Below are positions 1 through 64,000 of a DNA stretch of 64,000 nucleotides, in pieces. The notes under the pieces were generated by a model. The model was not told the origin of the DNA, did no database searches, and saw nothing but the letters and a program-made list of their open reading frames with translations. Within the stretch, counting starts at the first letter, position 1. Each line of letters begins with the position of its first letter. The stretch is from positions 372,001-436,000 of the forward strand of contig NZ_QOCL01000014.1 in assembly GCF_004006665.1 (NCBI RefSeq). Direction: 5' to 3'. The DNA comes from Halobacteriovorax sp. HLS. GTDB taxonomy: Bacteria; Bdellovibrionota; Bacteriovoracia; Bacteriovoracales; Bacteriovoracaceae. The translations under genes were made by a program, and so were the position numbers.

Positions 1-99
1 AGATTTTAAGAAACTCAGTGACTTAGGAATTAACTGCTTATAGAATTCTAACTAATAATAAATTGTCAGAGCTAGATCTTGAATTAATAGGAACATTAT

Positions 100-657
100 A
101 TGAAGAAAAAAAATGCCTTCTTTATAGTATTACTTCTTAATATTGTTTTTATTTTTATCTATTTCTTTATGATTGAATCTGAGAAAAAACTGAGTGAACT
201 GCCTAAGGTCGAACCAGGCTCCATTAACGATCATAATAAAATCATTGATTCAGGACCATTAGAATCAAAAGAAAATACTAATGTCACAAGTTATTGCCTA
301 GAAGAATTTTCAAAAAATAATTTTAAAGAACTAGAAAGAAGTTCAGAACTTCTTTGGAGAAATATACACATAGAAAATCCTTCGGGAATTGTTTATAGAG
401 TTAGATATTTTTATGATGATGGTCCTAACGGTCAATTTAAGAAAACAATTGTCTATAAAGAAAATGATGAAGGATTTCCGCTGATACATAAGAAGTTGGT
501 GGGTTTTAGCGATATAGAAGAGAAGTCTTTACTTAAAAATGGAAAAATAATTTGGGAAGAAAGAGCATTTAATTCTCCAAATGATTTATATTGGCGAGTC
601 ATAAACAATAAAGTTGTTGAATTTAAATCAAAAAATCAAAAACAATGTAATCTATAA
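100..657 (+). CDS. Membrane-anchored hypothetical protein
   Basis: A 185-residue protein I do not recognise. A Lys-rich start is followed by a hydrophobic stretch at about residues 7-25, which should be a single N-terminal membrane anchor or uncleaved signal. The remaining 160 residues are hydrophilic and would lie in the periplasm, with one Cys near residue 66 and one three residues from the C-terminus. The start is supported by AGGA at 89-92, seven bases upstream. No lipobox is seen. No operon partner is evident: the next gene has its own likely promoter at 668-697. Function unknown. Confidence 0.7.
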   Translation: MKKKNAFFIVLLLNIVFIFIYFFMIESEKKLSELPKVEPGSINDHNKIIDSGPLESKENTNVTSYCLEEFSKNNFKELERSSELLWRNIHIENPSGIVYRVRYFYDDGPNGQFKKTIVYKENDEGFPLIHKKLVGFSDIEEKSLLKNGKIIWEERAFNSPNDLYWRVINNKVVEFKSKNQKQCNL

Positions 658-667
658 TTGAGTCACT

Positions 668-697
668 TTGTCAGCCTTTGTGATTAAGTCTTAAAAT
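668..697 (+). promoter_or_regulatory. Sigma-70-type promoter for the golvesin-like lipoprotein
   Basis: TTGTCA at 668-673 and TAAAAT at 692-697 are 18 bases apart, each five of six to the consensus. The gene start at 797 lies about 95 bases downstream. Match by eye only. Confidence 0.4.
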
Positions 698-796
698 TAT
701 CGTGTTTAAAAAAAATTAATATCTAGAAACAAATAAATATAACTTGGCCTATTAATTGCTATGAATATATGTCGATACTATGTGTATGGAGTAGTA

Positions 797-1900
797 ATGA
801 TGTTAAAAAGTTCTAAAGTTAAAATTTTTCTAATGCTAATTCTTTGTTTAGGTGTCTTAACCTCTTGTAAAAGTGATGAAGAGGCCATTGTTGATGCGGT
901 AAATGATCAAATTAATCCACCTGGAAACACTGATCCCATTAAACCTGATCCTACGGATCCGCCAAGTGGTCCTATTTTGGGAAAGAATAGAGTCATTATA
1001 GGAAACTATTTTGACCCCGAATCTCAAAGTCCTAAAAAGGATAGTAAGGGATATTCACAAGAAGGTAATTGGATTCAAAGCTCACTCACAGGCCATAAAA
1101 ATAGTATTTCTAGGTATTCGCTTGAAGCAGATGCAAGAGTTTCATATGAAACTTCTAAATTAGGACAAGATAAATACTGTGTTTCTGTATTTCAAGTTGC
1201 TCATTCTAATTCTGAGTCAGATGTTCTTGTGAAGTTATTTGATGATGGTAATGAGATTTTTTCAAAGAGCATAGACTATAGAGAAGGTGGTGGATGGGTT
1301 CATCTTGGTGAGTTTGATTTTGCTGGAGAAAAAAAATCTCAAGTGACAATTGAACGTGGAGTGTTTTCAAATGGAGGAGCTCTGCGAGCAGATGAAGTAC
1401 GTTTCTCTAGAGTAAAAGATGGTTTTGATTGTTTAGGGAGAAAATTTGCAAATATTAAAAAAGGGAAAGTTTTTGATAATAAATTCGACCCTTCTATTTC
1501 AAAGCCTAAGAGAGACTCAGTTGGTTTAAGAGAAGTTGGAACGTGGTATAAGAGTAGCTTAGCTGGATTTAAGGATAGTATTTCTAGATATTCAAGAGAT
1601 GAAAATGCTTACGTAACCTATTCTGCTAATGTTCAAGAGTCTAGCTATTGTTTAAAGGTTTATCGTGTTACTCACCCAAATAGTGCTTCTAGAGTAAAAA
1701 TACAGGTGATGCAAGAGAGTTTAATAGAAGAGTATTTTTTAGACTACTCTTTGAATGAAGATCAGAAAGGCTGGGTTACTCTTGGCAATGTTAATTTCGA
1801 CACAACAAAACCGGTTGTTGTAAAAATAAGTAAAGATCAAGGTGATAGTGGAGTTCTAAGGTCTGATGCTCTTAGATTTCAAAAAAAGTCTTGTGAATAA
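797..1900 (+). CDS. Lipoprotein with two golvesin-C/xanthan-lyase-like beta domains
   Basis: The start at 797 is chosen over an in-frame ATG at 761 because GGAG at 788-791 sits five bases before it and the protein then opens with a clean lipoprotein signal, lipobox LTSC with Cys24. A Pro/Asp-rich linker follows, then two tandem copies of one domain at roughly residues 63-207 and 220-364. Both copies share an FDP...S opening, an Ile-Ser-Arg-Tyr-Ser motif, a GWV.LG core and a closing LR.D..RF. That pattern matches the golvesin C-terminal/xanthan-lyase accessory domain known from secreted carbohydrate-active enzymes. No catalytic domain is attached, so it is probably a surface or periplasmic binding lipoprotein. 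The ligand is not known. Confidence 0.75.
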   Translation: MMLKSSKVKIFLMLILCLGVLTSCKSDEEAIVDAVNDQINPPGNTDPIKPDPTDPPSGPILGKNRVIIGNYFDPESQSPKKDSKGYSQEGNWIQSSLTGHKNSISRYSLEADARVSYETSKLGQDKYCVSVFQVAHSNSESDVLVKLFDDGNEIFSKSIDYREGGGWVHLGEFDFAGEKKSQVTIERGVFSNGGALRADEVRFSRVKDGFDCLGRKFANIKKGKVFDNKFDPSISKPKRDSVGLREVGTWYKSSLAGFKDSISRYSRDENAYVTYSANVQESSYCLKVYRVTHPNSASRVKIQVMQESLIEEYFLDYSLNEDQKGWVTLGNVNFDTTKPVVVKISKDQGDSGVLRSDALRFQKKSCE

Positions 1901-1986
1901 TATAAATTAGGGAATTTATATAAATATAGTAGGCTAATTGTAAAAATTATTTAAATCTTTTGGTTAGGAAACACTGAGTAGGTTGT

Positions 1987-1992
1987 TATAAT
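1987..1992 (+). promoter_or_regulatory. Extended -10 element directly before a GTG start
   Basis: TGTTATAAT (TG at 1984-1985, TATAAT at 1987-1992) is a perfect extended -10. It ends five bases before the GTG start at 1998, so transcription would begin at or next to the start codon. No Shine-Dalgarno is present at usable distance. This suggests a leaderless mRNA. Confidence 0.45.
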
Positions 1993-1997
1993 TAGCT

Positions 1998-2711
1998 GTG
2001 AAGAAATTAGTATCATTATTATTAATATTTATTTCCAGCTCTTTGTTAGCTCGCCCTATTGAAGTTGTTACTGATCAATATCCTCCTTATATTTATTATG
2101 AAAATGGCAAGCTTGTAGGTATACAAGTTGAAATTCTCTCAGAGGTGATGTCAAAGATAAAAATTGACTACACACTTACTGTATATCCTTGGAAACGATG
2201 TCTTCAATTAATGAAAAATCAAAATGCAGATTTACTACTAGGTGTTATGAAAAATAGTGATCGCGAAGAGTTTATGTTCTTTCCTGATGAGGAAATCGTT
2301 AATGTCTCGAACAAGTTATTTTCTTTAACTAATGAAAAGATAAAAATAAAGAGTAACTTTCAATCTAAGACGATTGGAACAATGAGAGGTTATTACTATA
2401 GTGAAACCTTTATGAGTTATAAATTCTTAAATAAGATGGAAGCGAATTCTCATGAACAACTTCTAGATTTACTCTTTAGAAAGAGAGTTGATTATATTAT
2501 TGGTGCAGAGCTTGTTATTCGTTATGGAGCTAGAAAAAGAGGGCTTCCATATTATGGTCTTAACTATGAGTTTGGAAAGTCCCAAAAACACTACGTAGCT
2601 TCCTCTAAGGGAGATTTGGCAACAAGTATCGTTAAAAGATTTTCTAAGGAATTGAGTAGTTTTAAAAAGACTGAGCGCTATAGAGAATTAATTAAGAAGT
2701 ATACTTTTTAA
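1998..2711 (+). CDS. Periplasmic solute-binding protein, SBP family 3
   Basis: A 237-residue exported protein with a signal peptide of about 18 residues ending in LLARP. The mature part opens IEVVTDQYPPY and continues with a G.L.G.QVEIL segment, the usual first lobe of amino-acid-type (SBP_bac_3) binding proteins. The hinge and second lobe follow (IGTMRGYYYSETF, then a VDYIIGAE segment). No permease or ATPase lies next to it, so it may be an orphan binding or sensing protein rather than part of an ABC importer. The GTG start has no Shine-Dalgarno but lies just behind an extended -10. A strong hairpin at 2718-2739 follows the stop. Confidence 0.8.
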   Translation: MKKLVSLLLIFISSSLLARPIEVVTDQYPPYIYYENGKLVGIQVEILSEVMSKIKIDYTLTVYPWKRCLQLMKNQNADLLLGVMKNSDREEFMFFPDEEIVNVSNKLFSLTNEKIKIKSNFQSKTIGTMRGYYYSETFMSYKFLNKMEANSHEQLLDLLFRKRVDYIIGAELVIRYGARKRGLPYYGLNYEFGKSQKHYVASSKGDLATSIVKRFSKELSSFKKTERYRELIKKYTF

Positions 2712-2739
2712 ATAAAAAAGGCCCTCTTTCGAGGGCCTT
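2711..2739. terminator. Bidirectional terminator between SBP gene and hppA
   Basis: A perfect 9-bp stem (2718-2726 with 2731-2739) and a TTTC loop. The run of A at 2713-2719 gives a U-tract on the minus strand, so it is strongest for the leftward hppA transcript. Rightward it lacks a good U-tract. Confidence 0.85.
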
Positions 2740-2765
2740 AGTACTTATTTAAATCTTATTAAGAG

Positions 2766-4766
2766 TTAAAGTAGTGGAGCGATAACTAGAGCAACAATTG
2801 ACATTAGTTTTACTAGAATGTTCATCGCTGGACCTGAAGTATCTTTGAACGGGTCACCAACAGTGTCACCAGTAACAGCTGCTTTGTGAGCTTCTGTACC
2901 TTTCTTTTCACCTTCGATATGACCTTGCTCAATAGACTTCTTAGCGTTATCCCAAGCACCACCGGCATTTGACATAAATAGTGCTAGAAGAACACCTGTA
3001 CAAGTTGCACCTGCAAGCATTCCACCTAGAGACTCTTTACCTAGGATAAATCCTACAAGAGCAGGAGATATAATAGCTACTAGACCTGGAAGAACCATTT
3101 CTTTTAATGAAGCAGTAGTTGCAATTTCAACACACTTCTCAGTATCTGGCTTACCAGTACCTTCCATAATTCCTGGAATTTCTCTAAATTGTCTTCTAAC
3201 TTCTTCAACCATTAATTGAGCTGCTTTACCAACAGAGTTCATTGTGTTTGCACCAACGAAGAATGGAAGTACACCACCAATAAATAGTCCAATTACAACA
3301 TTAGGATTCATTAGGTTGATTGATTCAAGGTTAACTGCAGATGCGTAAGCAGAGAACATTGCAAGAGCAGTAAGAGCTGCTGAACCAATTGCAAAACCTT
3401 TTCCGATTGCTGCAGTTGTGTTTCCGATTGCATCTAGACCGTCAGTGATTGATCTAACTTCTGGACCTAGTTCAGACATCTCAGCGATACCACCAGCATT
3501 ATCAGAGATTGGACCGTAAGCATCAACTGTCATTGTTACACCAGTTGTTGCAAGCATACCAACTGCTGCAATACCAATTCCGTAAAGACCAGCAAAGTGG
3601 TTAGCGAAATAGATACCAAGACAGATTAAAAGAATAGGGGCCATACAAGAATACATACCAACAGCAATACCAGAGATGATATTTGTTGCTGGACCTGTTT
3701 TACCTGCAAGAGCGATATTTTTAACTGGGTTAAATTCACCAGCAGTATAGTATTCAGTTGCAAAACCAATGAATAGACCAATTAATGATCCAAGAACCAT
3801 TGCATAGAAAGGTCCCATTGCATAAGGAAATACTGTGAATGCCATTTGTTGAACAATGAAGAAAGATCCACCAAATAGACCAACAAGACCTACGATTGGA
3901 GAAAGTCTTAGTGCCCATGCTGGATCAACATTTTTAAGTGCATTCATTGAAAGAATACCAAGAACAGAAGCAATTAAACCAACTGTAATAACTAAAATTG
4001 GAAGAAGGATTGCACCTGTGTTTGCACCTGCAAGAGTAGAACCGATGAACATAGTTGCGATAACTGAACCACAGTATGATTCGAAAATATCTGCACCCAT
4101 TCCAGCAGTATCACCAACGTTGTCACCAACATTGTCCGCAATAGTTGCAGGGTTTCTAGGATCGTCTTCAGGAATACCAGCTTCAACTTTACCAACAAGG
4201 TCAGCACCTACGTCAGCAGCTTTAGTATAGATACCACCACCAACTCTAGCAAAAAGAGCGATAGAAGATGCACCCATGGCAAAACCATTAAGAGCTTCAA
4301 TTGTTGAACCTGTTAGGTACTTGTATGCAACTACGATCCCAATAAGACCAAGAGAAGCAACAGTCATACCCATGACTGATCCACCATAGAAAGCAACAGA
4401 AAGAGCTTTTGCTTGTCCACTTTCAGCAGCAGCTTGAGCTGTTCTAACGTTTGCTTTAGTCGCAGCTTTCATACCAATGAAACCACAAAGCATAGAGATT
4501 AACGCTCCAGCAATGTAAGCAATTGCAGTGTTAGTTCCTAGTTTCATTCCAAGTAGTATTGCAACTACAGCTAGAAATCCAACAAGGATAGTGTATTCCT
4601 TTTTAAGGAACGTCATTGAACCGCTTTCAATTAAGCCAGCGATTTCTGTCATTCTAGCAGTACCTGCAGGTTGTTTAACAATCCACATGTACGTTGCTAT
4701 CGCAAATAAAAAGCCAGCTGCGCCGATAAACGGTGAGTAGGCAAAGAAACTCGTAAGTGATTCCAT
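2766..4766 (-). CDS. hppA: Membrane-bound ion-pumping pyrophosphatase, K+-dependent type
   Basis: An integral membrane pyrophosphatase that couples PPi hydrolysis to export of H+ and/or Na+. The signature [11 protein letters not shown] is at residues 185-195, followed by the acidic metal/PPi-binding stretch with DNVGDNVGD at 211-219. About sixteen membrane helices run through its 666 residues, normal for the family. Around residue 445 the sequence reads [10 protein letters not shown]. The Ala after NTT, instead of Lys, marks the potassium-dependent subfamily (established knowledge). Which ion is pumped cannot be decided from reading alone. I start it at 4766 (MESLTSFF) because this matches family N-termini; an in-frame start at 4808 adds 14 unlikely residues. 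AAGGAG lies upstream, about 10 bases from the ATG. Divergent from murJ. Confidence 0.95.
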
Positions 4767-4848
4767 TTCGAAAAAACTCCTTCTTAAGGTGAAAAAAATT
4801 AATATCAAGCTAATGCTTTATATATTGGTTATTTATCTTTATATTAGT

Positions 4849-4863
4849 TGATAAGAATTATCA
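4849..4863. promoter_or_regulatory. Fur-box-like palindrome between hppA and murJ
   Basis: TGATAAGAATTATCA is an inverted repeat of 6+3+6. It differs from the 7-1-7 Fur core TGATAAT-N-ATTATCA at one defined position. It sits in the shared promoter region of two divergent genes. A chance match is possible in AT-rich DNA. Confidence 0.35.
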
Positions 4864-4928
4864 TATAGCACTAAAAGCGTAAAACACTTTCGTACTATTG
4901 GGGTACAGTATTTTTACTGCGGAGTATT

Positions 4929-6497
4929 ATGTCTAAGGACGGATCGACTAAGAAAGTTTTATTATCTTCTGCGGTTATGGCCGTTGCGACCTTTTCAAGT
5001 CGCATATTAGGGCTTGTACGTGAGCAGGCCATTGCAGCTGTGTTTGGCGCGTCAGGAGTGACTGATGCTTTCACAATTGCTTATAGAGTACCAAATATGT
5101 TGCGAGACCTCTTTGCTGAGGGAGCGTTTTCTTCCGCATTTGTTCCAACCTTTACTGGAGTAAAGCTTAGAAATGAAAAGCTCGCCAAGGGGCTTTTGTG
5201 GTCTATGGCCGCTCTACTTTTTTTGATTACTGCAAGTTTGTCGGCACTAATCATTATCTTTGCTCCAGAAATAATCAAGTCCATTACGAATGAAGTTTTT
5301 AATTCAGATCCAGCAAGATTAGAAATGACAGTTCAGCTCGTAAGAATTATGGCCCCTTTCTTAGTGTTAATTTCATTGGCGGCTTTATTTATGGGAGCGT
5401 TGAATACTTTAAAAGTTTTCTTTGTTCCTTCTTTCGCTCCTGCCTTATTTAATATTGTAATGATAGCGTGTGTCTTCATGCTGCCTGATCGACTTAAGTT
5501 GTGGGGTCATTATCCAGTTCTCTCTTTAGGAATAGGTGTTATTCTAGGTGGATTTGTCCAGATGATTATTCAGGTTCCACTTCTAATTAAAAAGGGTTTT
5601 GGGCCACAGGGACCCTTTAATCTAATCAGTAGCGACTCAAAGGTTATTTTACATAGAATAGGTATTGGCACGATTGGGATAGCTGCCACTCAAATTAATA
5701 TTATTATTACGACAGTTTTAGCGACAAGTACGGTTGTAGGAGCCGTTTCGTGGCTTTCCTTTGCTTTTAGACTCTTTCAGTTTCCAGTAGGAATTCTAAG
5801 TGTCTCAATTGCTGGATCTAACTTGGTTCATTTTAGCGATGCTTGGAAACAAGGTAATAAAGATGTTGCAAAGAATTACTTATCTACGAGCTATAATTTA
5901 TCTTTTTTAACTATCGTTCCAGCTATGGCCTTACTTTTTGCCGTTTCGAAGGAGAGTGTTCATCTCGTTTTTGAAAGAGGTGCCTTTGACTTAAAGGATA
6001 CTCTGATGACAAATGATGCTCTTATGTTCTACCTCGTTGGTCTCCCTTCATATGGGCTGTACAAAATATTTGCTCCAATTTTCTTTACTCTTGATAAGCC
6101 TCATATACCAGTAAGGATCTCTGTCTTTGCAATATTGTGTAATATCGTTTTTTGCGTGTTACTAACTCCTGTTTACGGTTTTTGGATTCTAGCACTTGGT
6201 ACTAGTCTTTCGATGATAATAAATTCGTCTATTCAAGGATTACTTTTAAGAAAATACTTGGAGTTGGAATGGAGCTTCTTTTTTAATCTTAAAATTTTGA
6301 GAATTATTAGCTCGGGTCTCATAACTTATTTTGCAACACAGTATATTTCACAAACTTTCTTTAATTACAGTGATGGATTTATGACTAAATTGACAGTCTT
6401 TTGTGGGGTAGGTCTAGTTGGAGTAGGTTGTTACGTTGTGTCATTAACTATTCTTGGAGAGGGAAGTTTAATCAAGAAAATACTAAGAAGGAAATAA
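4929..6497 (+). CDS. murJ: Lipid II flippase MurJ
   Basis: A 522-residue polytopic membrane protein of the MviN/MurJ family. It moves the lipid-linked peptidoglycan precursor lipid II across the inner membrane. The N-terminus is diagnostic: SRILGLVREQAIAAVFG, then TDAF..AYR.PN..RDLFAEGAFSSAFVPTF. The remaining length carries about 14 hydrophobic segments, as usual. GGAG at 4921-4924 sits four bases before the ATG. It is divergent from hppA across 160 bases that hold a Fur-like palindrome. The next gene downstream has its own good ribosome site 85 bases later and may be co-transcribed. Confidence 0.95.
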   Translation: MSKDGSTKKVLLSSAVMAVATFSSRILGLVREQAIAAVFGASGVTDAFTIAYRVPNMLRDLFAEGAFSSAFVPTFTGVKLRNEKLAKGLLWSMAALLFLITASLSALIIIFAPEIIKSITNEVFNSDPARLEMTVQLVRIMAPFLVLISLAALFMGALNTLKVFFVPSFAPALFNIVMIACVFMLPDRLKLWGHYPVLSLGIGVILGGFVQMIIQVPLLIKKGFGPQGPFNLISSDSKVILHRIGIGTIGIAATQINIIITTVLATSTVVGAVSWLSFAFRLFQFPVGILSVSIAGSNLVHFSDAWKQGNKDVAKNYLSTSYNLSFLTIVPAMALLFAVSKESVHLVFERGAFDLKDTLMTNDALMFYLVGLPSYGLYKIFAPIFFTLDKPHIPVRISVFAILCNIVFCVLLTPVYGFWILALGTSLSMIINSSIQGLLLRKYLELEWSFFFNLKILRIISSGLITYFATQYISQTFFNYSDGFMTKLTVFCGVGLVGVGCYVVSLTILGEGSLIKKILRRK

Positions 6498-6582
6498 TCC
6501 TTCATAAATTTCAATAAGTTTCTTGTTATATACCCTTTTTGTAGGTTAAACTTATTAAGAATATTTGACTCATGGAGTATTA

Positions 6583-7026
6583 ATGAGAACTGATTTTGAA
6601 ACACTCGAAACGTTGGCGAGCTATACTATTGATAGTCTCAAACAACAGAAAATGATTGAGTTTGAAATTGAAAATAGAGCGGCTTTAATCGATGCGATGG
6701 CGACTGAATATGGCGTAAGTTTTGCGACAGATGAAGATGTTAGAGATCAAGCGATTGAAGAAGTTGAAGAAAAAATGGGAGACATGGTTCCTGAAGACAT
6801 CACTGAATCAGAAATGTTTAACCATGCCAGAAAAGAGATAATCAAATCTTTTAACGGTGAAAATATTGGCGGCCTATATCTAGTAGAATCGCTTCACTTA
6901 ATTGCAAATAGAATGACTGAGTTTATGCTTAATTGTGATCTTGTTGAAGATGTATTTGGAACTGATGAAGATATTCATGCCTTTCTTGTAAAGAAGATTA
7001 GAACTTTTTCTCCGAAAAAGAACTAG
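6583..7026 (+). CDS. Small acidic protein, possibly DUF507-like
   Basis: A 147-residue, strongly acidic, all-helical-looking protein without signal or membrane segment. The start at 6583 is preferred to an upstream TTG at 6565 because GGAG at 6574-6577 lies five bases before it. The two halves look weakly alike: each has a helix, then a hydrophobic 'LID'/'LVE' stretch and a TDED acidic turn. This recalls a duplicated DUF507 domain, a family common in delta-proteobacteria. I cannot confirm that by reading and its function is unknown. A clean terminator follows at 7041. Confidence 0.7.
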   Translation: MRTDFETLETLASYTIDSLKQQKMIEFEIENRAALIDAMATEYGVSFATDEDVRDQAIEEVEEKMGDMVPEDITESEMFNHARKEIIKSFNGENIGGLYLVESLHLIANRMTEFMLNCDLVEDVFGTDEDIHAFLVKKIRTFSPKKN

Positions 7027-7040
7027 TTATCTGTTATTTG

Positions 7041-7069
7041 ACCGCTCTTTCTTGAGCGGTATTTTTTCT
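7041..7069 (+). terminator. Intrinsic terminator
   Basis: Stem ACCGCTC (7041-7047) pairs with GAGCGGT (7054-7060) around a six-base loop, followed by ATTTTTT. Confidence 0.9.
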
Positions 7070-7102
7070 CACTTTTTTATTCTTTTTTTCCGATAAGTTT
7101 AT

Positions 7103-8647
7103 GTGCCACATATACTAATTATTCTATTTTTCTTAATTCTATCACCGTCTTCTATTGCCGGAACTAACCTAGGTACGATCACTTCGGTTAAGAATGGGTT
7201 TGCAACTATTAAGGAATGTTCTGTAGCTGAAGAGGTGAGCTTACCTTGTAGGGAAAGAGACTTAGGAGTTCTTAGTGGGATTCTTGATCAGGTTTCAACC
7301 AATCAATGTATCACTTCAAGCGAAAGTTATAAGAATTTGCCCAAGTGTCCACAAGGAGAAGATCAAGTAAAAGGTTTAGATAATACTTATCCTAGTGGAG
7401 GAGTTTTTGTTACTTACCTTGTGGAGAACGCAGGTTTCGTTAAGCACTTAACTCAGCAGTTGCTTGAGGGAGATGAGCTAAGTAAAGTAAATATTGTTAT
7501 TCCACAAAAGTATGCAGCAACTATCTCTGAGCATCCAGATTTAGTTAAGGTAATCAATAATCCTAGAGTGAATGTCATTATATCGAAGACTTCTGTGGCC
7601 ACGAACTTGTGGATGCAAGATTATTTTCAGTTTACGAGCGTTAATGGGAAGCCGGCAATTTATCAACTAGAGCACATAAGAGAGTCTGGAATGTCTCTTG
7701 AGGCTAGGGTTGCCTGTGAGATTGCTAAGAGTTGTAATCTTCCATACTTTATTCCTCCTGATATGGTGAAGGAGAGAAATAAGGATGCTCGCAATATGAA
7801 TGCAGGGGGAAATCTTGAGGTTTTACCTGGTGGAACCTTTTTGAGAGGAGTTCAAAAAAGAGACGGTTATCAAAGGCCAAACTCTTCATGGGGAAGTTTT
7901 GCTGAAACTAAGACTCAGCGAGATCAAGAAGATGCTCTTGAAGATTCTAAAAATAGAGTATTAGACTTAGACATTTCTTTTGTTCAGACTGGGCATATTG
8001 ATGAATTGTTTAACGTTGTTAAGACTAATGCACCAGCTCCTTGCAATTATGCAATACTGGCCTCGGATCCTAAATTGGCCGTAGAAATATTGGAAAAGGA
8101 AGCAGCTAAGAAGAGAGAGATTTCTAAGAATTGTTCTGATTTTGATTATGAGAAATTGAAAAATAAATTTAATAAAGTTAAAGGGTTTTCAAAAACTGAA
8201 CTAGCAAATATTTATGCTTCTCAGTGTATTAATGGGCAAGACGTTAAGAGCTTTGTTTCCTCTAAAGTATTTTCTGTTCTAAAGAGAGTGAATGTTGAAC
8301 AAAGTGATAGTAATTACGATAGGCAAAGAGATAATATTAAAGATTTGGTTAAAGAGCTTAAAAAGACTACTAAGTGTAATGAACCTAAAATAATTTCTGT
8401 ACCTGTTCTTTTTAGAGATGGTTTTTCTTATACGCCTGAGTTAACTAATGGAGTTATTCAAACTCCTGAATCGGGGGCCTCTAGAGCAATTCTTCCAAGA
8501 ACTTACTTTGGACCATTTGATCAGTACATTGAAAAAGAGTTAAAAAAATATGGAGTTGAAACGACTCTAGTAAATGATTTAAATTATCACCTCAATAGTG
8601 GGGAAGTTCATTGTGGTACCAATACAGCAAGAGTGTGCCATGAGTAG
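7103..8647 (+). CDS. Secreted protein-arginine deiminase (PAD)-like enzyme
   Basis: A 514-residue exported protein with a signal peptide ending near residue 19 (SIAG). The three sequence blocks that make up the active site of vertebrate PAD enzymes are all present and in order. WMQD gives Asp173, TGHIDE gives His298 and Asp300, and GEVHCGTN gives Cys504 close to the C-terminus. In PADs these residues convert protein arginine to citrulline, usually with calcium. A NAGGNLEVLPGG segment precedes the His-Asp pair, as the GNLEVSPP stretch does in PADs. The protein differs from the unrelated Porphyromonas enzyme. It has only the catalytic domain plus an N-terminal region of about 90 residues rich in Cys. 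The GTG start at 7103 has no Shine-Dalgarno; CCGATAA ends seven bases upstream. The following gene overlaps its stop. Substrate and calcium need are not known. Confidence 0.8.
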   Translation: MPHILIILFFLILSPSSIAGTNLGTITSVKNGFATIKECSVAEEVSLPCRERDLGVLSGILDQVSTNQCITSSESYKNLPKCPQGEDQVKGLDNTYPSGGVFVTYLVENAGFVKHLTQQLLEGDELSKVNIVIPQKYAATISEHPDLVKVINNPRVNVIISKTSVATNLWMQDYFQFTSVNGKPAIYQLEHIRESGMSLEARVACEIAKSCNLPYFIPPDMVKERNKDARNMNAGGNLEVLPGGTFLRGVQKRDGYQRPNSSWGSFAETKTQRDQEDALEDSKNRVLDLDISFVQTGHIDELFNVVKTNAPAPCNYAILASDPKLAVEILEKEAAKKREISKNCSDFDYEKLKNKFNKVKGFSKTELANIYASQCINGQDVKSFVSSKVFSVLKRVNVEQSDSNYDRQRDNIKDLVKELKKTTKCNEPKIISVPVLFRDGFSYTPELTNGVIQTPESGASRAILPRTYFGPFDQYIEKELKKYGVETTLVNDLNYHLNSGEVHCGTNTARVCHE

Positions 8648-9062
8648 ATTAATACTAGCTTGTTTAATTTTTATTTCATCTTTATCTGCTAAAGAATACT
8701 TTGGTGGAGAGATAAAAGTTTCTGATACCAATAAGGCGAGCTTTACTTTATATACTCAAAATGACGATTATTTTTTGCAAGTATTTTTCAAAGAGAGTTC
8801 TGTAAAGTGTGACTTTAAAGTGAGAAAAATATCTGCTCCTGCTTGGTTAAAAGGAAGAAATGGAGTGATTCAGGCAGATGAGACTGGTTGTTCATTTCAA
8901 TTAAAAAATAAGACTCTAGAAAATTTTTGGAATGATGTCGTTACAATTGATATGGCCTATTACTTTACTGATAAAAGTAATCTTAGAGCTGATGTGACTA
9001 TAAATTCGCTGAAGAAAACGACTAAAGCCGCTGCATACTTTACCTTAAAGCCTCAAGAATAA
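8640..9062 (+). CDS. Small exported protein coupled to the PAD-like gene
   Basis: A 140-residue protein with a signal peptide (MSRLILACLIFISSLSA, cleavage probably before KEYFGG). Its ATG at 8640 lies inside the last codons of the PAD-like gene, sharing ATGAGTAG, so translation is probably coupled. Mature protein: a beta-rich-looking domain with two Cys that could form a disulfide. No family recognised. The context suggests a partner, chaperone or substrate of the PAD-like enzyme; this is inference. A longer in-frame start at 8598 is less likely because it would bury the signal peptide. Confidence 0.7.
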   Translation: MSRLILACLIFISSLSAKEYFGGEIKVSDTNKASFTLYTQNDDYFLQVFFKESSVKCDFKVRKISAPAWLKGRNGVIQADETGCSFQLKNKTLENFWNDVVTIDMAYYFTDKSNLRADVTINSLKKTTKAAAYFTLKPQE

Positions 9063-9063
9063 T

Positions 9064-9663
9064 TTATTGATGTAAGAACTCGAAAGTTCTCATTACTTCT
9101 TCAAAATACGGCCCTTCTACAGCACCATTTAAAATAGAACTTCTACTCTTTGCTAGCAAATAGGAGTTATTAATTAAGTCTTTGATTAAGTAGGCATCGA
9201 AGTAGACTCTTTCAGACATATCTTCTGTTGCTGTTCCTTCAATATGAATAATGTCGATTCGGCCTTCTTTGTAAGGGAGGAACTCCTCAAACACTGCAGG
9301 TACACCTGCGTGAGACTCTTCGGGGTCAAACATAAGTTTGAGATCTTTTAATTTGTTTATTAGTATTTCTTCGATTGATAGCTTCTCTAATTCTGAATCT
9401 TCGTCAAACCACTGTAGCTCGGCCTTCCAATCATAATGAGTATCAGCTCTTTTGAAGGATGCGTAGTTCTCGTCTTCATCAGCTGATGTTCTTGTCCACC
9501 AACTAGGAATAAAGAATATAAAGTTCTTCATTTCAAATTCTACTGCATTTTCAACGTAAGCTTCTTTTTCTTCTCTAATAGCTATCATTGTGTAAATCGC
9601 AAATAGAATGATGCCTAAAAAAATAGTCCATTCAAATAATCTACTTAAGTCCATATGATTCAA
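9064..9663 (-). CDS. Single-pass membrane hypothetical protein
   Basis: A 199-residue protein with one N-terminal membrane helix at about residues 11-27 and an acidic soluble domain after it, possibly periplasmic. The domain includes SWWTR and FDPEES stretches but no motif I know. The TTG at 9663 has AAGG five bases upstream. The ATG three codons further in (9654) is the alternative. It is convergent with the preceding gene, their ends one base apart, with no terminator between. Function unknown. Confidence 0.65.
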   Translation of the reverse strand: MNHMDLSRLFEWTIFLGIILFAIYTMIAIREEKEAYVENAVEFEMKNFIFFIPSWWTRTSADEDENYASFKRADTHYDWKAELQWFDEDSELEKLSIEEILINKLKDLKLMFDPEESHAGVPAVFEEFLPYKEGRIDIIHIEGTATEDMSERVYFDAYLIKDLINNSYLLAKSRSSILNGAVEGPYFEEVMRTFEFLHQ

Positions 9664-9753
9664 ACTAACCTTGATTATTGGGTCTGTAAATGTGGATATT
9701 TGTGATTTTTCTTATGTAATATCAGTGTATTGGCCCTATTTATTCCATAACCC

Positions 9754-9797
9754 TAAAGTTTTATCAATTAATTCCCGATAATTAGACGAGATATAAT
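9754..9797 (+). promoter_or_regulatory. Sigma-28 (FliA)-like promoter plus a sigma-70 -10 box
   Basis: TAAAGTTT at 9754-9761 equals the FliA -35 consensus. CCCGATAA at 9774-9781 matches the FliA -10 GCCGATAA at seven of eight positions. The spacer is 12 bases against the usual 11. A separate TATAAT lies at 9792-9797. Both precede the Gly-rich gene at 9835, and FliA itself is encoded at 31414 in this window. Confidence 0.5.
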
Positions 9798-9834
9798 AAA
9801 AAGCAGAACTTTTCTGCGATTTGGAGAAGAAGAG

Positions 9835-11502
9835 ATGAGACACTCAAGATCTAAAGTAAGTTGGAAACACTACCTTGTTGTTGCGGGATTTTCCCTCACT
9901 CAAGTCATGACAGCTTCAGCTGCTGACCAAGGAGTCTTTAACGATTGCCAATACGCTGGTGAAAGTAAAGAGATGTGTTACAAAATGGTTATGGCCTCAG
10001 AGTATGGTGGTGAAATTGATTGTGTAGAATGTCTCTTCTATCAGCAACCAGAACAAAATAAATTAGCAGAAACTCTTGGAGTGATTGCGGGACCATTGGC
10101 CTTTTTAGGGGCAAGTTACTTTGGTGCTAAATATCAATACAAGGGACAACAGGCTTGGGCAAATGCATATGAAGCAGGCCATACAGCATGTACTACAAGA
10201 TTTAATTCTTATCTAAACTACTCAACAGAAAGAGGAGCTGCACCAATCTTACCTGGAGAAGCAGAGTCATTTGCTGGATCTTGTAATGGATCTGGATTTG
10301 GTGGCGGCTATGGTGGTGGTGGCTACGGAGCTGGAGGGTATGGAGGATTTGGTGGCATGGCCGGAAATGGTTATGGCGGCTTTGGAAATCCATATTTATC
10401 CGCAGGGTATAGCCCTGGATTTATGGGTGGTATGATGGGACCTAACTTCGGTGGCGGATTCTCTGGAGGATTCGGTGGTGGAAATGGAATGGGCTTCGGT
10501 GGAGGTCTAGGTCTTGGAATTGGTTTAGGAGCAATGAATGGTCTCTTCGGAGGCGGTGGTGGAATGTATCCTGGCGGTGGTATCAGCGGTGGAATTAGCA
10601 TCGGTGGTGGCATGGGTGGCGGAATGGGCTACCCTGGAGGATTTGGAATTGGAATGAACCCGTACGGTGGTATGGGCGGTGGATTTGGTTACCCTGGAAT
10701 GGGTGGTGGAATTTACGGTCCTGGCATGGGAATGGGCGGTGGAATAAACGTTGGTATAGGCGGTGGTCTTGGCGGCGGAATGGGTTACCCTGGAATGGGT
10801 GGCGGCATCGGAATTGGCGGTGGAATGGGTTATCCTGGAATGGGTGGCGGCATCGGAATTGGCGGTGGAATGGGCTATCCTGGAATGGGTGGCGGAATTA
10901 ATGTCGGAATCGGCGGCGGAATGGGCTACCCTGGAATGGGTGGTGGAATCGGCGGCGGAATGGGTTACCCTGGAATGGGTGGTGGAATCGGCGGCGGAAT
11001 GGGCTACCCTGGCATGGGTGGTGGAATCGGCGGCGGAATGGGCTACCCTGGCATGGGTGGTGGAATTGGCGGCGGAATGGGTTACCCTGGTATGGGTGGC
11101 GGCATGGGCGGCGGAATCTTTGGCCCAGGAATGGTTCCAGGATCAATGGGGATGAATCCTTGGGGATCAGGTGGAGCTACTGGTAGTTACTGGAATAATT
11201 CTGGAGGATGGAATGGAGGAGCAAATGCTCAGTACCAACAACAACTTCAGCAGCAACGTCAGATGCAAATGGATATTCAAGGGCAGTCACAAGCAGGCTA
11301 TGCTAGAGCACAAGGTAATGCGATAACAGGACAAGCTGCGAATCAAGCCCTTTATCAAAATTACCAAAATGCAGCTCAAGACTTGTATCAGACTTCATAT
11401 TATGGAGGCGGAGCGAATGTTAATCCTTATGCAAATGGTTCGATGTATGGAGCTGGAAACTTAGGGTTTAACTTTAGTGTTGGTGGTTATGCTGGATTCT
11501 AA
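9835..11502 (+). CDS. Large exported Gly-rich repeat protein
   Basis: A 555-residue exported protein: signal peptide ending ASA-ADQ (about residue 30), then a Cys-containing head at 37-65 with five Cys. A hydrophobic segment follows at 79-98 (TLGVIAGPLAFLGASYFGAK). From residue 150 to 460 it is Gly/Met/Tyr/Pro-rich, built from GGGMGYPGMGGGI-type units, then a Gln-rich stretch (about 463-500) and a Tyr/Asn/Ala tail. Such sequences form disordered, sticky or amyloid-like surface material. No known family. GGAG lies upstream of the ATG within a purine-rich run. The promoter region carries a sigma-28-like site, so expression may be tied to motility. A perfect terminator follows. GC content is locally raised by the Gly codons. 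Confidence 0.8.
   Translation: MRHSRSKVSWKHYLVVAGFSLTQVMTASAADQGVFNDCQYAGESKEMCYKMVMASEYGGEIDCVECLFYQQPEQNKLAETLGVIAGPLAFLGASYFGAKYQYKGQQAWANAYEAGHTACTTRFNSYLNYSTERGAAPILPGEAESFAGSCNGSGFGGGYGGGGYGAGGYGGFGGMAGNGYGGFGNPYLSAGYSPGFMGGMMGPNFGGGFSGGFGGGNGMGFGGGLGLGIGLGAMNGLFGGGGGMYPGGGISGGISIGGGMGGGMGYPGGFGIGMNPYGGMGGGFGYPGMGGGIYGPGMGMGGGINVGIGGGLGGGMGYPGMGGGIGIGGGMGYPGMGGGIGIGGGMGYPGMGGGINVGIGGGMGYPGMGGGIGGGMGYPGMGGGIGGGMGYPGMGGGIGGGMGYPGMGGGIGGGMGYPGMGGGMGGGIFGPGMVPGSMGMNPWGSGGATGSYWNNSGGWNGGANAQYQQQLQQQRQMQMDIQGQSQAGYARAQGNAITGQAANQALYQNYQNAAQDLYQTSYYGGGANVNPYANGSMYGAGNLGFNFSVGGYAGF
10771..11115 (+). repeat. 39/45-bp tandem coding repeats
   Basis: In-frame repeats encoding GGGMGYPGMGGGI (13 residues, 39 bp), with the upstream copies 15 residues (45 bp). 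Neighbouring copies differ only at silent or near-silent positions, which indicates recent expansion by slippage or recombination. Copy number is likely to vary between strains. Confidence 0.85.
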
Positions 11503-11526
11503 TTTTAATAAAATTTAGTTTTATAT

Positions 11527-11556
11527 AAAAGGCTCCTTTCGGAGCCTTTTTTTTTT
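11527..11556 (+). terminator. Intrinsic terminator of the Gly-rich gene
   Basis: AAAAGGCTCC (11527-11536) and GGAGCCTTTT (11541-11550) form a perfect 10-bp stem with a TTTC loop, and the T run continues to 11556. Confidence 0.95.
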
Positions 11557-11990
11557 CGTTGTCATCAATATGAGAGTAGACCAAAAAAAAGGCCTTTTGG
11601 CCTTTGGTTGTAAGTAGAGTGGTTTTTTTTCGTTGTTATCAATATGAGAGTAGACCAAAAAAAAGGCCTTTTGGCCTTTGGTTGTAAGTAGAGTGGTTTT
11701 TTTCGTTATCATCAATATGAGAGTAGACCAAAAAAAAGGCCTTTTGGCCTTTGGTTGTAAGTAGAGTGGTTTTTTTCGTTATCATCAATATGAGAGTAGA
11801 CCAAAAAAAAAGGCCTTTTGGCCTTTGGTTGTAAGTAGAGTGGTTTTTTTTTCGTTGTCATCAATATGAGAGTAGACCAAAAAAAAAGGCCTTTTGGCCT
11901 TTGGTTGTAAATAGAGTGGTTTTTTTCGTTGTCATCAATATGAGAGTAGACCAAAAAAAAAGGCCTTTTGGCCTTTTTTTTATGGTCTAC
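11557..11990 (-). repeat. Six tandem 73-76 bp units, each a minus-strand terminator
   Basis: Units start at 11557, 11631, 11704, 11777, 11853 and 11927 and are nearly identical, with no unique spacers. Each contains an A-run, GGCC-TTTT-GGCC and TTT. Read on the minus strand this is AAAGGCC-AAAA-GGCCTTT followed by a T-run, a standard intrinsic terminator. The leftward gene ending at 11987 would therefore meet six terminators in a row. In the last unit the hairpin is extended by GTAGACCA/TGGTCTAC and also has a T-run rightward. The region has no credible coding content; short frames across it just follow the repeat. Confidence 0.85.
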
Positions 11991-12406
11991 TTATTATGGA
12001 TTAAAGTTTTAATTTCATGGCGGAAGATGACTTCGATCTTGTCGCTATCAATTGTCTTGTCGACAACACCTGGGCCAAATTTTGCGTGATCAATAATATC
12101 ACCTTGAGCAAAGCTACCTCTAATAGAATATGGTTGAGACTTCGACGTTGCAGAGTTGATTGCTTCCATCCAAAGATCAGCTACAGATGTAGTAGACTTT
12201 GAAGTTTTACGAGTTGTTTTCTTTCTTGTAGCAGCTTTCATTTTAACTGCAGAAGGATCTTTGTAAGCATGAGTGTTTTTACAAGTTCTACATTCAACTC
12301 TGTGAATTGTTTGTGCATCTTTCATGGCCACAATAGTATGTGCTAGTGTAAGTTTACATTTAGAACAGTAGGACAGAACCTCTTTTCCAACGCTTAAATC
12401 TGACAT
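11987..12406 (-). CDS. Zinc-ribbon protein with CarD/UvrD-tail-like SH3 domain
   Basis: A 139-residue soluble protein. Residues 14-17 (CSKC) and 38-41 (CRTC) look like a four-Cys zinc ribbon. A basic Lys/Thr/Ser linker follows. The C-terminal 40 residues (G.I..H.KFGPG.V, ending in a V.F segment) resemble the small SH3/Tudor-type domain at the end of UvrD helicases and in CarD proteins, which bind RNA polymerase. It probably acts on nucleic acid or RNA polymerase; the exact role is unknown. AAGGG lies upstream of the ATG. The stop codon sits inside the last terminator unit of the array. Divergent from uvrC, 59 bases apart. Confidence 0.7.
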   Translation of the reverse strand: MSDLSVGKEVLSYCSKCKLTLAHTIVAMKDAQTIHRVECRTCKNTHAYKDPSAVKMKAATRKKTTRKTSKSTTSVADLWMEAINSATSKSQPYSIRGSFAQGDIIDHAKFGPGVVDKTIDSDKIEVIFRHEIKTLIHNK

Positions 12407-12465
12407 TCTGAATCCCTTGTAAAATCTGATAGAATAGAAATAATAAGTGTGTAAGGATATGTTTT

Positions 12466-14370
12466 GTGAATGATAAAGTAAAGACTGAACGCAATGAAAA
12501 GATGCAAATGAAATTACTTGAAAAAGCTAAAACCTTACCTATGAAGTCAGGATGTTACCTGATGAAAAAAGGAGTAGGACCTGATGAGGTCGTTCTCTAT
12601 GTGGGGAAGGCGAAGAATTTAAAAAGTCGAGTGAGTAGTTACTTTAATAACTCAACAAAATCTCCTAAGACGGAGATTCTCGTATCCCATATTGAAGACT
12701 TTGATTTCATTATGACGCAAACAGATGCAGAAGCATTTGTTCTCGAAAATAATTTAATAAAGAAATTTTCCCCTAAATATAATATTCGATTAAAAGACGA
12801 TAAATCTTACCCGTATGTTTGTGTCAACTTGGCTGACTCATTTGCCAGACTAGTTTACGAAAGAAGACCTAAGAAGAAGAAAAGTATGGAGGTCTATGGA
12901 CCTTTTGTTCTAGGGAGTAATATTTCTGAAGTTATACGTATATTAACTAAGTCATTTGCTTTAAGAGATTGCTCTATAAGAGAGTTCCTCTCTCGCAAAG
13001 AGCCATGCCTATTGTATCAGATGAAGCAGTGTAGCGCTCCTTGTGTGGGTTTAATTACTCAAGAGCAATATCAAAGAGACTTAAATCTTGCGTTAAGTTT
13101 TTTCCAAGGAAGTCCTAAAGAGGCTTTAGAAAACCTTCATAGCAGGATGTTGACTTTAGCCGAAGAAGAGCAATTTGAAGCGGCGGCAATGATGAGAGAT
13201 AATATAAAGGTCTTGCAAGAATTTGTAGAATTCTCAAAACAAGAAAATGCTCAAGTTCATGGAGAGACAAAGAATATTGATATCTTTGCTTACCATGTAG
13301 GAGAAATTGAAGTCGATATTTCTTTGTACATGATGAGAAAAGGCGTATTGCTTGGACATAAGAATTTTCACTTTCCTAAGTTAGACTCTCTGGATGATTT
13401 AGAAGATGAGTTAGCACAATTTATTTTTCAGTACTACACAAGTACTTATGATTCGCCACCTGAGGTGCTAATTACAAACTTTAATAAAGAGCTTAATAAA
13501 ACGCTTTCACTTGCTTTTAATGAGTCTGAAGGTTTGAATATAAAGTGCAAGACATCCGGTCAAAAATACCGGTCTTTAATGAAGCTTACTCAAGATCACG
13601 CAATGGAACATCAGAGAGTACGAGTATTAAATGAAGATAGTGTTTATATCGGACTAAATAAACTCAAGGAGCTTCTATCTTTGAAGGAAAGACCTGTTGT
13701 CTTAGAATGTTATGATATTGCAGTCTTTCAAGGAAAGTCCCCGACGGCTTCTAAAATAGTTTTTCATGATGGAAGGCCTGATAAGTCATCATATAGACAT
13801 TATCACTTACAAGAGAGACCCGAAGGGAATAATGATTTTGCAATGATGAAAGAAGTTATCGAAAGACGCCTTAAGAAAGGTAATCTACCTGATGTTTTTG
13901 TGGTTGATGGAGGGATAGGGCAGGTTAATATGTTTATTGCGGCCTTAAAAGAATTAGATCTTTCTACTCCTGTTGTTGGTATCGCTAAATCGAAAGTTGA
14001 AAAAAAGAAAACTGGTTTCAAAGAAAAGGAAGTTTCTCGAACAGAAGAGAGACTTATAATTCCTGGACGATCGAACCCATATTACTTAAGTAAGTGTAAA
14101 TCTCTTTTTAAGATCGTTGTGCAAATGCGAGATGAAGCCCATCGATTCTCTAGAAGACTTCATCATAAAGAAGAAAAGAAAAAATTAATTACAAGCTGGA
14201 TTGATCAAGTTGAAGGTGTAGGGCCTAAGACCAAGCAAAATATGTTAAGAGTTTTAGATAAATCAGTTAGTGAATTAAAAGAATATTCTGTAGAAGAAAT
14301 AGAGAGTTACTTTTCAGTGAAAAATAAAATTGCGAAGGCCATAGTTAAAACTTTGGCCTCCATCAATTAA
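12466..14370 (+). CDS. uvrC: Excinuclease ABC subunit C
   Basis: A 634-residue nuclease that makes both incisions in nucleotide-excision repair. Domain order is normal. The GIY-YIG nuclease is at residues about 25-105 (GCYLM, VLYVGKAKNLK.R..SYF) and the UvrB-binding UVR helix pair near 230-250 (EEQFEAAAMMRD). The RNase-H-like second nuclease runs from about 400 to 540 (ECYDIA...QG...S, then VVDGG.GQ). A helix-hairpin-helix DNA-binding tail is at 580-634 (VEGVGPKTKQ). The GTG start has AAGGA at 12453-12457. The stop lies three bases from that of a convergent small gene. Confidence 0.97.
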   Translation: MNDKVKTERNEKMQMKLLEKAKTLPMKSGCYLMKKGVGPDEVVLYVGKAKNLKSRVSSYFNNSTKSPKTEILVSHIEDFDFIMTQTDAEAFVLENNLIKKFSPKYNIRLKDDKSYPYVCVNLADSFARLVYERRPKKKKSMEVYGPFVLGSNISEVIRILTKSFALRDCSIREFLSRKEPCLLYQMKQCSAPCVGLITQEQYQRDLNLALSFFQGSPKEALENLHSRMLTLAEEEQFEAAAMMRDNIKVLQEFVEFSKQENAQVHGETKNIDIFAYHVGEIEVDISLYMMRKGVLLGHKNFHFPKLDSLDDLEDELAQFIFQYYTSTYDSPPEVLITNFNKELNKTLSLAFNESEGLNIKCKTSGQKYRSLMKLTQDHAMEHQRVRVLNEDSVYIGLNKLKELLSLKERPVVLECYDIAVFQGKSPTASKIVFHDGRPDKSSYRHYHLQERPEGNNDFAMMKEVIERRLKKGNLPDVFVVDGGIGQVNMFIAALKELDLSTPVVGIAKSKVEKKKTGFKEKEVSRTEERLIIPGRSNPYYLSKCKSLFKIVVQMRDEAHRFSRRLHHKEEKKKLITSWIDQVEGVGPKTKQNMLRVLDKSVSELKEYSVEEIESYFSVKNKIAKAIVKTLASIN

Positions 14371-14373
14371 AAT

Positions 14374-14586
14374 CTAGTTTATTACGTGAATTATCTTCTT
14401 ATTACCTTGACCACATTCTGGACATCTTGCCGTTTCTTGCACGATAAGATTCTTGAAGTCTGACAGGTGTGTTTGAACCAATTTAGCATTGCACACGTTG
14501 CAATTATCCATATGTTTCTTTACTTGATCAGCATCACCAAAATATTCTTCAAATTTTTCGAAGCGGAAGTCTTGCTCTAGTGCCAT
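14374..14586 (-). CDS. Small zinc-finger-like protein
   Basis: A 70-residue protein with two CxxC pairs, CNVC at residues 29-32 and CPEC at 55-58, consistent with one zinc site. An acidic N-terminal half precedes them. AAGGAG lies upstream of its ATG (minus strand). It is convergent with uvrC. No family recognised. Small proteins of this form often regulate or stabilise nucleic-acid enzymes, but nothing here shows that. Confidence 0.65.
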   Translation of the reverse strand: MALEQDFRFEKFEEYFGDADQVKKHMDNCNVCNAKLVQTHLSDFKNLIVQETARCPECGQGNKKIIHVIN

Positions 14587-14754
14587 TTAAATTTCTCCTT
14601 GCAGGTTTTCAAAGCTACTAATAATTTTTTCGGTCTTTTTTTGAGGTTGGCTTAATTTATGATATGTTTGTGCTGGTTTTTGGGACAATTTTCCTAGCGA
14701 GAATTTGCTCAATTCATTATTAACCGCCCTAAGTAGTCGGAATTAGAAAGAAGT

Positions 14755-15597
14755 ATGGTAGATTATAATAAATTAAGAACCGATATTAAAAATATTGAGC
14801 AAGGTGAAGGGATATCTAGGTTCTTTAAAGGTGCTATTTTTAAAGAAATGCCCTGGGCAATATCTAAAAAACCGACTCCGAAGACTTCTGCGTTGCGTGA
14901 ATCTAATATAGTGCCTAAACAAGATAGGGTACCGACTGAGGAGTCTCTATCTAAAGTTGAGGTTCTTGAATCATTAAAAGAAAAAGTAGAAAAAAGTGGA
15001 GAGATTCAGTCTCGCTTTGGAACTATTGGTAAAAGTCCATCAACTAGCACTCTTAGTAGTAAGATTTTTAAGCTCTCAGCTACGAAAAAGGAAATTGTTG
15101 AGCAACTAGACGGGCTTTATTCATTTGATAGCTGTGAAAGGTTTAAAGATATAAAGCTTCTTATTATTGGGGAATCACAACTTACAAAATTTGATATTGA
15201 TAATACACATTGGAAATTTTCTCATAATCCGAATGAGTTGCTTGGAAAAATGATTATTGCGATGAAACTGGAAGAAGGTGACTTCTTGCGGAGCGCTTTA
15301 GTTGGAGAGTCTGAACAAGAGCAGTGTGAAAATATATTGAAAGAAATTGTCGCTTTTTCCCCAGATGTTGTAATAACTTTAGGGGCCGTATCTACTAACC
15401 TCCTATATGGACGAAAAGAAAAGCTTTCTAAGGTGCATGGTCAGTGCTTTGAAAGAATTATTGAAGTTTCCGGCGAAAGCAAGGAATTTAAGTTTGTGCC
15501 AGTTTTTCACCCTGAACTTCTAGAGATTAACCCATCTATGAAGCGAACGGCCTGGATAGATCTTCAAAAAATAATGGAAATGATAGGAAAGAAATAG
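14755..15597 (+). CDS. Uracil-DNA-glycosylase-superfamily-like protein, divergent
   Basis: 280 residues. The first 120 are low-complexity and Lys/Ser-rich, probably flexible. The C-terminal 150 have the layout of family 4/5 uracil-DNA glycosylases. A KLLIIGES strand-turn stands where active enzymes have the GEAPG motif, a DVVITLGAVS strand follows, and FVPVFHPELL-x4-K-x3-W-x-DL closes the domain. The catalytic first motif is altered and the four iron-sulfur Cys typical of family 4 are not evident. It may bind DNA or have another substrate. The start has AGAAAG upstream, not a strong Shine-Dalgarno. Fold assignment is moderately sure, activity is not. Confidence 0.65.
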   Translation: MVDYNKLRTDIKNIEQGEGISRFFKGAIFKEMPWAISKKPTPKTSALRESNIVPKQDRVPTEESLSKVEVLESLKEKVEKSGEIQSRFGTIGKSPSTSTLSSKIFKLSATKKEIVEQLDGLYSFDSCERFKDIKLLIIGESQLTKFDIDNTHWKFSHNPNELLGKMIIAMKLEEGDFLRSALVGESEQEQCENILKEIVAFSPDVVITLGAVSTNLLYGRKEKLSKVHGQCFERIIEVSGESKEFKFVPVFHPELLEINPSMKRTAWIDLQKIMEMIGKK

Positions 15598-15663
15598 TTC
15601 TTTATTGAGACCTTTCCAAAAAAAGCATAGAATAAGATGTAGTTAACTCAGGATGAGGTTTAG

Positions 15664-16869
15664 TTGCAAAAGAATTGCATCGTCTTAATTTTACTTTTCT
15701 CAGTATTCTCTTTGAATTCTGTAGCAGAAATTACGCCTTATCTGGCCATGGGCTCACCTGAACCAAAAGTTAGAGTTCGTGTCGATCACTCTTTAAAAAA
15801 TGTAACAATTTCGGGAACAGATCTTAAAAGAACAATTCACTTAAATCAAGATAGTAAGAGATATTCAGGTAGAAAGAAGATCAAGTTTAACTGTGATAGA
15901 TTTGGTTTTAAGAATAAAGAAAAAATCAAAGGACCTGTCCTTTTAGCCTCACTAAATTCTATGACAGGTTTAGTTACTGTTGGAAAGAAGAAGTACATGG
16001 GAACTGTAGACATAGTGACTTCCTCAAAGAGCGATAGTTGCGATGTTGTGCAAGAAACTAACTTAGAAGATTATATTAGTGGACTCTTAGCTAAAGAAAT
16101 GAATAGTGCCTGGCATCTTGAAGCACTTAAGGCCCAGGCCGTAGCTGCAAGGTCTTATGCTCTTCATAAAATGCAAACTAATCATGTCTCAAAAAACTTA
16201 GGTCATGAGGCACACTATGATATTGAAAGTTCCGAGAAGCACCAGGTTTCAGGATCTTTTTTCGATATGACAAAGAATACGGACCTTGCAACTGAGCAAA
16301 CAATGGGTGAAGTTCTGGTTACTCCAAAAGGAAAGCTAACTCCTATTTTCTTTCATGCAAAGTGCGGAGGAAAAATCCTAAGACCTGACCAAGTGTGGGG
16401 AAATAGGGTGAGTGGTTATAATAAAAACCCAAAGACTGGTCATTGTGACGGACATGGCACTCCTGATTGGAATAAATTAGTGACCTATGAGAGATTTGTT
16501 TCATTTCTATCTTGGCTTCAAAAGAAGAAACTTATAGATACTCCTGTAAAAATCGAAGGACAGCAGAAAATAAAAATTCTTTCGGATGTGAGTGAGAAGA
16601 ACTCAGTTAGGCTCTATTGGGGAACTCATCATATTGTTGTTAAGAAACCATATTTTAGAAGATTCTTTGGTCGGTTCCTTTTTCCGTCAAATAATTTTTC
16701 GCTAAACTGGAACTCAAGAAAGAAAGGGTTTGTTGTTAAGGGCAAGGGGCTTGGTCATGGAGTAGGTATGTGTCAATTAGGAGCACTTGACCTTGCTAAA
16801 AAGGGATGGAGTTATAGAAAGATCTTAGCTTTATATTTTCCCGGTCACAAAATTGAAAAAGCTTATTAA
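15664..16869 (+). CDS. SpoIID/LytB-domain peptidoglycan protein
   Basis: A 401-residue exported protein; signal peptide ends near residue 21 (SVA-EI). The SpoIID domain is clear: NLEDYISGLLAKEMNSAW at about 137-154, then the helix EALKAQAVAARSYAL. At the end KGLGHGVGMCQLGA with WSYRKILALYFPG completes it. In spore formers SpoIID is a lytic transglycosylase that cuts denuded glycan strands. In Gram-negatives this domain is thought to act in wall remodelling or division. The TTG start has GAGG five bases upstream. Ends at a bidirectional terminator. The catalytic Glu expected in the E-M motif is present (AKEMN). Confidence 0.85.
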   Translation: MQKNCIVLILLFSVFSLNSVAEITPYLAMGSPEPKVRVRVDHSLKNVTISGTDLKRTIHLNQDSKRYSGRKKIKFNCDRFGFKNKEKIKGPVLLASLNSMTGLVTVGKKKYMGTVDIVTSSKSDSCDVVQETNLEDYISGLLAKEMNSAWHLEALKAQAVAARSYALHKMQTNHVSKNLGHEAHYDIESSEKHQVSGSFFDMTKNTDLATEQTMGEVLVTPKGKLTPIFFHAKCGGKILRPDQVWGNRVSGYNKNPKTGHCDGHGTPDWNKLVTYERFVSFLSWLQKKKLIDTPVKIEGQQKIKILSDVSEKNSVRLYWGTHHIVVKKPYFRRFFGRFLFPSNNFSLNWNSRKKGFVVKGKGLGHGVGMCQLGALDLAKKGWSYRKILALYFPGHKIEKAY

Positions 16870-16870
16870 T

Positions 16871-16902
16871 AAAAAAGGCCTCTATTTCTAGAGGCCTTTT
16901 TT
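16871..16902. terminator. Bidirectional intrinsic terminator
   Basis: AAAAAAGGCCTCTA (16871-16884) pairs with TAGAGGCCTTTTTT (16889-16902) around TTTC, giving U-tracts on both strands between two convergent genes. Confidence 0.95.
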
Positions 16903-16921
16903 ATTATCATTTTTTTAAAAT

Positions 16922-17590
16922 TTAGAAATTTACGCATCCAACTTTTGTAAAGACTGTATCTGCATTAAATGCCGGAAGATACGAGTAATTTGGATCTGTT
17001 TGAGAAACAGCTCTAGTTGATGAATAATCTACCATACCGTGACCACAACTTACTTCATCATCGAGAGTTATTGTTGCTTGAAAGCTTGAGATTGGTCTCG
17101 TATCAGAAATATATGGTGCTCCGGAAGATGATGTCATGGCACAGTAAGAAACCATTACATTATAACCAATAACCTGAGAGCCTTGAGTCACCTTTTGAAC
17201 TAGCATTACATCTCCGTAATAACCAACTCCTAGATAAACTCTAGAGACTTCTGAACCACCAATTCCTCCTGGAGAGAATTGTCCACTTATCGTTGTTTGA
17301 CTAGATCCATTTGTGGCGCCACCCTGCGTACTGAAAGTGTAGACCGTTTGAAGTCTATTACCAATTACGAATCCATTATAGTTTCCTGTTCGACATTGAA
17401 CTTGATTTAGAATTGAAGCATAGTTTCCAGCACTGACTTGGGTCTGTCCAACGCCAACAGGGCTTGAAGGAAGAGTAATTCCAGTGGTACTCGAATTAAC
17501 AGAGTTTTTCTTCTTACTATCTCCGCATGACCATAACAAAGTTGTCATTGCGACAAATGTTACTAACTTGCTTACGGATATCTTTTTCAT
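16922..17590 (-). CDS. Hypothetical lipoprotein
   Basis: 222 residues. Signal with lipobox LLWSC (Cys22), then a Ser/Thr/Asn-rich linker and a beta-rich domain of about 160 residues. The domain contains four further Cys (near 58, 151, 180 and 219), which may form disulfides. No family recognised. GAGGAG lies before the ATG on the minus strand. It is convergent with the SpoIID gene and shares its terminator. Probably anchored in the outer or inner membrane, facing the periplasm. Confidence 0.7.
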   Translation of the reverse strand: MKKISVSKLVTFVAMTTLLWSCGDSKKKNSVNSSTTGITLPSSPVGVGQTQVSAGNYASILNQVQCRTGNYNGFVIGNRLQTVYTFSTQGGATNGSSQTTISGQFSPGGIGGSEVSRVYLGVGYYGDVMLVQKVTQGSQVIGYNVMVSYCAMTSSSGAPYISDTRPISSFQATITLDDEVSCGHGMVDYSSTRAVSQTDPNYSYLPAFNADTVFTKVGCVNF

Positions 17591-17751
17591 CTCGTTCTCC
17601 TCAAAGTCAATGGACCCTACGATATGCTATTACTTTAGTCTTGTCGGGTATTGGAGTGATTTACTTTAGGAAAAAAAAACCTGATGAAATAATTCTATTG
17701 AATTGCTCGTATTTTGGTAAACTTAGAGGATATAAGAGAAAAGGGTATATT

Positions 17752-18702
17752 GTGAAGTTCTTGAATTTACTTAAACTTGTATTTAACTATAAGCAGCTAA
17801 AAAATGATGAAGAGGTACGTTTTCGTCTTATAAATGGCCTCAAAATAGCTTCAATTCCCTTCTTTACCTTATTTATTTTAATGGTATTTCTATGGGTCTT
17901 TCTCTATATGGACTTAGTGTTCTTTAAGGCAAATGGTTATGCAAACTTCGATCAGTTTAGCGAAGTCTTTTTTGATTATATATTTTCTAACGTATTCGAG
18001 TATGCAGTAATACTAATTGGATTCTTTAGTTTTATCCTTATATTTGGAATATACCTTTCTGAATTACTACTTAGACCGTTTAAAGTAATAGGGGATTACT
18101 GTGAGTCATGGACAGAGGGAAAGAAATCTACTTATGATCCAGACTTCTTTAGTGATCTAAAGTTACTTACTCGTTTTAGCGAATGGTTTTTTAATACGGT
18201 GGAAATTTCGAAACAAAATGGAACTCTTGGACCAATAGAAGTCCCTGAGAAGTTTACTCGTATTCACCAGCCTGTATTCGAAAAAGGTTTTTTTCTTCAG
18301 TTCTCATCTCTAATTCTAATATCATCAATTTGCACAGCAATACTCTTCTATGAGGTCATTGGTGGAGTACATCAGCAAGTGGTGCAAATGGCATATGAGA
18401 TATTACCTGGGAAAAAAGAAATTCAGTATTTTCTTTTAAATCAGTCTTCAATTTTAAATGGAATATTATTGGGAGTAATAATTACACATGTTATCGCATA
18501 TATTATTATGGCGATGAGTATGTATAATAAAGTTGCAACTCCTGCCTTTGGAATATTTGCAACAATGAGATCTTTTATTAAAGGACGCTACGACTCAAGA
18601 GTGCACCTCATAGGGTTTTATTATTTAAGGCCGCAATGCAGAAAGTTAAACAAATACTTATCAGAAGTGCAAAAGACACTAGTAAATGCTGACAAAAATT
18701 AA
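17752..18702 (+). CDS. Four-helix membrane protein with HAMP-like segment
   Basis: 316 residues from a GTG at 17752, chosen because AAGGG at 17741-17745 is six bases away. The longer frame back to 17527 would run through the start of the opposite-strand lipoprotein gene. Hydrophobic segments near residues 32-56, 78-105, 178-202 and 235-262 suggest two helical pairs. Each pair is followed by a short cytoplasmic segment (LRPFKVIGDYCESWTEGK and the end) that resembles a HAMP linker or a duplicated MCP-like membrane unit. No output domain follows. Function unknown. It is followed 54 bases later by the DsbA-like gene and may share its transcript. Confidence 0.65.
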   Translation: MKFLNLLKLVFNYKQLKNDEEVRFRLINGLKIASIPFFTLFILMVFLWVFLYMDLVFFKANGYANFDQFSEVFFDYIFSNVFEYAVILIGFFSFILIFGIYLSELLLRPFKVIGDYCESWTEGKKSTYDPDFFSDLKLLTRFSEWFFNTVEISKQNGTLGPIEVPEKFTRIHQPVFEKGFFLQFSSLILISSICTAILFYEVIGGVHQQVVQMAYEILPGKKEIQYFLLNQSSILNGILLGVIITHVIAYIIMAMSMYNKVATPAFGIFATMRSFIKGRYDSRVHLIGFYYLRPQCRKLNKYLSEVQKTLVNADKN

Positions 18703-18756
18703 GAACGAGATTAAGATAATAATAATTATATCTGACTAACTAACAAAGGGAATTAA

Positions 18757-19548
18757 ATGTTAAAGAGATTATTGAAGGTAAGTACACTTCTTGTAGTTCT
18801 TCTAGGACTAGCAAGCTGTGTATCTGAAAAACAAATTACTGATGCTATTAAGAAGAATCCAAAAATTCTTTTTGAGGTAATAGAGGAAAATCCAGCTGAC
18901 TTTATGGAAGCTGTTCAAAAAGCGGCTAAATCTGCTCAGTCTGAAATGGCAAAGAGAAGAGAGTCAGATGAAGCGAAGAAATTTGAAGAAGCATTTGAAA
19001 AACCATTAGAACCTGAAATTAGAAAAGATGAATCAGTTAGAGGAACTAAAGGTGCAGTTCTTACATTAGTAGAATACTCGGACTTTCAATGCCCATTCTG
19101 TGTAAGAGGATTCGATACAGTTAAACAACTATTAAAAAGATATGATGGAAAAATTCAATTTGTATATAAGCATTTACCATTGAGCTTTCATAAAGAAGCC
19201 CTTCCTGCTGCGCACTACTACGAAGCAATTAGACTTCAAGATGAAAAGAAAGCATTTAAATTTCACGATGAGCTATTTGCTAAGCAAAGACAAATCGCTA
19301 AAGGTGAACCGTTCTTTAAGAAGGTTGCAAAAGATCTTGGTGTAAATATGACTAAGCTTGCAAAAGATGTGAAGTCTGAGTTTGTTATTAGTAGAGTTGA
19401 CGATGATATGAAAGAAGCTGCGAAGTTTGGTTTTCAAGGAACTCCAGGATTTCTTCTAAACGGGATACCTGTAAGAGGAGCTTATCCTGTTGATCACTTC
19501 GAAAAGATCATCGCAAAGTTAAAAGAAAAAGGTAAAATTAAGTTATAA
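18757..19548 (+). CDS. DsbA-family thiol-disulfide lipoprotein
   Basis: 263 residues. Lipobox LASC (Cys21) makes it a lipoprotein. A helical, Lys/Glu-rich spacer (about 25-95) follows, including a motif of KNPKILFEVIEENP type also seen in other delta-proteobacterial DsbA-like lipoproteins. The thioredoxin fold has CPFC at residues 112-115 and the cis-Pro loop as GTPGFLLNG near 227. It should oxidise or isomerise disulfides in the periplasm, or reduce them if driven by an unseen partner. GGGAATTA precedes the ATG. A terminator follows at 19563. Confidence 0.9.
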   Translation: MLKRLLKVSTLLVVLLGLASCVSEKQITDAIKKNPKILFEVIEENPADFMEAVQKAAKSAQSEMAKRRESDEAKKFEEAFEKPLEPEIRKDESVRGTKGAVLTLVEYSDFQCPFCVRGFDTVKQLLKRYDGKIQFVYKHLPLSFHKEALPAAHYYEAIRLQDEKKAFKFHDELFAKQRQIAKGEPFFKKVAKDLGVNMTKLAKDVKSEFVISRVDDDMKEAAKFGFQGTPGFLLNGIPVRGAYPVDHFEKIIAKLKEKGKIKL

Positions 19549-19562
19549 TTAATTTCTTAATG

Positions 19563-19587
19563 GCCCCGGATGTCGGGGCTTTTTTTT
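19563..19587 (+). terminator. Intrinsic terminator
   Basis: GCCCCG (19563-19568) pairs with CGGGGC (19574-19579), then eight T. Confidence 0.95.
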
Positions 19588-19648
19588 GTCTTAAGCTCAG
19601 TAAACTATCAAAGTTGTAGAAAATAAAAAAATCCATTAGACTAAGTCT

Positions 19649-20089
19649 ATGGAAGAAAATACATACAATAATTTAAATCGTCCAAAATTCTTAAAACAAG
19701 ACTCGTTTTCGATAGTTAACGAATCGGTGAAATCTCTAAGAGAAATAATTGAGGATGTTGACTCTGGTAACTATCTAGATACTGAAGAACTTATTAAGTC
19801 ATTTTCTTTTGAGCTTAAGAAGATATTACAAATTGAAGATCCAAAGGTATGTTTAGAAAGATTTTTTAAACTTGAAGATGTTTTAGAAACACTTGAAGAA
19901 GTAAATCAATTTGATGAACAATTACCAAGTCTTTTAGAATTTCACAGAAGTTTTTCTGTAACCGCACTTCGAATCTTTTGGGAGTGTCTTGCCAGTGATG
20001 AAGTCGCCACTCTCTCCAAGCGATTCCTTGAAGCATTTCGTATTGCTATAGAGGAAGAATTATATATTTGGCAAGAAAAAATCAATTAA
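19649..20089 (+). CDS. Hypothetical soluble helical protein
   Basis: 146 residues, acidic, all-helical in appearance, with no signal. Not recognised. No Shine-Dalgarno precedes the ATG. TAGACT at 19637-19642, with TTGTAG 17 bases upstream, ends six bases before the ATG, so the message may be leaderless. It lies alone between a terminator and the HU gene. Confidence 0.6.
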   Translation: MEENTYNNLNRPKFLKQDSFSIVNESVKSLREIIEDVDSGNYLDTEELIKSFSFELKKILQIEDPKVCLERFFKLEDVLETLEEVNQFDEQLPSLLEFHRSFSVTALRIFWECLASDEVATLSKRFLEAFRIAIEEELYIWQEKIN

Positions 20090-20130
20090 TTTTTTAAAAT
20101 AAAAAAAGTTGAAAAAGCTGTAGAAAACCA

Positions 20131-20159
20131 TTGTCAAAGGGTTTTTTAGAGGTCATCAT
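20131..20159 (+). promoter_or_regulatory. Possible promoter of the HU gene
   Basis: TTGTCA at 20131-20136 and CATCAT at 20154-20159 are 17 bases apart; the -10 is four of six. About 60 bases of leader would remain before the ATG. Confidence 0.35.
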
Positions 20160-20220
20160 TTTTTAAACAAACAACATAAGATTACGTATCTTATTTAACT
20201 TTTTTCTTTTTGGAGAATTT

Positions 20221-20499
20221 ATGAACAGAAAAGAATTAATTGAAGAAATTTTAAAAACTAAAGAACTGAACAACATGACAAAGAAAGATGCAGATCTTTT
20301 TGTTTCAACTCTTTTAGATGTTGTTAAGAAAACTGTAAAAAAAGGTGAAGATGTTTCTCTTATCGGTTTTGGTTCTTTTTCAAAAGTTAAAAGAGCAGCA
20401 AGAATGGGTGTAAATCCAGCAACTGGTGAGAAAATAAAGATTAAAGCAAAGAATCTTCCAAAGTTTAAGCCAGGTAAAGCTTGGAAAGAAATGATGTAA
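20221..20499 (+). CDS. HU-family nucleoid DNA-binding protein
   Basis: 92 residues, the family's usual length. MNRKELIEEI start, then the core GEDVSLIGFGSFSKVKRAAR and the beta-arm with the hallmark NPATGEKI. It closes with FKPGKAWKE. It bends and compacts DNA as a dimer. TTTGGAGAATTT before the ATG gives a good ribosome site. Whether it corresponds to HU-alpha, HU-beta or an IHF subunit cannot be told. Confidence 0.95.
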   Translation: MNRKELIEEILKTKELNNMTKKDADLFVSTLLDVVKKTVKKGEDVSLIGFGSFSKVKRAARMGVNPATGEKIKIKAKNLPKFKPGKAWKEMM

Positions 20500-20526
20500 A
20501 ATTCTTTTCTATTATAGATTTGAAAT

Positions 20527-20552
20527 AGGGCCTACTATAGTGGGCCTTTTTT
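20527..20552 (+). terminator. Intrinsic terminator of the HU gene
   Basis: GGCCTAC (20529-20535) pairs with GTGGGCC (20540-20546) with one G-T wobble around TATA, then a T6 tract. Confidence 0.85.
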
Positions 20553-20687
20553 ATTTTATCGGCAATAAACTCCTTTGGTCGGTTATTCATTACCAAAAAT
20601 ATGACAACATTTTGACACCACCTATATGAAAGATTAAATACTTATATATTTTATGGGGTAAAGTTTTCCTAATTATGAAATGGTCTC

Positions 20688-20716
20688 TTGATGGAAGGCC
20701 ATATAAACTGTATAAT
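20688..20716 (+). promoter_or_regulatory. Promoter of the flagellar operon
   Basis: TTGATG (20688-20693), 17 bases, then TATAAT (20711-20716). A second candidate is TTGACA (20612-20617)-N16-TTAAAT (20634-20639). The leader before fliL holds a long-range repeat AGAGAGT/ACTCTCT (about 20724-20764). I find no sigma-54 motif, so the operon seems to be housekeeping-sigma driven. Confidence 0.5.
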
Positions 20717-20789
20717 TTTTGACAGAGAGTAGATAAAAGAGAAATATTAAATTTCAGACTCTCTAAAAAGAATCCAGGAAGGTAAAAAA

Positions 20790-21335
20790 ATGGCAGATGG
20801 AGATGCTAACGACTCGGGAAAATCTAACCCAGGTGGCGCAAAGAATCCTCTATTAACAGTTGTAATGTTACTTCAGTTTATATTAACTGGAGCTATCGCA
20901 TTTTATCAATATCAGATGCATGTAAAGATGTCCTCTAATCAAACGACTATGGATATTATTAAGAGTGATCTTAAGAATAAAGCAGAGGGGATTGATGAGA
21001 GTAGTGAGACTGGTGAAGCTAGAGAAGAGGATGGAGTTTTATTTCCTTTAGATAACTTTACGGCCAACTTAGCTCAAGGTGATGGACCAAGACGTTTTGT
21101 AAGATTGAATGCTGTTTTAAAGTTTAATAAAGAATCAAGTGAAGAAGAATTTAAGGCAAGAAAGCCTCAGATTAGAGATACAATTATTAGTATTCTGAAT
21201 TCAAAAAGAGCAGAGGATTTGCTTAAAACAGAAGGAAAGAATTACTTAAAAGAAGAAGTAAAAGCTGCTATCAATAGTTTTTTGGTAGATGGGAAAGTCA
21301 TTGACGTATTTTACGTTAGCTTTCAAATAAACTAG
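20790..21335 (+). CDS. fliL: Flagellar basal-body protein FliL
   Basis: 181 residues: cytoplasmic start, one membrane helix at about 22-42, a charged linker, then the periplasmic FliL domain with FPLDNFTANLA and RFVRLNAVLKF. It surrounds the stator and supports motor torque. AGGAAGG precedes the ATG. First gene of the flagellar operon, 70 bases before fliM. Confidence 0.9.
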   Translation: MADGDANDSGKSNPGGAKNPLLTVVMLLQFILTGAIAFYQYQMHVKMSSNQTTMDIIKSDLKNKAEGIDESSETGEAREEDGVLFPLDNFTANLAQGDGPRRFVRLNAVLKFNKESSEEEFKARKPQIRDTIISILNSKRAEDLLKTEGKNYLKEEVKAAINSFLVDGKVIDVFYVSFQIN

Positions 21336-21404
21336 CTTTAAGAAATATTTAAATGGGTAAAATGATTTTACCTATCAACTTGTAAATGATCCCAGGAGGG
21401 GAGA

Positions 21405-22433
21405 ATGGCACAGGTCCTAAGTCAAGACGAAGTCGATGCTCTATTAAACGCTGTTAACGATGGTGATTCAGATGATCTCATGGGTGGCGATGGCGGCGAT
21501 TTTGGCGGTGATGACGAATCCGATGACAATATTCAGACCTATGATCTTACCAATCAAGATAGAGTTATTCGTGGAAGAATGCCTATTCTTGAAATTATTT
21601 ATGAAAGATTTATTAGGTCGTTTCGAGTAAGTTTATCAAATTCACTAAGAAAGATTTCTACTATTTCAATGATCTCCACCGATCTTTTAAAGTTTGGAGA
21701 ATTTGTTAATACGCTTCCTATCCCATCTTGTATGTGTATTATGCGTTTTAATGAACTAAGAGGTCCTGCGTTATTAGTATTTGAATCAAAATTAGCCTAT
21801 GCAATTATTGACTCTTACTTCGGTGGTACAGATAGACCATTCACTAAAATTGAAGGTAAAGAATTTACGATGATTGAGCTTTCTTTTATGAAGAAAGTGA
21901 TGGATATGGCCTTAAGTGATCTTGAAGAAGCTTGGGCACCTGTTCATAGAATTGATGCTCAATATTTAAGAACAGAGATTAACCCACAGTTCGTAGGAGT
22001 TGTTCCTCCGTCAGATGTTATTATTGCAACTACACTTGAAGTTGAATTTGAATCTGCTTCAGGAACAATAATGATCGTAGTTCCTTACTCTACGATTGAA
22101 CCAATTAAACAAAAACTAAGTTCAAGTTTCCAAACAGATAATGATATGGCCGATAGCATCTGGACGCATGCTATGAATGAACATATCAAACAGGCTAAAG
22201 CTACAATGATAGTTAAGCTTGGGGAAACTAATATAACGGTTGGAGATCTCGTTACACTTGAGAAGGGCGATATTATTCCTCTTAATCAAGAAGCTTCTGG
22301 AGAAGTAAGAGTTGAGGTTGAAGGCGTTGAAAAAATGAGATGCCTTATTGGAACTCACAAAGGTAATAGAGCAGTACAAATTACAAGAGTAGATAAAACA
22401 ATTAGAAGAGAAATGGTTACGACTGAGGAGTAG
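21405..22433 (+). CDS. fliM: Flagellar motor switch protein FliM
   Basis: 342 residues. The N-terminal [12 protein letters not shown] motif is the CheY-P-binding segment. A Gly/Asp-rich linker follows, then the CheC-like middle domain ([18 protein letters not shown]) and the C-terminal SpoA domain. Forms the C-ring with FliN and FliG and sets rotation direction. AGGAGGGGAGA precedes the ATG, an unusually strong ribosome site fitting its high copy number. Confidence 0.97.
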
Positions 22434-22437
22434 CAAG

Positions 22438-22833
22438 ATGTCTGATGAACTAAATCAAGGTATGGAAAATCAATCAAATCCAATGGGAAATGTTGAAGAT
22501 ATTAATTCAGTAAGAGTAAACCAGCTCTCTGATGAAATAAAAGCAGGTGATGATGCTCTCAATAAGCTTAAGGTTCAAAACCTTGATTTTATTTTGGACA
22601 TACCGCTAAAAGTTACAGTTGAGCTAGGAAGAACTGAAGTAATGATTAAGGACCTATTACAACTAGGACAAGGTTCGGTATTAGAGCTAGATAAGCTTGC
22701 TGGTGAACCACTTGAAATTTTAGTGAATGGGAAGCTTGTTGCAAAAGGTGAAGTTGTTGTTGTTAACGAGAAGTTTGGAATAAGGCTTACTGATATTATT
22801 AGCCCGATTGAAAGAATTGAAACACTAAAGTAA
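22438..22833 (+). CDS. fliN: Flagellar motor switch protein FliN
   Basis: 131 residues. The C-terminal SpoA domain ([12 protein letters not shown], then [31 protein letters not shown]) is textbook FliN. An N-terminal extension of about 50 acidic residues is less conserved. Four bases after fliM, so translation is probably coupled. Confidence 0.97.
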
Positions 22834-22849
22834 AGAATACGGAGTCATA

Positions 22850-23950
22850 ATGAAGAGAATCTTAACACTATCATTAATCTTTCTATCAGCGAGTATATTC
22901 GCCTCTAGCAATGCTGTAGAAGTGAAGAAGTTAAATTACGCTGCAAAGGGAAATTCTGCTGGTGAGTTATCTATAACTCTAAAAGGTGATCTTACGAATG
23001 CTCCAGATCTTACTGTAAAAGATAAGATGATTCAGGTTGCAATACCTGGCGCCATGGTTTGGCCAAAGATTGAAAAAAGAGTGAGTATAGCTAAAAATTT
23101 AGACACGACAATTATGGCCTATCAGTTCAATAAAGATATGGTTAGAGTTAGAGCAATGCTTCCGTACTCTATAAAAGGGCTTGAAGATAGAGTTAGTATT
23201 ACAATATCTGGTAATAATATTAATCTTCATTTCCCAACAATTGTAAGTGCTTCAAATCCTGTTAAGACTAAGGTTGCCGCTGTAAAAGCAAAAAAGACTC
23301 AAAACCTTGATGAATACAATGAAAGTTACTTAGATAAGCTAATCAAAGAAAAAGAACTTCAAAAAAATACGACAGTTACTGAATTAAAGGCACCAGTTAA
23401 GGTCGCTGATAAAGTCAATGTGGCACTGGCCGGTATCGAAAAAACAAGTCCTCTAGAGGCTAAATCATCGTTTTCATTAACGAGCTATATTGGCAAATTT
23501 GTTGCTTTTCTAGGTGTAGTACTGCTTCTCTTTTACGGTGTTGTTGCACTTATGAAAAAGGGAGTATTGAAGAAAGGTAAGTTAGGCTTCCTTAATAGTA
23601 CTAAGGTGATCGAAGTCATAAATACAACTTATGTAGGACCAAAGAGGAGTTTAATGTTAATTAGAGCTCATAACCAAGTCTTTCTAGTAGCAAATACAGA
23701 AAAGGGAATGGAGTACCTCTCTGAAGTAAAAGATGTTGCAGGACTTATGAAAGATGGTGAAAAGAGCTTATCTGGAAATAATTTTGATTCAGATCTTGGA
23801 TCAGCGGACCTTTTAGAAAAAGATTTTAACTTAAAAGAAGATATTGAAAAACCAGCTGTCGTTGAATTGAAAACAAATGATATTCAAGAGTCAGTTAAGC
23901 TATCGCAGAAAATTAAAGATAAAGTTAAAACTTTAAAACCACTACAGTAA
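22850..23950 (+). CDS. fliO: FliO-type flagellar export protein with AMIN-like periplasmic domain
   Basis: 366 residues, far longer than enterobacterial FliO. A signal peptide (about 1-18) is followed by a beta-rich domain to residue 130 that looks like the AMIN domain of periplasmic machines. A Lys/Ala-rich linker, a membrane helix at about 213-235, and a cytoplasmic FliO part (VIEVINTTYVGPKRSLMLIRA) complete it. FliO helps assemble the FliPQR gate. Position between fliN and fliP supports the call. The AMIN identification is tentative. Confidence 0.85.
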   Translation: MKRILTLSLIFLSASIFASSNAVEVKKLNYAAKGNSAGELSITLKGDLTNAPDLTVKDKMIQVAIPGAMVWPKIEKRVSIAKNLDTTIMAYQFNKDMVRVRAMLPYSIKGLEDRVSITISGNNINLHFPTIVSASNPVKTKVAAVKAKKTQNLDEYNESYLDKLIKEKELQKNTTVTELKAPVKVADKVNVALAGIEKTSPLEAKSSFSLTSYIGKFVAFLGVVLLLFYGVVALMKKGVLKKGKLGFLNSTKVIEVINTTYVGPKRSLMLIRAHNQVFLVANTEKGMEYLSEVKDVAGLMKDGEKSLSGNNFDSDLGSADLLEKDFNLKEDIEKPAVVELKTNDIQESVKLSQKIKDKVKTLKPLQ

Positions 23951-23961
23951 GAAAGGAACGA

Positions 23962-24726
23962 ATGAGCATGGAAGCTCTTAAAAAGAAAAAAGGATTTTTG
24001 GCAGCTCTATTAGGACTACTTTTATGTGGTCCTGAAGTTTTTGCACAACAATCAGGAGTTAATCTACCAGGAATGGCAATTAACTTTGGTAATGGCACAA
24101 ACTTAGTTGATACAATCCAAGTTCTAGTTTTGTTTACTGTCTTAACAATGGCACCGGCCATATTAATTCTTTGTACATGCTTTACGAGAATAATTGTAGT
24201 GCTAAGTTTTATGAGGCAAGCAATTGGTACGCAAAGTATGCCACCGAATCAGGTCTTAATAGGCTTTGCTCTATTTTTGTCAGTGTTCGTGATGCAACCA
24301 ACTGGATTAGAAATTTATAATGGAGCAATTACTCCCTATGTTGAAAAAAAGATTACTACGACTGTTGCCTTAGATCGAATTGAAAAATCGCTAAGAGGAT
24401 TTATGACAAAGCAAGTTCGTAAATCTGATATTGGATTATTCTATGATGTGACTGGAGCGACTGCACCTAATACTGTAGCAGATGTTCCAATTCACTTTTT
24501 AATTCCTGCTTTTATTATTTCTGAATTGAAGACAGCTTTTCAAATTGGATTTCTACTCTATATACCATTTCTAATTTTAGATATGGTTGTTGCTTCAGTA
24601 CTTATGGCCATGGGGATGATGATGTTACCACCTGTTGTAGTATCGCTTCCATTTAAATTATTACTCTTTGTATTAGTAGACGGATGGCAATTAGTCACTG
24701 GTTCTATTTTACGATCATTTAACTAA
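23962..24726 (+). CDS. fliP: Flagellar export gate protein FliP
   Basis: 254 residues with a signal peptide and about four membrane helices. Family motifs FTRIIVVLSFMRQAIGTQ..PPNQVL and MGMMMLPP..VSLPFKLLLFVLVDGW are intact. Forms the helical export pore with FliQ and FliR. GAAAGGAACG upstream of the ATG. Confidence 0.97.
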   Translation: MSMEALKKKKGFLAALLGLLLCGPEVFAQQSGVNLPGMAINFGNGTNLVDTIQVLVLFTVLTMAPAILILCTCFTRIIVVLSFMRQAIGTQSMPPNQVLIGFALFLSVFVMQPTGLEIYNGAITPYVEKKITTTVALDRIEKSLRGFMTKQVRKSDIGLFYDVTGATAPNTVADVPIHFLIPAFIISELKTAFQIGFLLYIPFLILDMVVASVLMAMGMMMLPPVVVSLPFKLLLFVLVDGWQLVTGSILRSFN

Positions 24727-24736
24727 GAGGTAGATC

Positions 24737-25012
24737 GTGGATTTTGACGGAATTTCAGACATTACAAATCAAGCAATTAAAATTGCTCTTATGATTGCCT
24801 CTCCGATGCTAATTGGTTCACTTGTGATGGGTATATTAGTCTCCATTTTTCAAGCTGTAACTCAGATCAATGAGCAAACACTTTCATTTATTCCTAAGAT
24901 TTTAGTTATTGTTGGAGCACTAGTAATTTTTGCTCCATGGATGTCTGATACATTAACTACTTTTACTAAAGAGTTAATTATCAGTATTCCTCAGGTAGTG
25001 GCAGGAAGATGA
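24737..25012 (+). CDS. fliQ: Flagellar export gate protein FliQ
   Basis: 91 residues, two membrane helices, with the PM..GLVMGILVSIFQA.TQINEQTLSF-type core. GTG start at 24737 with AGAGGTAG before it. Its stop overlaps the fliR start by four bases. Confidence 0.96.
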   Translation: MDFDGISDITNQAIKIALMIASPMLIGSLVMGILVSIFQAVTQINEQTLSFIPKILVIVGALVIFAPWMSDTLTTFTKELIISIPQVVAGR

Positions 25013-25788
25013 TTAATATTCAGGTAGTAGATCAATATTCAGTGATTGCTTTTTGGTTATGTTTTACCAGATTCATCGCTGTGAATTTTCAGCTACCTAT
25101 TTTTGATAATACGTCTGTTCCGACTATTGTTAAAGTTCTTGCAACATTAGTAATGACTTACGCTTTCTTTCCTTTTTTAGAGCAACAGCTTTTAAAAGAT
25201 GTTTATCACTATGGAATTGATGCTTTTTGGTTTTTAACAATCTTCAATACAATTGTTGGATTGTTAGTTGGTTTCTTTGTTAAAGTTATTATGAATATTT
25301 ATACTGCTGCAGGATCAATCATTACGCAGCAAATTGGTTTTGGAGCGATTAGATACTTTGATCCTTCAAGTTCTCAGCAAATTGGTCCATTTGAACAATT
25401 GATTAAATGGACAGTGTTAATTATTATTCTATCTTCTGGAGCTCTGTTACCAATGTTTAAAGGAGTCTTTGGCTCATTTTTTTCTATTCATGCAATGGAT
25501 GTTGGAAAGTTTGCGGCGAGCCCAGAGTTCTACTTTAAAATTTTTAAAAATATCTTCATCTCGGCATTAATGCTTGCTTCTCCTTTAATTTTTACAAATA
25601 TGCTGATCATGACTGTACTTGGTGTTATCGCTAGAACAGTTCCTCAGATGAATGTAATTATGGTGAGTTTTGCAGTTAATATCGGGCTAGGATTACTAGT
25701 TTTTATTGCCACTTCTCAAGAATTTTTTCGTGTTGCTATCAAAATGTACACTGAAAATTTAGGAAGCTGGTTTCAATTTGTAATATAG
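25009..25788 (+). CDS. fliR: Flagellar export gate protein FliR
   Basis: 259 residues, six or so membrane helices, with the FliR hallmarks GFFVKVIMNIYTAAGSIITQQIGFG and the later ARTVPQMNVIMVSF. Overlaps fliQ as ATGA. Completes the FliPQR pore. Confidence 0.96.
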   Translation: MINIQVVDQYSVIAFWLCFTRFIAVNFQLPIFDNTSVPTIVKVLATLVMTYAFFPFLEQQLLKDVYHYGIDAFWFLTIFNTIVGLLVGFFVKVIMNIYTAAGSIITQQIGFGAIRYFDPSSSQQIGPFEQLIKWTVLIIILSSGALLPMFKGVFGSFFSIHAMDVGKFAASPEFYFKIFKNIFISALMLASPLIFTNMLIMTVLGVIARTVPQMNVIMVSFAVNIGLGLLVFIATSQEFFRVAIKMYTENLGSWFQFVI

Positions 25789-25797
25789 GACGTGTGA

Positions 25798-26880
25798 ATG
25801 TCAGAAGACAGTGACAACGGACAGGAAAAAACCGAGGACCCATCCGCCCATCGTATCGAAGAGTTTCGTAAGCGTGGTGAGGTAGCTTCCTCTAAAGAAC
25901 TAACTAGTGTTTTAGTTCTTGCTGCGTCTTTATTGACGCTTGGGCTTTCTCTTATCTATGTTTACGAAGTAATGTCTGGCTTCATTGAATGGCTCTATAC
26001 TCTAGATACGGCTAGTGCTTACACTGAGAAGTCAATGAACACGATTGTTCATAAATTAGTATCTGTTTCTCTAAAGTGTGTTGCTCCAATATTTATCGTA
26101 ACTTTGATTGTCGGTGTTTTTGGGAATGTTGCGCAAGTTGGATTACTCTTCTCTCCTGAAGTTTTAGAGTGGAAACCTGATAGAATTAATCCACTACAAG
26201 GAATTAAGAGACTCTTCTCAATGAAGTCTGTTGTAGAAGCAATTAAAGGTGTGTTTAAGTTCACTTTTATACTATCAATTGTGTATTACTTTCTAAAAGA
26301 TGAGATGCATACCTTTTCAGGTTTTTTTCATCTTGAGTTTTTTCAAGCATTTATCTACGGGAAAGGTTTTTTAATAAAGCTTGGCTTTGCTATCGTGCTC
26401 GGCCTTGTTATCATTGCTGTAGCGGATTTTGCTTATCAGAAAATGTCATATAAGAAAAAGCTGATGATGACAAAAGAAGAAGCTAAGAAAGAAAGCAAGC
26501 AGCAGGATGGTAATCCTGAGATTAAACAGAGAATTAGGGCCGTACAAAGAGAAATGTCACAAAGAAGAGTGATGAGTGAGGTTCCAAAAGCTGATGTAAT
26601 CGTTACCAATCCTACTCATATTTCTGTAGCTTTAAAGTATGATCCAGATACAATGGTATCACCTGAAGTAATCGCCAAAGGAGCTGATGTTTTAGCTCTG
26701 AAAATAAGAGAGATTGCTAAGGATAATAATATACCTATTGTAGAGAATGTACCTCTAGCAAGAGGTCTGTATAAGACAGTTAAAGAGGGGCAAGGAGTGC
26801 CTCGAAACCTATATAAGGCAGTGGCCGAAGTTTTAGCTTTTGTTTATAAACTTAAAAGAAAACAAAAAGCGATAAGCTAA
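25798..26880 (+). CDS. flhB: Flagellar export switch protein FlhB
   Basis: 360 residues. N-terminal charged region with RIEEFRKRGEVASSKEL, four membrane helices, and the cytoplasmic domain with the self-cleaving NPTH motif at residues 271-274. It is followed by the usual SVALKYDP. Controls the switch from hook to filament export. Confidence 0.97.
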   Translation: MSEDSDNGQEKTEDPSAHRIEEFRKRGEVASSKELTSVLVLAASLLTLGLSLIYVYEVMSGFIEWLYTLDTASAYTEKSMNTIVHKLVSVSLKCVAPIFIVTLIVGVFGNVAQVGLLFSPEVLEWKPDRINPLQGIKRLFSMKSVVEAIKGVFKFTFILSIVYYFLKDEMHTFSGFFHLEFFQAFIYGKGFLIKLGFAIVLGLVIIAVADFAYQKMSYKKKLMMTKEEAKKESKQQDGNPEIKQRIRAVQREMSQRRVMSEVPKADVIVTNPTHISVALKYDPDTMVSPEVIAKGADVLALKIREIAKDNNIPIVENVPLARGLYKTVKEGQGVPRNLYKAVAEVLAFVYKLKRKQKAIS

Positions 26881-26893
26881 TTAAGGAAAATCC

Positions 26894-28972
26894 ATGGAAG
26901 GAAGTTTCTCAGAAAAATTAAAAGCACTCTCAAAGAATTCAGACCTTGTCGTTGCTATTGGTCTATTATTAATTCTTAGTGTGATGATTATTCCAATACC
27001 ACCAATGCTATTGGACTTACTCTTTGCTTTGACGCTATCTGGCTCTGTAATAATTCTATTAATTTCTGTATACTCGAAAAAGCCATTAGACTTTTCAACA
27101 TTTCCTTCTGTGCTTCTTGTATCAACTTTATTTAGACTCTCTCTTAACGTTGCTTCTACAAAGAATATCTTAATTAGAGGTGGTACAGATGGAGCTTCTG
27201 CTGCCGGTGAGATCATTAGATCATTTGGTGAGTTTGTTGTTGGTGGTAACTACGTTGTAGGAATTATCATCTTTATCATTCTTGTTATTATAAACTTCAT
27301 GGTTATTACTAAAGGTGCTGGTAGAGTAGCTGAAGTTGCTGCAAGATTTACCTTAGATGCAATGCCAGGTAAGCAGATGGCAATTGATGCTGATTTAAAC
27401 GCAGGACTAATCGATGAAGGTACCGCTAAAACGAGAAGAGCGGAAGTTGCTCAGGAAGCAGATTTCTATGGTTCTATGGATGGTGCTTCTAAATTCGTTA
27501 GAGGGGATGCCATAGCTGGTATCCTGATTACATTTATTAACGTTGTTGCTGGTATTATCATCGGTGTTGCTCAAAATGGTATGAGTGCAGCTGAAGCAGC
27601 ACAAGTATTTACACTTTTAACTGTTGGTGATGGTTTAATTTCTCAGATTCCTGCTCTAATTATTTCAACTGCTGCAGGTATGATTGCTACAAGAAATACA
27701 AGCGATAATTCTCTAGGGTCACAAATTGGTAATGAATTTAAGGTTCACCCTAAGGCCCTATATATTGCAAGTGGTGTGTTGCTTGTTTTTGCTATTATTC
27801 CAGGTCTTCCAAAATTCCCATTTATGGTAGTAGGGTCCGCTCTGGCCTACACAGGATGGAGAATTGAAAAAGGTGCTCAAGAAGATAAAGAACAAGCACA
27901 AAAGGCCACGACAGAAGAGAAGAAAGCTACTCCAGACAATTTAGAAGACCTTTTAACTCTGGAGTTAGTTGAGCTTGAAGTGGGTTACGGTCTTGTTAAT
28001 TTAGTTGATGCTGAGCAAAATGGTGATCTTCTTGAAAGAATTACACATATTAGAAAACAATTCGCTTTAGACTGGGGTGTAATCATTCCTTCTGTTAGAA
28101 TTAAAGATAACCTAGAGTTGAAACCAGGAGGATACAGCATTAAGGTTAAAGGAATTGAAGTGGCAAGTGGAGACTTAATGTCTGATCACTTTATGGCCAT
28201 GGACCCAGGTTCAGTTATTGAGAAGATTGACGGTGTTGAAACTGTAGAGCCAGTATTTGGATTACCGGCAGTTTGGATTTCAGAAGATCAAAAAGACGAT
28301 GCTCAATATAACGGATACACGGTTGTAGACTTATCCACAGTCGTAGCAACACATATCACAGAAGTTTTAAAAACTAATTTACATGAACTATTTGGTCGTC
28401 AAGAACTTGTTCGTGTCATGGATAACTTTAAAGAAGCCTATCCTAAAATTGTTTCAGATTTAATCCCAGACATTCTTCCTTTGGGGATTGTTCTAAAAGT
28501 GATGCAAAACCTTCTAAGAGAGGGAGTTTCTATCAGAGATTTAAGAACGATCTTAGAAACTCTTGCGGAATTTGGTACATCAGTTAAGGATGCTGATGCT
28601 CTAACTGAGTTTGTTAGACAGTCTCTTTATAGAACGATTACTGAGACAATTAGAGGAGATCAAGGAGATATCCCTCTATTTACACTGGATAGAAATATTG
28701 AAGAAAATATTGCAAATAATATTATTCAAACAGAGCAGGGTCATCAGTTGAGCTTAGATCCAAAAATTACTCAACATATTCTTGCGAGTTTAAATGAAAA
28801 AATTGAAGAGGCTACAAGCATGGGCGAAAAAATGGTCGTTCTTTGTAGTCCAGTAATTAGAAACCATTTTAAAAGATTAACGGAAAAGTTTATTCCGAAC
28901 TTAGTTGTTGTAAGTCATAACGAATTAAGTTCTGAAGCGAATATTAGATCCCTTGGTACGGTGAGGCTGTAA
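26894..28972 (+). CDS. flhA: Flagellar export protein FlhA
   Basis: 692 residues. Eight-helix membrane half with the FHIPEP signature region (FVVGGNYVVG, MVITKGAGRVAEVAARFTLDAMPGKQMAIDADLNAG) and a full cytoplasmic ring domain that docks chaperones. Normal length. Stop TAA overlaps no gene, but flhF begins at the next base. Confidence 0.97.
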   Translation: MEGSFSEKLKALSKNSDLVVAIGLLLILSVMIIPIPPMLLDLLFALTLSGSVIILLISVYSKKPLDFSTFPSVLLVSTLFRLSLNVASTKNILIRGGTDGASAAGEIIRSFGEFVVGGNYVVGIIIFIILVIINFMVITKGAGRVAEVAARFTLDAMPGKQMAIDADLNAGLIDEGTAKTRRAEVAQEADFYGSMDGASKFVRGDAIAGILITFINVVAGIIIGVAQNGMSAAEAAQVFTLLTVGDGLISQIPALIISTAAGMIATRNTSDNSLGSQIGNEFKVHPKALYIASGVLLVFAIIPGLPKFPFMVVGSALAYTGWRIEKGAQEDKEQAQKATTEEKKATPDNLEDLLTLELVELEVGYGLVNLVDAEQNGDLLERITHIRKQFALDWGVIIPSVRIKDNLELKPGGYSIKVKGIEVASGDLMSDHFMAMDPGSVIEKIDGVETVEPVFGLPAVWISEDQKDDAQYNGYTVVDLSTVVATHITEVLKTNLHELFGRQELVRVMDNFKEAYPKIVSDLIPDILPLGIVLKVMQNLLREGVSIRDLRTILETLAEFGTSVKDADALTEFVRQSLYRTITETIRGDQGDIPLFTLDRNIEENIANNIIQTEQGHQLSLDPKITQHILASLNEKIEEATSMGEKMVVLCSPVIRNHFKRLTEKFIPNLVVVSHNELSSEANIRSLGTVRL

Positions 28973-30466
28973 ATGTATGTAAGAAAATTTGAAGCTGATT
29001 CATTAGATGAAGCACTAAAGAGTATTAAACAAGAACTTGGTCCAGATGCGATTATTCTTAAAACCTTAACGAACAAAGGTCTTAAAGGAGCATTTAAGAA
29101 AAAGAGGATTGAGATCACTGCAGCTATAAGTGAGAAGAACTACTCAAAGAAGGCAAAGGTTGATCATGTATTAGATGGAACTCAAAAAGAAAAATTCTAC
29201 TCTAATAACTCAAGCTATATCTCAAATATGATTGATGATTATGAAGAGAATACTTCTCAAAATAGTCGGTCAGTAGTTTCAAATCCTGGAGTACCACAGG
29301 GATATGGAAAGATGGGATTAAATAAGCAATCTAATACGAGACTTGGGGAGAAACAAAGTTCTAACTCTGATTTAGATGATTTTCTTTCAGATGCTGTAGG
29401 AAAAGTGAAGAAAGTTACAAATAGTATCGTAAATAATACGAAAGCAAGTATGGATAATTTTCTTTCTCATGAAGAAGATGATGTTTCCTTTGAAGACTTT
29501 TCGTACGAAGAGATTGCAAATACACCAGAGCCTATTGCTGCGAGAGAGCATATTGAGGCTCCTAGGAAAAGTTCTGTAAGAACTAGTGAAGTTGATGAAT
29601 CTCTGATGAATGATCAGAGGGCCAAGATCGATGAGCTTGAAAAAAAGCTATATGAATTAACTAAGAATATTGAAAGGCTTGATCAGAAAGAGCCTAATGG
29701 AATTTATGAACTTAGAACAACATTAAGAAGCTTAGATATTTCTGACAAATATATTCATACACTAGTTAGAAAAGCTATTTTTGAATTGAGCAAAGAAAAT
29801 CTTGAAGATTCAGATATTGTTTTCGAATTTGCTCTTAGAGAGATGATTGAAGTTGTTAATACTCAGATGCCTCTATTTTCTTCAACGGAGAGTGAAGAGG
29901 GTGTAGTCACTGTAGTACTTTCAGAAACGTCTACAGGCCAAACTTCTATGAGCTATAAGATTGGAGCACTTAAGCCAGATTCACTCATTGTGAAAAGTAA
30001 TCTTTCTGGTGAATCAAGCGAAGGTAAAGAGTTTAGTCGTAAGATGTTTGGATTAAATGTTGTTGAGTCTTCAAACGTCGCTGAAATTGTTTCAGAGTGT
30101 CGTAAGGCAACAGAGGCAGGGAAATGTGCCTTTGTAGATTATAAGAATAACTCAGATGATATTAATGAAACTAAGAAGTTCATTGATGGTCTAAGAAGAT
30201 CATTTGGCAAGGTGGAAGTATTGATCTCTCTATCCGCAATTCATTCTGAAATTTATAATAGAAAAGTTGTTTCTAGATACAAGTCTCTAGCAAATGGTTT
30301 AGTGATTTCAAATTTAGATTTATGTTTAAACTTTGGGGCATTATTTAATATTGCCGATGAGAATAGAGAGTTACCGTTTAAATTCTATGGAACAGGTGAT
30401 GTTGTTCCTGATGATATCGAAGCGGCTACAGCAGAAAGGTTATTAGCAGGTATTTTTCAGTTCTAA
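28973..30466 (+). CDS. flhF: FlhF-like protein with degenerate GTPase domain
   Basis: 497 residues. The first 50 (MYVRKFEADSLDEALKSIKQELGPDAIILKT) are classic FlhF. A long disordered linker (about 55-220) and helical N domain follow, then the NG domain. The P-loop reads SETSTGQTS at residues 317-325: the invariant Lys is Gln323. The DTAG motif region reads FVDYKNN and the base-recognition TKLDE reads SNLDL. The end keeps the family GTGDVVPDDIEAA. So the fold is kept but GTP binding is probably lost. FlhF marks the pole for flagellum assembly. The position between flhA and flhG supports identity. Confidence 0.85.
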   Translation: MYVRKFEADSLDEALKSIKQELGPDAIILKTLTNKGLKGAFKKKRIEITAAISEKNYSKKAKVDHVLDGTQKEKFYSNNSSYISNMIDDYEENTSQNSRSVVSNPGVPQGYGKMGLNKQSNTRLGEKQSSNSDLDDFLSDAVGKVKKVTNSIVNNTKASMDNFLSHEEDDVSFEDFSYEEIANTPEPIAAREHIEAPRKSSVRTSEVDESLMNDQRAKIDELEKKLYELTKNIERLDQKEPNGIYELRTTLRSLDISDKYIHTLVRKAIFELSKENLEDSDIVFEFALREMIEVVNTQMPLFSSTESEEGVVTVVLSETSTGQTSMSYKIGALKPDSLIVKSNLSGESSEGKEFSRKMFGLNVVESSNVAEIVSECRKATEAGKCAFVDYKNNSDDINETKKFIDGLRRSFGKVEVLISLSAIHSEIYNRKVVSRYKSLANGLVISNLDLCLNFGALFNIADENRELPFKFYGTGDVVPDDIEAATAERLLAGIFQF

Positions 30467-30479
30467 AAATTAAACTCCC

Positions 30480-30502
30480 TTTCGACATAGGATGTGTCGA
30501 AA
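30480..30502 (+). other. Hairpin in the flhF-flhG gap
   Basis: TTTCGACA (30480-30487) pairs with TGTCGAAA (30495-30502), seven-base loop, no T-run. Ends 11 bases before the flhG Shine-Dalgarno. Could be an RNA-processing site or a palindromic binding site. Confidence 0.35.
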
Positions 30503-30523
30503 TTGTTTGGAATAGGAGACAGG

Positions 30524-31402
30524 ATGTCTACAAAGAGCGCAGCTCAATGGCTAGTCGGCCATAATAAGTTTGAACAAACCAAAACAGAATCAAAAGGCAA
30601 GAAGCTCTTTGGGAAGGCCAAGACTATTTCCATTACTTCTGGAAAAGGCGGAGTTGGTAAGACTTCGGTCACCCTAAAACTAGCAAAAATTCTTTCACAG
30701 CAAGGGTTTAAAACTCTCGTTATAGATTGTGACTTCAATTTATCAAACACAGCTGTAAAGTTAGGACTTCCAATTACGGATAATTTCTATTCACTAATAA
30801 GTGCTAGAAAGCCATTTGAAGAGTGTATTGTTGAACATGATGGTTTTTTCTTACTTTCAGGTTGTAATGGGAATATGGACTTGTTTGATGATCAAACTGG
30901 AATTGAAAGATTTATAATAGATATTCTAGTAACACATGAAAAAGAGTTTGATTATATTCTACTTGATAGTCCTGCTGGAATTGCTAAAGAAAACCTTACT
31001 CTAAATGCATATAGTGATCATAGGTTTGTTGTGGTTACACCAGATCTATCTTCAATCACTGACTCTTATTCTTTGATTAAAATACTTTCTACAAAGTATG
31101 GAGTTAGTGAAAACCATTTAATAGTAAACAAAATTTCCACTTCTAATCAATTAGACAGAATTATTAAAACACTCGGAGAAACAGTCGATAACTTTTTAAA
31201 TTCAAGACTGAGAATCCTTGGAGGATTAGTAAAGAAAGATATTTCAATAGATAAATTTGATAAGGCCCTACTTAGTGAGGAAAATTCTGCCCTGCATAAG
31301 AATTTCCTTAAAGTGGTTGAATTGTTCGCCGAAGAGAATGTAGCTACTACGCTACCAATCTCTGGACATGGACACGAAGTCCAACAATTAAACGTTTGCT
31401 AA
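30524..31402 (+). CDS. flhG: FlhG (FleN/YlxH) MinD-like ATPase
   Basis: 292 residues. Start at 30524 chosen because AGGAG (30514-30518) is five bases away; an in-frame GTG at 30494 lacks this. Deviant Walker A SGKGGVGKTS, then LVIDCDFNLSN and the ILLDSPAG switch region mark the MinD/FlhG class. Limits flagellar number and place. The N-terminal conserved SAAQWL segment resembles the DQA.LR motif that activates FlhF in other species, but changed. Confidence 0.93.
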   Translation: MSTKSAAQWLVGHNKFEQTKTESKGKKLFGKAKTISITSGKGGVGKTSVTLKLAKILSQQGFKTLVIDCDFNLSNTAVKLGLPITDNFYSLISARKPFEECIVEHDGFFLLSGCNGNMDLFDDQTGIERFIIDILVTHEKEFDYILLDSPAGIAKENLTLNAYSDHRFVVVTPDLSSITDSYSLIKILSTKYGVSENHLIVNKISTSNQLDRIIKTLGETVDNFLNSRLRILGGLVKKDISIDKFDKALLSEENSALHKNFLKVVELFAEENVATTLPISGHGHEVQQLNVC

Positions 31403-31413
31403 GGAGTGCATGA

Positions 31414-32199
31414 ATGTCTTCAATCTCTAAAAAATTAAAAAATTTAAAAGACTATAGATCAACAGTTGATCCTAAAGTAAAAGATGAAATCATCATCGAA
31501 TATGCACCACTTATTAAATATATTGCGCAAAAAATTGCGTCAAGACTTCCATCAAATGTTGAGTTAGATGATCTCATCTCTTGTGGAGTAATTGGACTGA
31601 TGGACGCAATCGAAAAGTTTGATCCTAGCAGAGATAATAAATTTAAAACATATGCAGAATTTAGAATTAGAGGTTCAATTCTTGATGAACTTAGAGCACA
31701 AGACTGGGTTCCACGTTCTGTCAGAGAAAAAGCAAAGTTAGTTGAAAGAGCATATGCAAAAATTGAAGCAGCAGAGGGGAGACCAGCTACTGACGAAGAG
31801 ATGTGTGCTGAGCTTGGAGTTAATCAGGATGAGTTTTATGATCTGATTAATAAAGCGAAGTCTGTTTCTGTATTAAATATTGATGATTCAGCTTCTTTTA
31901 ATAAAGGTGATAAGAAACTTATTGCTGGTCTAATGGAAGATAGCAAAAACTCGAATCCTTTTACAGCTGTAGCGAATAAGAATTCTAGAGATAAAATTAA
32001 AGAAGGTATCGCTCAATTACCAGAAAAACAAAGACTAGTTCTGTCATTATATTACTATGAAGATCTAAACTTGAAAGAAATTGGCCAGGTTCTAGATGTA
32101 ACTGAATCTCGTGTTTCTCAGCTTCATACGCAGGCCATAATGAAGCTTAAAGTAAAACTTAAAACAACTTTTGACTCAGTAGAAGATATAGCAGTATAG
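31414..32199 (+). CDS. fliA: Flagellar sigma factor FliA (sigma-28)
   Basis: 261 residues. Region 2 (LIKYIAQKIASRLPSNVELDDLISCGVIGLMDAIEKFD, YAEFRIRGSILDELRAQDWVPRSVR) is diagnostic of the FliA/WhiG class. Region 3 and the region 4 HTH (LNLKEIGQVLDVTESRVSQLH) follow. AAGGAGTGC before the ATG. It should drive late flagellar genes; a matching promoter is seen at 9754. Confidence 0.97.
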   Translation: MSSISKKLKNLKDYRSTVDPKVKDEIIIEYAPLIKYIAQKIASRLPSNVELDDLISCGVIGLMDAIEKFDPSRDNKFKTYAEFRIRGSILDELRAQDWVPRSVREKAKLVERAYAKIEAAEGRPATDEEMCAELGVNQDEFYDLINKAKSVSVLNIDDSASFNKGDKKLIAGLMEDSKNSNPFTAVANKNSRDKIKEGIAQLPEKQRLVLSLYYYEDLNLKEIGQVLDVTESRVSQLHTQAIMKLKVKLKTTFDSVEDIAV

Positions 32200-32232
32200 A
32201 AAACTAAGTCACCCTCTCTTATAGGATGTAAG

Positions 32233-33183
32233 ATGGTTAAAGAAATTTATCAAGATTTTGTAAACGGCATGAAGACGCTAGAAGATATACAAGCTCTTGG
32301 TGAGAACCATCTTAATCCATTAATTGACAGAGCTGCTTTTCACATTGGAGAAATCCATCGAAAAGCAGAGTACTCTTTTGAAAATCTGAATGAATTCTCA
32401 GAGATTAAAAACTTTCTAGAAAAAACAGTAGACCAACTTTTAACAAATTACACTTTAAATACGCACGGTGCTCATCAAGTTCTTTTTCAAAAGAAATATG
32501 AGTCAATGTCTTTAGAGAAGTGGAATAAACTTCTTTCAGTTTTACCAATTAGTTTACATATCGTTAAAATATTTAAATTTATTGGAACACAAAATATTTT
32601 ACTTTCTGATAAAGGAATTACTTTTAGAGGGTTGATAAAGACTGATCAGAATATTACTAAGTTTAGAGAATTAGTTTATGTTGCATCTAGAAAACTACTC
32701 AAGGAAGAATCAATTTTAACTTATAAGATAGAAAATTTAGATGATGAGAGAATGTGTTGGCTCGAACTAAATATAGATATGCAGCACGATAAGAACCTGA
32801 GCTTTTGTGTCGACTTTAGAGAAGAGTTTGGTGTATGGCTAGGTTTCTCAAATATATTTAAAGGGTATAGAATTACTCCAGAACAGGCCAAGGAGCTCCC
32901 TAGGCACTTAGTCATTGAAATAGATGAAAAACTAAATATTAATAAACATTATAGAGTACCTGATAGATATACTGGGACAATAAAAGATCAAGAAATGTTG
33001 CACTTTTCCTTTTTATTTCGTCCCGTTTCCATCATAATACCTAAGAAGGGTCGAGTTTATAGTAAGTCGACTTTAGACAATATTAGAGACACAGGAAGTG
33101 GCTTTGGACAACAGGAAGTTGAAAATCGAATCAAAAGTTCTTTTAGATATATCGATTTTTTCTCCCTTATTAATCAATCTTAG
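32233..33183 (+). CDS. Unknown soluble protein in the flagellar operon
   Basis: 316 residues, no signal or membrane segment, about 33 bases after fliA. I recognise no domain. Possible two-part layout: helical to about residue 120, then a mixed alpha/beta region to the end. A few aromatic-rich stretches (MCWLELNIDM, FGVWLGFSNIF) look like a buried core. AGGATGTAAG before the ATG gives a ribosome site. Context suggests a role in flagellar regulation or signalling. That is inference. Confidence 0.7.
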   Translation: MVKEIYQDFVNGMKTLEDIQALGENHLNPLIDRAAFHIGEIHRKAEYSFENLNEFSEIKNFLEKTVDQLLTNYTLNTHGAHQVLFQKKYESMSLEKWNKLLSVLPISLHIVKIFKFIGTQNILLSDKGITFRGLIKTDQNITKFRELVYVASRKLLKEESILTYKIENLDDERMCWLELNIDMQHDKNLSFCVDFREEFGVWLGFSNIFKGYRITPEQAKELPRHLVIEIDEKLNINKHYRVPDRYTGTIKDQEMLHFSFLFRPVSIIIPKKGRVYSKSTLDNIRDTGSGFGQQEVENRIKSSFRYIDFFSLINQS

Positions 33184-33226
33184 CTGCTCACTAGAATTAA
33201 ATTTTTATTCTTTAAGAGGTGAGTAA

Positions 33227-35629
33227 ATGAATGTCAAATTTGGCAGATCCCTACAGACTTATTACGCAGTAACTTTATTCACATTGGTTGGATTAGTAAG
33301 TTATGGAATTTTTTATTTTTGGAATAATGGTCCCGTAAATATTGATAATGTGTCTGGTGTTTTCGAAGCAACACTGCAATTAGAAGAAATTAAGAAAAGA
33401 GATGACATCAAAAAAGTTTGGTTTCAAGTTCAAAATGATAGAGTTAGAGATGCTGTAACAACACTTGATACTTTAGAAAAAGATACTAAGAAGTTAGATA
33501 ATATTGCAAATGTCGACTCTTATTCAGAATTTGAAGAGAGCTTGGCAACATCCAAAAAATCTCTAAATTCTCTTCTGTCTTATCCAGAATTAACAACTAT
33601 TGTTACTGTCTTAAATAATAAAGTAACAAATTTTGAAAACTTTGTTGTTCAAAATAGCTGGAAGACTTTAACCAGAGTTTCTAGAAGAATAAATGCTAAG
33701 GTAAAGCCTTCAAGAACACGAACTCCGGGGTTCTTTACTTATAGTAAACTTCACTCACTTTGGAGAAGTGTGAGTGAAGATATTGAGCTAATGGAAAAAG
33801 TTACAGAGAGCTCTGTTTTATCAAGAGAAGACAAGAATCTAATTTTAACTAAAGCCAAGACACTTAAAACAGAAATTGGAATGCTTGGAAAGTACTTACA
33901 AGAATACAAAACATTTCAAAAAGATTTTAAGGTCTCGGACTCAAAATTCAATCAATGGTTTAAGTCAATTGAACCTGAAATCAGTTTAAAGAAAATTCAG
34001 TTTGAAAGAAATTCACAAAATATGCTCTTCTCTTTGATTGGAATAGTAGCACTAATGTTTGTTTTTTCTGTGTTTGGATTCTTTGTTTATAGAGTCGGTG
34101 AATCAAAAAATAAAAAAGAAGTTGAAGGACTGATTATTCATGCAATTAAAGAAGGGGTTCTTCCTACTGAAACAGACTATGAGCAGTCACTTTCTCCTAC
34201 TACTCGAGAGGAGTTTGATAAATATAGAGAGTACATCCATAAGAGAATGAGTTTTGGATCGATTTTTCAAGATGCAATGCCATTTTCTTCTATCTTACTA
34301 GACTCTAATCTTAATATGGTTTGGGCGAACGGTCTTTTCTATGATCACTGGTCTCTCGATGAGTATAAAAACTCTGACGAAAATATTACGTGGGACTTTT
34401 TACAGAGATTTACAAATTTAGGTGAGAATGATCCTGTCATTAGCGCTGTAAAAGATGATGTTGCTGGGATTTATAATATCCAAGTTAAGACGAAGAATGA
34501 TGAAGATTCTCTTCCTTTTGAAATGTACGTTTCACCTGTACTATATGCTAATCAAAGAAGAATAATGATTTCTTTTTACCCATTAAGATCGATTGAGGAA
34601 ACTCTTTCGAATCAGTCAAAGTCACTTGTTGGGCCAGTTGCGAGAACTCTTGATGCATTAACAACGGGGAACTTTAACTCAGACTTTAAAGAGAGAGTTA
34701 AAAAGGATTTTGATATAGCCGGCATTGATGAAGTATGGGCCAAGTTCAATACATATAATGAATTTGTTAATACTCAAAAGAATGGTTTATTAAATGAAAT
34801 TGAGAGACTTGAAAATGATCTCTACGATCAATTTAAGTTAGTTGCCGATGTTCAGAGCGTATTAACTGAAAAAGAAGAAGTTCAAAAAGTTGCAATGAAT
34901 AAGTTTAATGAAGCAAAAGATTCGATCGTTTCTATTGTTGAGCTTCGCAACGAGATGGAGAAGCTATATCAAAATACGGTAGTATCTTCGAAAGGTCTTT
35001 TCAGAGATGAAGTCGCACTATTATCTCAATCTCAAAAACTAACAGATGTTCTTGGCGAAAATCAAAGAGCTCTGGAAAATGTTGATGGTGTTAGAAAAGA
35101 GTATAAGAAGCTCAAAGGACAAGTCGATCAGTTTAAAGGACGTATGCTTCAATTACTAGACCAATCACTTATTTTTCAAAAAAATGATTCTAACAATCAT
35201 AAGATTGAGCAGAGCTTAACTAAAATTAAAATGGAAGTTAAGTCTTTTGAAAAAGTTCTAACAGAGTTTTCAAAAATTTCTACTGCTCTTGACGTTAATC
35301 TTTCGAAAGTGTCTCTGATTATGCAACAATGTGAACTTCCAGACTTTAGTTCTTTACAGGATAGAATGGAAGATGCGAGAGACTTAATAGAATCTGATAT
35401 GTTCAATGTAAGTAGATTATCTCGAAATGGGCAAATAAAAGATGAAGAAATGATAACAGCTCTAAGAGGTCTTTATCAGGCATTTCAAGAAGGTAAAGTT
35501 AAATTAACTGAAGCTAGAAGTTTGGCCAAAGATAATGACAGAGTTGGTAGTAATGATTTTCTAGACGAACAGCTTGAAGATCGAGCTTTTAATGAGGAAG
35601 TTGAGCATGGACCTGAGGTTGGTGCTTAA
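33227..35629 (+). CDS. Membrane sensor-like protein with PAS domain and coiled coil
   Basis: 800 residues. Two membrane helices (about 12-30 and 265-288) bracket a helical periplasmic domain of about 235 residues, like a chemoreceptor ligand domain. A PAS-like domain follows at about 345-460 (SSILLDSNLNMVWANGLF), then a coiled coil of roughly 280 residues. No kinase, cyclase or chemoreceptor signalling hairpin is visible. The acidic C-terminus has no known motif. It is thus receptor-shaped without a recognised output. AAGAGGTGAG precedes the ATG. A terminator hairpin begins five bases after the stop. Confidence 0.75.
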   Translation: MNVKFGRSLQTYYAVTLFTLVGLVSYGIFYFWNNGPVNIDNVSGVFEATLQLEEIKKRDDIKKVWFQVQNDRVRDAVTTLDTLEKDTKKLDNIANVDSYSEFEESLATSKKSLNSLLSYPELTTIVTVLNNKVTNFENFVVQNSWKTLTRVSRRINAKVKPSRTRTPGFFTYSKLHSLWRSVSEDIELMEKVTESSVLSREDKNLILTKAKTLKTEIGMLGKYLQEYKTFQKDFKVSDSKFNQWFKSIEPEISLKKIQFERNSQNMLFSLIGIVALMFVFSVFGFFVYRVGESKNKKEVEGLIIHAIKEGVLPTETDYEQSLSPTTREEFDKYREYIHKRMSFGSIFQDAMPFSSILLDSNLNMVWANGLFYDHWSLDEYKNSDENITWDFLQRFTNLGENDPVISAVKDDVAGIYNIQVKTKNDEDSLPFEMYVSPVLYANQRRIMISFYPLRSIEETLSNQSKSLVGPVARTLDALTTGNFNSDFKERVKKDFDIAGIDEVWAKFNTYNEFVNTQKNGLLNEIERLENDLYDQFKLVADVQSVLTEKEEVQKVAMNKFNEAKDSIVSIVELRNEMEKLYQNTVVSSKGLFRDEVALLSQSQKLTDVLGENQRALENVDGVRKEYKKLKGQVDQFKGRMLQLLDQSLIFQKNDSNNHKIEQSLTKIKMEVKSFEKVLTEFSKISTALDVNLSKVSLIMQQCELPDFSSLQDRMEDARDLIESDMFNVSRLSRNGQIKDEEMITALRGLYQAFQEGKVKLTEARSLAKDNDRVGSNDFLDEQLEDRAFNEEVEHGPEVGA

Positions 35630-35630
35630 T

Positions 35631-36431
35631 ATGAGACCGCTTAAGCGGTCTTTTTTTTGGGCAAAATTACTAGTCTTAACTCAGCTTGCTTCATGCGCAA
35701 CAGATATTGATTATCACATACCACTTACAAGGTTTGACTCACCCGAAGCAAAAGGAAAGTTGCTAAAGGGCGAAGTTGGAATAAACTGGGGTGTATCTCA
35801 TAAAGTTCGAACTGGTGAAGTTAGTGAACATCTATTTCCATCTATTTTTGATCCAACTGTCGATAGTGATACCGCGACGTCTAGAAGAACTCATGGTAGC
35901 TGGGACTTTACCCTTGGGCTTGTAGAGAGAGTAGATTTTGATATTGAAAATTACGGTGATGGGCCGACGATGTATGGGCTTAAGTATCAATTTCTGGGAG
36001 GTACTGAGCTTGAAAATTCGAAAGGACTGAAAGTTGCTACAAAGATTGCGATAGGAGGCCTAGATCAGGACGAAGGGAATTTATCCGTAAGTACGACCTC
36101 TGGGACTAGAAGTTATAGTGGTAATTTGGAAGTTGATGCTTACGATGTGTCGTTGAATGTAGGTTATCGATTTAATGATTTCTCTTTATTATATTTTAAT
36201 ACTATTTATAGTTATCATGAAGTTCATTCTGTTTTGAGCTCAAATACATTTGCTACAGTTGTTGTTGATGGAAGAATACGTACTACGGGAGGCCTCTTAG
36301 GTCTAAGAGTTAATAGTTCGTCTAGAACGCTATTCTTTAAACTAGAGGCAGGGTATTTCTTTTCTAAGTGGAATGCATCTATAAAACAAAAATCCTTTCC
36401 TGTTGGCCTGGGATTTGATGTTGGTTGGTAG
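35631..36431 (+). CDS. Outer-membrane beta-barrel lipoprotein starting inside a terminator
   Basis: 266 residues from the ATG at 35631, one base after the previous stop. MRPLKR gives the n-region, WAKLLVLTQLASC a lipoprotein signal with Cys22. The rest is alternating polar/aromatic strands (YGLKYQFLGG, VSLNVGYRF, LFFKLEAGYFF) ending in an aromatic residue (GFDVGW), as outer-membrane barrels do. The first ten codons are the hairpin and T-run of a terminator. No other in-frame start could supply the signal peptide. No Shine-Dalgarno apart from GAGG in the upstream gene. An in-frame start at 35574 is less likely. Confidence 0.65.
   Translation: MRPLKRSFFWAKLLVLTQLASCATDIDYHIPLTRFDSPEAKGKLLKGEVGINWGVSHKVRTGEVSEHLFPSIFDPTVDSDTATSRRTHGSWDFTLGLVERVDFDIENYGDGPTMYGLKYQFLGGTELENSKGLKVATKIAIGGLDQDEGNLSVSTTSGTRSYSGNLEVDAYDVSLNVGYRFNDFSLLYFNTIYSYHEVHSVLSSNTFATVVVDGRIRTTGGLLGLRVNSSSRTLFFKLEAGYFFSKWNASIKQKSFPVGLGFDVGW
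35634..35658 (+). terminator. Terminator/attenuator embedded in a start region
   Basis: AGACCGC-TTAA-GCGGTCT (35634-35651) is perfectly palindromic and is followed by seven further T. It lies five bases after the stop of the preceding gene and inside codons 2-9 of the barrel lipoprotein gene. Confidence 0.8.
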
Positions 36432-36432
36432 T

Positions 36433-37074
36433 CTAGTCTAATAAAATAGTTAATAAGGCCTCGACCTCTAGCTCTAAATGGGATAAGCCTTTAGAGTTAT
36501 CAATCGTAAAGTCTGTTAGAGATTTTTTTTCGTCAATTGGTATTTGATTAAGAAGAATTGATTCAGCAAGCTCTTTACTACACGAATCTCTTTTCATAAT
36601 TCTTTCAATTTGGGTTTCCTTTGGAGCATACACACAAATTGTAAGGTCAAATAACTTAGACATCTTCTTTTCAAATAAAAGAGGAACATCATAAACTAGT
36701 AAAGTAGGTTCTTTTAAAGCACTAAATGCTTTCATAAACTGTTGCGGAAGTTTTTGATATATATAATTTTCTAAAGTTTCTTTGTTTGTTACATTTTCAA
36801 ATGCTTTCTGTCTTAAAGATTTGAAGTCAATAGAGCCTTCCTTGCTCACTGTTTGAGGAAAGTTTTCTGCGACGAAATCTATTGTTTCTGGATAAGAGTA
36901 AACTTCTTTTACAAGCTTATCCGCGCAAATAACATTAACTCCAAGCTGCTCTAGTTTCTTTGTGACGCTGGACTTCCCTGTGGCAATACCACCTGTTAAA
37001 CCTATAACTGGACATGGAACCTGATAAAGTCTTTGTTCACCGGTAAGAGTTATAAATATTTCTTTAAGTTTCAT
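36433..37074 (-). CDS. coaE: Dephospho-CoA kinase
   Basis: 213 residues. Walker A GLTGGIATGKSS (from about residue 24), ADKLVKEVY, and LLVYDVPLLFE are the CoaE signature. It phosphorylates dephospho-CoA to finish coenzyme A. An extra 20 residues precede the usual N-terminus. The start overlaps the mazG stop by four bases (ATGA), so they are coupled. Convergent with the barrel lipoprotein gene, one base apart. Confidence 0.95.
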   Translation of the reverse strand: MKLKEIFITLTGEQRLYQVPCPVIGLTGGIATGKSSVTKKLEQLGVNVICADKLVKEVYSYPETIDFVAENFPQTVSKEGSIDFKSLRQKAFENVTNKETLENYIYQKLPQQFMKAFSALKEPTLLVYDVPLLFEKKMSKLFDLTICVYAPKETQIERIMKRDSCSKELAESILLNQIPIDEKKSLTDFTIDNSKGLSHLELEVEALLTILLD

Positions 37075-37868
37075 TTTCTCTTCTCTTCAGTCTTTACTAA
37101 TTTCCAGTATTCATCCATTTCTAATTGTGTCATAGATAGGACGTCTTTATCATCATTTTTTATCAGCTTCTCCATAGAGGAAAATCTATGAAGAAACTTT
37201 CTATTTGCATTTCGTAGTGCCTCTTCAGGCTCCACACCTAAGTGTCTCGCAAGTTGAGCAGCTGAGAAAAGAAAGTCTCCCATTTCTTCTTTGACTAATT
37301 TGGGGTCGACTGTCTTTGCAGATATTTCTACTTTAAGTTCCTCTAGTTCTTCTTCCACTTTTGCTAAGACGTCTTCTGCCTTGTCCCAGTCGAAGTTTAT
37401 TTGATTGGTTTTTTTCCCAATTTTGTAAGAACTAAAGAGGGCGGGAAAACTCAGATAAGAAGCGTCAATATGATGATCTTGCGTATTTGATTTTTCTGAG
37501 GACTTTATTTTTTGCCAATTCTCTTTGACCTGCTCTTCAGTTTGAGCGATGGAGGAATCTTCAAAGACATGTGGATGTCTTCTGATCATTTTTTCGCTTA
37601 GTACTTTGGAGACTGACTCGATATCGAACTTATTCGTTTCTTGAGCGATAACGCAGTGAAGAACTACTTGAAGTAAAACATCTCCAATTTCTTCTTCCAT
37701 GAGTTTGTAGTCTTCAGTTTCAACAGCATGCAGATATTCATAACTTTCTTCAATAAGAAATCTAAGTAATGACTTGTGATCCTGCTTTAAATCCCATGGA
37801 CAGCCTTTTGTAGGATGGCGCAACTGGGTGATGACTTCGACCATTTTTTCAAAATTTGGGTAACTCAT
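37071..37868 (-). CDS. mazG: MazG nucleoside triphosphate pyrophosphohydrolase
   Basis: 265 residues, two MazG modules as in the standard enzyme. The first carries CPWD, EESYEYLHAV and EEEIGDVLLQVV. The second has FDWDKAEDVLAKVEEELEEL with KEEMGDFLFSAAQLA. Hydrolyses NTPs to NMPs and PPi, cleaning nucleotide pools. First gene of the mazG-coaE unit, divergent from ybeY across 59 bases. Confidence 0.95.
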   Translation of the reverse strand: MSYPNFEKMVEVITQLRHPTKGCPWDLKQDHKSLLRFLIEESYEYLHAVETEDYKLMEEEIGDVLLQVVLHCVIAQETNKFDIESVSKVLSEKMIRRHPHVFEDSSIAQTEEQVKENWQKIKSSEKSNTQDHHIDASYLSFPALFSSYKIGKKTNQINFDWDKAEDVLAKVEEELEELKVEISAKTVDPKLVKEEMGDFLFSAAQLARHLGVEPEEALRNANRKFLHRFSSMEKLIKNDDKDVLSMTQLEMDEYWKLVKTEEKRK

Positions 37869-37927
37869 GATGACTCCATGTGGGAAATTCTGTAATATAA
37901 GTTTAACACTTTACAAATGATTAGATA

Positions 37928-38491
37928 ATGAAAAATAAAACATTAACATTCGATAACTTCGTCGTTTATTTGGCCGATTCTTCGAGAAGCGGATCAGATC
38001 TAAAAAATGCGAAGCTAAAAAAGTACCTTAATGAGACATTTCTAGTAATAAGAAATTTCTTAAAAAGTAAGGATCTTTCACCTTTGGTAAATAAATCAAA
38101 GAATTTTGAGTTAGGTCTTACTATTTGTGGAAAGAAAATGATTAAATCATTAAACCTTGAGCATCGGCAAAAGGATAAGGTTACCGATGTTCTTTCTTTT
38201 CCTGGTCACGATAGCTTGAGAGTAGATGCTGAAGATCTTTTTATCTTTGATAAAACTATTAACTTCGGTGATATAGTTATTTGTCGAGAGGTTTGTTTAA
38301 AACAATCTAAAGAATTTAATATTACTTATGAGCAAGAGCTTGTACACTTACTCATTCACGGTTTTCTTCATCTTTGTGGTTTTGACCATGAAATTTCTGA
38401 AATTGAAGATAAGATTCACTTTTCATTAGAAGAAAAGCTAGTAAAAAAAGTTTATGACAACATGGGAATAAAGAATGCAAGAGTCTATTAA
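37928..38491 (+). CDS. ybeY: Endoribonuclease YbeY
   Basis: 187 residues. Metal site H-x3-H-x5-H as HGFLHLCGFDH near residue 145, preceded by LNLEHRQKDKVTDVLSFP, both hallmarks of the UPF0054/YbeY family of rRNA-processing enzymes. The prfB start lies 17 bases before its stop, so the two are likely coupled. Confidence 0.95.
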   Translation: MKNKTLTFDNFVVYLADSSRSGSDLKNAKLKKYLNETFLVIRNFLKSKDLSPLVNKSKNFELGLTICGKKMIKSLNLEHRQKDKVTDVLSFPGHDSLRVDAEDLFIFDKTINFGDIVICREVCLKQSKEFNITYEQELVHLLIHGFLHLCGFDHEISEIEDKIHFSLEEKLVKKVYDNMGIKNARVY

Positions 38492-39615
38492 AATTACTCT
38501 TAACGAGAAGATACACGCCATTAAGGGTTACGATGTAAAATTGGAAAACCTGCGGAGGTCACTTTGAAATAGAGAGAAAGAACTCTCGTCTTAGTGAAAT
38601 CACCGATATGGAAGCAATGGAAGGGTTTTGGGATGACTCAGACAACGCGGCCAAAATTCAGAAAGAAAAATCAGTATTAAGTGATGTTGTAAATACTTAT
38701 GAGAATTTAAAAGAGCTCTATGATGAGTTTGAAGTATTTGTTGAATTTGCTCTATCTGAAGATGATGAAGCTTCAGCAAATGATGCAATTGAATGTTATA
38801 CAAAATTCTTAAGCCAATTTAATGCAGCAGAGTTAAAAGTATTACTATCTGGGGAAGTAGACCCTAATAATGCTATCATTTCTATTAACGCGGGAGCAGG
38901 TGGTACTGAGTCTTGTGATTGGGCAAGTATGCTCTTTAGAATGATTAATAGGTGGGCAGAATCTAAAAAATTTCAAGTTCAAGTACTAGATGTTCAAGAT
39001 GGTGATGCTGCAGGAATTAAGTCTGCGACAATGACTGTTAGTGGAAACTATGCCTATGGTTATCTAAAGTCCGAAATAGGGGTTCATCGTTTAGTTCGTA
39101 TTTCTCCTTTTGACTCAAGTGCGAGGAGACATACTTCTTTTGCTTCTGTGTTTGTATCTCCTGAAATTGACGATACTATTGAAATTGAAATTCTTGATAA
39201 GGATTTGAGAATTGATGTATATCGATCAGGTGGAGCTGGTGGACAATCGGTAAATACAACTGACTCTGCAGTTAGAATGACACATATTCCGACTAATACA
39301 GTGGTAACTTGTCAAAATGAAAGAAGCCAGCTGCAAAACAAGTTACAGGCCATGAAAGTTCTGAGATCTCGTCTCTACGAATTAGAGATGGAGAAAAAAA
39401 GAGCACAAAGTGCTGAAAACGAAGCTAATAAATTAGAAATTGGATGGGGGGCACAGATTCGTTCTTATGTTCTTCACCCTTATAAGTTAGTTAAAGATGT
39501 TCGTACCAGTTTTGAATCTGGAAATGCTGAAAAAGTTCTTGATGGTGATTTGGATGGATTTATGGATGCCTTCCTAAGGTGGTCTGTTGAAGCATCTTCT
39601 GAGACGGAGAGCTAG
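38475..39615 (+). CDS. prfB: Peptide chain release factor 2, with +1 programmed frameshift
   Basis: The zero frame runs ATG 38475 to codon 30 (CTT, 38562-38564) and meets TGA at 38565-38567. Moving +1 (skipping T38565) gives a continuous frame from GAA 38566 to the stop at 39615, in all about 379 residues. GGAGG at 38554-38558 lies three bases before CTT, the same arrangement as the RF2 autoregulatory site of E. coli. The protein has the SPF motif (RISPFDSSARRHT) that reads UGA/UAA and the catalytic GGQ (SGGAGGQSVN). RF2 recognises UGA, so scarcity of RF2 raises frameshifting. Without the shift only the fragment from 38608 appears. Overlaps ybeY by 17 bases. Confidence 0.95.
38554..38567 (+). 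promoter_or_regulatory. RF2 frameshift signal
   Basis: Internal Shine-Dalgarno GGAGG, three-base spacer, slippery CTT followed by in-frame TGA. Autoregulates RF2 translation. Confidence 0.92.
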
Positions 39616-39619
39616 TCAA

Positions 39620-40828
39620 TTGTTTCAATCTACACTGCTTCAATTATTCTTAAAAGATAAGACGACTCGAAAGTTTGCTTTTGGCGTGATGTTTGGCTTT
39701 GCTTTTTCTATGTCTGTTATTCTCGGTAATATTGGAATTATGGATGGATTTGAAGGTGCGCTTAGGATTGGACTTAAAAAATCTACGGGTGATATTACAA
39801 TTCATTCTAGATATGGCTTTTTTGACTTTGATAGTTTCCTCAAGCACGAGCTTGAATTAAATGAAATTAATTCTTATTCAACTTTAGTGCAGACCGAAGG
39901 TTTTATAATTAATGGCGAAACATCAAAAGGTGTTTTAATTAAAGGCATAGATCCGAAAACTTATGCTCTTGTTACTGGGCTGGAAGTTGACTTAGCTTCT
40001 GGCGAAGTTGCCCTAGGTGTTGAACTCGCGAAGTATTTAGGAGTCAAAGTTTCTGACTTTATTGTACTTGCTCTGGCCAATGGAAATAATCAAGTCTCAG
40101 GGTTACCATCTTTAAAGAGATATAAAGTTCGAAGTATTGTAAGTCACGGAATTTATCAAAGAGACCTAAGGTCTCTATATGTAAATAGAGCAGAGTTGCA
40201 AGGTGATTTAAATGTTGAAAATAGAGTTAATCTTGTGGCCTTGAGTATTAGTCAAGACTCAACTAATTTTTTAAAAGACCCTGTTTCATATTCCCAAAAA
40301 ATTGAAGTTAAGCTTGATGAACTAAACTCTAAATTAGGTGGTTCTTATAAATTAAAACCTTACTGGAATGACTTTATAACTCTTATTAAAGCAGTTAAAG
40401 AAGAAAAGTTCTTTATTTCAATTATTCTTCAAATCATTGTGGTTATTTCTATTTTCAATGTTCTGGCCTTTGTTGTTTTCTTAAACGAAAAAAGGTCCAG
40501 AGAATTATTCCTATTTAAAGCGCTAGGAATGAGTCAGAAAGATATTCGCAAGGGCTGGCTATACTTAATGAGTCTTATCTGGCTAGGTTCTTGTTTTCTG
40601 TCGATTATAATGGTGCAATTATTTAATCTCTGTTTAAAGCACCTACCATTCTTTAAACTACCAGGGGATGTATATACTCTAGGAGAGCTTAGTATCAATC
40701 TTGACCTTCTAGAATATATTCTTGTTTTTATGATTTCTTATTACTGGTTATTTATCATATCTTGGCTATCCCTATTTGTGATGAATAGAAAAAGTGTCCT
40801 AACTGGACTAAGAAAGGAGTTCTCTTAA
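39620..40828 (+). CDS. Lipoprotein-releasing ABC permease, LolC/LolE family
   Basis: 402 residues. One N-terminal membrane helix, a large periplasmic domain (about 45-260), then three helices in the FtsX-like half, with VVISIFNVLAFVVFLNEKRSRELFLFKALGMSQKDI, the family's conserved loop. With the adjacent LolD it extracts lipoproteins for transport to the outer membrane. A single permease gene suggests a LolF-like homodimer. Start: TTG at 39620 is preferred, GGAGAG nine bases upstream; an in-frame TTG at 39587 would lie inside prfB. Overlaps lolD by one base. Confidence 0.85.
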   Translation: MFQSTLLQLFLKDKTTRKFAFGVMFGFAFSMSVILGNIGIMDGFEGALRIGLKKSTGDITIHSRYGFFDFDSFLKHELELNEINSYSTLVQTEGFIINGETSKGVLIKGIDPKTYALVTGLEVDLASGEVALGVELAKYLGVKVSDFIVLALANGNNQVSGLPSLKRYKVRSIVSHGIYQRDLRSLYVNRAELQGDLNVENRVNLVALSISQDSTNFLKDPVSYSQKIEVKLDELNSKLGGSYKLKPYWNDFITLIKAVKEEKFFISIILQIIVVISIFNVLAFVVFLNEKRSRELFLFKALGMSQKDIRKGWLYLMSLIWLGSCFLSIIMVQLFNLCLKHLPFFKLPGDVYTLGELSINLDLLEYILVFMISYYWLFIISWLSLFVMNRKSVLTGLRKEFS

Positions 40829-41493
40829 TGGCATTTGTTGAAATTAAAGGACTGAAGAAGCTCTATGGAAAAGTTCATGCTTTAGATGGTGTTGACTTAA
40901 ATTTTGAGCTAGGTAAGCAATACGCAATCAAAGGGGCATCTGGCTCAGGAAAATCAACTTTACTCTATTTGATAGGTGGTCTTGATAAGGCAACCGAAGG
41001 GGAGGTTGTAGTTGCGGGAAAAAACTTAAAAGACTTGGATGATGAAAAGCTAGCTTTATATAGAAATTCATTTGTTGGATTTATATTTCAATTTCACTTT
41101 CTTCTTCCATCTATGAATTGTATGGATAATATTTTACTCCCAGCGAAGATCGGTAATAAAAATACTGATCAGGTAATAGAGGTTGCTCAAGAGCTTTCTA
41201 AAACTCTAGGAGTTGAACATTGTTTAAAGAAGTATCCTTTTGAGTTGTCTGGTGGAGAGCAGCAACGAATTAATATTATAAGAGCCCTTTCTTTGAGGCC
41301 TAAGCTGCTTCTTTGCGATGAGCCAACAGGTAACTTAGACTCTTCAAATTCATCTCTGGTCACAAATCTGCTGAAAGATTTGGCCAAGGATTTTGGTTCG
41401 ACGCTTATTGTTGTAACTCACGATGATAATGTATCACAGGAGTTTGAGAGTATTATTCATATGCAAGATGGGTTAACGCTTAGTGCTGTTTAA
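40828..41493 (+). CDS. lolD: Lipoprotein-releasing ABC ATPase LolD
   Basis: 221 residues. Walker A GASGSGKST, signature LSGGEQQR, Walker B LLLCDEPTGNLD, and the LolD-type Q-loop QFHFLLPSMNCMDN. The start ATG overlaps the permease stop; AAAGGAG precedes it. Powers lipoprotein release. Confidence 0.93.
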   Translation: MAFVEIKGLKKLYGKVHALDGVDLNFELGKQYAIKGASGSGKSTLLYLIGGLDKATEGEVVVAGKNLKDLDDEKLALYRNSFVGFIFQFHFLLPSMNCMDNILLPAKIGNKNTDQVIEVAQELSKTLGVEHCLKKYPFELSGGEQQRINIIRALSLRPKLLLCDEPTGNLDSSNSSLVTNLLKDLAKDFGSTLIVVTHDDNVSQEFESIIHMQDGLTLSAV

Positions 41494-41563
41494 ATAAATC
41501 CTATTATATTGTGTCATATCTTGTGCACAGAATCGTAAATGCTTTGAATTTATCTTTGTAAGT

Positions 41564-41592
41564 TTGTATGATTATTGATAATTTTCTATACT
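41564..41592 (+). promoter_or_regulatory. Promoter before bamA
   Basis: TTGTAT (41564-41569), 17 bases, TATACT (41587-41592), 34 bases before the bamA ATG. It may serve the whole bamA-lpxK block. Confidence 0.45.
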
Positions 41593-41626
41593 AGAGTTTT
41601 TTAATCCAGTTGTAATTGGAGAATGG

Positions 41627-43954
41627 ATGTCTCATTTGAGCTTTGACTCAGAGAAACTTATCAGAAATTCAAAATTGATAAAAAGTTTCCTGGTTTTTAT
41701 AATATTCGCATTCACGATGAATGCATTTGCAATCGATGATATTGGAAAGAAATATAATCTTTTTAAGATTGATGAAATTCGCATCGAAGGTTCTAAGAAG
41801 GTTGAAAAAGAAGCCATCCTAGAGAAAATTTCGTCCAAAAAAGGTATTGTTCTAGATAATTATCTACTTCGAAAAGATATTCAAAAAATTTATGGATTAA
41901 AGTACTTTGAGTGGGTTGAGTCTCATCATAGAGTAGAAAAAGGTAAGAATATTCTTATCTTTAAAGTCAAAGAAAAACCTATTGTAACGAAAATTGTTTT
42001 CGAAGGAAATGATGAGGTTGATGAAGACGACTTAACCAGTCAGCTAAAGACCAAAGAGTTTTCTATTCTTGATGTAAATACAATTAAACTCGACCTTGTA
42101 GCACTTCAGAAGTTTTATGAAGAAAAAGGATTCTATCTAGCCTCTGTAGATTATGAGTTAAGAGATGCGGGAACTGAAAACTTAGAGCTAGTCTACAAAA
42201 TTCGCGAGTATGAGAAAGTACTAGTAAAACAGATATCATTCTTTGGTAATAAGGCCTTCTCGGATGCAGAGATAAAAGGAATTATGGAAACTCGTGAGGA
42301 GAGTCTTTTCTCTTTCATGTCAGGTTCTGGAAACTTTAAAGAATTTAACTTCAATATTGATATTGAACGAATCAAAGATTTCTATAAAACCAAAGGTTAT
42401 CTTCTAGTTAATGTAGGTACTCCAGAGATTACCGTTTCAGAAGATAGAAAATGGGTTTTTATCTCAATTAAGGTTACTGAAGGTCCTCTGTTTACTGTTA
42501 GAGATATTACTTTTCAAGGTGAAGTTCTTTTTGAAGATTCGGAGCTGCATTCAAAGCTTGGCCTTAAGTCCAATGAGACATACTCAGAAGCTCTTCTGAG
42601 AAAAGATGTGCAGCTTTTGACAGAGATGTATCAGGATAAAGGTTATGCTTTTGCCAACGTTCTAAGAACACTGCATCCTGTTCCGGGTGAAGATAAGGTT
42701 GATGTTGAATTCTCTTTTGAGAAAGGTAAAATCGCTTACTTTGGAAAAATTGTAGTAAAAGGAAACTCTAAAACCAGAGATAAAGTTGTTCGTAGAGAGC
42801 TTAAAATAAATGAAGGAACAATGTTCTCTGGAACAAAGCTTAGAGAATCAAAAGAAAATGTAAATAGACTTGGTTTCTTTGAGCCTGGAAGTGTTGTCTT
42901 TAATACGGTCTCACCTCAAGGAAAAGATGATGTTCTAGATGTTGAGATTCAGGTTAAAGAGAGAAATACTGGGCAGATCTCTCTAGGGGCAGGTTACTCT
43001 ACTGCTACGGGAGCATTTTTACAGGCATCTATTGCGCAAAATAACTTTAGAGGGTTGGGGCAGAATTTATCCTTCTCTCTAAATATCGCTGATAATAATA
43101 GAACTTTTAATATTGGTTTTACCGAGCCTTACCTATTTGATAGTAAGTGGACCGCTGGAGGGGATATCTTTGTAACGAGAGACTCTCAATCAATATCTTA
43201 TGATTATAAAAGAGAAGGTTTTGATATTAGGGTAGGATATCCAATATTTGAATATACTCGTTTATTTATGACCTATAAGTTCGAAGATACTCAGCTTGAG
43301 GAAGTTAAGGATCCTACAGTAAATCCTGAAGTTGAAAATGGTATAGCTTCAACTATCAAAGGTTCAATCTTAAGAGATAAAAGAGATAATAGAATGGAGC
43401 CAACGAAAGGTTACTACCTTTCAGTTTCTTCTGAATTTGCTGGTCTTGGTGGAGATAAAGAATGGCTTAGAAATGAGTTTGATGGAAGGTTCTTTCATCG
43501 TGTCGTAGGTGACCTTGTCTTTAGATCTAGATTATTTGCTGGAAAAATTGAAAAAGACGGAAGAGAGATCCCAAGAACTGAGCTATATACACTTGGTGGT
43601 TCTAGAAACCTAAGAGGGTACTCTTATGAAGAGATTGGGCCAAAGAGAACTGTTGATGCTGTAATTGGTGGGACAACACAAAAAATTACATTTAACGCAG
43701 GTGCTCCGATGTCTGTTTATACCCAACTTGAGTTTGAACATCCACTTGCTCGTGAAGCTGGATTAAAGTGGGTTGTCTTCTTTGATGCTGGTGACGCGGC
43801 AGCTCCAGGTGACTTTGATTTAAAGATGGATTATGGTTTTGGGTTTAGATGGTTTTCTCCTATCGGTGTCCTACGTTTTGAGTTCGGATATCCTATTGGA
43901 AAAGACGAAGACTCTGGTAGCCAATTCCATTTTGATATAGGACAATTATTTTAG
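41627..43954 (+). CDS. bamA: Outer-membrane assembly factor BamA
   Basis: 775 residues. Hydrophobic signal around 17-35 (ending NAFA), five POTRA domains to about residue 440, then the 16-strand barrel. The barrel contains GGSRNLRGY (the VRGF-type lid-lock) and ends in FHFDIGQLF with a terminal Phe, the beta-signal. Inserts outer-membrane proteins. GGAGAATGG lies before the ATG. Heads the classical bamA-skp-lpxD-fabZ-lpxA block. Confidence 0.97.
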   Translation: MSHLSFDSEKLIRNSKLIKSFLVFIIFAFTMNAFAIDDIGKKYNLFKIDEIRIEGSKKVEKEAILEKISSKKGIVLDNYLLRKDIQKIYGLKYFEWVESHHRVEKGKNILIFKVKEKPIVTKIVFEGNDEVDEDDLTSQLKTKEFSILDVNTIKLDLVALQKFYEEKGFYLASVDYELRDAGTENLELVYKIREYEKVLVKQISFFGNKAFSDAEIKGIMETREESLFSFMSGSGNFKEFNFNIDIERIKDFYKTKGYLLVNVGTPEITVSEDRKWVFISIKVTEGPLFTVRDITFQGEVLFEDSELHSKLGLKSNETYSEALLRKDVQLLTEMYQDKGYAFANVLRTLHPVPGEDKVDVEFSFEKGKIAYFGKIVVKGNSKTRDKVVRRELKINEGTMFSGTKLRESKENVNRLGFFEPGSVVFNTVSPQGKDDVLDVEIQVKERNTGQISLGAGYSTATGAFLQASIAQNNFRGLGQNLSFSLNIADNNRTFNIGFTEPYLFDSKWTAGGDIFVTRDSQSISYDYKREGFDIRVGYPIFEYTRLFMTYKFEDTQLEEVKDPTVNPEVENGIASTIKGSILRDKRDNRMEPTKGYYLSVSSEFAGLGGDKEWLRNEFDGRFFHRVVGDLVFRSRLFAGKIEKDGREIPRTELYTLGGSRNLRGYSYEEIGPKRTVDAVIGGTTQKITFNAGAPMSVYTQLEFEHPLAREAGLKWVVFFDAGDAAAPGDFDLKMDYGFGFRWFSPIGVLRFEFGYPIGKDEDSGSQFHFDIGQLF

Positions 43955-43982
43955 TTTTAAATATTCATTTAAGGAGTTTTCA

Positions 43983-44486
43983 ATGAAGAAAATATTAGTA
44001 CTTGTAGCGGCAATGATTTTGTCTTCTCAAGCTTTTGCAATCGTAGTAGGTAAAGTTGATGTTCAAAAAGTAATTGTATCTGTTAATGAAGGAAAAAAAA
44101 TTAAAGATCAATTGAAAGGTACGTTTGATGAAAAGCAAAAGATTCTAAAAAAAGAAGAAGATAAAATTAGAAAGATGCAAGAGGCATTCAAAAAACAATC
44201 TCTAGTTATGAATGAAAAAGCTAAGCAGCAAAAGCAAATGGAAATTCAAGAGAGTATTGTAAAGCTTCAGCAAAAAACTGCTGGATACCAAAGAGAGATT
44301 CAAGAGCTAGAGCAAAAGTTTAAGAAGCCACTATTTGAAAAAATTAAAGTAGTTATTAGTGATATTTCTAAAAAAGCTGGAGTTGATTTCACTATTGAAT
44401 CTGCAACTGCTCCAATCATTTATGCAAAGACTGAGAAAGATTTAACTGATGAAGTTATTAAGGCCTTCAATAGTAAGCATAAATAA
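43983..44486 (+). CDS. skp: Periplasmic chaperone Skp/OmpH
   Basis: 167 residues with a cleavable signal (SSQAFA) and a long helical hairpin rich in Lys/Gln/Glu, the tentacle of the Skp trimer. It delivers unfolded barrel proteins to BamA. AAGGAG precedes the ATG. Position after bamA supports the call. Confidence 0.93.
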   Translation: MKKILVLVAAMILSSQAFAIVVGKVDVQKVIVSVNEGKKIKDQLKGTFDEKQKILKKEEDKIRKMQEAFKKQSLVMNEKAKQQKQMEIQESIVKLQQKTAGYQREIQELEQKFKKPLFEKIKVVISDISKKAGVDFTIESATAPIIYAKTEKDLTDEVIKAFNSKHK

Positions 44487-44521
44487 GTAGAAGATATTCA
44501 TTTTATTTGTATAAATAATAG

Positions 44522-44554
44522 GGGAACAAGTCTTAGTAGGCATGTTCCCTTTCT
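44522..44554 (+). terminator. Weak hairpin between skp and lpxD
   Basis: GGGAACA (44522-44528) pairs with TGTTCCC (44543-44549), 14-base loop, then TTTCTT. It may partly attenuate transcription into lpxD. Confidence 0.45.
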
Positions 44555-44572
44555 TCGTATTAGGAGTGAAAT

Positions 44573-45610
44573 TTGTTTTCAATAGAAATGCTCAAAAAAT
44601 TTGATAGCTCGCTTGAAGTTATTCACGGGGATCACACTTTATCTAATATTGAACTTATAACTGACATTAGAGATCTACGCTCTAAGGGACTTTTGTTCTT
44701 AAAAAACAAAAAACATTTTAATAAACTACAAGAGAATCTGTCAGAATCTACTAAGTCTATTTCTTTAATTATTGAAAAGAAATTGTGGGACAACCTAGAG
44801 TCTGAGCAAGAGTTGTTAGCGAGTAGTTTTCTCTCGATTTCTACTTCTGAAGATATCTCTGTTTCGATGTCAAAACTATCAAAGCCGTTTTGGGATCAGA
44901 AATTTTCTGGACTGAATGAGGTTGTTGATGGAAGACAAATGGGAACAGGAAGTATTCACCCCACGACTTGGATTGCTCAGGGGGCTTTCATTGCAGAAGA
45001 TGTAGAAATTGGTGCTAATGTGAAGATACATTCAGGTGTTCGCATTCTCTCTGGCTCTAAAATTGGTGATGGTACAGAAATTTATCCTAATGTTGTTATT
45101 TATCCTTTCACAACTATTGGAATGAATTGTCGTATTCATTCTGGTTCAGTTATCGGAGCAGATGGATTTGGCTATAATCATCATCAGGGAGTCCATTTAA
45201 AAGTGTGGCATGTTGGTGATGTTGTCTTAGGTGATGATGTTGAAATTGGAGCTAATTCTTGTATCGATAGGGGGACTTTTTCAAGTACAACTATTGGGTC
45301 TGGTACAAAGATTGATAATCATGTTCAAATTGGACACAATGTTCAACTAGGAAGAGGAGTAATCATCTGTGGTCATGTGGCCATTGGTGGTAGTGCTATA
45401 CTTGGTGATTACTGTGTAATGGCAGGTAAGTCTGGTATGGGAGATAACTTTACACTAGGTAAAGGAGTTCAGGTCGCTGGAGGCGGCTTGGTTAATTGTG
45501 ATTGGCCTGATGGAGCTATCGTAGGAGGTCATCCTGCTCGTCCAATAAAAGAATGGATGAAAGGAATAGCATTTGTAAGAAAAGAATCTTTAAAAAAAGG
45601 AGCAAAGTAA
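44573..45610 (+). CDS. lpxD: UDP-3-O-acylglucosamine N-acyltransferase LpxD
   Basis: 345 residues. N-terminal uridine-binding domain (about 1-100), then a left-handed beta-helix of hexapeptide repeats (IGANVKIHSG, IGDGTEIYPN) with the catalytic-His region GADGFGYNHH and a helical end. Adds the N-linked acyl chain to lipid A precursor. TTG start with AGGAG six bases before it. Its stop overlaps the fabZ start by one base (TAATG). Confidence 0.96.
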   Translation: MFSIEMLKKFDSSLEVIHGDHTLSNIELITDIRDLRSKGLLFLKNKKHFNKLQENLSESTKSISLIIEKKLWDNLESEQELLASSFLSISTSEDISVSMSKLSKPFWDQKFSGLNEVVDGRQMGTGSIHPTTWIAQGAFIAEDVEIGANVKIHSGVRILSGSKIGDGTEIYPNVVIYPFTTIGMNCRIHSGSVIGADGFGYNHHQGVHLKVWHVGDVVLGDDVEIGANSCIDRGTFSSTTIGSGTKIDNHVQIGHNVQLGRGVIICGHVAIGGSAILGDYCVMAGKSGMGDNFTLGKGVQVAGGGLVNCDWPDGAIVGGHPARPIKEWMKGIAFVRKESLKKGAK

Positions 45611-46095
45611 TGTTAGTTGATAAAGAACATGTAATGAAGTTCTTACCACACAGAGAACCATTTCTATTTGTTGATAGTGTGGAATCCGTAACTCCTCCTA
45701 ATGAGTTAAAGAAAGGCGAACTTCTTGGTATCAAAGATCTTGTAGGGGTGAAGATAAAGGCCCATTTTCATGTACGTGAAGATCATCCTATCTTTGCTGG
45801 ACACTTTCCGGGAAATCCAATTTTTCCAGGAGTCACTCAGGTTGAGACTATGGCACAAGCATCTAGTTTTATTTACGTTCTTGCTTATGATGATCCTTAT
45901 GGAAAAGATATGGATGTTGCATTAGTTTCCATTTCTAACGCAAAGTTTAGAAGACCGGTAACGCCTGGAATGGATATAGTAATAGAGACAGAGTGTACTA
46001 AAGTACGAGGACCAATGGTTGAGAGTCACTGTAAAATTACACACGAAGGAAACCTTGTTTCTGAATGTACAGTAATGGCCTCGGTAAAATTATAA
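45610..46095 (+). CDS. fabZ: 3-hydroxyacyl-ACP dehydratase FabZ
   Basis: 161 residues, starting at the ATG overlapping lpxD's stop; AAGGAG is eight bases upstream. An upstream in-frame ATG at 45553 lies within lpxD and is rejected. LPHREPFLFVD and the catalytic AGHFPGNPIFPGV are the FabZ signature; the Glu on the following helix is in QVETMAQAS. Supplies fatty acids and controls hydroxyacyl-ACP used by LpxA/LpxD. Confidence 0.96.
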   Translation: MLVDKEHVMKFLPHREPFLFVDSVESVTPPNELKKGELLGIKDLVGVKIKAHFHVREDHPIFAGHFPGNPIFPGVTQVETMAQASSFIYVLAYDDPYGKDMDVALVSISNAKFRRPVTPGMDIVIETECTKVRGPMVESHCKITHEGNLVSECTVMASVKL

Positions 46096-46105
46096 AGGAT
46101 TTTCT

Positions 46106-46897
46106 ATGAGTAATTTAATTCATGAAACAGCAATTGTTTCTCCTGAAGCAAAGATAGGTGAAAATGTTTCTATTGGAGCTTATTCTATAATTGGTCCAAA
46201 TGTGAGTATTGGTGATGGAACAGTTGTTCACCATCACGTAACAATTGAAGGTCATACAACTATTGGAACTGACAATATTTTCTTTCAATACTCTTCTATC
46301 GGAGCTGACCCCCAAGATTTATCTTATAAGGGTGAGCCAACAAGAGTCGTGATTGGTGATAAGAATGTTTTTAGAGAGTTTGTTTCTATTCATAAAGGGA
46401 CTTTGAAAGATAGAGAAGAAACTACTATTGGAAGTAATAACTTCTTTATGGCCTATGTTCATATGGGACATGATGTTGTCTTTGGATCAAATTGTATTAT
46501 TGCTAACTCAACCAACTTTGCAGGGCATGTGAAAATAGGTGATAGAGTAATAATAGGTGGCGGAACTAATGTTTCTCAGTTTGTATCTCTCGGGCGAGGA
46601 GCTTATATTGGTGGGGCATCTGCCATTGATAGAGATATACCTATTTTTGGAACGGCCTATGGTAATAGATGTAAGCTCAAAGGTATAAATATTATAGGTC
46701 TAAGAAGACAAGGTTATGAGAAAAAAGATATCTCTGAACTTGTAGATTTTTATAGAACTATGGAAGCTTCCCCTCTTTCTCCAAGGGCATTTGTAGATCA
46801 TCCAGAGAACTTAGAGGAGTTTGCTGGAAATCAACTTATTGAAGAAATGTGTGATGGGATTAGAAAAAGCGAAGTTGGTATAGCGCCATTCATTTAG
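46106..46897 (+). CDS. lpxA: UDP-GlcNAc (or UDP-GlcNAc3N) acyltransferase LpxA
   Basis: 263 residues. Beta-helix of hexapeptides (IGENVSIGAYSIIGPNVSIGDG), the conserved ADPQDLSYKGE, and catalytic His in MAYVHMGHD. Ends in the helical domain. First acylation of lipid A. Because a Gfo/Idh dehydrogenase follows, its true acceptor may be the 3-amino sugar nucleotide. Confidence 0.96.
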   Translation: MSNLIHETAIVSPEAKIGENVSIGAYSIIGPNVSIGDGTVVHHHVTIEGHTTIGTDNIFFQYSSIGADPQDLSYKGEPTRVVIGDKNVFREFVSIHKGTLKDREETTIGSNNFFMAYVHMGHDVVFGSNCIIANSTNFAGHVKIGDRVIIGGGTNVSQFVSLGRGAYIGGASAIDRDIPIFGTAYGNRCKLKGINIIGLRRQGYEKKDISELVDFYRTMEASPLSPRAFVDHPENLEEFAGNQLIEEMCDGIRKSEVGIAPFI

Positions 46898-46908
46898 TGG
46901 AGAATAAT

Positions 46909-47856
46909 TTGAAGCAATTAAATGTAGCAGTAATTGGTTATGGACACTTAGGGAAGTGGCATGCTGACAAGGTGGTGGCATTAGAGCAGTCGCACTTAAG
47001 GTATATAGTAGATCCATTTCCAGGCTCAAGGGAAAGTGCTAAGCAGAAGCACCCAGATGTTGAAGTTGTCGATAGTGTTGATAAGATTTTAGAGAATGTT
47101 GATGCAGCTATTGTTGTGACACCAACTTCTCTACACTATGAAGTGGTTGAAAAACTTTTAAAATCAAATATTCATGTTTTTTGTGAAAAACCAATGACTT
47201 CAACTATTGAGCATGCAAAGTGCATTGGTGATATTTTAAAAGATAGACCTGGGCTTATCTTCCAAGTCGGGCATAGTGAAAGATGCCACCAGATTTGGGA
47301 AAGAAAAAATGAATACGAAGATTATTTTAGAAACTCACCGACGATAAGAATTAACAGAGTTGCCGAATTTAAAGGTAGGGCGACAGATGTTGATGTCGTT
47401 CAAGATTTAATGATTCATGATATTGATTTATTACTTTACCTACTAAAAGAGAAGCCGACTTCTCTTCGCTCTACAGGTTATAAAATTAGAACTGATAAGT
47501 GGGATCATGTAACTACAGATTTCTACTTTAAAAGTGGTGTGAAGGCATCAATCTGTGTTGGTCGTAATCACATCAAAGAAATGAGAGACGTAGAAGTCAT
47601 CAATGAAAAAGGTACACTGTTCTTTGATTTGTTTCAAAATAAGCTACTCGTTGGAGCTGGAGCTGCTCAAGAAAAATTCGTTGAGGAAGTTCCGTATGAA
47701 AAACGAGACCATCTATTACTCGAACAAAACTATTTCTATAATTCTATTCTGAAAAGTGATCCTATCTTTGTTGATTATCAAGCAGGATTAGATGCAGTTG
47801 AGATAATTGACTGTGTTTTAAGAAGTTTAGAGTCTAAGTCTGAGGAAGAATTGTAG
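46909..47856 (+). CDS. Gfo/Idh/MocA dehydrogenase, possible GnnA
   Basis: 315 residues. Rossmann VAVIGYGHLGKWHADKV and the EKP motif (VFCEKPMTS) mark the Gfo/Idh/MocA family. HDIDLLL with the preceding Asp-rich helix is the second-domain active-site region. Start TTG 46909 preferred: GGAG at 46899-46902 is six bases upstream; GTG at 46897 is the alternative. In Acidithiobacillus and Leptospira a relative, GnnA, oxidises the 3-position of UDP-GlcNAc before GnnB aminates it. In Acidithiobacillus both lie between lpxA and lpxB. Here only the dehydrogenase is present; no aminotransferase is in the window. Confidence 0.8.
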   Translation: MKQLNVAVIGYGHLGKWHADKVVALEQSHLRYIVDPFPGSRESAKQKHPDVEVVDSVDKILENVDAAIVVTPTSLHYEVVEKLLKSNIHVFCEKPMTSTIEHAKCIGDILKDRPGLIFQVGHSERCHQIWERKNEYEDYFRNSPTIRINRVAEFKGRATDVDVVQDLMIHDIDLLLYLLKEKPTSLRSTGYKIRTDKWDHVTTDFYFKSGVKASICVGRNHIKEMRDVEVINEKGTLFFDLFQNKLLVGAGAAQEKFVEEVPYEKRDHLLLEQNYFYNSILKSDPIFVDYQAGLDAVEIIDCVLRSLESKSEEEL

Positions 47857-48993
47857 ATGAAAAACTGCTTGATCATTGCTGGTGAAAAATCTGGAGAGGA
47901 ACACGCTTTAAGTTTTATTAAAACGATAAACTCTCTTAATCAGGAATGTGCTTTTTGGGGAGTCGGTGGTGATGAACTTGAAAGAGAAGGCATGGAGCTT
48001 ACTTACCATCTCAAAGATTTTTCTTCATGGGGAATTAGTGAGGTTATAGGTAAAATACCTTTCTATCTAAATGCTTTAAAGAATATAGAGCAATTAGTTA
48101 AAGAGAAGAAATGCAAAGTGGCAATCCTGATTGATTTTCAAGATTTTAATTTACGATTGGCAAAAAGATTAAAAAAACAAGGTGTGAATGTACTATATTA
48201 TGTCGCTCCACAAGCATGGGTTTGGAAATCATATCGTGCTGAAGTTATAGAAAAATGTGTTCACTCATTGTTTACGATTATACCGTTTGAGAAGAAGTGG
48301 TTTGAACAAAGAGGTGTAACAAGAGTTAAGCAAGTTGCGCACCCTTTGTGGTTAAATTACAAAGATCAACTTAGTGACCTTCCACCCAAAAGAACTTATT
48401 CAGAAGTACAAAAAAAACTTAGAGTTTTACTTCTACCAGGAAGTCGAAACTTTGAAGTTGCTAGCTTACTACCAGACTTTATAAAGGCGACAAAGGAGAT
48501 TTCTCAACAGAGAGACATTGAGGTTGGTCTAGTTGTTTCGTCTAATGTTAAGAGTGAGCTTTTTGATCCATATTTAGCAGATTGCGACTTCATTTGGGAT
48601 AATGAACAATTGCCAGAGGCATTGAAATGGGCCGATTGCTCAATGGCCGCAAGTGGAACGGTTACTTTGGCAACTGCTCTATTTTGCGTACCAACGGTAG
48701 TTGTTTATAAAAGTTCCTTACTTAATGTTTATATTTTCTACACTTTTCTTTCCTATGATGGACATGTCTCTTTAGCAAATATTGTACATGATGAAGAAAT
48801 CTTTCCTGAGTTAATTCAAGAAAGAGCAAGTGTGTACAATATTAAAACAGAGCTAATGAAGTTTTTAGAAAGCGAGCAATCTTATAATAGTATAATTGAA
48901 AAAGTATCTAAAACGAGATCTCTCATTAGTGGAGGAGATTTTGATGCGGGAGAGTATATGGCAAAAGTTATAGAGGAGTCATATGAGTTATAA
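47857..48993 (+). CDS. lpxB: Lipid A disaccharide synthase LpxB
   Basis: 378 residues, GT19 family. AGEKSGEEHA opening, WGVGGDELEREGMEL, ILIDFQDFNLRLAKRLKKQG, VLYYVAPQAWVWKSYRA and LLPGSRNFEV are all standard. Joins two acyl sugars into the lipid A disaccharide. The ATG follows directly on the previous stop. It overlaps lpxK by 11 bases. Confidence 0.96.
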   Translation: MKNCLIIAGEKSGEEHALSFIKTINSLNQECAFWGVGGDELEREGMELTYHLKDFSSWGISEVIGKIPFYLNALKNIEQLVKEKKCKVAILIDFQDFNLRLAKRLKKQGVNVLYYVAPQAWVWKSYRAEVIEKCVHSLFTIIPFEKKWFEQRGVTRVKQVAHPLWLNYKDQLSDLPPKRTYSEVQKKLRVLLLPGSRNFEVASLLPDFIKATKEISQQRDIEVGLVVSSNVKSELFDPYLADCDFIWDNEQLPEALKWADCSMAASGTVTLATALFCVPTVVVYKSSLLNVYIFYTFLSYDGHVSLANIVHDEEIFPELIQERASVYNIKTELMKFLESEQSYNSIIEKVSKTRSLISGGDFDAGEYMAKVIEESYEL

Positions 48994-50041
48994 CACTAAT
49001 TCAAAGTTATTTTCTGTTCTTGTTTCTCCTCTTTCTTTATTGTGGGAATCTGTTTATAGAGTCCGAAGATTCATGTTCAATTATGGACTTTTTAAAAAGA
49101 ACTATTTTCAAATACCAATTATCTCGATTGGAAACTTAACATTTGGTGGAACAGGAAAGACTCCTTTTACTCTCTGGCTGTCTGAGTACCTTGGGACAAT
49201 GGATAAGAGAGTTCTTGTTCTTATGAGAGGTTATAAAGGGAAACTAGAGCACGGAAGTGGATTATTAAAAAGTGGCGCTAGACTTGGTTATAACCCATTT
49301 GAATATGGTGACGAGGCATTACTCCTTGCTAGAAGACTTAAGAATACATTTATTGCTGTTGGTAAGAAAAGAAGTGAGAATCTTGAACATTATTTTGAAG
49401 AAGTTTCTCCTGACGTTGTTCTATTAGACGATGGTCATCAACATCTTAAGTTAAGTCGAAATTTAAATATTGTTCTCTTTGATAGTTTAATGTCTTTGGA
49501 TAGATATAAGGTTGCACCATCCGGATACATGAGAGAAGGATTCACTGCGCTAAAAGATGCTGAACTTGTAGTATTAGGGCGTGCTGATCAAGTAAGTAGG
49601 TCCAAATTAGATGAGTTGAAGAAGTTAATTCTTCGTTTTAATCGTCATTTAAGCTTTGCTGAAATCTGTTATCGACCAACAGGTCTATTTAATATCTCGT
49701 ATGAAAAAGTATTTGATATAGATACTTTCGTTGGAAAGAATGTTATTTGCGTAGCAGGGATTGCTTCTCCTTCGGCCTTTTTTAAAAATATTGATATGAT
49801 GGGAATGAATATTATTCATCAAGAATCTTACCCTGATCATCATTACTTTAAGACCGAGGAGATTACTAGGTTACTGGAAATGGCCGAAAGAGAGGATGCG
49901 TATATTTTAACGACTGAGAAAGATATAGTTAAAATACGGCGAGTTGCAGACAGCGAAAGGATACTTTACGTTGAGATAAAGGTACATTTTTTAGACGGGG
50001 AAGAGAAGACTAAACAAATCATCTCCAAAGCATTTAATTAG
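48983..50041 (+). CDS. lpxK: Tetraacyldisaccharide 4'-kinase LpxK
   Basis: 352 residues. One N-terminal membrane anchor region, ISIGNLTFGGTGKTPFTLWL Walker A, VLLDDGHQHLKLSRNLNIVLFD Walker B/catalytic region, and the C-terminal YPDHHYF..EEI. Phosphorylates lipid A. GAGGAG before the ATG. Confidence 0.95.
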   Translation: MSYNTNSKLFSVLVSPLSLLWESVYRVRRFMFNYGLFKKNYFQIPIISIGNLTFGGTGKTPFTLWLSEYLGTMDKRVLVLMRGYKGKLEHGSGLLKSGARLGYNPFEYGDEALLLARRLKNTFIAVGKKRSENLEHYFEEVSPDVVLLDDGHQHLKLSRNLNIVLFDSLMSLDRYKVAPSGYMREGFTALKDAELVVLGRADQVSRSKLDELKKLILRFNRHLSFAEICYRPTGLFNISYEKVFDIDTFVGKNVICVAGIASPSAFFKNIDMMGMNIIHQESYPDHHYFKTEEITRLLEMAEREDAYILTTEKDIVKIRRVADSERILYVEIKVHFLDGEEKTKQIISKAFN

Positions 50042-50043
50042 TT

Positions 50044-50063
50044 GCCTACTTTCAATAGTAGGC
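50044..50063 (+). other. mRNA hairpin after lpxK
   Basis: GCCTACT (50044-50050) pairs with AGTAGGC (50057-50063), loop TTCAAT, no T-run. Probably an RNA-stability or processing hairpin rather than a terminator. Confidence 0.45.
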
Positions 50064-50106
50064 TACCAAATATAGAATTAAGGTATTAAAATTATTTGGA
50101 AAAACT

Positions 50107-51252
50107 ATGAAAATACATATCCCTACATTTATACTCGTCACACTATTATTAAGCTCATGCTCTTCAACAAAAGATGTTAAGTTTCGAGATCAAGTTTCAA
50201 CTGAACTTGTAGAAACTTTCGATATTCAAAATGATGAATTTAGTAAATTTAAAGTTGAAGAAATTCCTAATGTTAAGAAGGTTGATAAAGTTGTTAAGGT
50301 AGAAGAGAAATCTACCAAAAAAGTAACTAAGAAGTCTAAAAAATCAAATATCCCAAAGGTTAAAAAAACAACAAAAGCTAAGAAAGAAGTTGTTAAAGAA
50401 AAGGCTGAGAAAAAGGAAGTCGTTTCTCAAGAACAAATTAAGTCTAAGAAACAAACATACCCTAAGGATTACCCTGATAACTTTAAAAAATATAATAAGA
50501 ATTATAAATATGTCTGGGACACTGTTAAGCCTTACTTTTTTCCAAACGAAAAATTTGTACTTAAGGCGAGTTATCTTGGAGTGACGGTTGGTCATGCGAA
50601 ATTAGAGTCTTTACCAGTTGTAAGTGTTGCAGGTAGAAAGGCCTTTCATTTTAAAGGTTCTTTGAAGTCAGCAAGCTTTTATAATTATATTTACACTGTT
50701 GAAGATTGGGTTGAGAGTTATGTCGACGCAGAAACATTCGTACCTGTTAAATATACTTTAATACAAAGAGAGTCGGGGCAAGATGTCGATGATCTTCAGC
50801 TGTTCGATAGTGAAACTTTAAAGACTCATTTTTGGTATAAGAAAATAAAGAAGGAAAAACTTAGTAAAAAAGAGCTCCATGAGTATACGCCAAAGTATTT
50901 TCAAGACTCCTTTTCGGCCCTTTACTTTGTTAGGGGCTTAGATTTAAGTGTAGGAAGTAAGTATGAGTTTCCTATTATAACAAGAGCTAAACTTTGGCTG
51001 ATGAATATGGAAGTTGAAAAGATTGAAAGAATAAAAATAATGGGAAAGTGGCAAGATGCTTATAGAATAAAAGCTGAGACCCGCTTTCCTGGAATTCTTC
51101 GTAAGAAGGGTGATATTCTCTTTTGGTTTAGTGTAGATAAGTATCGAAAGCTTTTAAAGTTTCAAGGTAATGTGAAGATTGGTGCCATTGAGGGCGAACT
51201 TGTTGAATATGAAAAGGGTGATGAAAAGTTTTCGATGGATGACTTGGAATAA
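50107..51252 (+). CDS. Lipoprotein with DUF3108-like domain
   Basis: 381 residues. Lipobox LSSC (Cys18), then a Lys/Val/Glu-rich disordered tether (about 45-115), and a beta-sheet domain of 250 residues. Its features (GVTVGHAKLESLP, KGSLKSASFYNYIYTVEDWVESYVD, FPGILRKKGDILFWFSVD) resemble DUF3108 proteins, often linked to outer-membrane transport of surface polymers. The long tether could span peptidoglycan. Co-transcribed with lpxK and the next glycosyltransferase gene. Confidence 0.8.
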   Translation: MKIHIPTFILVTLLLSSCSSTKDVKFRDQVSTELVETFDIQNDEFSKFKVEEIPNVKKVDKVVKVEEKSTKKVTKKSKKSNIPKVKKTTKAKKEVVKEKAEKKEVVSQEQIKSKKQTYPKDYPDNFKKYNKNYKYVWDTVKPYFFPNEKFVLKASYLGVTVGHAKLESLPVVSVAGRKAFHFKGSLKSASFYNYIYTVEDWVESYVDAETFVPVKYTLIQRESGQDVDDLQLFDSETLKTHFWYKKIKKEKLSKKELHEYTPKYFQDSFSALYFVRGLDLSVGSKYEFPIITRAKLWLMNMEVEKIERIKIMGKWQDAYRIKAETRFPGILRKKGDILFWFSVDKYRKLLKFQGNVKIGAIEGELVEYEKGDEKFSMDDLE

Positions 51253-51254
51253 TC

Positions 51255-52424
51255 ATGGCCAATATTTTTAAAGATCAACAAAATATCCTCTATGTCTGTC
51301 TTGGAATGACTTGGGGAACTAGAGAACGAATGGCCATAAAAGATTGTCTTATATCTAGAGAGATTGGTCATAATGTTTTTCTGTACTGCTTAAGAGATTC
51401 AATTATTCATATGAAGGCAAAGGCGTTAGGGATAGATTGTCTATTTCATAGTGCTGCAATTTCTTTGAATTTCTTTAAATGGTATAGATTAAATGACTTT
51501 GTTAATTACTTAACGAAGTTCGATATTCGACTTGTTCATTGCTATGATCTAAAGTTTCTTTGGCCTGCTAGTTTTTATCTAAAGAGAAAGCACTTAGTTC
51601 CTCTTGTTTTTACATTTAATCACGAGATTAAAAAGTACTATAAGAAGTATTGGTATAAGAATTTGATTCAAAGAATTGATCAAGTCTTTTTACCGATTAA
51701 AGAGATGTCAGATAGTGTTCATGATCACATGAATATTCCCCTAAGAAAATTTGAATACACTGGAATTGGTGTAAAGAGCAAAGAGTGTCCAGAGTCTGAT
51801 CAAAAAAGTACAGGCTCTTGGTTTGTTGGTTGCGCTGTAGGCGGCCATGAAGTCAGTTCAGAGTTCTTAGAGCCAATAATAAGTGCAGTTAATTCGATTA
51901 ATGCTAAAGGTACTTTAACAAAGAAAGTAAAACTAATAATATACTCTGAAGTCTCTTGGTCTAAATTCTTGATCCACAAAAATGTAAAAAAGTTCATTAA
52001 TACTATCGGTGCAACGGAGCATATTTTTTTAGAAACCACGGATAAATTATCGTCTGCTTGTTTTAATGTAGATGCATGGGTTGGGTTAAATGTGCGAGAG
52101 CCTATGGAAGATCTCCTGCTCTGCTCTGCTCTAAACTCTCGTCCTTTCTTGGCTCCAAGGAAGTATGCAATAATGGAGTTTTTTAGAAAGTACGGTGTTC
52201 TTGGTGAGGCCTATAAAACATCGGATACAAGAGAGCTGCGAGATAAGTTAGAACGCATGTTGTTAAACTATGAGAGATACACCACCAATCTTGTTGCTCA
52301 AAAAGAGCAGCTAGAAACTGAGTTTGGCTATGAATTCTATAAGAATCAGTTACTTATGGGGTATGAGAAAACAATAACTAAAAGAGAGCGCCTTTTTAGA
52401 AAGAAGACACAGAAAAGGTTATAA
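51255..52424 (+). CDS. Glycosyltransferase-like protein (GT-B fold)
   Basis: 389 residues. N-terminal Rossmann half with GTRERMAIKDCLISREIGHNVFLYC and IRLVHCYDLKFLW, the 'heard and relayed' opening of family 4-type transferases. C-terminal half has VGCAVGGHEVSSEFLEPIISA, a KVKLIIYSE segment, and VGLNVREPMEDLLLCSAL, where an E.fg..l.EA.A motif is normally found, here changed to MEDLLLCSAL. Probably modifies lipid A or another envelope glycan given the neighbours. Donor and acceptor unknown. Confidence 0.75.
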   Translation: MANIFKDQQNILYVCLGMTWGTRERMAIKDCLISREIGHNVFLYCLRDSIIHMKAKALGIDCLFHSAAISLNFFKWYRLNDFVNYLTKFDIRLVHCYDLKFLWPASFYLKRKHLVPLVFTFNHEIKKYYKKYWYKNLIQRIDQVFLPIKEMSDSVHDHMNIPLRKFEYTGIGVKSKECPESDQKSTGSWFVGCAVGGHEVSSEFLEPIISAVNSINAKGTLTKKVKLIIYSEVSWSKFLIHKNVKKFINTIGATEHIFLETTDKLSSACFNVDAWVGLNVREPMEDLLLCSALNSRPFLAPRKYAIMEFFRKYGVLGEAYKTSDTRELRDKLERMLLNYERYTTNLVAQKEQLETEFGYEFYKNQLLMGYEKTITKRERLFRKKTQKRL

Positions 52425-52604
52425 CCCCTAGAAATTAAGACAATTTTTACTGTACTTTAGACGGTGCATCAGTTATCTTATCGCAACTAAAATTTCTCTT
52501 ATGTCGCAGTAGCGAATACAGAGACGCGGGTTTTACCAGCGACATCAAAAATAATGGTGATGATTAGGAGTATCCAAGCCTTTTCAAAACCTAGGGAGGT
52601 CAAT
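52425..52604 (+). promoter_or_regulatory. Long leader region of rpsA
   Basis: 180 bases between genes. TGTCGC (52503-52508) and GCGACA (52539-52544) can pair around a 30-base loop, and an ATG-TCG-CAG-TAG mini-frame starts at 52501. S1 often represses its own mRNA, so a structured leader is plausible, but no consensus is known for this lineage. I see no clear -35/-10. Confidence 0.35.
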
Positions 52605-54338
52605 ATGACTACTCAAGAATTAAAACAAAAATGGATGGAAGGATTTGACGTTGTTTTCGGTGAAGATACTGAAACAAAAGAAACAACTGAATTCTCAACA
52701 CTGTTGGACTCAACAACTGCTAAAAACTTTCAAGAAGGTGAAGTTTTTATGGGGACTGTTGTTTCTATCGGACAAGACTATGTAATGATCGATATCGGTT
52801 ATAAGCAAGAAGGTCTAGTTTCAGTAAGAGAGTTCCAAAATTACGACGGATCTTTAAAAATCAAAGAAGGACAAGAAATCGAAGTTTACTTAGATAAGCT
52901 TGAGTCTTCTATGGGTAACCTAGTTCTTTCTAAAGACAAGGCCGAAATTCTTAAAGCATGGGATAAAATTTCTGAAGCTTGTGAAAAAGGTACTCCACTT
53001 GAAGGTACAGTTATCGCAAAAGTTAAGGGTGGACTTTCGGTTGATATCGGAGTTAAGGCATTCTTACCAGGTTCTCAAATTGATCTTAGACCAACTAGAT
53101 ACCTTGATAAGTACATCGGTAAAAAGATGGAATTCAAAGTTATTAAGTTCAATAAGAAAAGAGGGAATATCGTTCTTTCAAGAAGAGCAATCTTAACTGA
53201 AGAACGTGGAAAAATGAGACAAGAAATTCTTGATCAAATTCAAGAAGGAATGATCGTTAAAGGTATTGTTAAGAACATTACTGATTATGGTGCATTTATT
53301 GACCTTGGTGGAATTGACGGACTTCTTCACATTACAGATATGTCATGGGGAAGAGTTAAGCATCCTTCGAACCTATTAAATATGGGTGACGAAATCGATG
53401 TTAAGATTCTAAAGTTTGACTCTGATAAAGAAAGAGTTTCTCTAGGTCTTAAGCAAGTTCAGCCAAACCCTTGGGAAAAAGCAAAAGAAACTTACACTGC
53501 TGGAACTAAAGTTGGTGGAGAAATCGTATCTGTTAAAGATTACGGTGTATTCATTGAACTTGATGATGGGATCGAAGGTCTTATTCACGTTTCTGAAATG
53601 TCTTGGACAGGGAAAATTAAAAACCCAGCTAAGCACTTCAATGTTGGTGAAAGAATTGAAGCTGAAGTACTTGACGTTGATGTTGAGAATAAGAGAATTT
53701 CTCTTGGGCTTAAGCAACTTCAAGATAACCCTTGGTCTGCAATCGAAGCTAAGTACCCACTAGGTACTAAAGTTACTGGTAAAATTAAATCAGTAGTTGA
53801 GTTTGGAATGTTCGTTGATCTTGGTGAAGAAGTTGATGCTTTAATCCACGTATCTGATATTTCTTGGACTAAGAAGAATGTTAATCTTGCAGAAGAGTAT
53901 AAAGAAGGATCTGACATTGAAGCTGTAGTGCTTTCTGTTGATACTGAAAACTCAAAATTCTGTTTAGGTCTTAAGCAACTTCAAGAAGATCCTTGGAAGA
54001 AGATCGAAAATAGATTCCCAGTAGGAACTGTTGTTGAAGCTGGTGTAGTTAGAGTTACTGACTTTGGTGCATTTGTTGAACTAGAAACAGGAATCGAAGG
54101 TCTTGTACATATCTCTGAACTTTCTGAAGAAAGAGTAGACAAGCCAGAAGACGTTATCAAAAAAGGTGACGTTGCAAAAGCTATGGTAATTTCAATTGAT
54201 AAAGAAGCTAAGAAAATTGCTCTTTCAATTAAATCTGCAGCTAATGCAGAAGCTAATGGATCTTATTCAGCATCGACAGTTAAGGCTGCGACACTTGCTG
54301 ATAAGTTCAAAGGTTTCTCTGTAAAAGACGAAGAATAA
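52605..54338 (+). CDS. rpsA: 30S ribosomal protein S1
   Basis: 577 residues, six S1 (OB-fold) domains. The last four are typical RNA-binding copies, each G.V..I.DYGAF..LG...GL.H.S. They are followed by an LGLKQ..PNPW linker. The start ATG at 52605 has AGGGAGGTC six bases before it. An in-frame ATG at 52554 lacks such a site. Binds mRNA on the small subunit. Codon use is strongly biased, in line with high expression. Confidence 0.97.
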   Translation: MTTQELKQKWMEGFDVVFGEDTETKETTEFSTLLDSTTAKNFQEGEVFMGTVVSIGQDYVMIDIGYKQEGLVSVREFQNYDGSLKIKEGQEIEVYLDKLESSMGNLVLSKDKAEILKAWDKISEACEKGTPLEGTVIAKVKGGLSVDIGVKAFLPGSQIDLRPTRYLDKYIGKKMEFKVIKFNKKRGNIVLSRRAILTEERGKMRQEILDQIQEGMIVKGIVKNITDYGAFIDLGGIDGLLHITDMSWGRVKHPSNLLNMGDEIDVKILKFDSDKERVSLGLKQVQPNPWEKAKETYTAGTKVGGEIVSVKDYGVFIELDDGIEGLIHVSEMSWTGKIKNPAKHFNVGERIEAEVLDVDVENKRISLGLKQLQDNPWSAIEAKYPLGTKVTGKIKSVVEFGMFVDLGEEVDALIHVSDISWTKKNVNLAEEYKEGSDIEAVVLSVDTENSKFCLGLKQLQEDPWKKIENRFPVGTVVEAGVVRVTDFGAFVELETGIEGLVHISELSEERVDKPEDVIKKGDVAKAMVISIDKEAKKIALSIKSAANAEANGSYSASTVKAATLADKFKGFSVKDEE

Positions 54339-54370
54339 TTTTAAAAAATTCATTTTCTTTATAGAAAACG

Positions 54371-54397
54371 GCCCGCTAGAAATAGCGGGCTTTTTTT
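54371..54397. terminator. Intrinsic terminator, GAAA loop
   Basis: GCCCGCTA (54371-54378), GAAA, TAGCGGGC (54383-54390), T7. The T-run includes the end of the minus-strand CNB gene, so the hairpin serves both transcripts. Confidence 0.95.
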
Positions 54398-54854
54398 ATG
54401 CAGCTTTATCTTTTTCCTTCTCTTGTTTTAATTGAGCTATGCTTTGTCCTGTTTTTTTAAGCCTTGTTGCAAGCATTCTTGCTAGATTAAGCATAAGGAT
54501 TGAAAATATTTTGTTATCGCTATTGTAGAGGCTAAAGATATCGTCATACTTTAGAACTAAGACGTCACAAAATGTAGAAGCAACTGTATCTGCATTTCTA
54601 GTTCTTTCTTTTAGAAGAACCATTTCTCCAAATAAGTCACCTTTTCGAAGTTTTCCAATCGTTATGTCATTTTTTATAACTTCGGCACTTCCTTGTAGTA
54701 TCAGAAAAATTTCATCTCCTTCTTCTTTTTCTTTGAAGATATAATCACCTTTTGTAAGATTTAAAACTTGGCAATTCTCAACAATCTTTAAAATTTCTTC
54801 ATCGTAGAGTTCGTAAAATAATGAACTCCCTTTTACTATTTCTAAGACACTCAT
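54396..54854 (-). CDS. Lone cyclic-nucleotide-binding domain protein
   Basis: 152 residues. KGDYIFKEKEEGDEIFLILQGSAEVI is the start of the cNMP-binding beta-roll, and GDLFGEMVLLKERTRNADTVA is the phosphate-binding cassette. A helix and a short Lys/Glu tail close it; no DNA-binding HTH. The conserved Arg of the cassette has a candidate (ERTRN). It might bind cAMP or cGMP and gate the neighbouring channel complex. Two bases separate its ATG from the channel gene's stop; last gene of the three-gene operon. Confidence 0.88.
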   Translation of the reverse strand: MSVLEIVKGSSLFYELYDEEILKIVENCQVLNLTKGDYIFKEKEEGDEIFLILQGSAEVIKNDITIGKLRKGDLFGEMVLLKERTRNADTVASTFCDVLVLKYDDIFSLYNSDNKIFSILMLNLARMLATRLKKTGQSIAQLKQEKEKDKAA

Positions 54855-54856
54855 TT

Positions 54857-55750
54857 TTAACCAACCTTTTTTAAGGACTCAGGCTTCTTTCTTAGTTCGG
54901 CGAGTATTAGCTCCATAGTTTCTCTAAGTTTTGGAATTTCTTTTTCCATACTTGCACTAGTCTGATCTTTTTGAAGGTGATACCAAAGTAATTGTAAAAC
55001 AGTTTCTACTTTCTCAAATGTGCCCTCTCGACTACTTTCGATAGGAAATAATGTATTCAAGAGAGTAAGGATAATAGAATAGAAAATACCTGCAATTGAT
55101 GTCTTCATAGCAAAAGTAACGTTGATTACGAACTGGGATAATGATTCACCAGACGCTTCTAGGTTATTAAAGTCAATTTTAGCAATCTCTGGTAGTGCGT
55201 TGGCAATACCTATGAATGTCCCAAATACCCCAAGTACAATAAATAGAGTAGGCATGATGTCTAGAATTCTAGTAACACCGTCAATTGGAATCTTTGTGAA
55301 GAGCTTAGACCAGTTTTCATCATCATTCATAACTCTTTCAGTAAGAGAAGAGAAGTCAGGCTGTGCTCTAGACATAAAAATATTTGATTCATTTTGAATA
55401 TTAGCGATCAATCCATGTTTACTACCAATGTATTCTCTAAGACCTACAGTTTCTGATTGCCCTTTCTTAAGTCTGTTTTCAAGAGGCTTTCTAAGATTTC
55501 TTTCTGGTAACCTTTGGTTAACTCTTCCTAGAATATCGGATAGGTAATCTTCAGTATCATCGCATTCTACTTTTTTACTCTTGTCCTCATTAATGGTAGC
55601 TCCAAGCTCTCTTGTAAAGTGAGAAAAGTAAGCTTCATCTCTTTTGCTATGGTGAAATGCCATCCATCTAAGAGAGAGAGCAACAACTGCCATTAAAGTC
55701 ATTGATTCAATGAGGTAGTTACTGAAGAAGTTTAATAGTGTTGTGATCAT
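54857..55750 (-). CDS. MotA/TolQ/ExbB-type channel subunit
   Basis: 297 residues. Helix 1 at about 13-31, a cytoplasmic domain of about 130 residues, helix 2 at 163-185 (DIMPTLFIVLGVFGTFIGIANAL) and helix 3 at 207-235. This three-helix ExbB/TolQ plan, with the PT..VLGVFGTFIGI core of the proton-channel family, suggests an ion-driven motor stator. It is not one of the flagellar MotA proteins, which have four helices. The start overlaps the stop of the large MotB-like gene by four bases, so the two are made together. Confidence 0.85.
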   Translation of the reverse strand: MITTLLNFFSNYLIESMTLMAVVALSLRWMAFHHSKRDEAYFSHFTRELGATINEDKSKKVECDDTEDYLSDILGRVNQRLPERNLRKPLENRLKKGQSETVGLREYIGSKHGLIANIQNESNIFMSRAQPDFSSLTERVMNDDENWSKLFTKIPIDGVTRILDIMPTLFIVLGVFGTFIGIANALPEIAKIDFNNLEASGESLSQFVINVTFAMKTSIAGIFYSIILTLLNTLFPIESSREGTFEKVETVLQLLWYHLQKDQTSASMEKEIPKLRETMELILAELRKKPESLKKVG

Positions 55751-58581
55751 AGTTCACCTTCTTGGAATTGAATTATTTTTTCTAAAGCTTTAGGATCATC
55801 TTTTAGTGTAAATGTTAGCTCCACTCTTTGTGACAACTCACAAGAGTACTCGCCACAATTTTGATCATTCTTTCCGTCATCAGATATAGATGCCAAGAAG
55901 CGACCCTGTTCAGGCTTCTTTATTGGTCGCATATATCCATGTCCTATAGATCTTGTAATAGATCTCATATAATTCTTGTGATCATATTTAACTCTTTGTC
56001 CGAAAATAAAGTTACTAATAGATGTGGCCCTTCTCGCTGATAAATTCAAATTGTAGTTATACGGTCCTGGCGCACTTGTTTCTGGCGAAACGTAAGTCTG
56101 ACCAAAACTTGGTGAAGCATGACCTTCAATATTAAAACTCGAAATCTTTTCTTTTATTGCAGAGTCACTAAATAACACTTCTGAATAGAGAGGAATAATT
56201 TTAGCAAGTTTCTCTTTAGCAAACTTAGAAAGTTTTGCACTATTGGTCTCAAATAATAGATTCTTGTCCATTAATAAAGTCACTGTACCTGTTTTAGGAT
56301 CAACTTTGGCCTGAATGTCAGCGGTTTTAAATTTGTTGGCAAGATTTGAAGCAATATTACTTCTAAGATTTTGTTTTTCACTGTGAATCTTGTTGGCAAT
56401 GTTTTTGATATGATTTTTTAGACCATTATTCTTCGCAATGAGTTTATCTTTTGTTGTTGAACATTCTTTGTTTTCTCTTTTAAGACCTAGAACGGCCTGA
56501 CCAAATTCTTTGTTTTCATTTTGACAAATATTGAAATTTGAACTTACTTGGTTAAGTTTGCCAGATAGAGCGCCATTTTCTTTCTTCAGGGCATCATTAT
56601 TACCTTGTGCGCTCTTTAAATTATTTTCCAAGTTACTGGCCAGGTCTCTAAGCCCAGTATTCTCTTTGGATAGACCTTCATTGATTCCTTTTAAACCTTC
56701 ATTATCTCCTAATAACTTACCAATCTGACCATTAGCACTTGCAAGCTTTTCACTTAGGCCTTTGTTCTTTCCATCCATGCCTTTGAGTTGGCCTTCAAGT
56801 TGACCAATCTTATCTTTAAGTCCACCGGCCTGTCCTTTAAGCTCACCAATTTTACCATTAGCACTTGCGAGCTTTTCACTTAGGCCTTTATTCTTTCCAT
56901 CCATGCCTTTGAGTTGGCCTTCAAGTTGACCAATCTTATCTTTAAGTCCTCCGGCCTGTCCTTTAAGCTCACCAATTTTACCATTAGCACTTGCAAGCTT
57001 TTCACTTAGACCTTTATTTTTTCCATCCATGCCTTTGAGTTGGCCTTCAAGTTGACCAATCTTATCTTTAAGTCCACCGGCCTGTCCTTTAAGCTGACCA
57101 ATTTTAGCGTTAGCACTTGCAAGTTTTTCGGCCATTGCTTTATTATCACCATCTAAGTTGCTAAGTTGTCCTTGGAGGGTATCTAACTTAGATTTTAAAC
57201 CTCCATTAGATTTTTGAAGTTTTTCATTCTGTTGATTAGCACTGCTCAATGCTTGATTTAGTTTTTCATTTTCTAGGGTTGCGCTATTTAGCGATCCATC
57301 TTTAGACTGTAATGCCTTTTTAAGTGACGCTGTTACATTTTGGGATTGGTTTAGCTTTTGTGTAGTTTCTTTAAGTTTGCTCGCCAATTCTTCTTTCGAT
57401 GAACCTAGTGTCTTTAGTTGATTGTCTAGGCTTTCTACCTTTTTAGATAGTTCAATCTCCTTGCTCTGTAATTCGGAGTTCATATTTTGTGATATGTTAA
57501 TTTGATTTTCAGCTTCTTTAAGTTGTGTCTTAAGTTGCTCGATCTCTTTTAAATCATGGTTGATTTTTTGCTGACTAGAAGAAATTTTATTTTGGTCTAA
57601 AATGGCCTTTTCTTTTAGTTCCTTGTTTTCTCTTTGTGCCTTTTCTATAGTTTTTGCAAGAGAGCTCTTTTGAATTTTATTCTCTTCAAGCTCTTTAATT
57701 TTTTGTGTGTATTGTTGACTAAGTTCTACATTCTTTACTTGTTGACCCTTTAATTCTGATTCGAGCTTGTTGATTGTCTCTTGCAGAGTTAGTTTTTGCT
57801 GGTTAATTTCCTGATTAATCTTCGCAATCATTGCTTGATTACTAGATTCTAGTTGTTTTATCTTAGATTCATAGGATTCGCTTTCTTTTAATTTTTCTTG
57901 TTTTATATTTGATAGGGCATTTTCATACTTCTGCTTTTGACCTTCAAGTACTTCTCGATTTTCTTTATCTTTTTGTTCTATTAGATCTTTAGCGACTTTC
58001 TTCTCTTCTTCAAAGGCCTTTTTAATCTTCTCTTTTGCTATTGTTTGCTCTTCAATTTTCTTACTTAGACTAGTTACTTGCGAAATTTTTCTTTCTAGTT
58101 CTTTAGTGGTTATCTCTTTTTCCTTCTTGAGGGCATCATTTTTTGATGCCTCTAAAGCAAGTTTCTTTTTCTGTTCATTTATAGATTGATTAACTTTAGC
58201 AAGAAGTGCTTCTTTCCTATTTTGTTCTTTTAAGAGTTCTTGCATTACCTCTTTATTAGACTCCATTTTTACGACAAACTTATTAAGGTCTTTTACTTTT
58301 TGATCAATAATATTCTTATACTGTCCTACTTCATCAATAGACTTCTTAATAATTTCTACTTTCTTTTGACTCTTTTCTTGGTTTTCTTTAGATATCGAAC
58401 CTTCTAGTTCCTTTTCAAATGTTTTCTTTTGAGCGATTCTCTCCATAGTCGAGACACCGACTTTAACCATCGCAAATACAAACATTGTTAGAAAGATAAT
58501 GGCCATAGTTGTGAACATATCAGAGTAAGAACTCCAAATTTGCCCGTCATCGGCCTTTTTCTTTTTCTTCTTCATGCCCAT
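55747..58581 (-). CDS. MotB/OmpA-type protein with giant coiled coil
   Basis: 944 residues. A cytoplasmic MGMKKKKKK start is followed by W-x3-Y-x-D (WSSYSD, Asp21) and one helix (about 22-42). This matches MotB, in which the Asp carries the proton. About 700 residues of heptad-like, Lys/Glu/Gln-rich coiled coil follow (about 50-730), including three 42-residue copies at 491-617. An OmpA-like peptidoglycan-binding domain occupies about 765-930. It has LLMDKNLLFETNSAKL, IEGHAS and NLSARRA; the usual GHTD is GHAS and a segment of about 20 residues is inserted. The coil would be in the periplasm, roughly 100 nm if one straight helix. Overlaps the channel gene. Confidence 0.85.
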   Translation of the reverse strand: MGMKKKKKKADDGQIWSSYSDMFTTMAIIFLTMFVFAMVKVGVSTMERIAQKKTFEKELEGSISKENQEKSQKKVEIIKKSIDEVGQYKNIIDQKVKDLNKFVVKMESNKEVMQELLKEQNRKEALLAKVNQSINEQKKKLALEASKNDALKKEKEITTKELERKISQVTSLSKKIEEQTIAKEKIKKAFEEEKKVAKDLIEQKDKENREVLEGQKQKYENALSNIKQEKLKESESYESKIKQLESSNQAMIAKINQEINQQKLTLQETINKLESELKGQQVKNVELSQQYTQKIKELEENKIQKSSLAKTIEKAQRENKELKEKAILDQNKISSSQQKINHDLKEIEQLKTQLKEAENQINISQNMNSELQSKEIELSKKVESLDNQLKTLGSSKEELASKLKETTQKLNQSQNVTASLKKALQSKDGSLNSATLENEKLNQALSSANQQNEKLQKSNGGLKSKLDTLQGQLSNLDGDNKAMAEKLASANAKIGQLKGQAGGLKDKIGQLEGQLKGMDGKNKGLSEKLASANGKIGELKGQAGGLKDKIGQLEGQLKGMDGKNKGLSEKLASANGKIGELKGQAGGLKDKIGQLEGQLKGMDGKNKGLSEKLASANGQIGKLLGDNEGLKGINEGLSKENTGLRDLASNLENNLKSAQGNNDALKKENGALSGKLNQVSSNFNICQNENKEFGQAVLGLKRENKECSTTKDKLIAKNNGLKNHIKNIANKIHSEKQNLRSNIASNLANKFKTADIQAKVDPKTGTVTLLMDKNLLFETNSAKLSKFAKEKLAKIIPLYSEVLFSDSAIKEKISSFNIEGHASPSFGQTYVSPETSAPGPYNYNLNLSARRATSISNFIFGQRVKYDHKNYMRSITRSIGHGYMRPIKKPEQGRFLASISDDGKNDQNCGEYSCELSQRVELTFTLKDDPKALEKIIQFQEGEL
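56731..57108 (-). repeat. Three 126-bp coding repeats in the coiled coil
   Basis: Units begin at 56731, 56857 and 56983, exactly 126 bp apart, nearly identical in DNA and encoding 42 residues (6 heptads). A partial copy follows from 57109. Recent tandem duplication. Confidence 0.92.
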
Positions 58582-59021
58582 TGGTAGAACCTAGGTTTTT
58601 ATCGTTTAAGGGATTTACTATTCTATGATATTTAGGCGAGCCGGTGGGTGACGTTTCGAGCAAGAAAGCAAGATCTGTGTCTTTTTCATGAGATAGAGTG
58701 ATAAATTCAACTTATCTTCCACAAATTGTGGCCATTTTTTCTCTTGAGTTTATTCAAGAATGCCCTCAAATTGTGCCTTATCTTGTAAGTATTTGATTGT
58801 TCGAGTTAATCTGTCATCTCTTTCTAACATCTGATATTTTTTGAAGAGTAAGAATATGAGAGCTAAGTGTTTAATTTAACATGGTAGCGATCTCTTTTTA
58901 TTGACAGTTTCTTACAGTATCTTACATTGCGTGAAATTAATTCATACATTTGATTTTCTTAAATGACCAATTTGCACCACCTGAGTATTGTCCATTCATC
59001 AAAAGAGAAAAGGGGAAAGAA
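58582..59021. other. Intergenic region between the motor-like operon and the protease gene
   Basis: 440 bases. Rightward promoter at 58901-58928. A 26-codon minus-strand frame at 58750-58830 has a protein-like, charged composition but no ribosome site; it may be a gene remnant. No tRNA, repeat or terminator is seen in the rest. Confidence 0.5.
58901..58928 (+). promoter_or_regulatory. Promoter of the protease gene
   Basis: TTGACA (58901-58906), 16 bases, TACATT (58923-58928). Perfect -35, four of six in -10. Confidence 0.5.
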
Positions 59022-60029
59022 ATGAAAAAGTTAATACTACTAGTTGTTGCAGGTGCTTCACTTAATGCGGCCGCTACTGAGAAAGTTGCATACGGTGAAG
59101 ATAATAGAATTGATGTTGTTGATAGTAGAAATAATTTCAGAAAGAATTTAGCAAAATCAACTGCTACTCAAATTCCTAATAAGAATTTAACATTATCTGA
59201 AGACGGACAAAAATATGCTTTAGCAAATACAACTTTAGCGGATTTTATGCCAAGACTATCTTGGGGAACTCCACTGTGTGAAGGTGAAAAATTTGGTAAG
59301 CAGCTAGCTATTGGAAATTGTTCAGGGTTTCTTGTTGGTGATAAATATCTTGTAACTGCTGGACACTGTATGACGTCACAAGATGATTGTGATGGTTCAA
59401 AGTGGGCGTTTGATTATAAAAAAGGTGAAGTTGAAGACCTTGAGATGGAAGCATCAAAAATCTATTCTTGTAAAACAATAATTAAACAAGATTTAAATGG
59501 TTCAACTCAGATGGATTATGCACTTATCGAACTAGATAGAGCTGTTACAGATAGAGAACCTTTAAAGTATAGAAAAGAAGGTGAGATTAAAGTTGGAGAA
59601 GGTGTTGTTGTGATTGGTTCTCCTTCCGGACTACCTTTAAAGATTGCTGGAGACTCTACAGTTCAGTCAAATGATACTGAATCTCATTTTTCTGCTGACT
59701 TAGATACTTTTGGTGGTAATTCTGGATCAGCTGTATTTAATGCAACTTCTGGTGAAGTTGAAGGAATACTAGTAAGAGGTGCTAAAGATTACGCGACTGT
59801 AACAAGAACAAAAGAAGATGGTTCTAGCTACAGATGTATGACTGTTAACTTCTGTGAAGACGGAGTAAGTGGATACTCTTGTGGTGGAGAAGATGTTACA
59901 AAGATTACAAATGTTGGAATTGAAGAAGCAATTCAAAGCTTTGAAGCACAGGCAACTGCTACAGAAACAGAAGCTCCTGCAGTAGTACTGACAGATGTAC
60001 CAGGAGCTGAGGATATAGTTAATCCTTAA
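59022..60029 (+). CDS. Secreted trypsin/V8-like serine protease
   Basis: 335 residues from the ATG at 59022 (AGGGG six bases upstream); an in-frame ATG at 58950 has no signal. Signal peptide ends about residue 17 (LNA-AAT). Catalytic triad: His115 in LVTAGHC, Asp165 in MDYALIEL, Ser234 in FGGNSGSAV. The GGNSGS form resembles the glutamyl-endopeptidase/V8 side of the S1 family rather than GDSGGP. A C-terminal tail is acidic and Ala/Thr-rich. Probably made as a zymogen; the pro-region would be about 20-80. A predatory bacterium would use it outside the cell, which is inference. Confidence 0.9.
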   Translation: MKKLILLVVAGASLNAAATEKVAYGEDNRIDVVDSRNNFRKNLAKSTATQIPNKNLTLSEDGQKYALANTTLADFMPRLSWGTPLCEGEKFGKQLAIGNCSGFLVGDKYLVTAGHCMTSQDDCDGSKWAFDYKKGEVEDLEMEASKIYSCKTIIKQDLNGSTQMDYALIELDRAVTDREPLKYRKEGEIKVGEGVVVIGSPSGLPLKIAGDSTVQSNDTESHFSADLDTFGGNSGSAVFNATSGEVEGILVRGAKDYATVTRTKEDGSSYRCMTVNFCEDGVSGYSCGGEDVTKITNVGIEEAIQSFEAQATATETEAPAVVLTDVPGAEDIVNP

Positions 60030-60091
60030 GTTATATAATTCTATCAATTGGTTTAACGAATATACTGTCGTGACCACTTGAGAAAATAAAT

Positions 60092-60121
60092 GGCCTTCGA
60101 AAGAAGGCCTTTTTCTTTTTT
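60092..60121 (+). terminator. Intrinsic terminator of the protease gene
   Basis: GGCCTTC-GAAA-GAAGGCC (60092-60109) plus a T-rich run to 60121. The next gene's ATG is at 60126. Confidence 0.92.
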
Positions 60122-60125
60122 AATT

Positions 60126-60674
60126 ATGCAAGAAAATTACATATATCATATTGTTCCTAGACCATTTGAAGGCCCTAAGCTGATTCCTCTTAATCGCATG
60201 GATAAGCAGAGTGAATTATATAAGAAAAATTTTTCAAAATATGTTGGAAGAGAGTGTTTAACAAAGCAGGTTATACCTCTATTGAACTGTCTATGGAATG
60301 ATGTCGTTCAATTCTCTGCCATTGACCCTTGTCTTGTCGCTAAAGAAATTAAATCTTTAGGAGGACTAAATAGAAGTTTGGAGCTAGAGGTATTTAAAAT
60401 TCCTATTTCTCATGTTGTAGGTGTTAACAAAGTCGTAAGCTACACTAAAACTGTTAGTTCTAATCGAAGTTTTGAACTTCTTGCTAGCGACTTCAGTTTT
60501 ACTACAGTAGAGAATTATCAAGAACAGAAGACGATACCACTTACTACAATAAATTATTGGAAAGATGCAATTAAAGAGGAAAGACCAGTTCTTTGGTTTC
60601 CTTATATTACTCATATCTTCGTATTAGGAGAGGTCGAGACCTCTCAGCTTGAGAGGATCTCCCTTAAGATTTAA
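60126..60674 (+). CDS. Hypothetical soluble protein
   Basis: 182 residues from the ATG at 60126 (an in-frame ATG at 60090 would run through the terminator hairpin). No signal or membrane segment. IYHIVPRPFEGPKLIPLN near the start and VLWFPYITHIFVLGE near the end look like conserved cores. I do not recognise the family. It has no Shine-Dalgarno and begins four bases after the protease terminator, so how it is expressed is unclear. Its stop abuts that of the convergent oxidase gene exactly. Confidence 0.6.
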   Translation: MQENYIYHIVPRPFEGPKLIPLNRMDKQSELYKKNFSKYVGRECLTKQVIPLLNCLWNDVVQFSAIDPCLVAKEIKSLGGLNRSLELEVFKIPISHVVGVNKVVSYTKTVSSNRSFELLASDFSFTTVENYQEQKTIPLTTINYWKDAIKEERPVLWFPYITHIFVLGEVETSQLERISLKI

Positions 60675-62111
60675 TCATTTCTTAGAGTATCTACCTGGAG
60701 CAATAACAGAATTTGGATCTAGAATATCTTTTATACTCGCAGCAATGTTGAAGAAATTTGGAGCTGCTTGAGTCAAGCTTTCCATATGAGCGACACCCAT
60801 TCGGTAAGGGTAAAATCCCTTTTTTCTCCCCGTTTTAAGTAAATCATTATAGCAATTGTGAGCATTGAGTGTCTCATCTCTTGTGTCCGTTTTGGAAAAG
60901 AGAATAGGGACAGTAGAGTCAAATATTGCATGTCCAAGAGATGTTAGAGTAATTAAAGGCTCAATATTATATTTCTCACATATATCTCTAATGAATTGTG
61001 TATATTCATTCACAGATTTTGAATTCATTTCAACTAGAGGCGAGTACCAAATTAGTCCACAATTGTCTTCATCAGGATTAAAGGTTTTCTTTGCTTGTGG
61101 ATTTTTTAAGTAACATAAATTTAGGGCCATCTTTGTAGGTCTTCCGTTTAGGATGTAAAAGAGCTCCTCTGCCGAATCTAAGTCTTTCTTGATAGACTTT
61201 GGCAAAGGTAGATATTTGAGAAGCTCAATTTGTCTTTTGTTTATGCATGAAATCTTTGCGTGTTTTTTTAGAGATTTCTTAATGGACTTCTTTACTGCTT
61301 TGACAATATTTTTATCTGAATTGATAGATAGTATCCCTGTCCAGTCTTCAGCTTTTTCTACTCCCATGGAGAGCATTCTCTCCTTATTCATTAAGTTTAC
61401 TCCCGATAAAAGAGAAGGGTAATCTTGTAAATTACTTTTTATCGAATTAATAACATTACTTAGTTGATCACTAGAAAATGTAAATTTTAAAAGCTCAATA
61501 TGCTTTGCTCTTTTTGCAAGTTGAATAGTGACTTGAGTTACAATTGCAAAGTTGGACTGACTGAAAATACCATTTAAGTATGGGCCTATTCCCCATCTAA
61601 ATTTCTTTGCTAGTCCTTCTCCTACAATTTCATCCAATGATGAATTGAATACCCTTCCATCTCCTAAATATGCTTTTAAACTTATTAGAGCGCTGAAATG
61701 ATCTTGTATTGGTGCAAGTCCGTACCCTCTTTCGAGTAAGTTTGATAAAACACTTACATCAGGCCCAGCTCCTGTAGAAGGTGTTATATAATCTGTATTT
61801 TTTAGAAAGTCATAGAGTTGACCTTGAGTCACTCCTGGACCCAAGGTTATGATTCCATCTGCTTGATCGAATTTAATAATTTCATTTAAATGTATGAGAT
61901 CAACAATGACATTATTGTGACTAACAGGACTCGCAGAACCATAGCCCCAGTTCTTACCTGAAGAAATAGGCCATAGTTTCAGACCTTCCCGGTTCGCTTT
62001 TTCTATAATTTGTTGAACTTCTATTTCTGACTTTGGCATAAATACACCATCTATATTCCTGTGAATATCGAGTGTGTTTAGTGCATAATTTCTTAAAGCA
62101 GTCATATTCAT
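60675..62111 (-). CDS. Vanillyl-alcohol oxidase / 4-cresol dehydrogenase-like flavoprotein
   Basis: 478 residues with the PCMH-type FAD domain. ISSGKNWGYGSASPV and the later IVDLIHLNEIIKFD and GPGVTQGQLYDFL match 4-cresol dehydrogenase closely. ERGYGLAPIQDHF and FRWGIGPYLNGIFSQSNFAIVT follow, also family marks. The C-terminal cap domain is shorter than in vanillyl-alcohol oxidase (about 560) and 4-cresol dehydrogenase (about 520). The family oxidises para-substituted phenols or related alcohols; the real substrate here is unknown. Possibly second gene of a two-gene unit: the acyltransferase-like gene ends eight bases upstream. Confidence 0.88.
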   Translation of the reverse strand: MNMTALRNYALNTLDIHRNIDGVFMPKSEIEVQQIIEKANREGLKLWPISSGKNWGYGSASPVSHNNVIVDLIHLNEIIKFDQADGIITLGPGVTQGQLYDFLKNTDYITPSTGAGPDVSVLSNLLERGYGLAPIQDHFSALISLKAYLGDGRVFNSSLDEIVGEGLAKKFRWGIGPYLNGIFSQSNFAIVTQVTIQLAKRAKHIELLKFTFSSDQLSNVINSIKSNLQDYPSLLSGVNLMNKERMLSMGVEKAEDWTGILSINSDKNIVKAVKKSIKKSLKKHAKISCINKRQIELLKYLPLPKSIKKDLDSAEELFYILNGRPTKMALNLCYLKNPQAKKTFNPDEDNCGLIWYSPLVEMNSKSVNEYTQFIRDICEKYNIEPLITLTSLGHAIFDSTVPILFSKTDTRDETLNAHNCYNDLLKTGRKKGFYPYRMGVAHMESLTQAAPNFFNIAASIKDILDPNSVIAPGRYSKK

Positions 62112-62119
62112 CTCACTTT

Positions 62120-62833
62120 TTAGGCAGTTTTCTTAATGTCTTCATTTTCAATTGTTCTAAAATCAATGATTTCATCATAGAACTTCTTATATCTCTTTCC
62201 TGCATTTCTGGATTCAAGTGAGAAAGAAGTCATTGCCATTGCTCGAAATTTTTCGTTCATGATATGTGGAGCTGCAAATGTAGAAAGTTCACAGTCATTA
62301 TTAATATAGTTATAGCCTTGTTTTAATCTAATATTATAAACCTTAAACTTATCCGATGCGGCAGTAATAAATGTATTAATATTTTCATCTTGGTGATGAA
62401 GATAGTAAAATGCCATCATCATCTCAGACAACAGAAGCTTCTCATCAGCTGAGAGGTTAGGGTTAATTGTATAGTTATTAGTATAGCAAATTGTTTCATT
62501 ACTATTGATAAACTCTTGACACGAATTAGATAATTCATCTTTCTTGTTAACAAACATATGCTCAATAAATGGGAAATCTTTTAAGTAATTTTCTGTTTGT
62601 TTGTTTGTAATTGAGCGTAAGCAGATTTGAGGAATGAGTTTACCTTCTTCTTCAGTTGCAATAACTAAATGTGTTCCAATGAAGTCAAAACAGTCTTGAG
62701 GAATTGATTTTTCTCCATAGTACTTTCGATAGCCTTCAAACCGCAAGGCGAGAATATCTGAAAGTAGCTCCCTTTGCTTAGGACTAAACGCGTAAGAGCT
62801 TACGAGATCCGAAAGAATAACAAATTTCCACAT
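62120..62833 (-). CDS. Possible GNAT/autoinducer-synthase-like protein
   Basis: 237 residues. ATG at 62833 has GGAGG eight bases before it; a longer in-frame start at 62911 is not supported. The opening ILALRFEGYRKYYG followed by DCFDFIGTHLVIATEEEGKLIPQICLRSI looks like the N-terminal half of LuxI-like and FeeM-like acyltransferases: an R..Y segment, a D..D, and a G.L beta turn. The second half is unlike them. The adjacent phenol-oxidase-like gene suggests a small biosynthetic unit. Assignment is weak. Confidence 0.5.
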   Translation of the reverse strand: MWKFVILSDLVSSYAFSPKQRELLSDILALRFEGYRKYYGEKSIPQDCFDFIGTHLVIATEEEGKLIPQICLRSITNKQTENYLKDFPFIEHMFVNKKDELSNSCQEFINSNETICYTNNYTINPNLSADEKLLLSEMMMAFYYLHHQDENINTFITAASDKFKVYNIRLKQGYNYINNDCELSTFAAPHIMNEKFRAMAMTSFSLESRNAGKRYKKFYDEIIDFRTIENEDIKKTA

Positions 62834-63018
62834 GTAAATAACCTCCGTTTTGTAAATAAAGGTTATTATGCATGGAATCTTAAAATAATAGTAAGACTTA
62901 TATAATATCAATACTTTGAGTTAGAAAGGTAAGAATTATTACAATAAATTTAATGGCAGATACGCAGATTTCTTCATATATTTACTTCAATATTTCTTGA
63001 AAAAAATCCTGCAAGCCA

Positions 63019-63028
63019 TTGTTATATT
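63019..63028 (+). promoter_or_regulatory. Extended -10 promoter of the histidine kinase gene
   Basis: TGTTATATT (TG at 63020, TATATT at 63023-63028), about 33 bases before the ATG. No -35 at 17 bases. Confidence 0.4.
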
Positions 63029-63061
63029 TGACTTGGTGGGTCGCTAGAGATAAAAGGATTT

Positions 63062-64000
63062 ATGGAATTATACATTCACGCCATCGTGCTTATTTCTTGC
63101 TCAATCGTATTAGGAAACTTCCTTTTGTTTCTAACGATTAATGTAAAGAATAAGTTTAAAAATGATCTCGAGAGATACACTCTCTATTTCTGGTCAAGTG
63201 TGATTCCTGTTTTCTTGATAGGGTCCCAGCTAGAGAACCTAAAGCTAATTCCATTTGTTACTACCATTTCAATTTTTACAACAAAGTCGTTACGAAGTTT
63301 TTGGTGTGGCCCTGGCTATAAGCTAGGTCGAGAAAAAGTTATTCTAATGATCTCATCTTTACTTTTTGCGAGCTCAGTTTACTTATATTTTTATTTTGAT
63401 CATCCGTATTTTTACGCTATTCCAATAGCTCTAGGACTTAATATTTATCTGGCAGAAGTTTTATACTGTGTGAAGTGTGAAGTTAAGGCGGTGAGTGTTT
63501 ACGAAAAATTATGTATCATTCCACTATGTATTGGGTTGTACAATAATTTCTCTCCTATATTCGGACAGCAGAATATTGTTTTTGATGTAATTGGATGGTC
63601 GACAGCACTCATTCTCTATCAATTTGTTTCAATTCTTATGCCTCTTATTATTTTGGATGCCAGAAAAGAGACAGAGAAAGAAAATCTTGAAAAAGTGGTT
63701 GAACAAAAGACGAGAGAACTTGTTCATGAGAAGTTAGAAATTTCTCAAAAACATAAAGAAGCAGTTCTACTTTCTAAAGAGAATGAGTTTCTTTTCAATA
63801 CGCTCTCTCATGATATTGCCACTCCTGTTCAAACAGTGGACCTCTTTATAGATCAAGCTTTAAGAAGTTGTGAAGATGAGAAAATGACGAAGTATCTAAC
63901 TAAAGTTTCAAAGCATATAGAAACAATTGTCGGTCTAATTAAGAGTACGAAAATCCAAAGACAGATGAACGCTAAGAAAAATTATAGTAATAAAGTATTA
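63062..64000 (+). CDS. Membrane histidine kinase, N-terminal part (cut by window end)
   Basis: 313 codons from the ATG at 63062 with AAGGA upstream; no stop before the window end. About seven hydrophobic segments fill residues 5-195, like 7TM sensor modules. A coiled coil (ARKETEKENLEKVVEQKTREL) leads to the HisKA dimerisation helix with NTLSHDIATPVQ, whose His (about 250) is the likely phosphorylation site. The catalytic ATPase domain would lie beyond 64000. Confidence 0.85.
   Translation, partial: MELYIHAIVLISCSIVLGNFLLFLTINVKNKFKNDLERYTLYFWSSVIPVFLIGSQLENLKLIPFVTTISIFTTKSLRSFWCGPGYKLGREKVILMISSLLFASSVYLYFYFDHPYFYAIPIALGLNIYLAEVLYCVKCEVKAVSVYEKLCIIPLCIGLYNNFSPIFGQQNIVFDVIGWSTALILYQFVSILMPLIILDARKETEKENLEKVVEQKTRELVHEKLEISQKHKEAVLLSKENEFLFNTLSHDIATPVQTVDLFIDQALRSCEDEKMTKYLTKVSKHIETIVGLIKSTKIQRQMNAKKNYSNKVL

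Follow-up and report, generated by a model that had tools for sequence, protein, structure and literature searches.

The window, i.e. the whole stretch of 64,000 nucleotides that was analysed, carries on its minus strand three closely spaced genes for a MotB/ZorB-like protein (the B subunit), a channel protein (the A subunit) and a stand-alone cyclic-nucleotide-binding (CNB) protein (Table 1). There is an overlap of 4 bases between the first two genes and a gap of 2 bases between the last two, exactly as described, coordinates included, in the original prediction of a three-gene operon. The order B-A-CNB, which that prediction proposed to look for in Bdellovibrionota, is repeated in 42 of 45 homologous loci, with the CNB gene inverted but still adjacent in one (L044). 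In nearly all of the approximately 45 loci, adjacent genes of the trio overlap slightly or have short gaps between them, and the outer neighbours are mostly unrelated and changing. It is clear that such a recurrence of gene set and order is far beyond chance, and that the three genes constitute a genuine unit.

Table 1 Features of the B-A-CNB locus, with positions in the window.
Feature	Position	Strand	Description
Terminator-like stem-loop	54370..54391	.	Common to convergent rpsA-type gene and the B-A-CNB operon
CNB protein	54396..54854	minus	152 aa; stand-alone
CNB tail DKAA	54399..54410	minus	Family pattern K-x-A-[AS]
Channel subunit, ExbB/TolQ/ZorA-like	54857..55750	minus	297 aa
Channel tail KKVG	54860..54871	minus	Family pattern K-x-[AG]-[AS]
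B subunit, MotB/ZorB-like	55747..58581	minus	944 aa
Last coil segment and ZorB-type peptidoglycan-binding domain	55750..56454	minus	C-terminal 235 aa of B subunit
In-frame tandem repeat in coil	56719..57129	minus	126 bp = 42 aa = 6 heptads; 3.3 copies
N-terminal stretch of B subunit	58447..58545	minus	Residues ~13-45; WSSYSD motif with Asp21, and TM helix

The B subunit appears to consist of a short cytoplasmic N-terminus, a single TM helix, a periplasmic coil and a ZorB/OmpA-type peptidoglycan-binding domain. Its assignment as a MotB/OmpA protein with an Asp21 in WSSYSD was borne out by the family alignment, in which W16, S18, D21, F30, L31 and F34-A37 are conserved at 90% or more and Asp21 is kept family-wide, except in one apparently mis-called ORF. 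The label “proton-type” that was attached to this residue could not be upheld, since proton specificity is unreadable from the Asp alone. As the N-terminus is acidic in many homologues, we based the topology on the MotB-type layout and an invariant Cys pair and not on lysines. The Cys pair was found in the alignment of the C-terminal domain along with the motifs GHASP and N-x-x-L-S-x-R-R-A. Neither the Pfam MotB_plug family (PF13677; 17.5 bits, cut-off 24) nor, for the C-terminal domain, the Pfam OmpA family (23.5 bits, cut-off 27.2) reached its cut-off, whereas the PADLOC ZorB model (ZorB1) matched the C-terminal domain with E=3e-32. When the predicted model of the C-terminal 235 residues (pLDDT 86.6) was used in a fold search, the top five PDB matches were all ZorB (8vvi, 8vvn and 8qyd among them), and ZorB 8vvi was also the best match of the B subunit in a profile-to-PDB search (4.7e-12).

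Residues 46-734 of the B subunit form a proline-free coil of 689 aa with a hydrophobic period of exactly 3.50 (power 52), which as a straight helix would measure approximately 102 nm. The predicted coil of about 700 residues and 100 nm was thus found at this locus and, again as predicted, on the B subunit and not on the A subunit as in Zorya; as a fixed length it did not hold, because coil length differs 5-fold among homologues (approximately 300 to 1500 residues, via in-register 42-aa repeats), so that 100 nm cannot be taken as a functional constant. The 126-bp repeat period is also present in loci L040 and L043, coil repeats of 63, 126 and 189 bp all preserve the heptad register, and every clade-A coil has a period of 3.49-3.52 and at most 8 prolines. 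Pfam matches of the coil to ATG16, SMC and others were discarded as low-complexity coil matches. The repeat-driven change of coil length amounts to a natural experiment on the spacer between motor and wall.

According to its predicted model the channel protein is a three-TM subunit of the ExbB/ZorA type, laid out as TM1, a cytoplasmic domain of ~125 aa, TM2, TM3 and a C-terminal helix of ~52 aa (237-288 of 297). Of the pore residues T178 is invariant and T217 is conserved at 90% or more, and S218 and P187 are also conserved; the length of the protein ranges from about 291 to 372 aa in the clade. The Pfam MotA_ExbB match is weak (19.8 bits, cut-off 22.9). A fold search with the channel model returned ZorA as best match followed by TolQ/ExbB, with the flagellar stators only near rank 45, and the best profile-to-PDB match was ZorA 8qyk (1.6e-6). 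Of the earlier description as an ExbB/TolQ-like three-helix channel, the three TM helices stand, but the closest kin is ZorA and not a generic Exb/Tol protein.

By profile as well as by fold, ZorA and ZorB are the closest relatives of the two motor subunits. The cassette shares with the ZorAB complexes of Zorya types I and II (8qyd, 8vvi, 8vvn) the A/B pair, the TM Asp, the pore Thr, a three-TM A subunit and an OmpA/Pal-like, peptidoglycan-binding domain on B. Counterparts of the H-x-S and Arg positions that are required for peptidoglycan binding by ZorB II (PMC11890865) are apparently present as well. Membership of Zorya was nevertheless rejected on four grounds. Zorya has a long ZorA tail in the cytoplasm, whereas the channel has only the ~52-residue helix after its membrane part and the long coil of the cassette is periplasmic; the Zorya gene order is A-B-effector and not B-A-CNB; no ZorC, ZorD or ZorE was adjacent in the neighbourhoods of the ~45 loci or, among the families listed, in a PADLOC scan of 83 neighbours; and ZorA profiles gave about 34 bits with the channel compared to 175-432 bits for true ZorA controls (elsewhere 29 bits, with a cut-off of 190).

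Other motors resemble the cassette in part. Flagellar MotAB/PomAB share the TM Asp, the OmpA-type domain on B and the plug-like N-terminus, but their A subunit has four TM helices where the channel model has three of TM length, and MotB has neither a coil of 300-1500 aa nor a CNB partner. TolQR/ExbBD have the same three-TM A layout and pore residues; their B subunit has the TolR/ExbD fold in contrast to the OmpA/ZorB-type domain of the cassette, and no TolA, TolB, TonB or Pal partner gene was seen near the cassette. The Myxococcus AglRQS-Glt system also has a TolQ-like A subunit, but AglQ/S are of the ExbD/TolR type and not of the OmpA type (PMC3169522), while the cassette has one OmpA-type B gene and no Glt cluster. 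Glt includes the FHA protein GltG (PMC3169522), and an FHA protein is likewise found in a sister family of the cassette (see below), there with a long coil and a C-terminal TM helix and not of the TonB type. A gliding or Tol operon was rejected, as the partner genes are absent at the loci. The architecture of the cassette is unlike described Zorya, Tol, Mot or Agl sets, a point on which the original prediction depended.

The CNB domain is clear by Pfam (63 bits, cut-off 27.5) and contains a complete phosphate-binding cassette, FGEMVLLKERTRNA, with G76, E77 and R86 invariant across 31 sequences and the pattern FGE...R[TN]A retained in most relatives. Position 87 is Asn in the window protein and Thr in most relatives, and ligand binding may therefore differ from that of the relatives. 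Matches of the CNB profile extend to domains of cGMP-dependent kinase and of the PKA type. In Pycsar/CBASS effectors the CNB domain is fused to a TIR or TM effector and a cyclase is adjacent, whereas the CNB protein here stands alone and the sole class III cyclase found in the genome lies on another contig. With this cyclase in the genome and a phosphate-binding cassette that is for the most part intact, control by cAMP/cGMP is plausible. The CNB gene, whose co-operonic position with the motor pair was likewise noticed at the outset, is kept in 42 of 45 loci. CNB regulators are typical of gated channels, and the set could be a cNMP-gated ion channel and no motor, acting as sensor of wall strain or wall distance with the coil as a passive tether through which a movement of the wall would open the plug. 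The extreme, unconstrained variation in coil length would be more in keeping with a slack tether than with a torque rod, but the Asp/Thr pore is fully conserved, as in the rotary relatives, and we hold this reading to be rather unlikely. The rotary relatives too link wall binding to channel opening, so that the two readings overlap.

The B-A-CNB cassette is confined to Bacteriovoracia and close relatives (~45 loci), its reach beyond Bdellovibrionota being judged from a single pattern-based scan. It is placed differently in different genomes, with one conserved site retained in a large subgroup. In three of four sampled congeners the same site is without the cassette, and no relative is present anywhere in those three genomes, which marks the cassette as accessory and makes a core role in predation unlikely. 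Most of the Bdellovibrio genomes sampled contain a sister family, which consists of a MotB-coil protein, a channel and an (FHA)-coiled-coil-TM protein. It has the B-A order, the channel tail, the Cys pair and the membrane Asp in common with the cassette, but its third gene encodes this protein of 738-1440 aa and not a CNB protein, and its B coil is shorter and less regular. A search for an FHA-coil partner hidden elsewhere in the window genome found none. Across Bdellovibrionota, related A/B pairs are accompanied by one or the other of two regulatory partners, CNB or FHA-coil.

This distribution bears on two further explanations. A motor for gliding, prey entry or other predation, as was originally suggested, would fit the finding of the cassette in Bdellovibrionota only (at the sensitivity used), the frequent sister family in Bdellovibrio and a B subunit that spans the periplasm. 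The suggestion was not supported by the comparison of genomes and appears quite improbable, given the three congeners without any relative, the lack of accompanying Glt/Agl, Tol or pilus genes in the neighbourhoods of the loci, and the ExbD/TolR type of AglQ/S mentioned above; the main text of a Bdellovibrio Tn-seq study names no such MotB, ExbB or OmpA gene among its predation hits (PMC6561027). An anti-phage function resembling Zorya, in which the motor senses envelope disturbance, the CNB protein passes on or picks up a nucleotide alarm and an ion leak takes the place of a nuclease, is also unlikely. It would agree with the kinship of both subunits to ZorA and ZorB and with the patchy and variable placement, including the empty site in congeners. 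Against it, no ZorC/D/E-like or other effector gene accompanies the cassette, the PADLOC scan of the 83 neighbouring proteins gave only scattered generic matches (proteases, methyltransferases, a DEDDh exonuclease), no copy was found among 2.9 million viral contigs at the sensitivity used, and the conserved site in the large subgroup together with a sister family that is near-universal in sampled Bdellovibrio is atypical of defence genes. A defence-island context was rejected, the neighbours being housekeeping genes. One subgroup (L047, L048, L050, L051, L053, L058, L061 and L063) has a DEDD-type exonuclease gene upstream; it was dismissed as an effector, because it is ~100 bp distant and its own neighbours are also conserved, making conserved synteny the simpler reading. 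It appears as if a ZorAB-type motor is not solely a defence module.

Most likely the cassette encodes a cNMP-regulated, wall-tethered motor of the 5:2 type, for which we infer function, stoichiometry and ligand. Judged from sequences and models, the chances are about even that it is an accessory motor of the envelope, complete in itself and belonging to the ZorAB/MotAB/ExbBD (5:2) superfamily. Five channel subunits would surround a B dimer, and ion flow via the Asp/Thr pore would turn A and B relative to each other. In the periplasm both B chains would be wound into one long rope, a parallel coiled coil; as there is no room for a straight rod of ~100 nm, this rope would have to be bundled, folded back or run parallel to the membrane. 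With its distal end holding the cell wall, such a rope could let the motor wind, pull, or sense wall strain remotely. The CNB protein, co-produced with the channel, would bind to the cytoplasmic face of the channel and, once docked, switch it by cAMP, cGMP or a related nucleotide. The cellular purpose may be wall mechanics, envelope defence, or both.

A new observation is that the channel and CNB proteins have a conserved C-terminal tail, K-x-A-[AS], in common. The alignments place it on 34 of 44 channel proteins and 27 of 40 CNB proteins compared to 6 of 473 neighbours (p about 1e-38 and 1e-29, respectively, by Fisher's test). The information content is 1.4-2.5 bits in the four final positions, compared to about 0.3-1.0 bits in those that precede them. 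The tails, which both cytoplasm-facing proteins carry, probably act as a degron of the ClpXP type or as a docking signal common to the two, and might in this way set the lifetime of the motor complex. We would only tentatively, and with some doubt, go on to propose an undescribed class of nucleotide-gated envelope motors, separate from Mot, Tol, Exb, Agl, Gld and Zorya. Ion-driven rotation would here wind a peptidoglycan-anchored coiled-coil rope with a contour length of 45-220 nm, with a CNB branch in Bacteriovoracia and an FHA branch in Bdellovibrio and allies, and with a degron-like C-terminal tail, common to both branches, that would tie motor turnover to the cell cycle. The tail need not be motor-specific, because at least eight unrelated signalling or membrane proteins of the same genome carry it as well, and it offers a testable handle on how motors and signalling proteins might be cleared in the predators of this group.

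The three minus-strand genes lie at the positions given in the original prediction, with a four-base overlap between the MotB-like (B subunit) and channel (A subunit) genes and a two-base gap from the channel to the cyclic-nucleotide-binding (CNB) gene, and a strong terminator-like hairpin separates them from a converging gene of the ribosomal protein S1 type (rpsA) with six S1 domains. The window genome comprises 3.84 Mb, with relatives in Halobacteriovorax, Bacteriovorax and Bacteriovoracaceae. Channel homologues were fetched together with their flanking DNA, giving approximately 45 distinct loci for comparison, and the search for the same gene order that had been suggested showed MotB-channel-CNB to be conserved across them. 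The CNB gene was found in 42 of these loci; it is missing at L069 and L139, L131 ends at a contig edge, and at L044 the gene is inverted relative to the other two while retaining its adjacency. Most gaps within the unit fall in the range from -13 to +20 bp, with extremes of about -38 and +48 (excepting L057, where the B gene is split). Since order and short gaps are kept while the outer neighbours usually stand at larger distances, often on the opposite strand, and are mostly unrelated from genome to genome, the unit consists of three genes. Several genomes (G002, G082, G037, G047, and G023) carry two copies.

Coordinates of the operon and of selected features in the window and at other loci
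Feature	Sequence	Coordinates	Strand
MotB-like protein, 944 aa	window	58581-55747	minus
Channel protein, 297 aa	window	55750-54857	minus
CNB protein, 152 aa	window	54854-54396	minus
Strong terminator-like hairpin, between operon and convergent rpsA-type gene	window	54370-54391	
FAD-binding oxidoreductase gene, then 263-aa gene	window	60675-62911	minus
Inverted CNB gene	L044	7281-7775	
B gene with longest coil	L059	8748-14024	
Sister-family third gene (cluster-3)	L073	7951-10335	
Sister-family third gene (cluster-3)	L076	4874-7135	
Short ZorA-like (314 aa) and ZorB-like genes	L146	7893-8837; 9478-10200	

The channel protein scores 19.8 bits against Pfam MotA_ExbB, under the cut-off of 22.9, and its AlphaFold2 model (pLDDT 79.9), which contains three TM-length helices, ranks ZorA as the best fold match, followed by TolQ and ExbB. 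Residues G174, G177, T178, P187, T217, S218, and G221 are conserved in the family, T178 and T217 being at the positions of the ExbB/TolQ pore threonines. Asp21 is retained in the B subunit, and for its C-terminal 235 residues (pLDDT 86.6) the top five PDB matches were ZorB of types II and I; profile-to-PDB searches concur for both subunits. This domain carries the motifs G-[HF]-[AS]-S-P and N-x-x-L-S-x-x-R-A as well as an invariant Cys pair, which would fit a periplasmic disulfide. In ZorB II, peptidoglycan is bound by H141, S143, R215, and R230 (PMC11890865), and by our reading of the motif GHAS may correspond to the H-x-S of that protein. A survey of MotAB proteins described generic (non-flagellar) B subunits as having no OmpA-type domains and set ZorAB apart (PMC12505986), and the present family therefore extends the ZorAB side of the superfamily. 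A search of the open-access literature found no description of a MotB-coil/channel/CNB family.

The coil of the window protein has 689 residues and no prolines, and as a straight helix it would measure about 102 nm, which agrees with the earlier estimate of about 100 nm and exceeds a periplasm. Coil length clearly does not serve as a fixed ruler: among complete proteins of the CNB-type family (clade A; 556-1758 aa) it ranges from 301 to 1503 residues, with a period of 3.49-3.52 in all. A 126-bp tandem repeat occurs within the B gene of the window, L040 and L043, and the 1758-aa protein of L059, whose coil spans roughly 1500 residues, is encoded with several nested repeats of 63, 126, 186, and 189 bp. 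Because 63, 126, and 189 bp equal 3, 6, and 9 heptads, length changes driven by such repeats preserve the register.

The assignment of the third protein to the cyclic-nucleotide-binding domains held, as its profile matches those of cGMP-dependent kinase, PKA, and CRP. F75-G76-E77 and R86 are retained, with R-N-A in the window protein as opposed to R-T-A in most relatives. With one class III cyclase and ten CNB-domain matches in the genome, a ligand is plausible.

More distant channels (19-39% identity) also have a MotB-like gene upstream, with a shorter coil, and form a sister family in which the downstream gene encodes a protein of 738-1440 aa whose long coil is accompanied by a C-terminal TM helix and, in part of the family, by an N-terminal FHA domain; no FHA-coil protein was found in the window genome. 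A FastTree of the channels, including only two cellular paralogues, places clade A and this family as sister groups with ZorA outside, at moderate supports (0.85, 0.80) and with one odd sequence in each family. Of 369 genomes from the phylum, 184 gave relatives in a profile search, and these cover most genomes of one genus (f6:g83), which we infer to be Bdellovibrio.

A role in defence, as in the anti-phage Zorya systems, is less likely. True Zorya loci recovered by the same search (L145-L148, one with ZorE) have ZorA scores of 175-432 bits, against about 34 for the channel of the window. When 83 neighbouring proteins were scanned with PADLOC and Pfam, only scattered generic matches emerged, and no relative was found among 2.9 million viral contigs at the sensitivity used. 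L146, on an Ignavibacteriae contig, is an unusual Zorya-like locus with one gene between its ZorA-like and ZorB-like genes.

The operon is a discrete cassette subject to gain and loss. In three sampled congeners (G001, G003, and G004; 99-100% complete) rpsA is directly followed by the trypsin-like protease gene, which in the window lies beside the operon. These genomes contain no relative at any other place either, and a fourth congener (G002) carries the operon at other sites. We take G001 to be the obligate predator Halobacteriovorax marinus SJ; in that case the cassette would be dispensable for predation. A predatory role is less likely too. The region beside the operon is variable as well, because neither the oxidoreductase gene nor the 263-aa gene, for which Pfam gave no hit, is present at the equivalent position of the four congeners used for comparison. 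In a conserved-site subgroup (L047, L048, L050, L051, L053, L058, L061, and L063) the two genes just upstream of the operon encode a DEDD-type exonuclease-like protein (257-308 aa) and a divergent sensor-kinase-like protein (531-540 aa).

The cassette most likely encodes a motor, or a strain-gated channel, that is tethered to the wall and regulated by a nucleotide; in it, the A and B subunits would assemble 5:2, ions would flow through the motor, the coil would form a dimeric tether to peptidoglycan, and the CNB protein would provide gating.

The last four residues read K-x-[AG]-[AS] in 34 of 44 channels and 27 of 40 CNB proteins, compared with 6 of 473 neighbouring proteins and none of 41 B subunits, and the residues directly preceding this tail show no conservation. 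Sister-family channels carry it in 13 of 25 cases and end in A, S, or G in 24. The tmRNA tag terminates in MPMAA, and the element of ssrA that is key to ClpXP is its terminal Ala-Ala (PMC7652416). The tail is read most simply as a degron of the ClpXP type, with a shared docking signal as the alternative. The KKA[AS]-stop DNA pattern is enriched in the window genome (17 occurrences versus 2 for the reversed pattern), and such real C-termini are found on hybrid kinase, CheB-like, RDD-like, HD-GYP-like, channel, antiporter, and other proteins, named from our reading of their sequences; the degron could possibly be a general C-terminal one. Unrelated signalling and membrane proteins ending in KKA[AS] are seen at L153, L154, L157, L164-L167, and L169 of the window genome.
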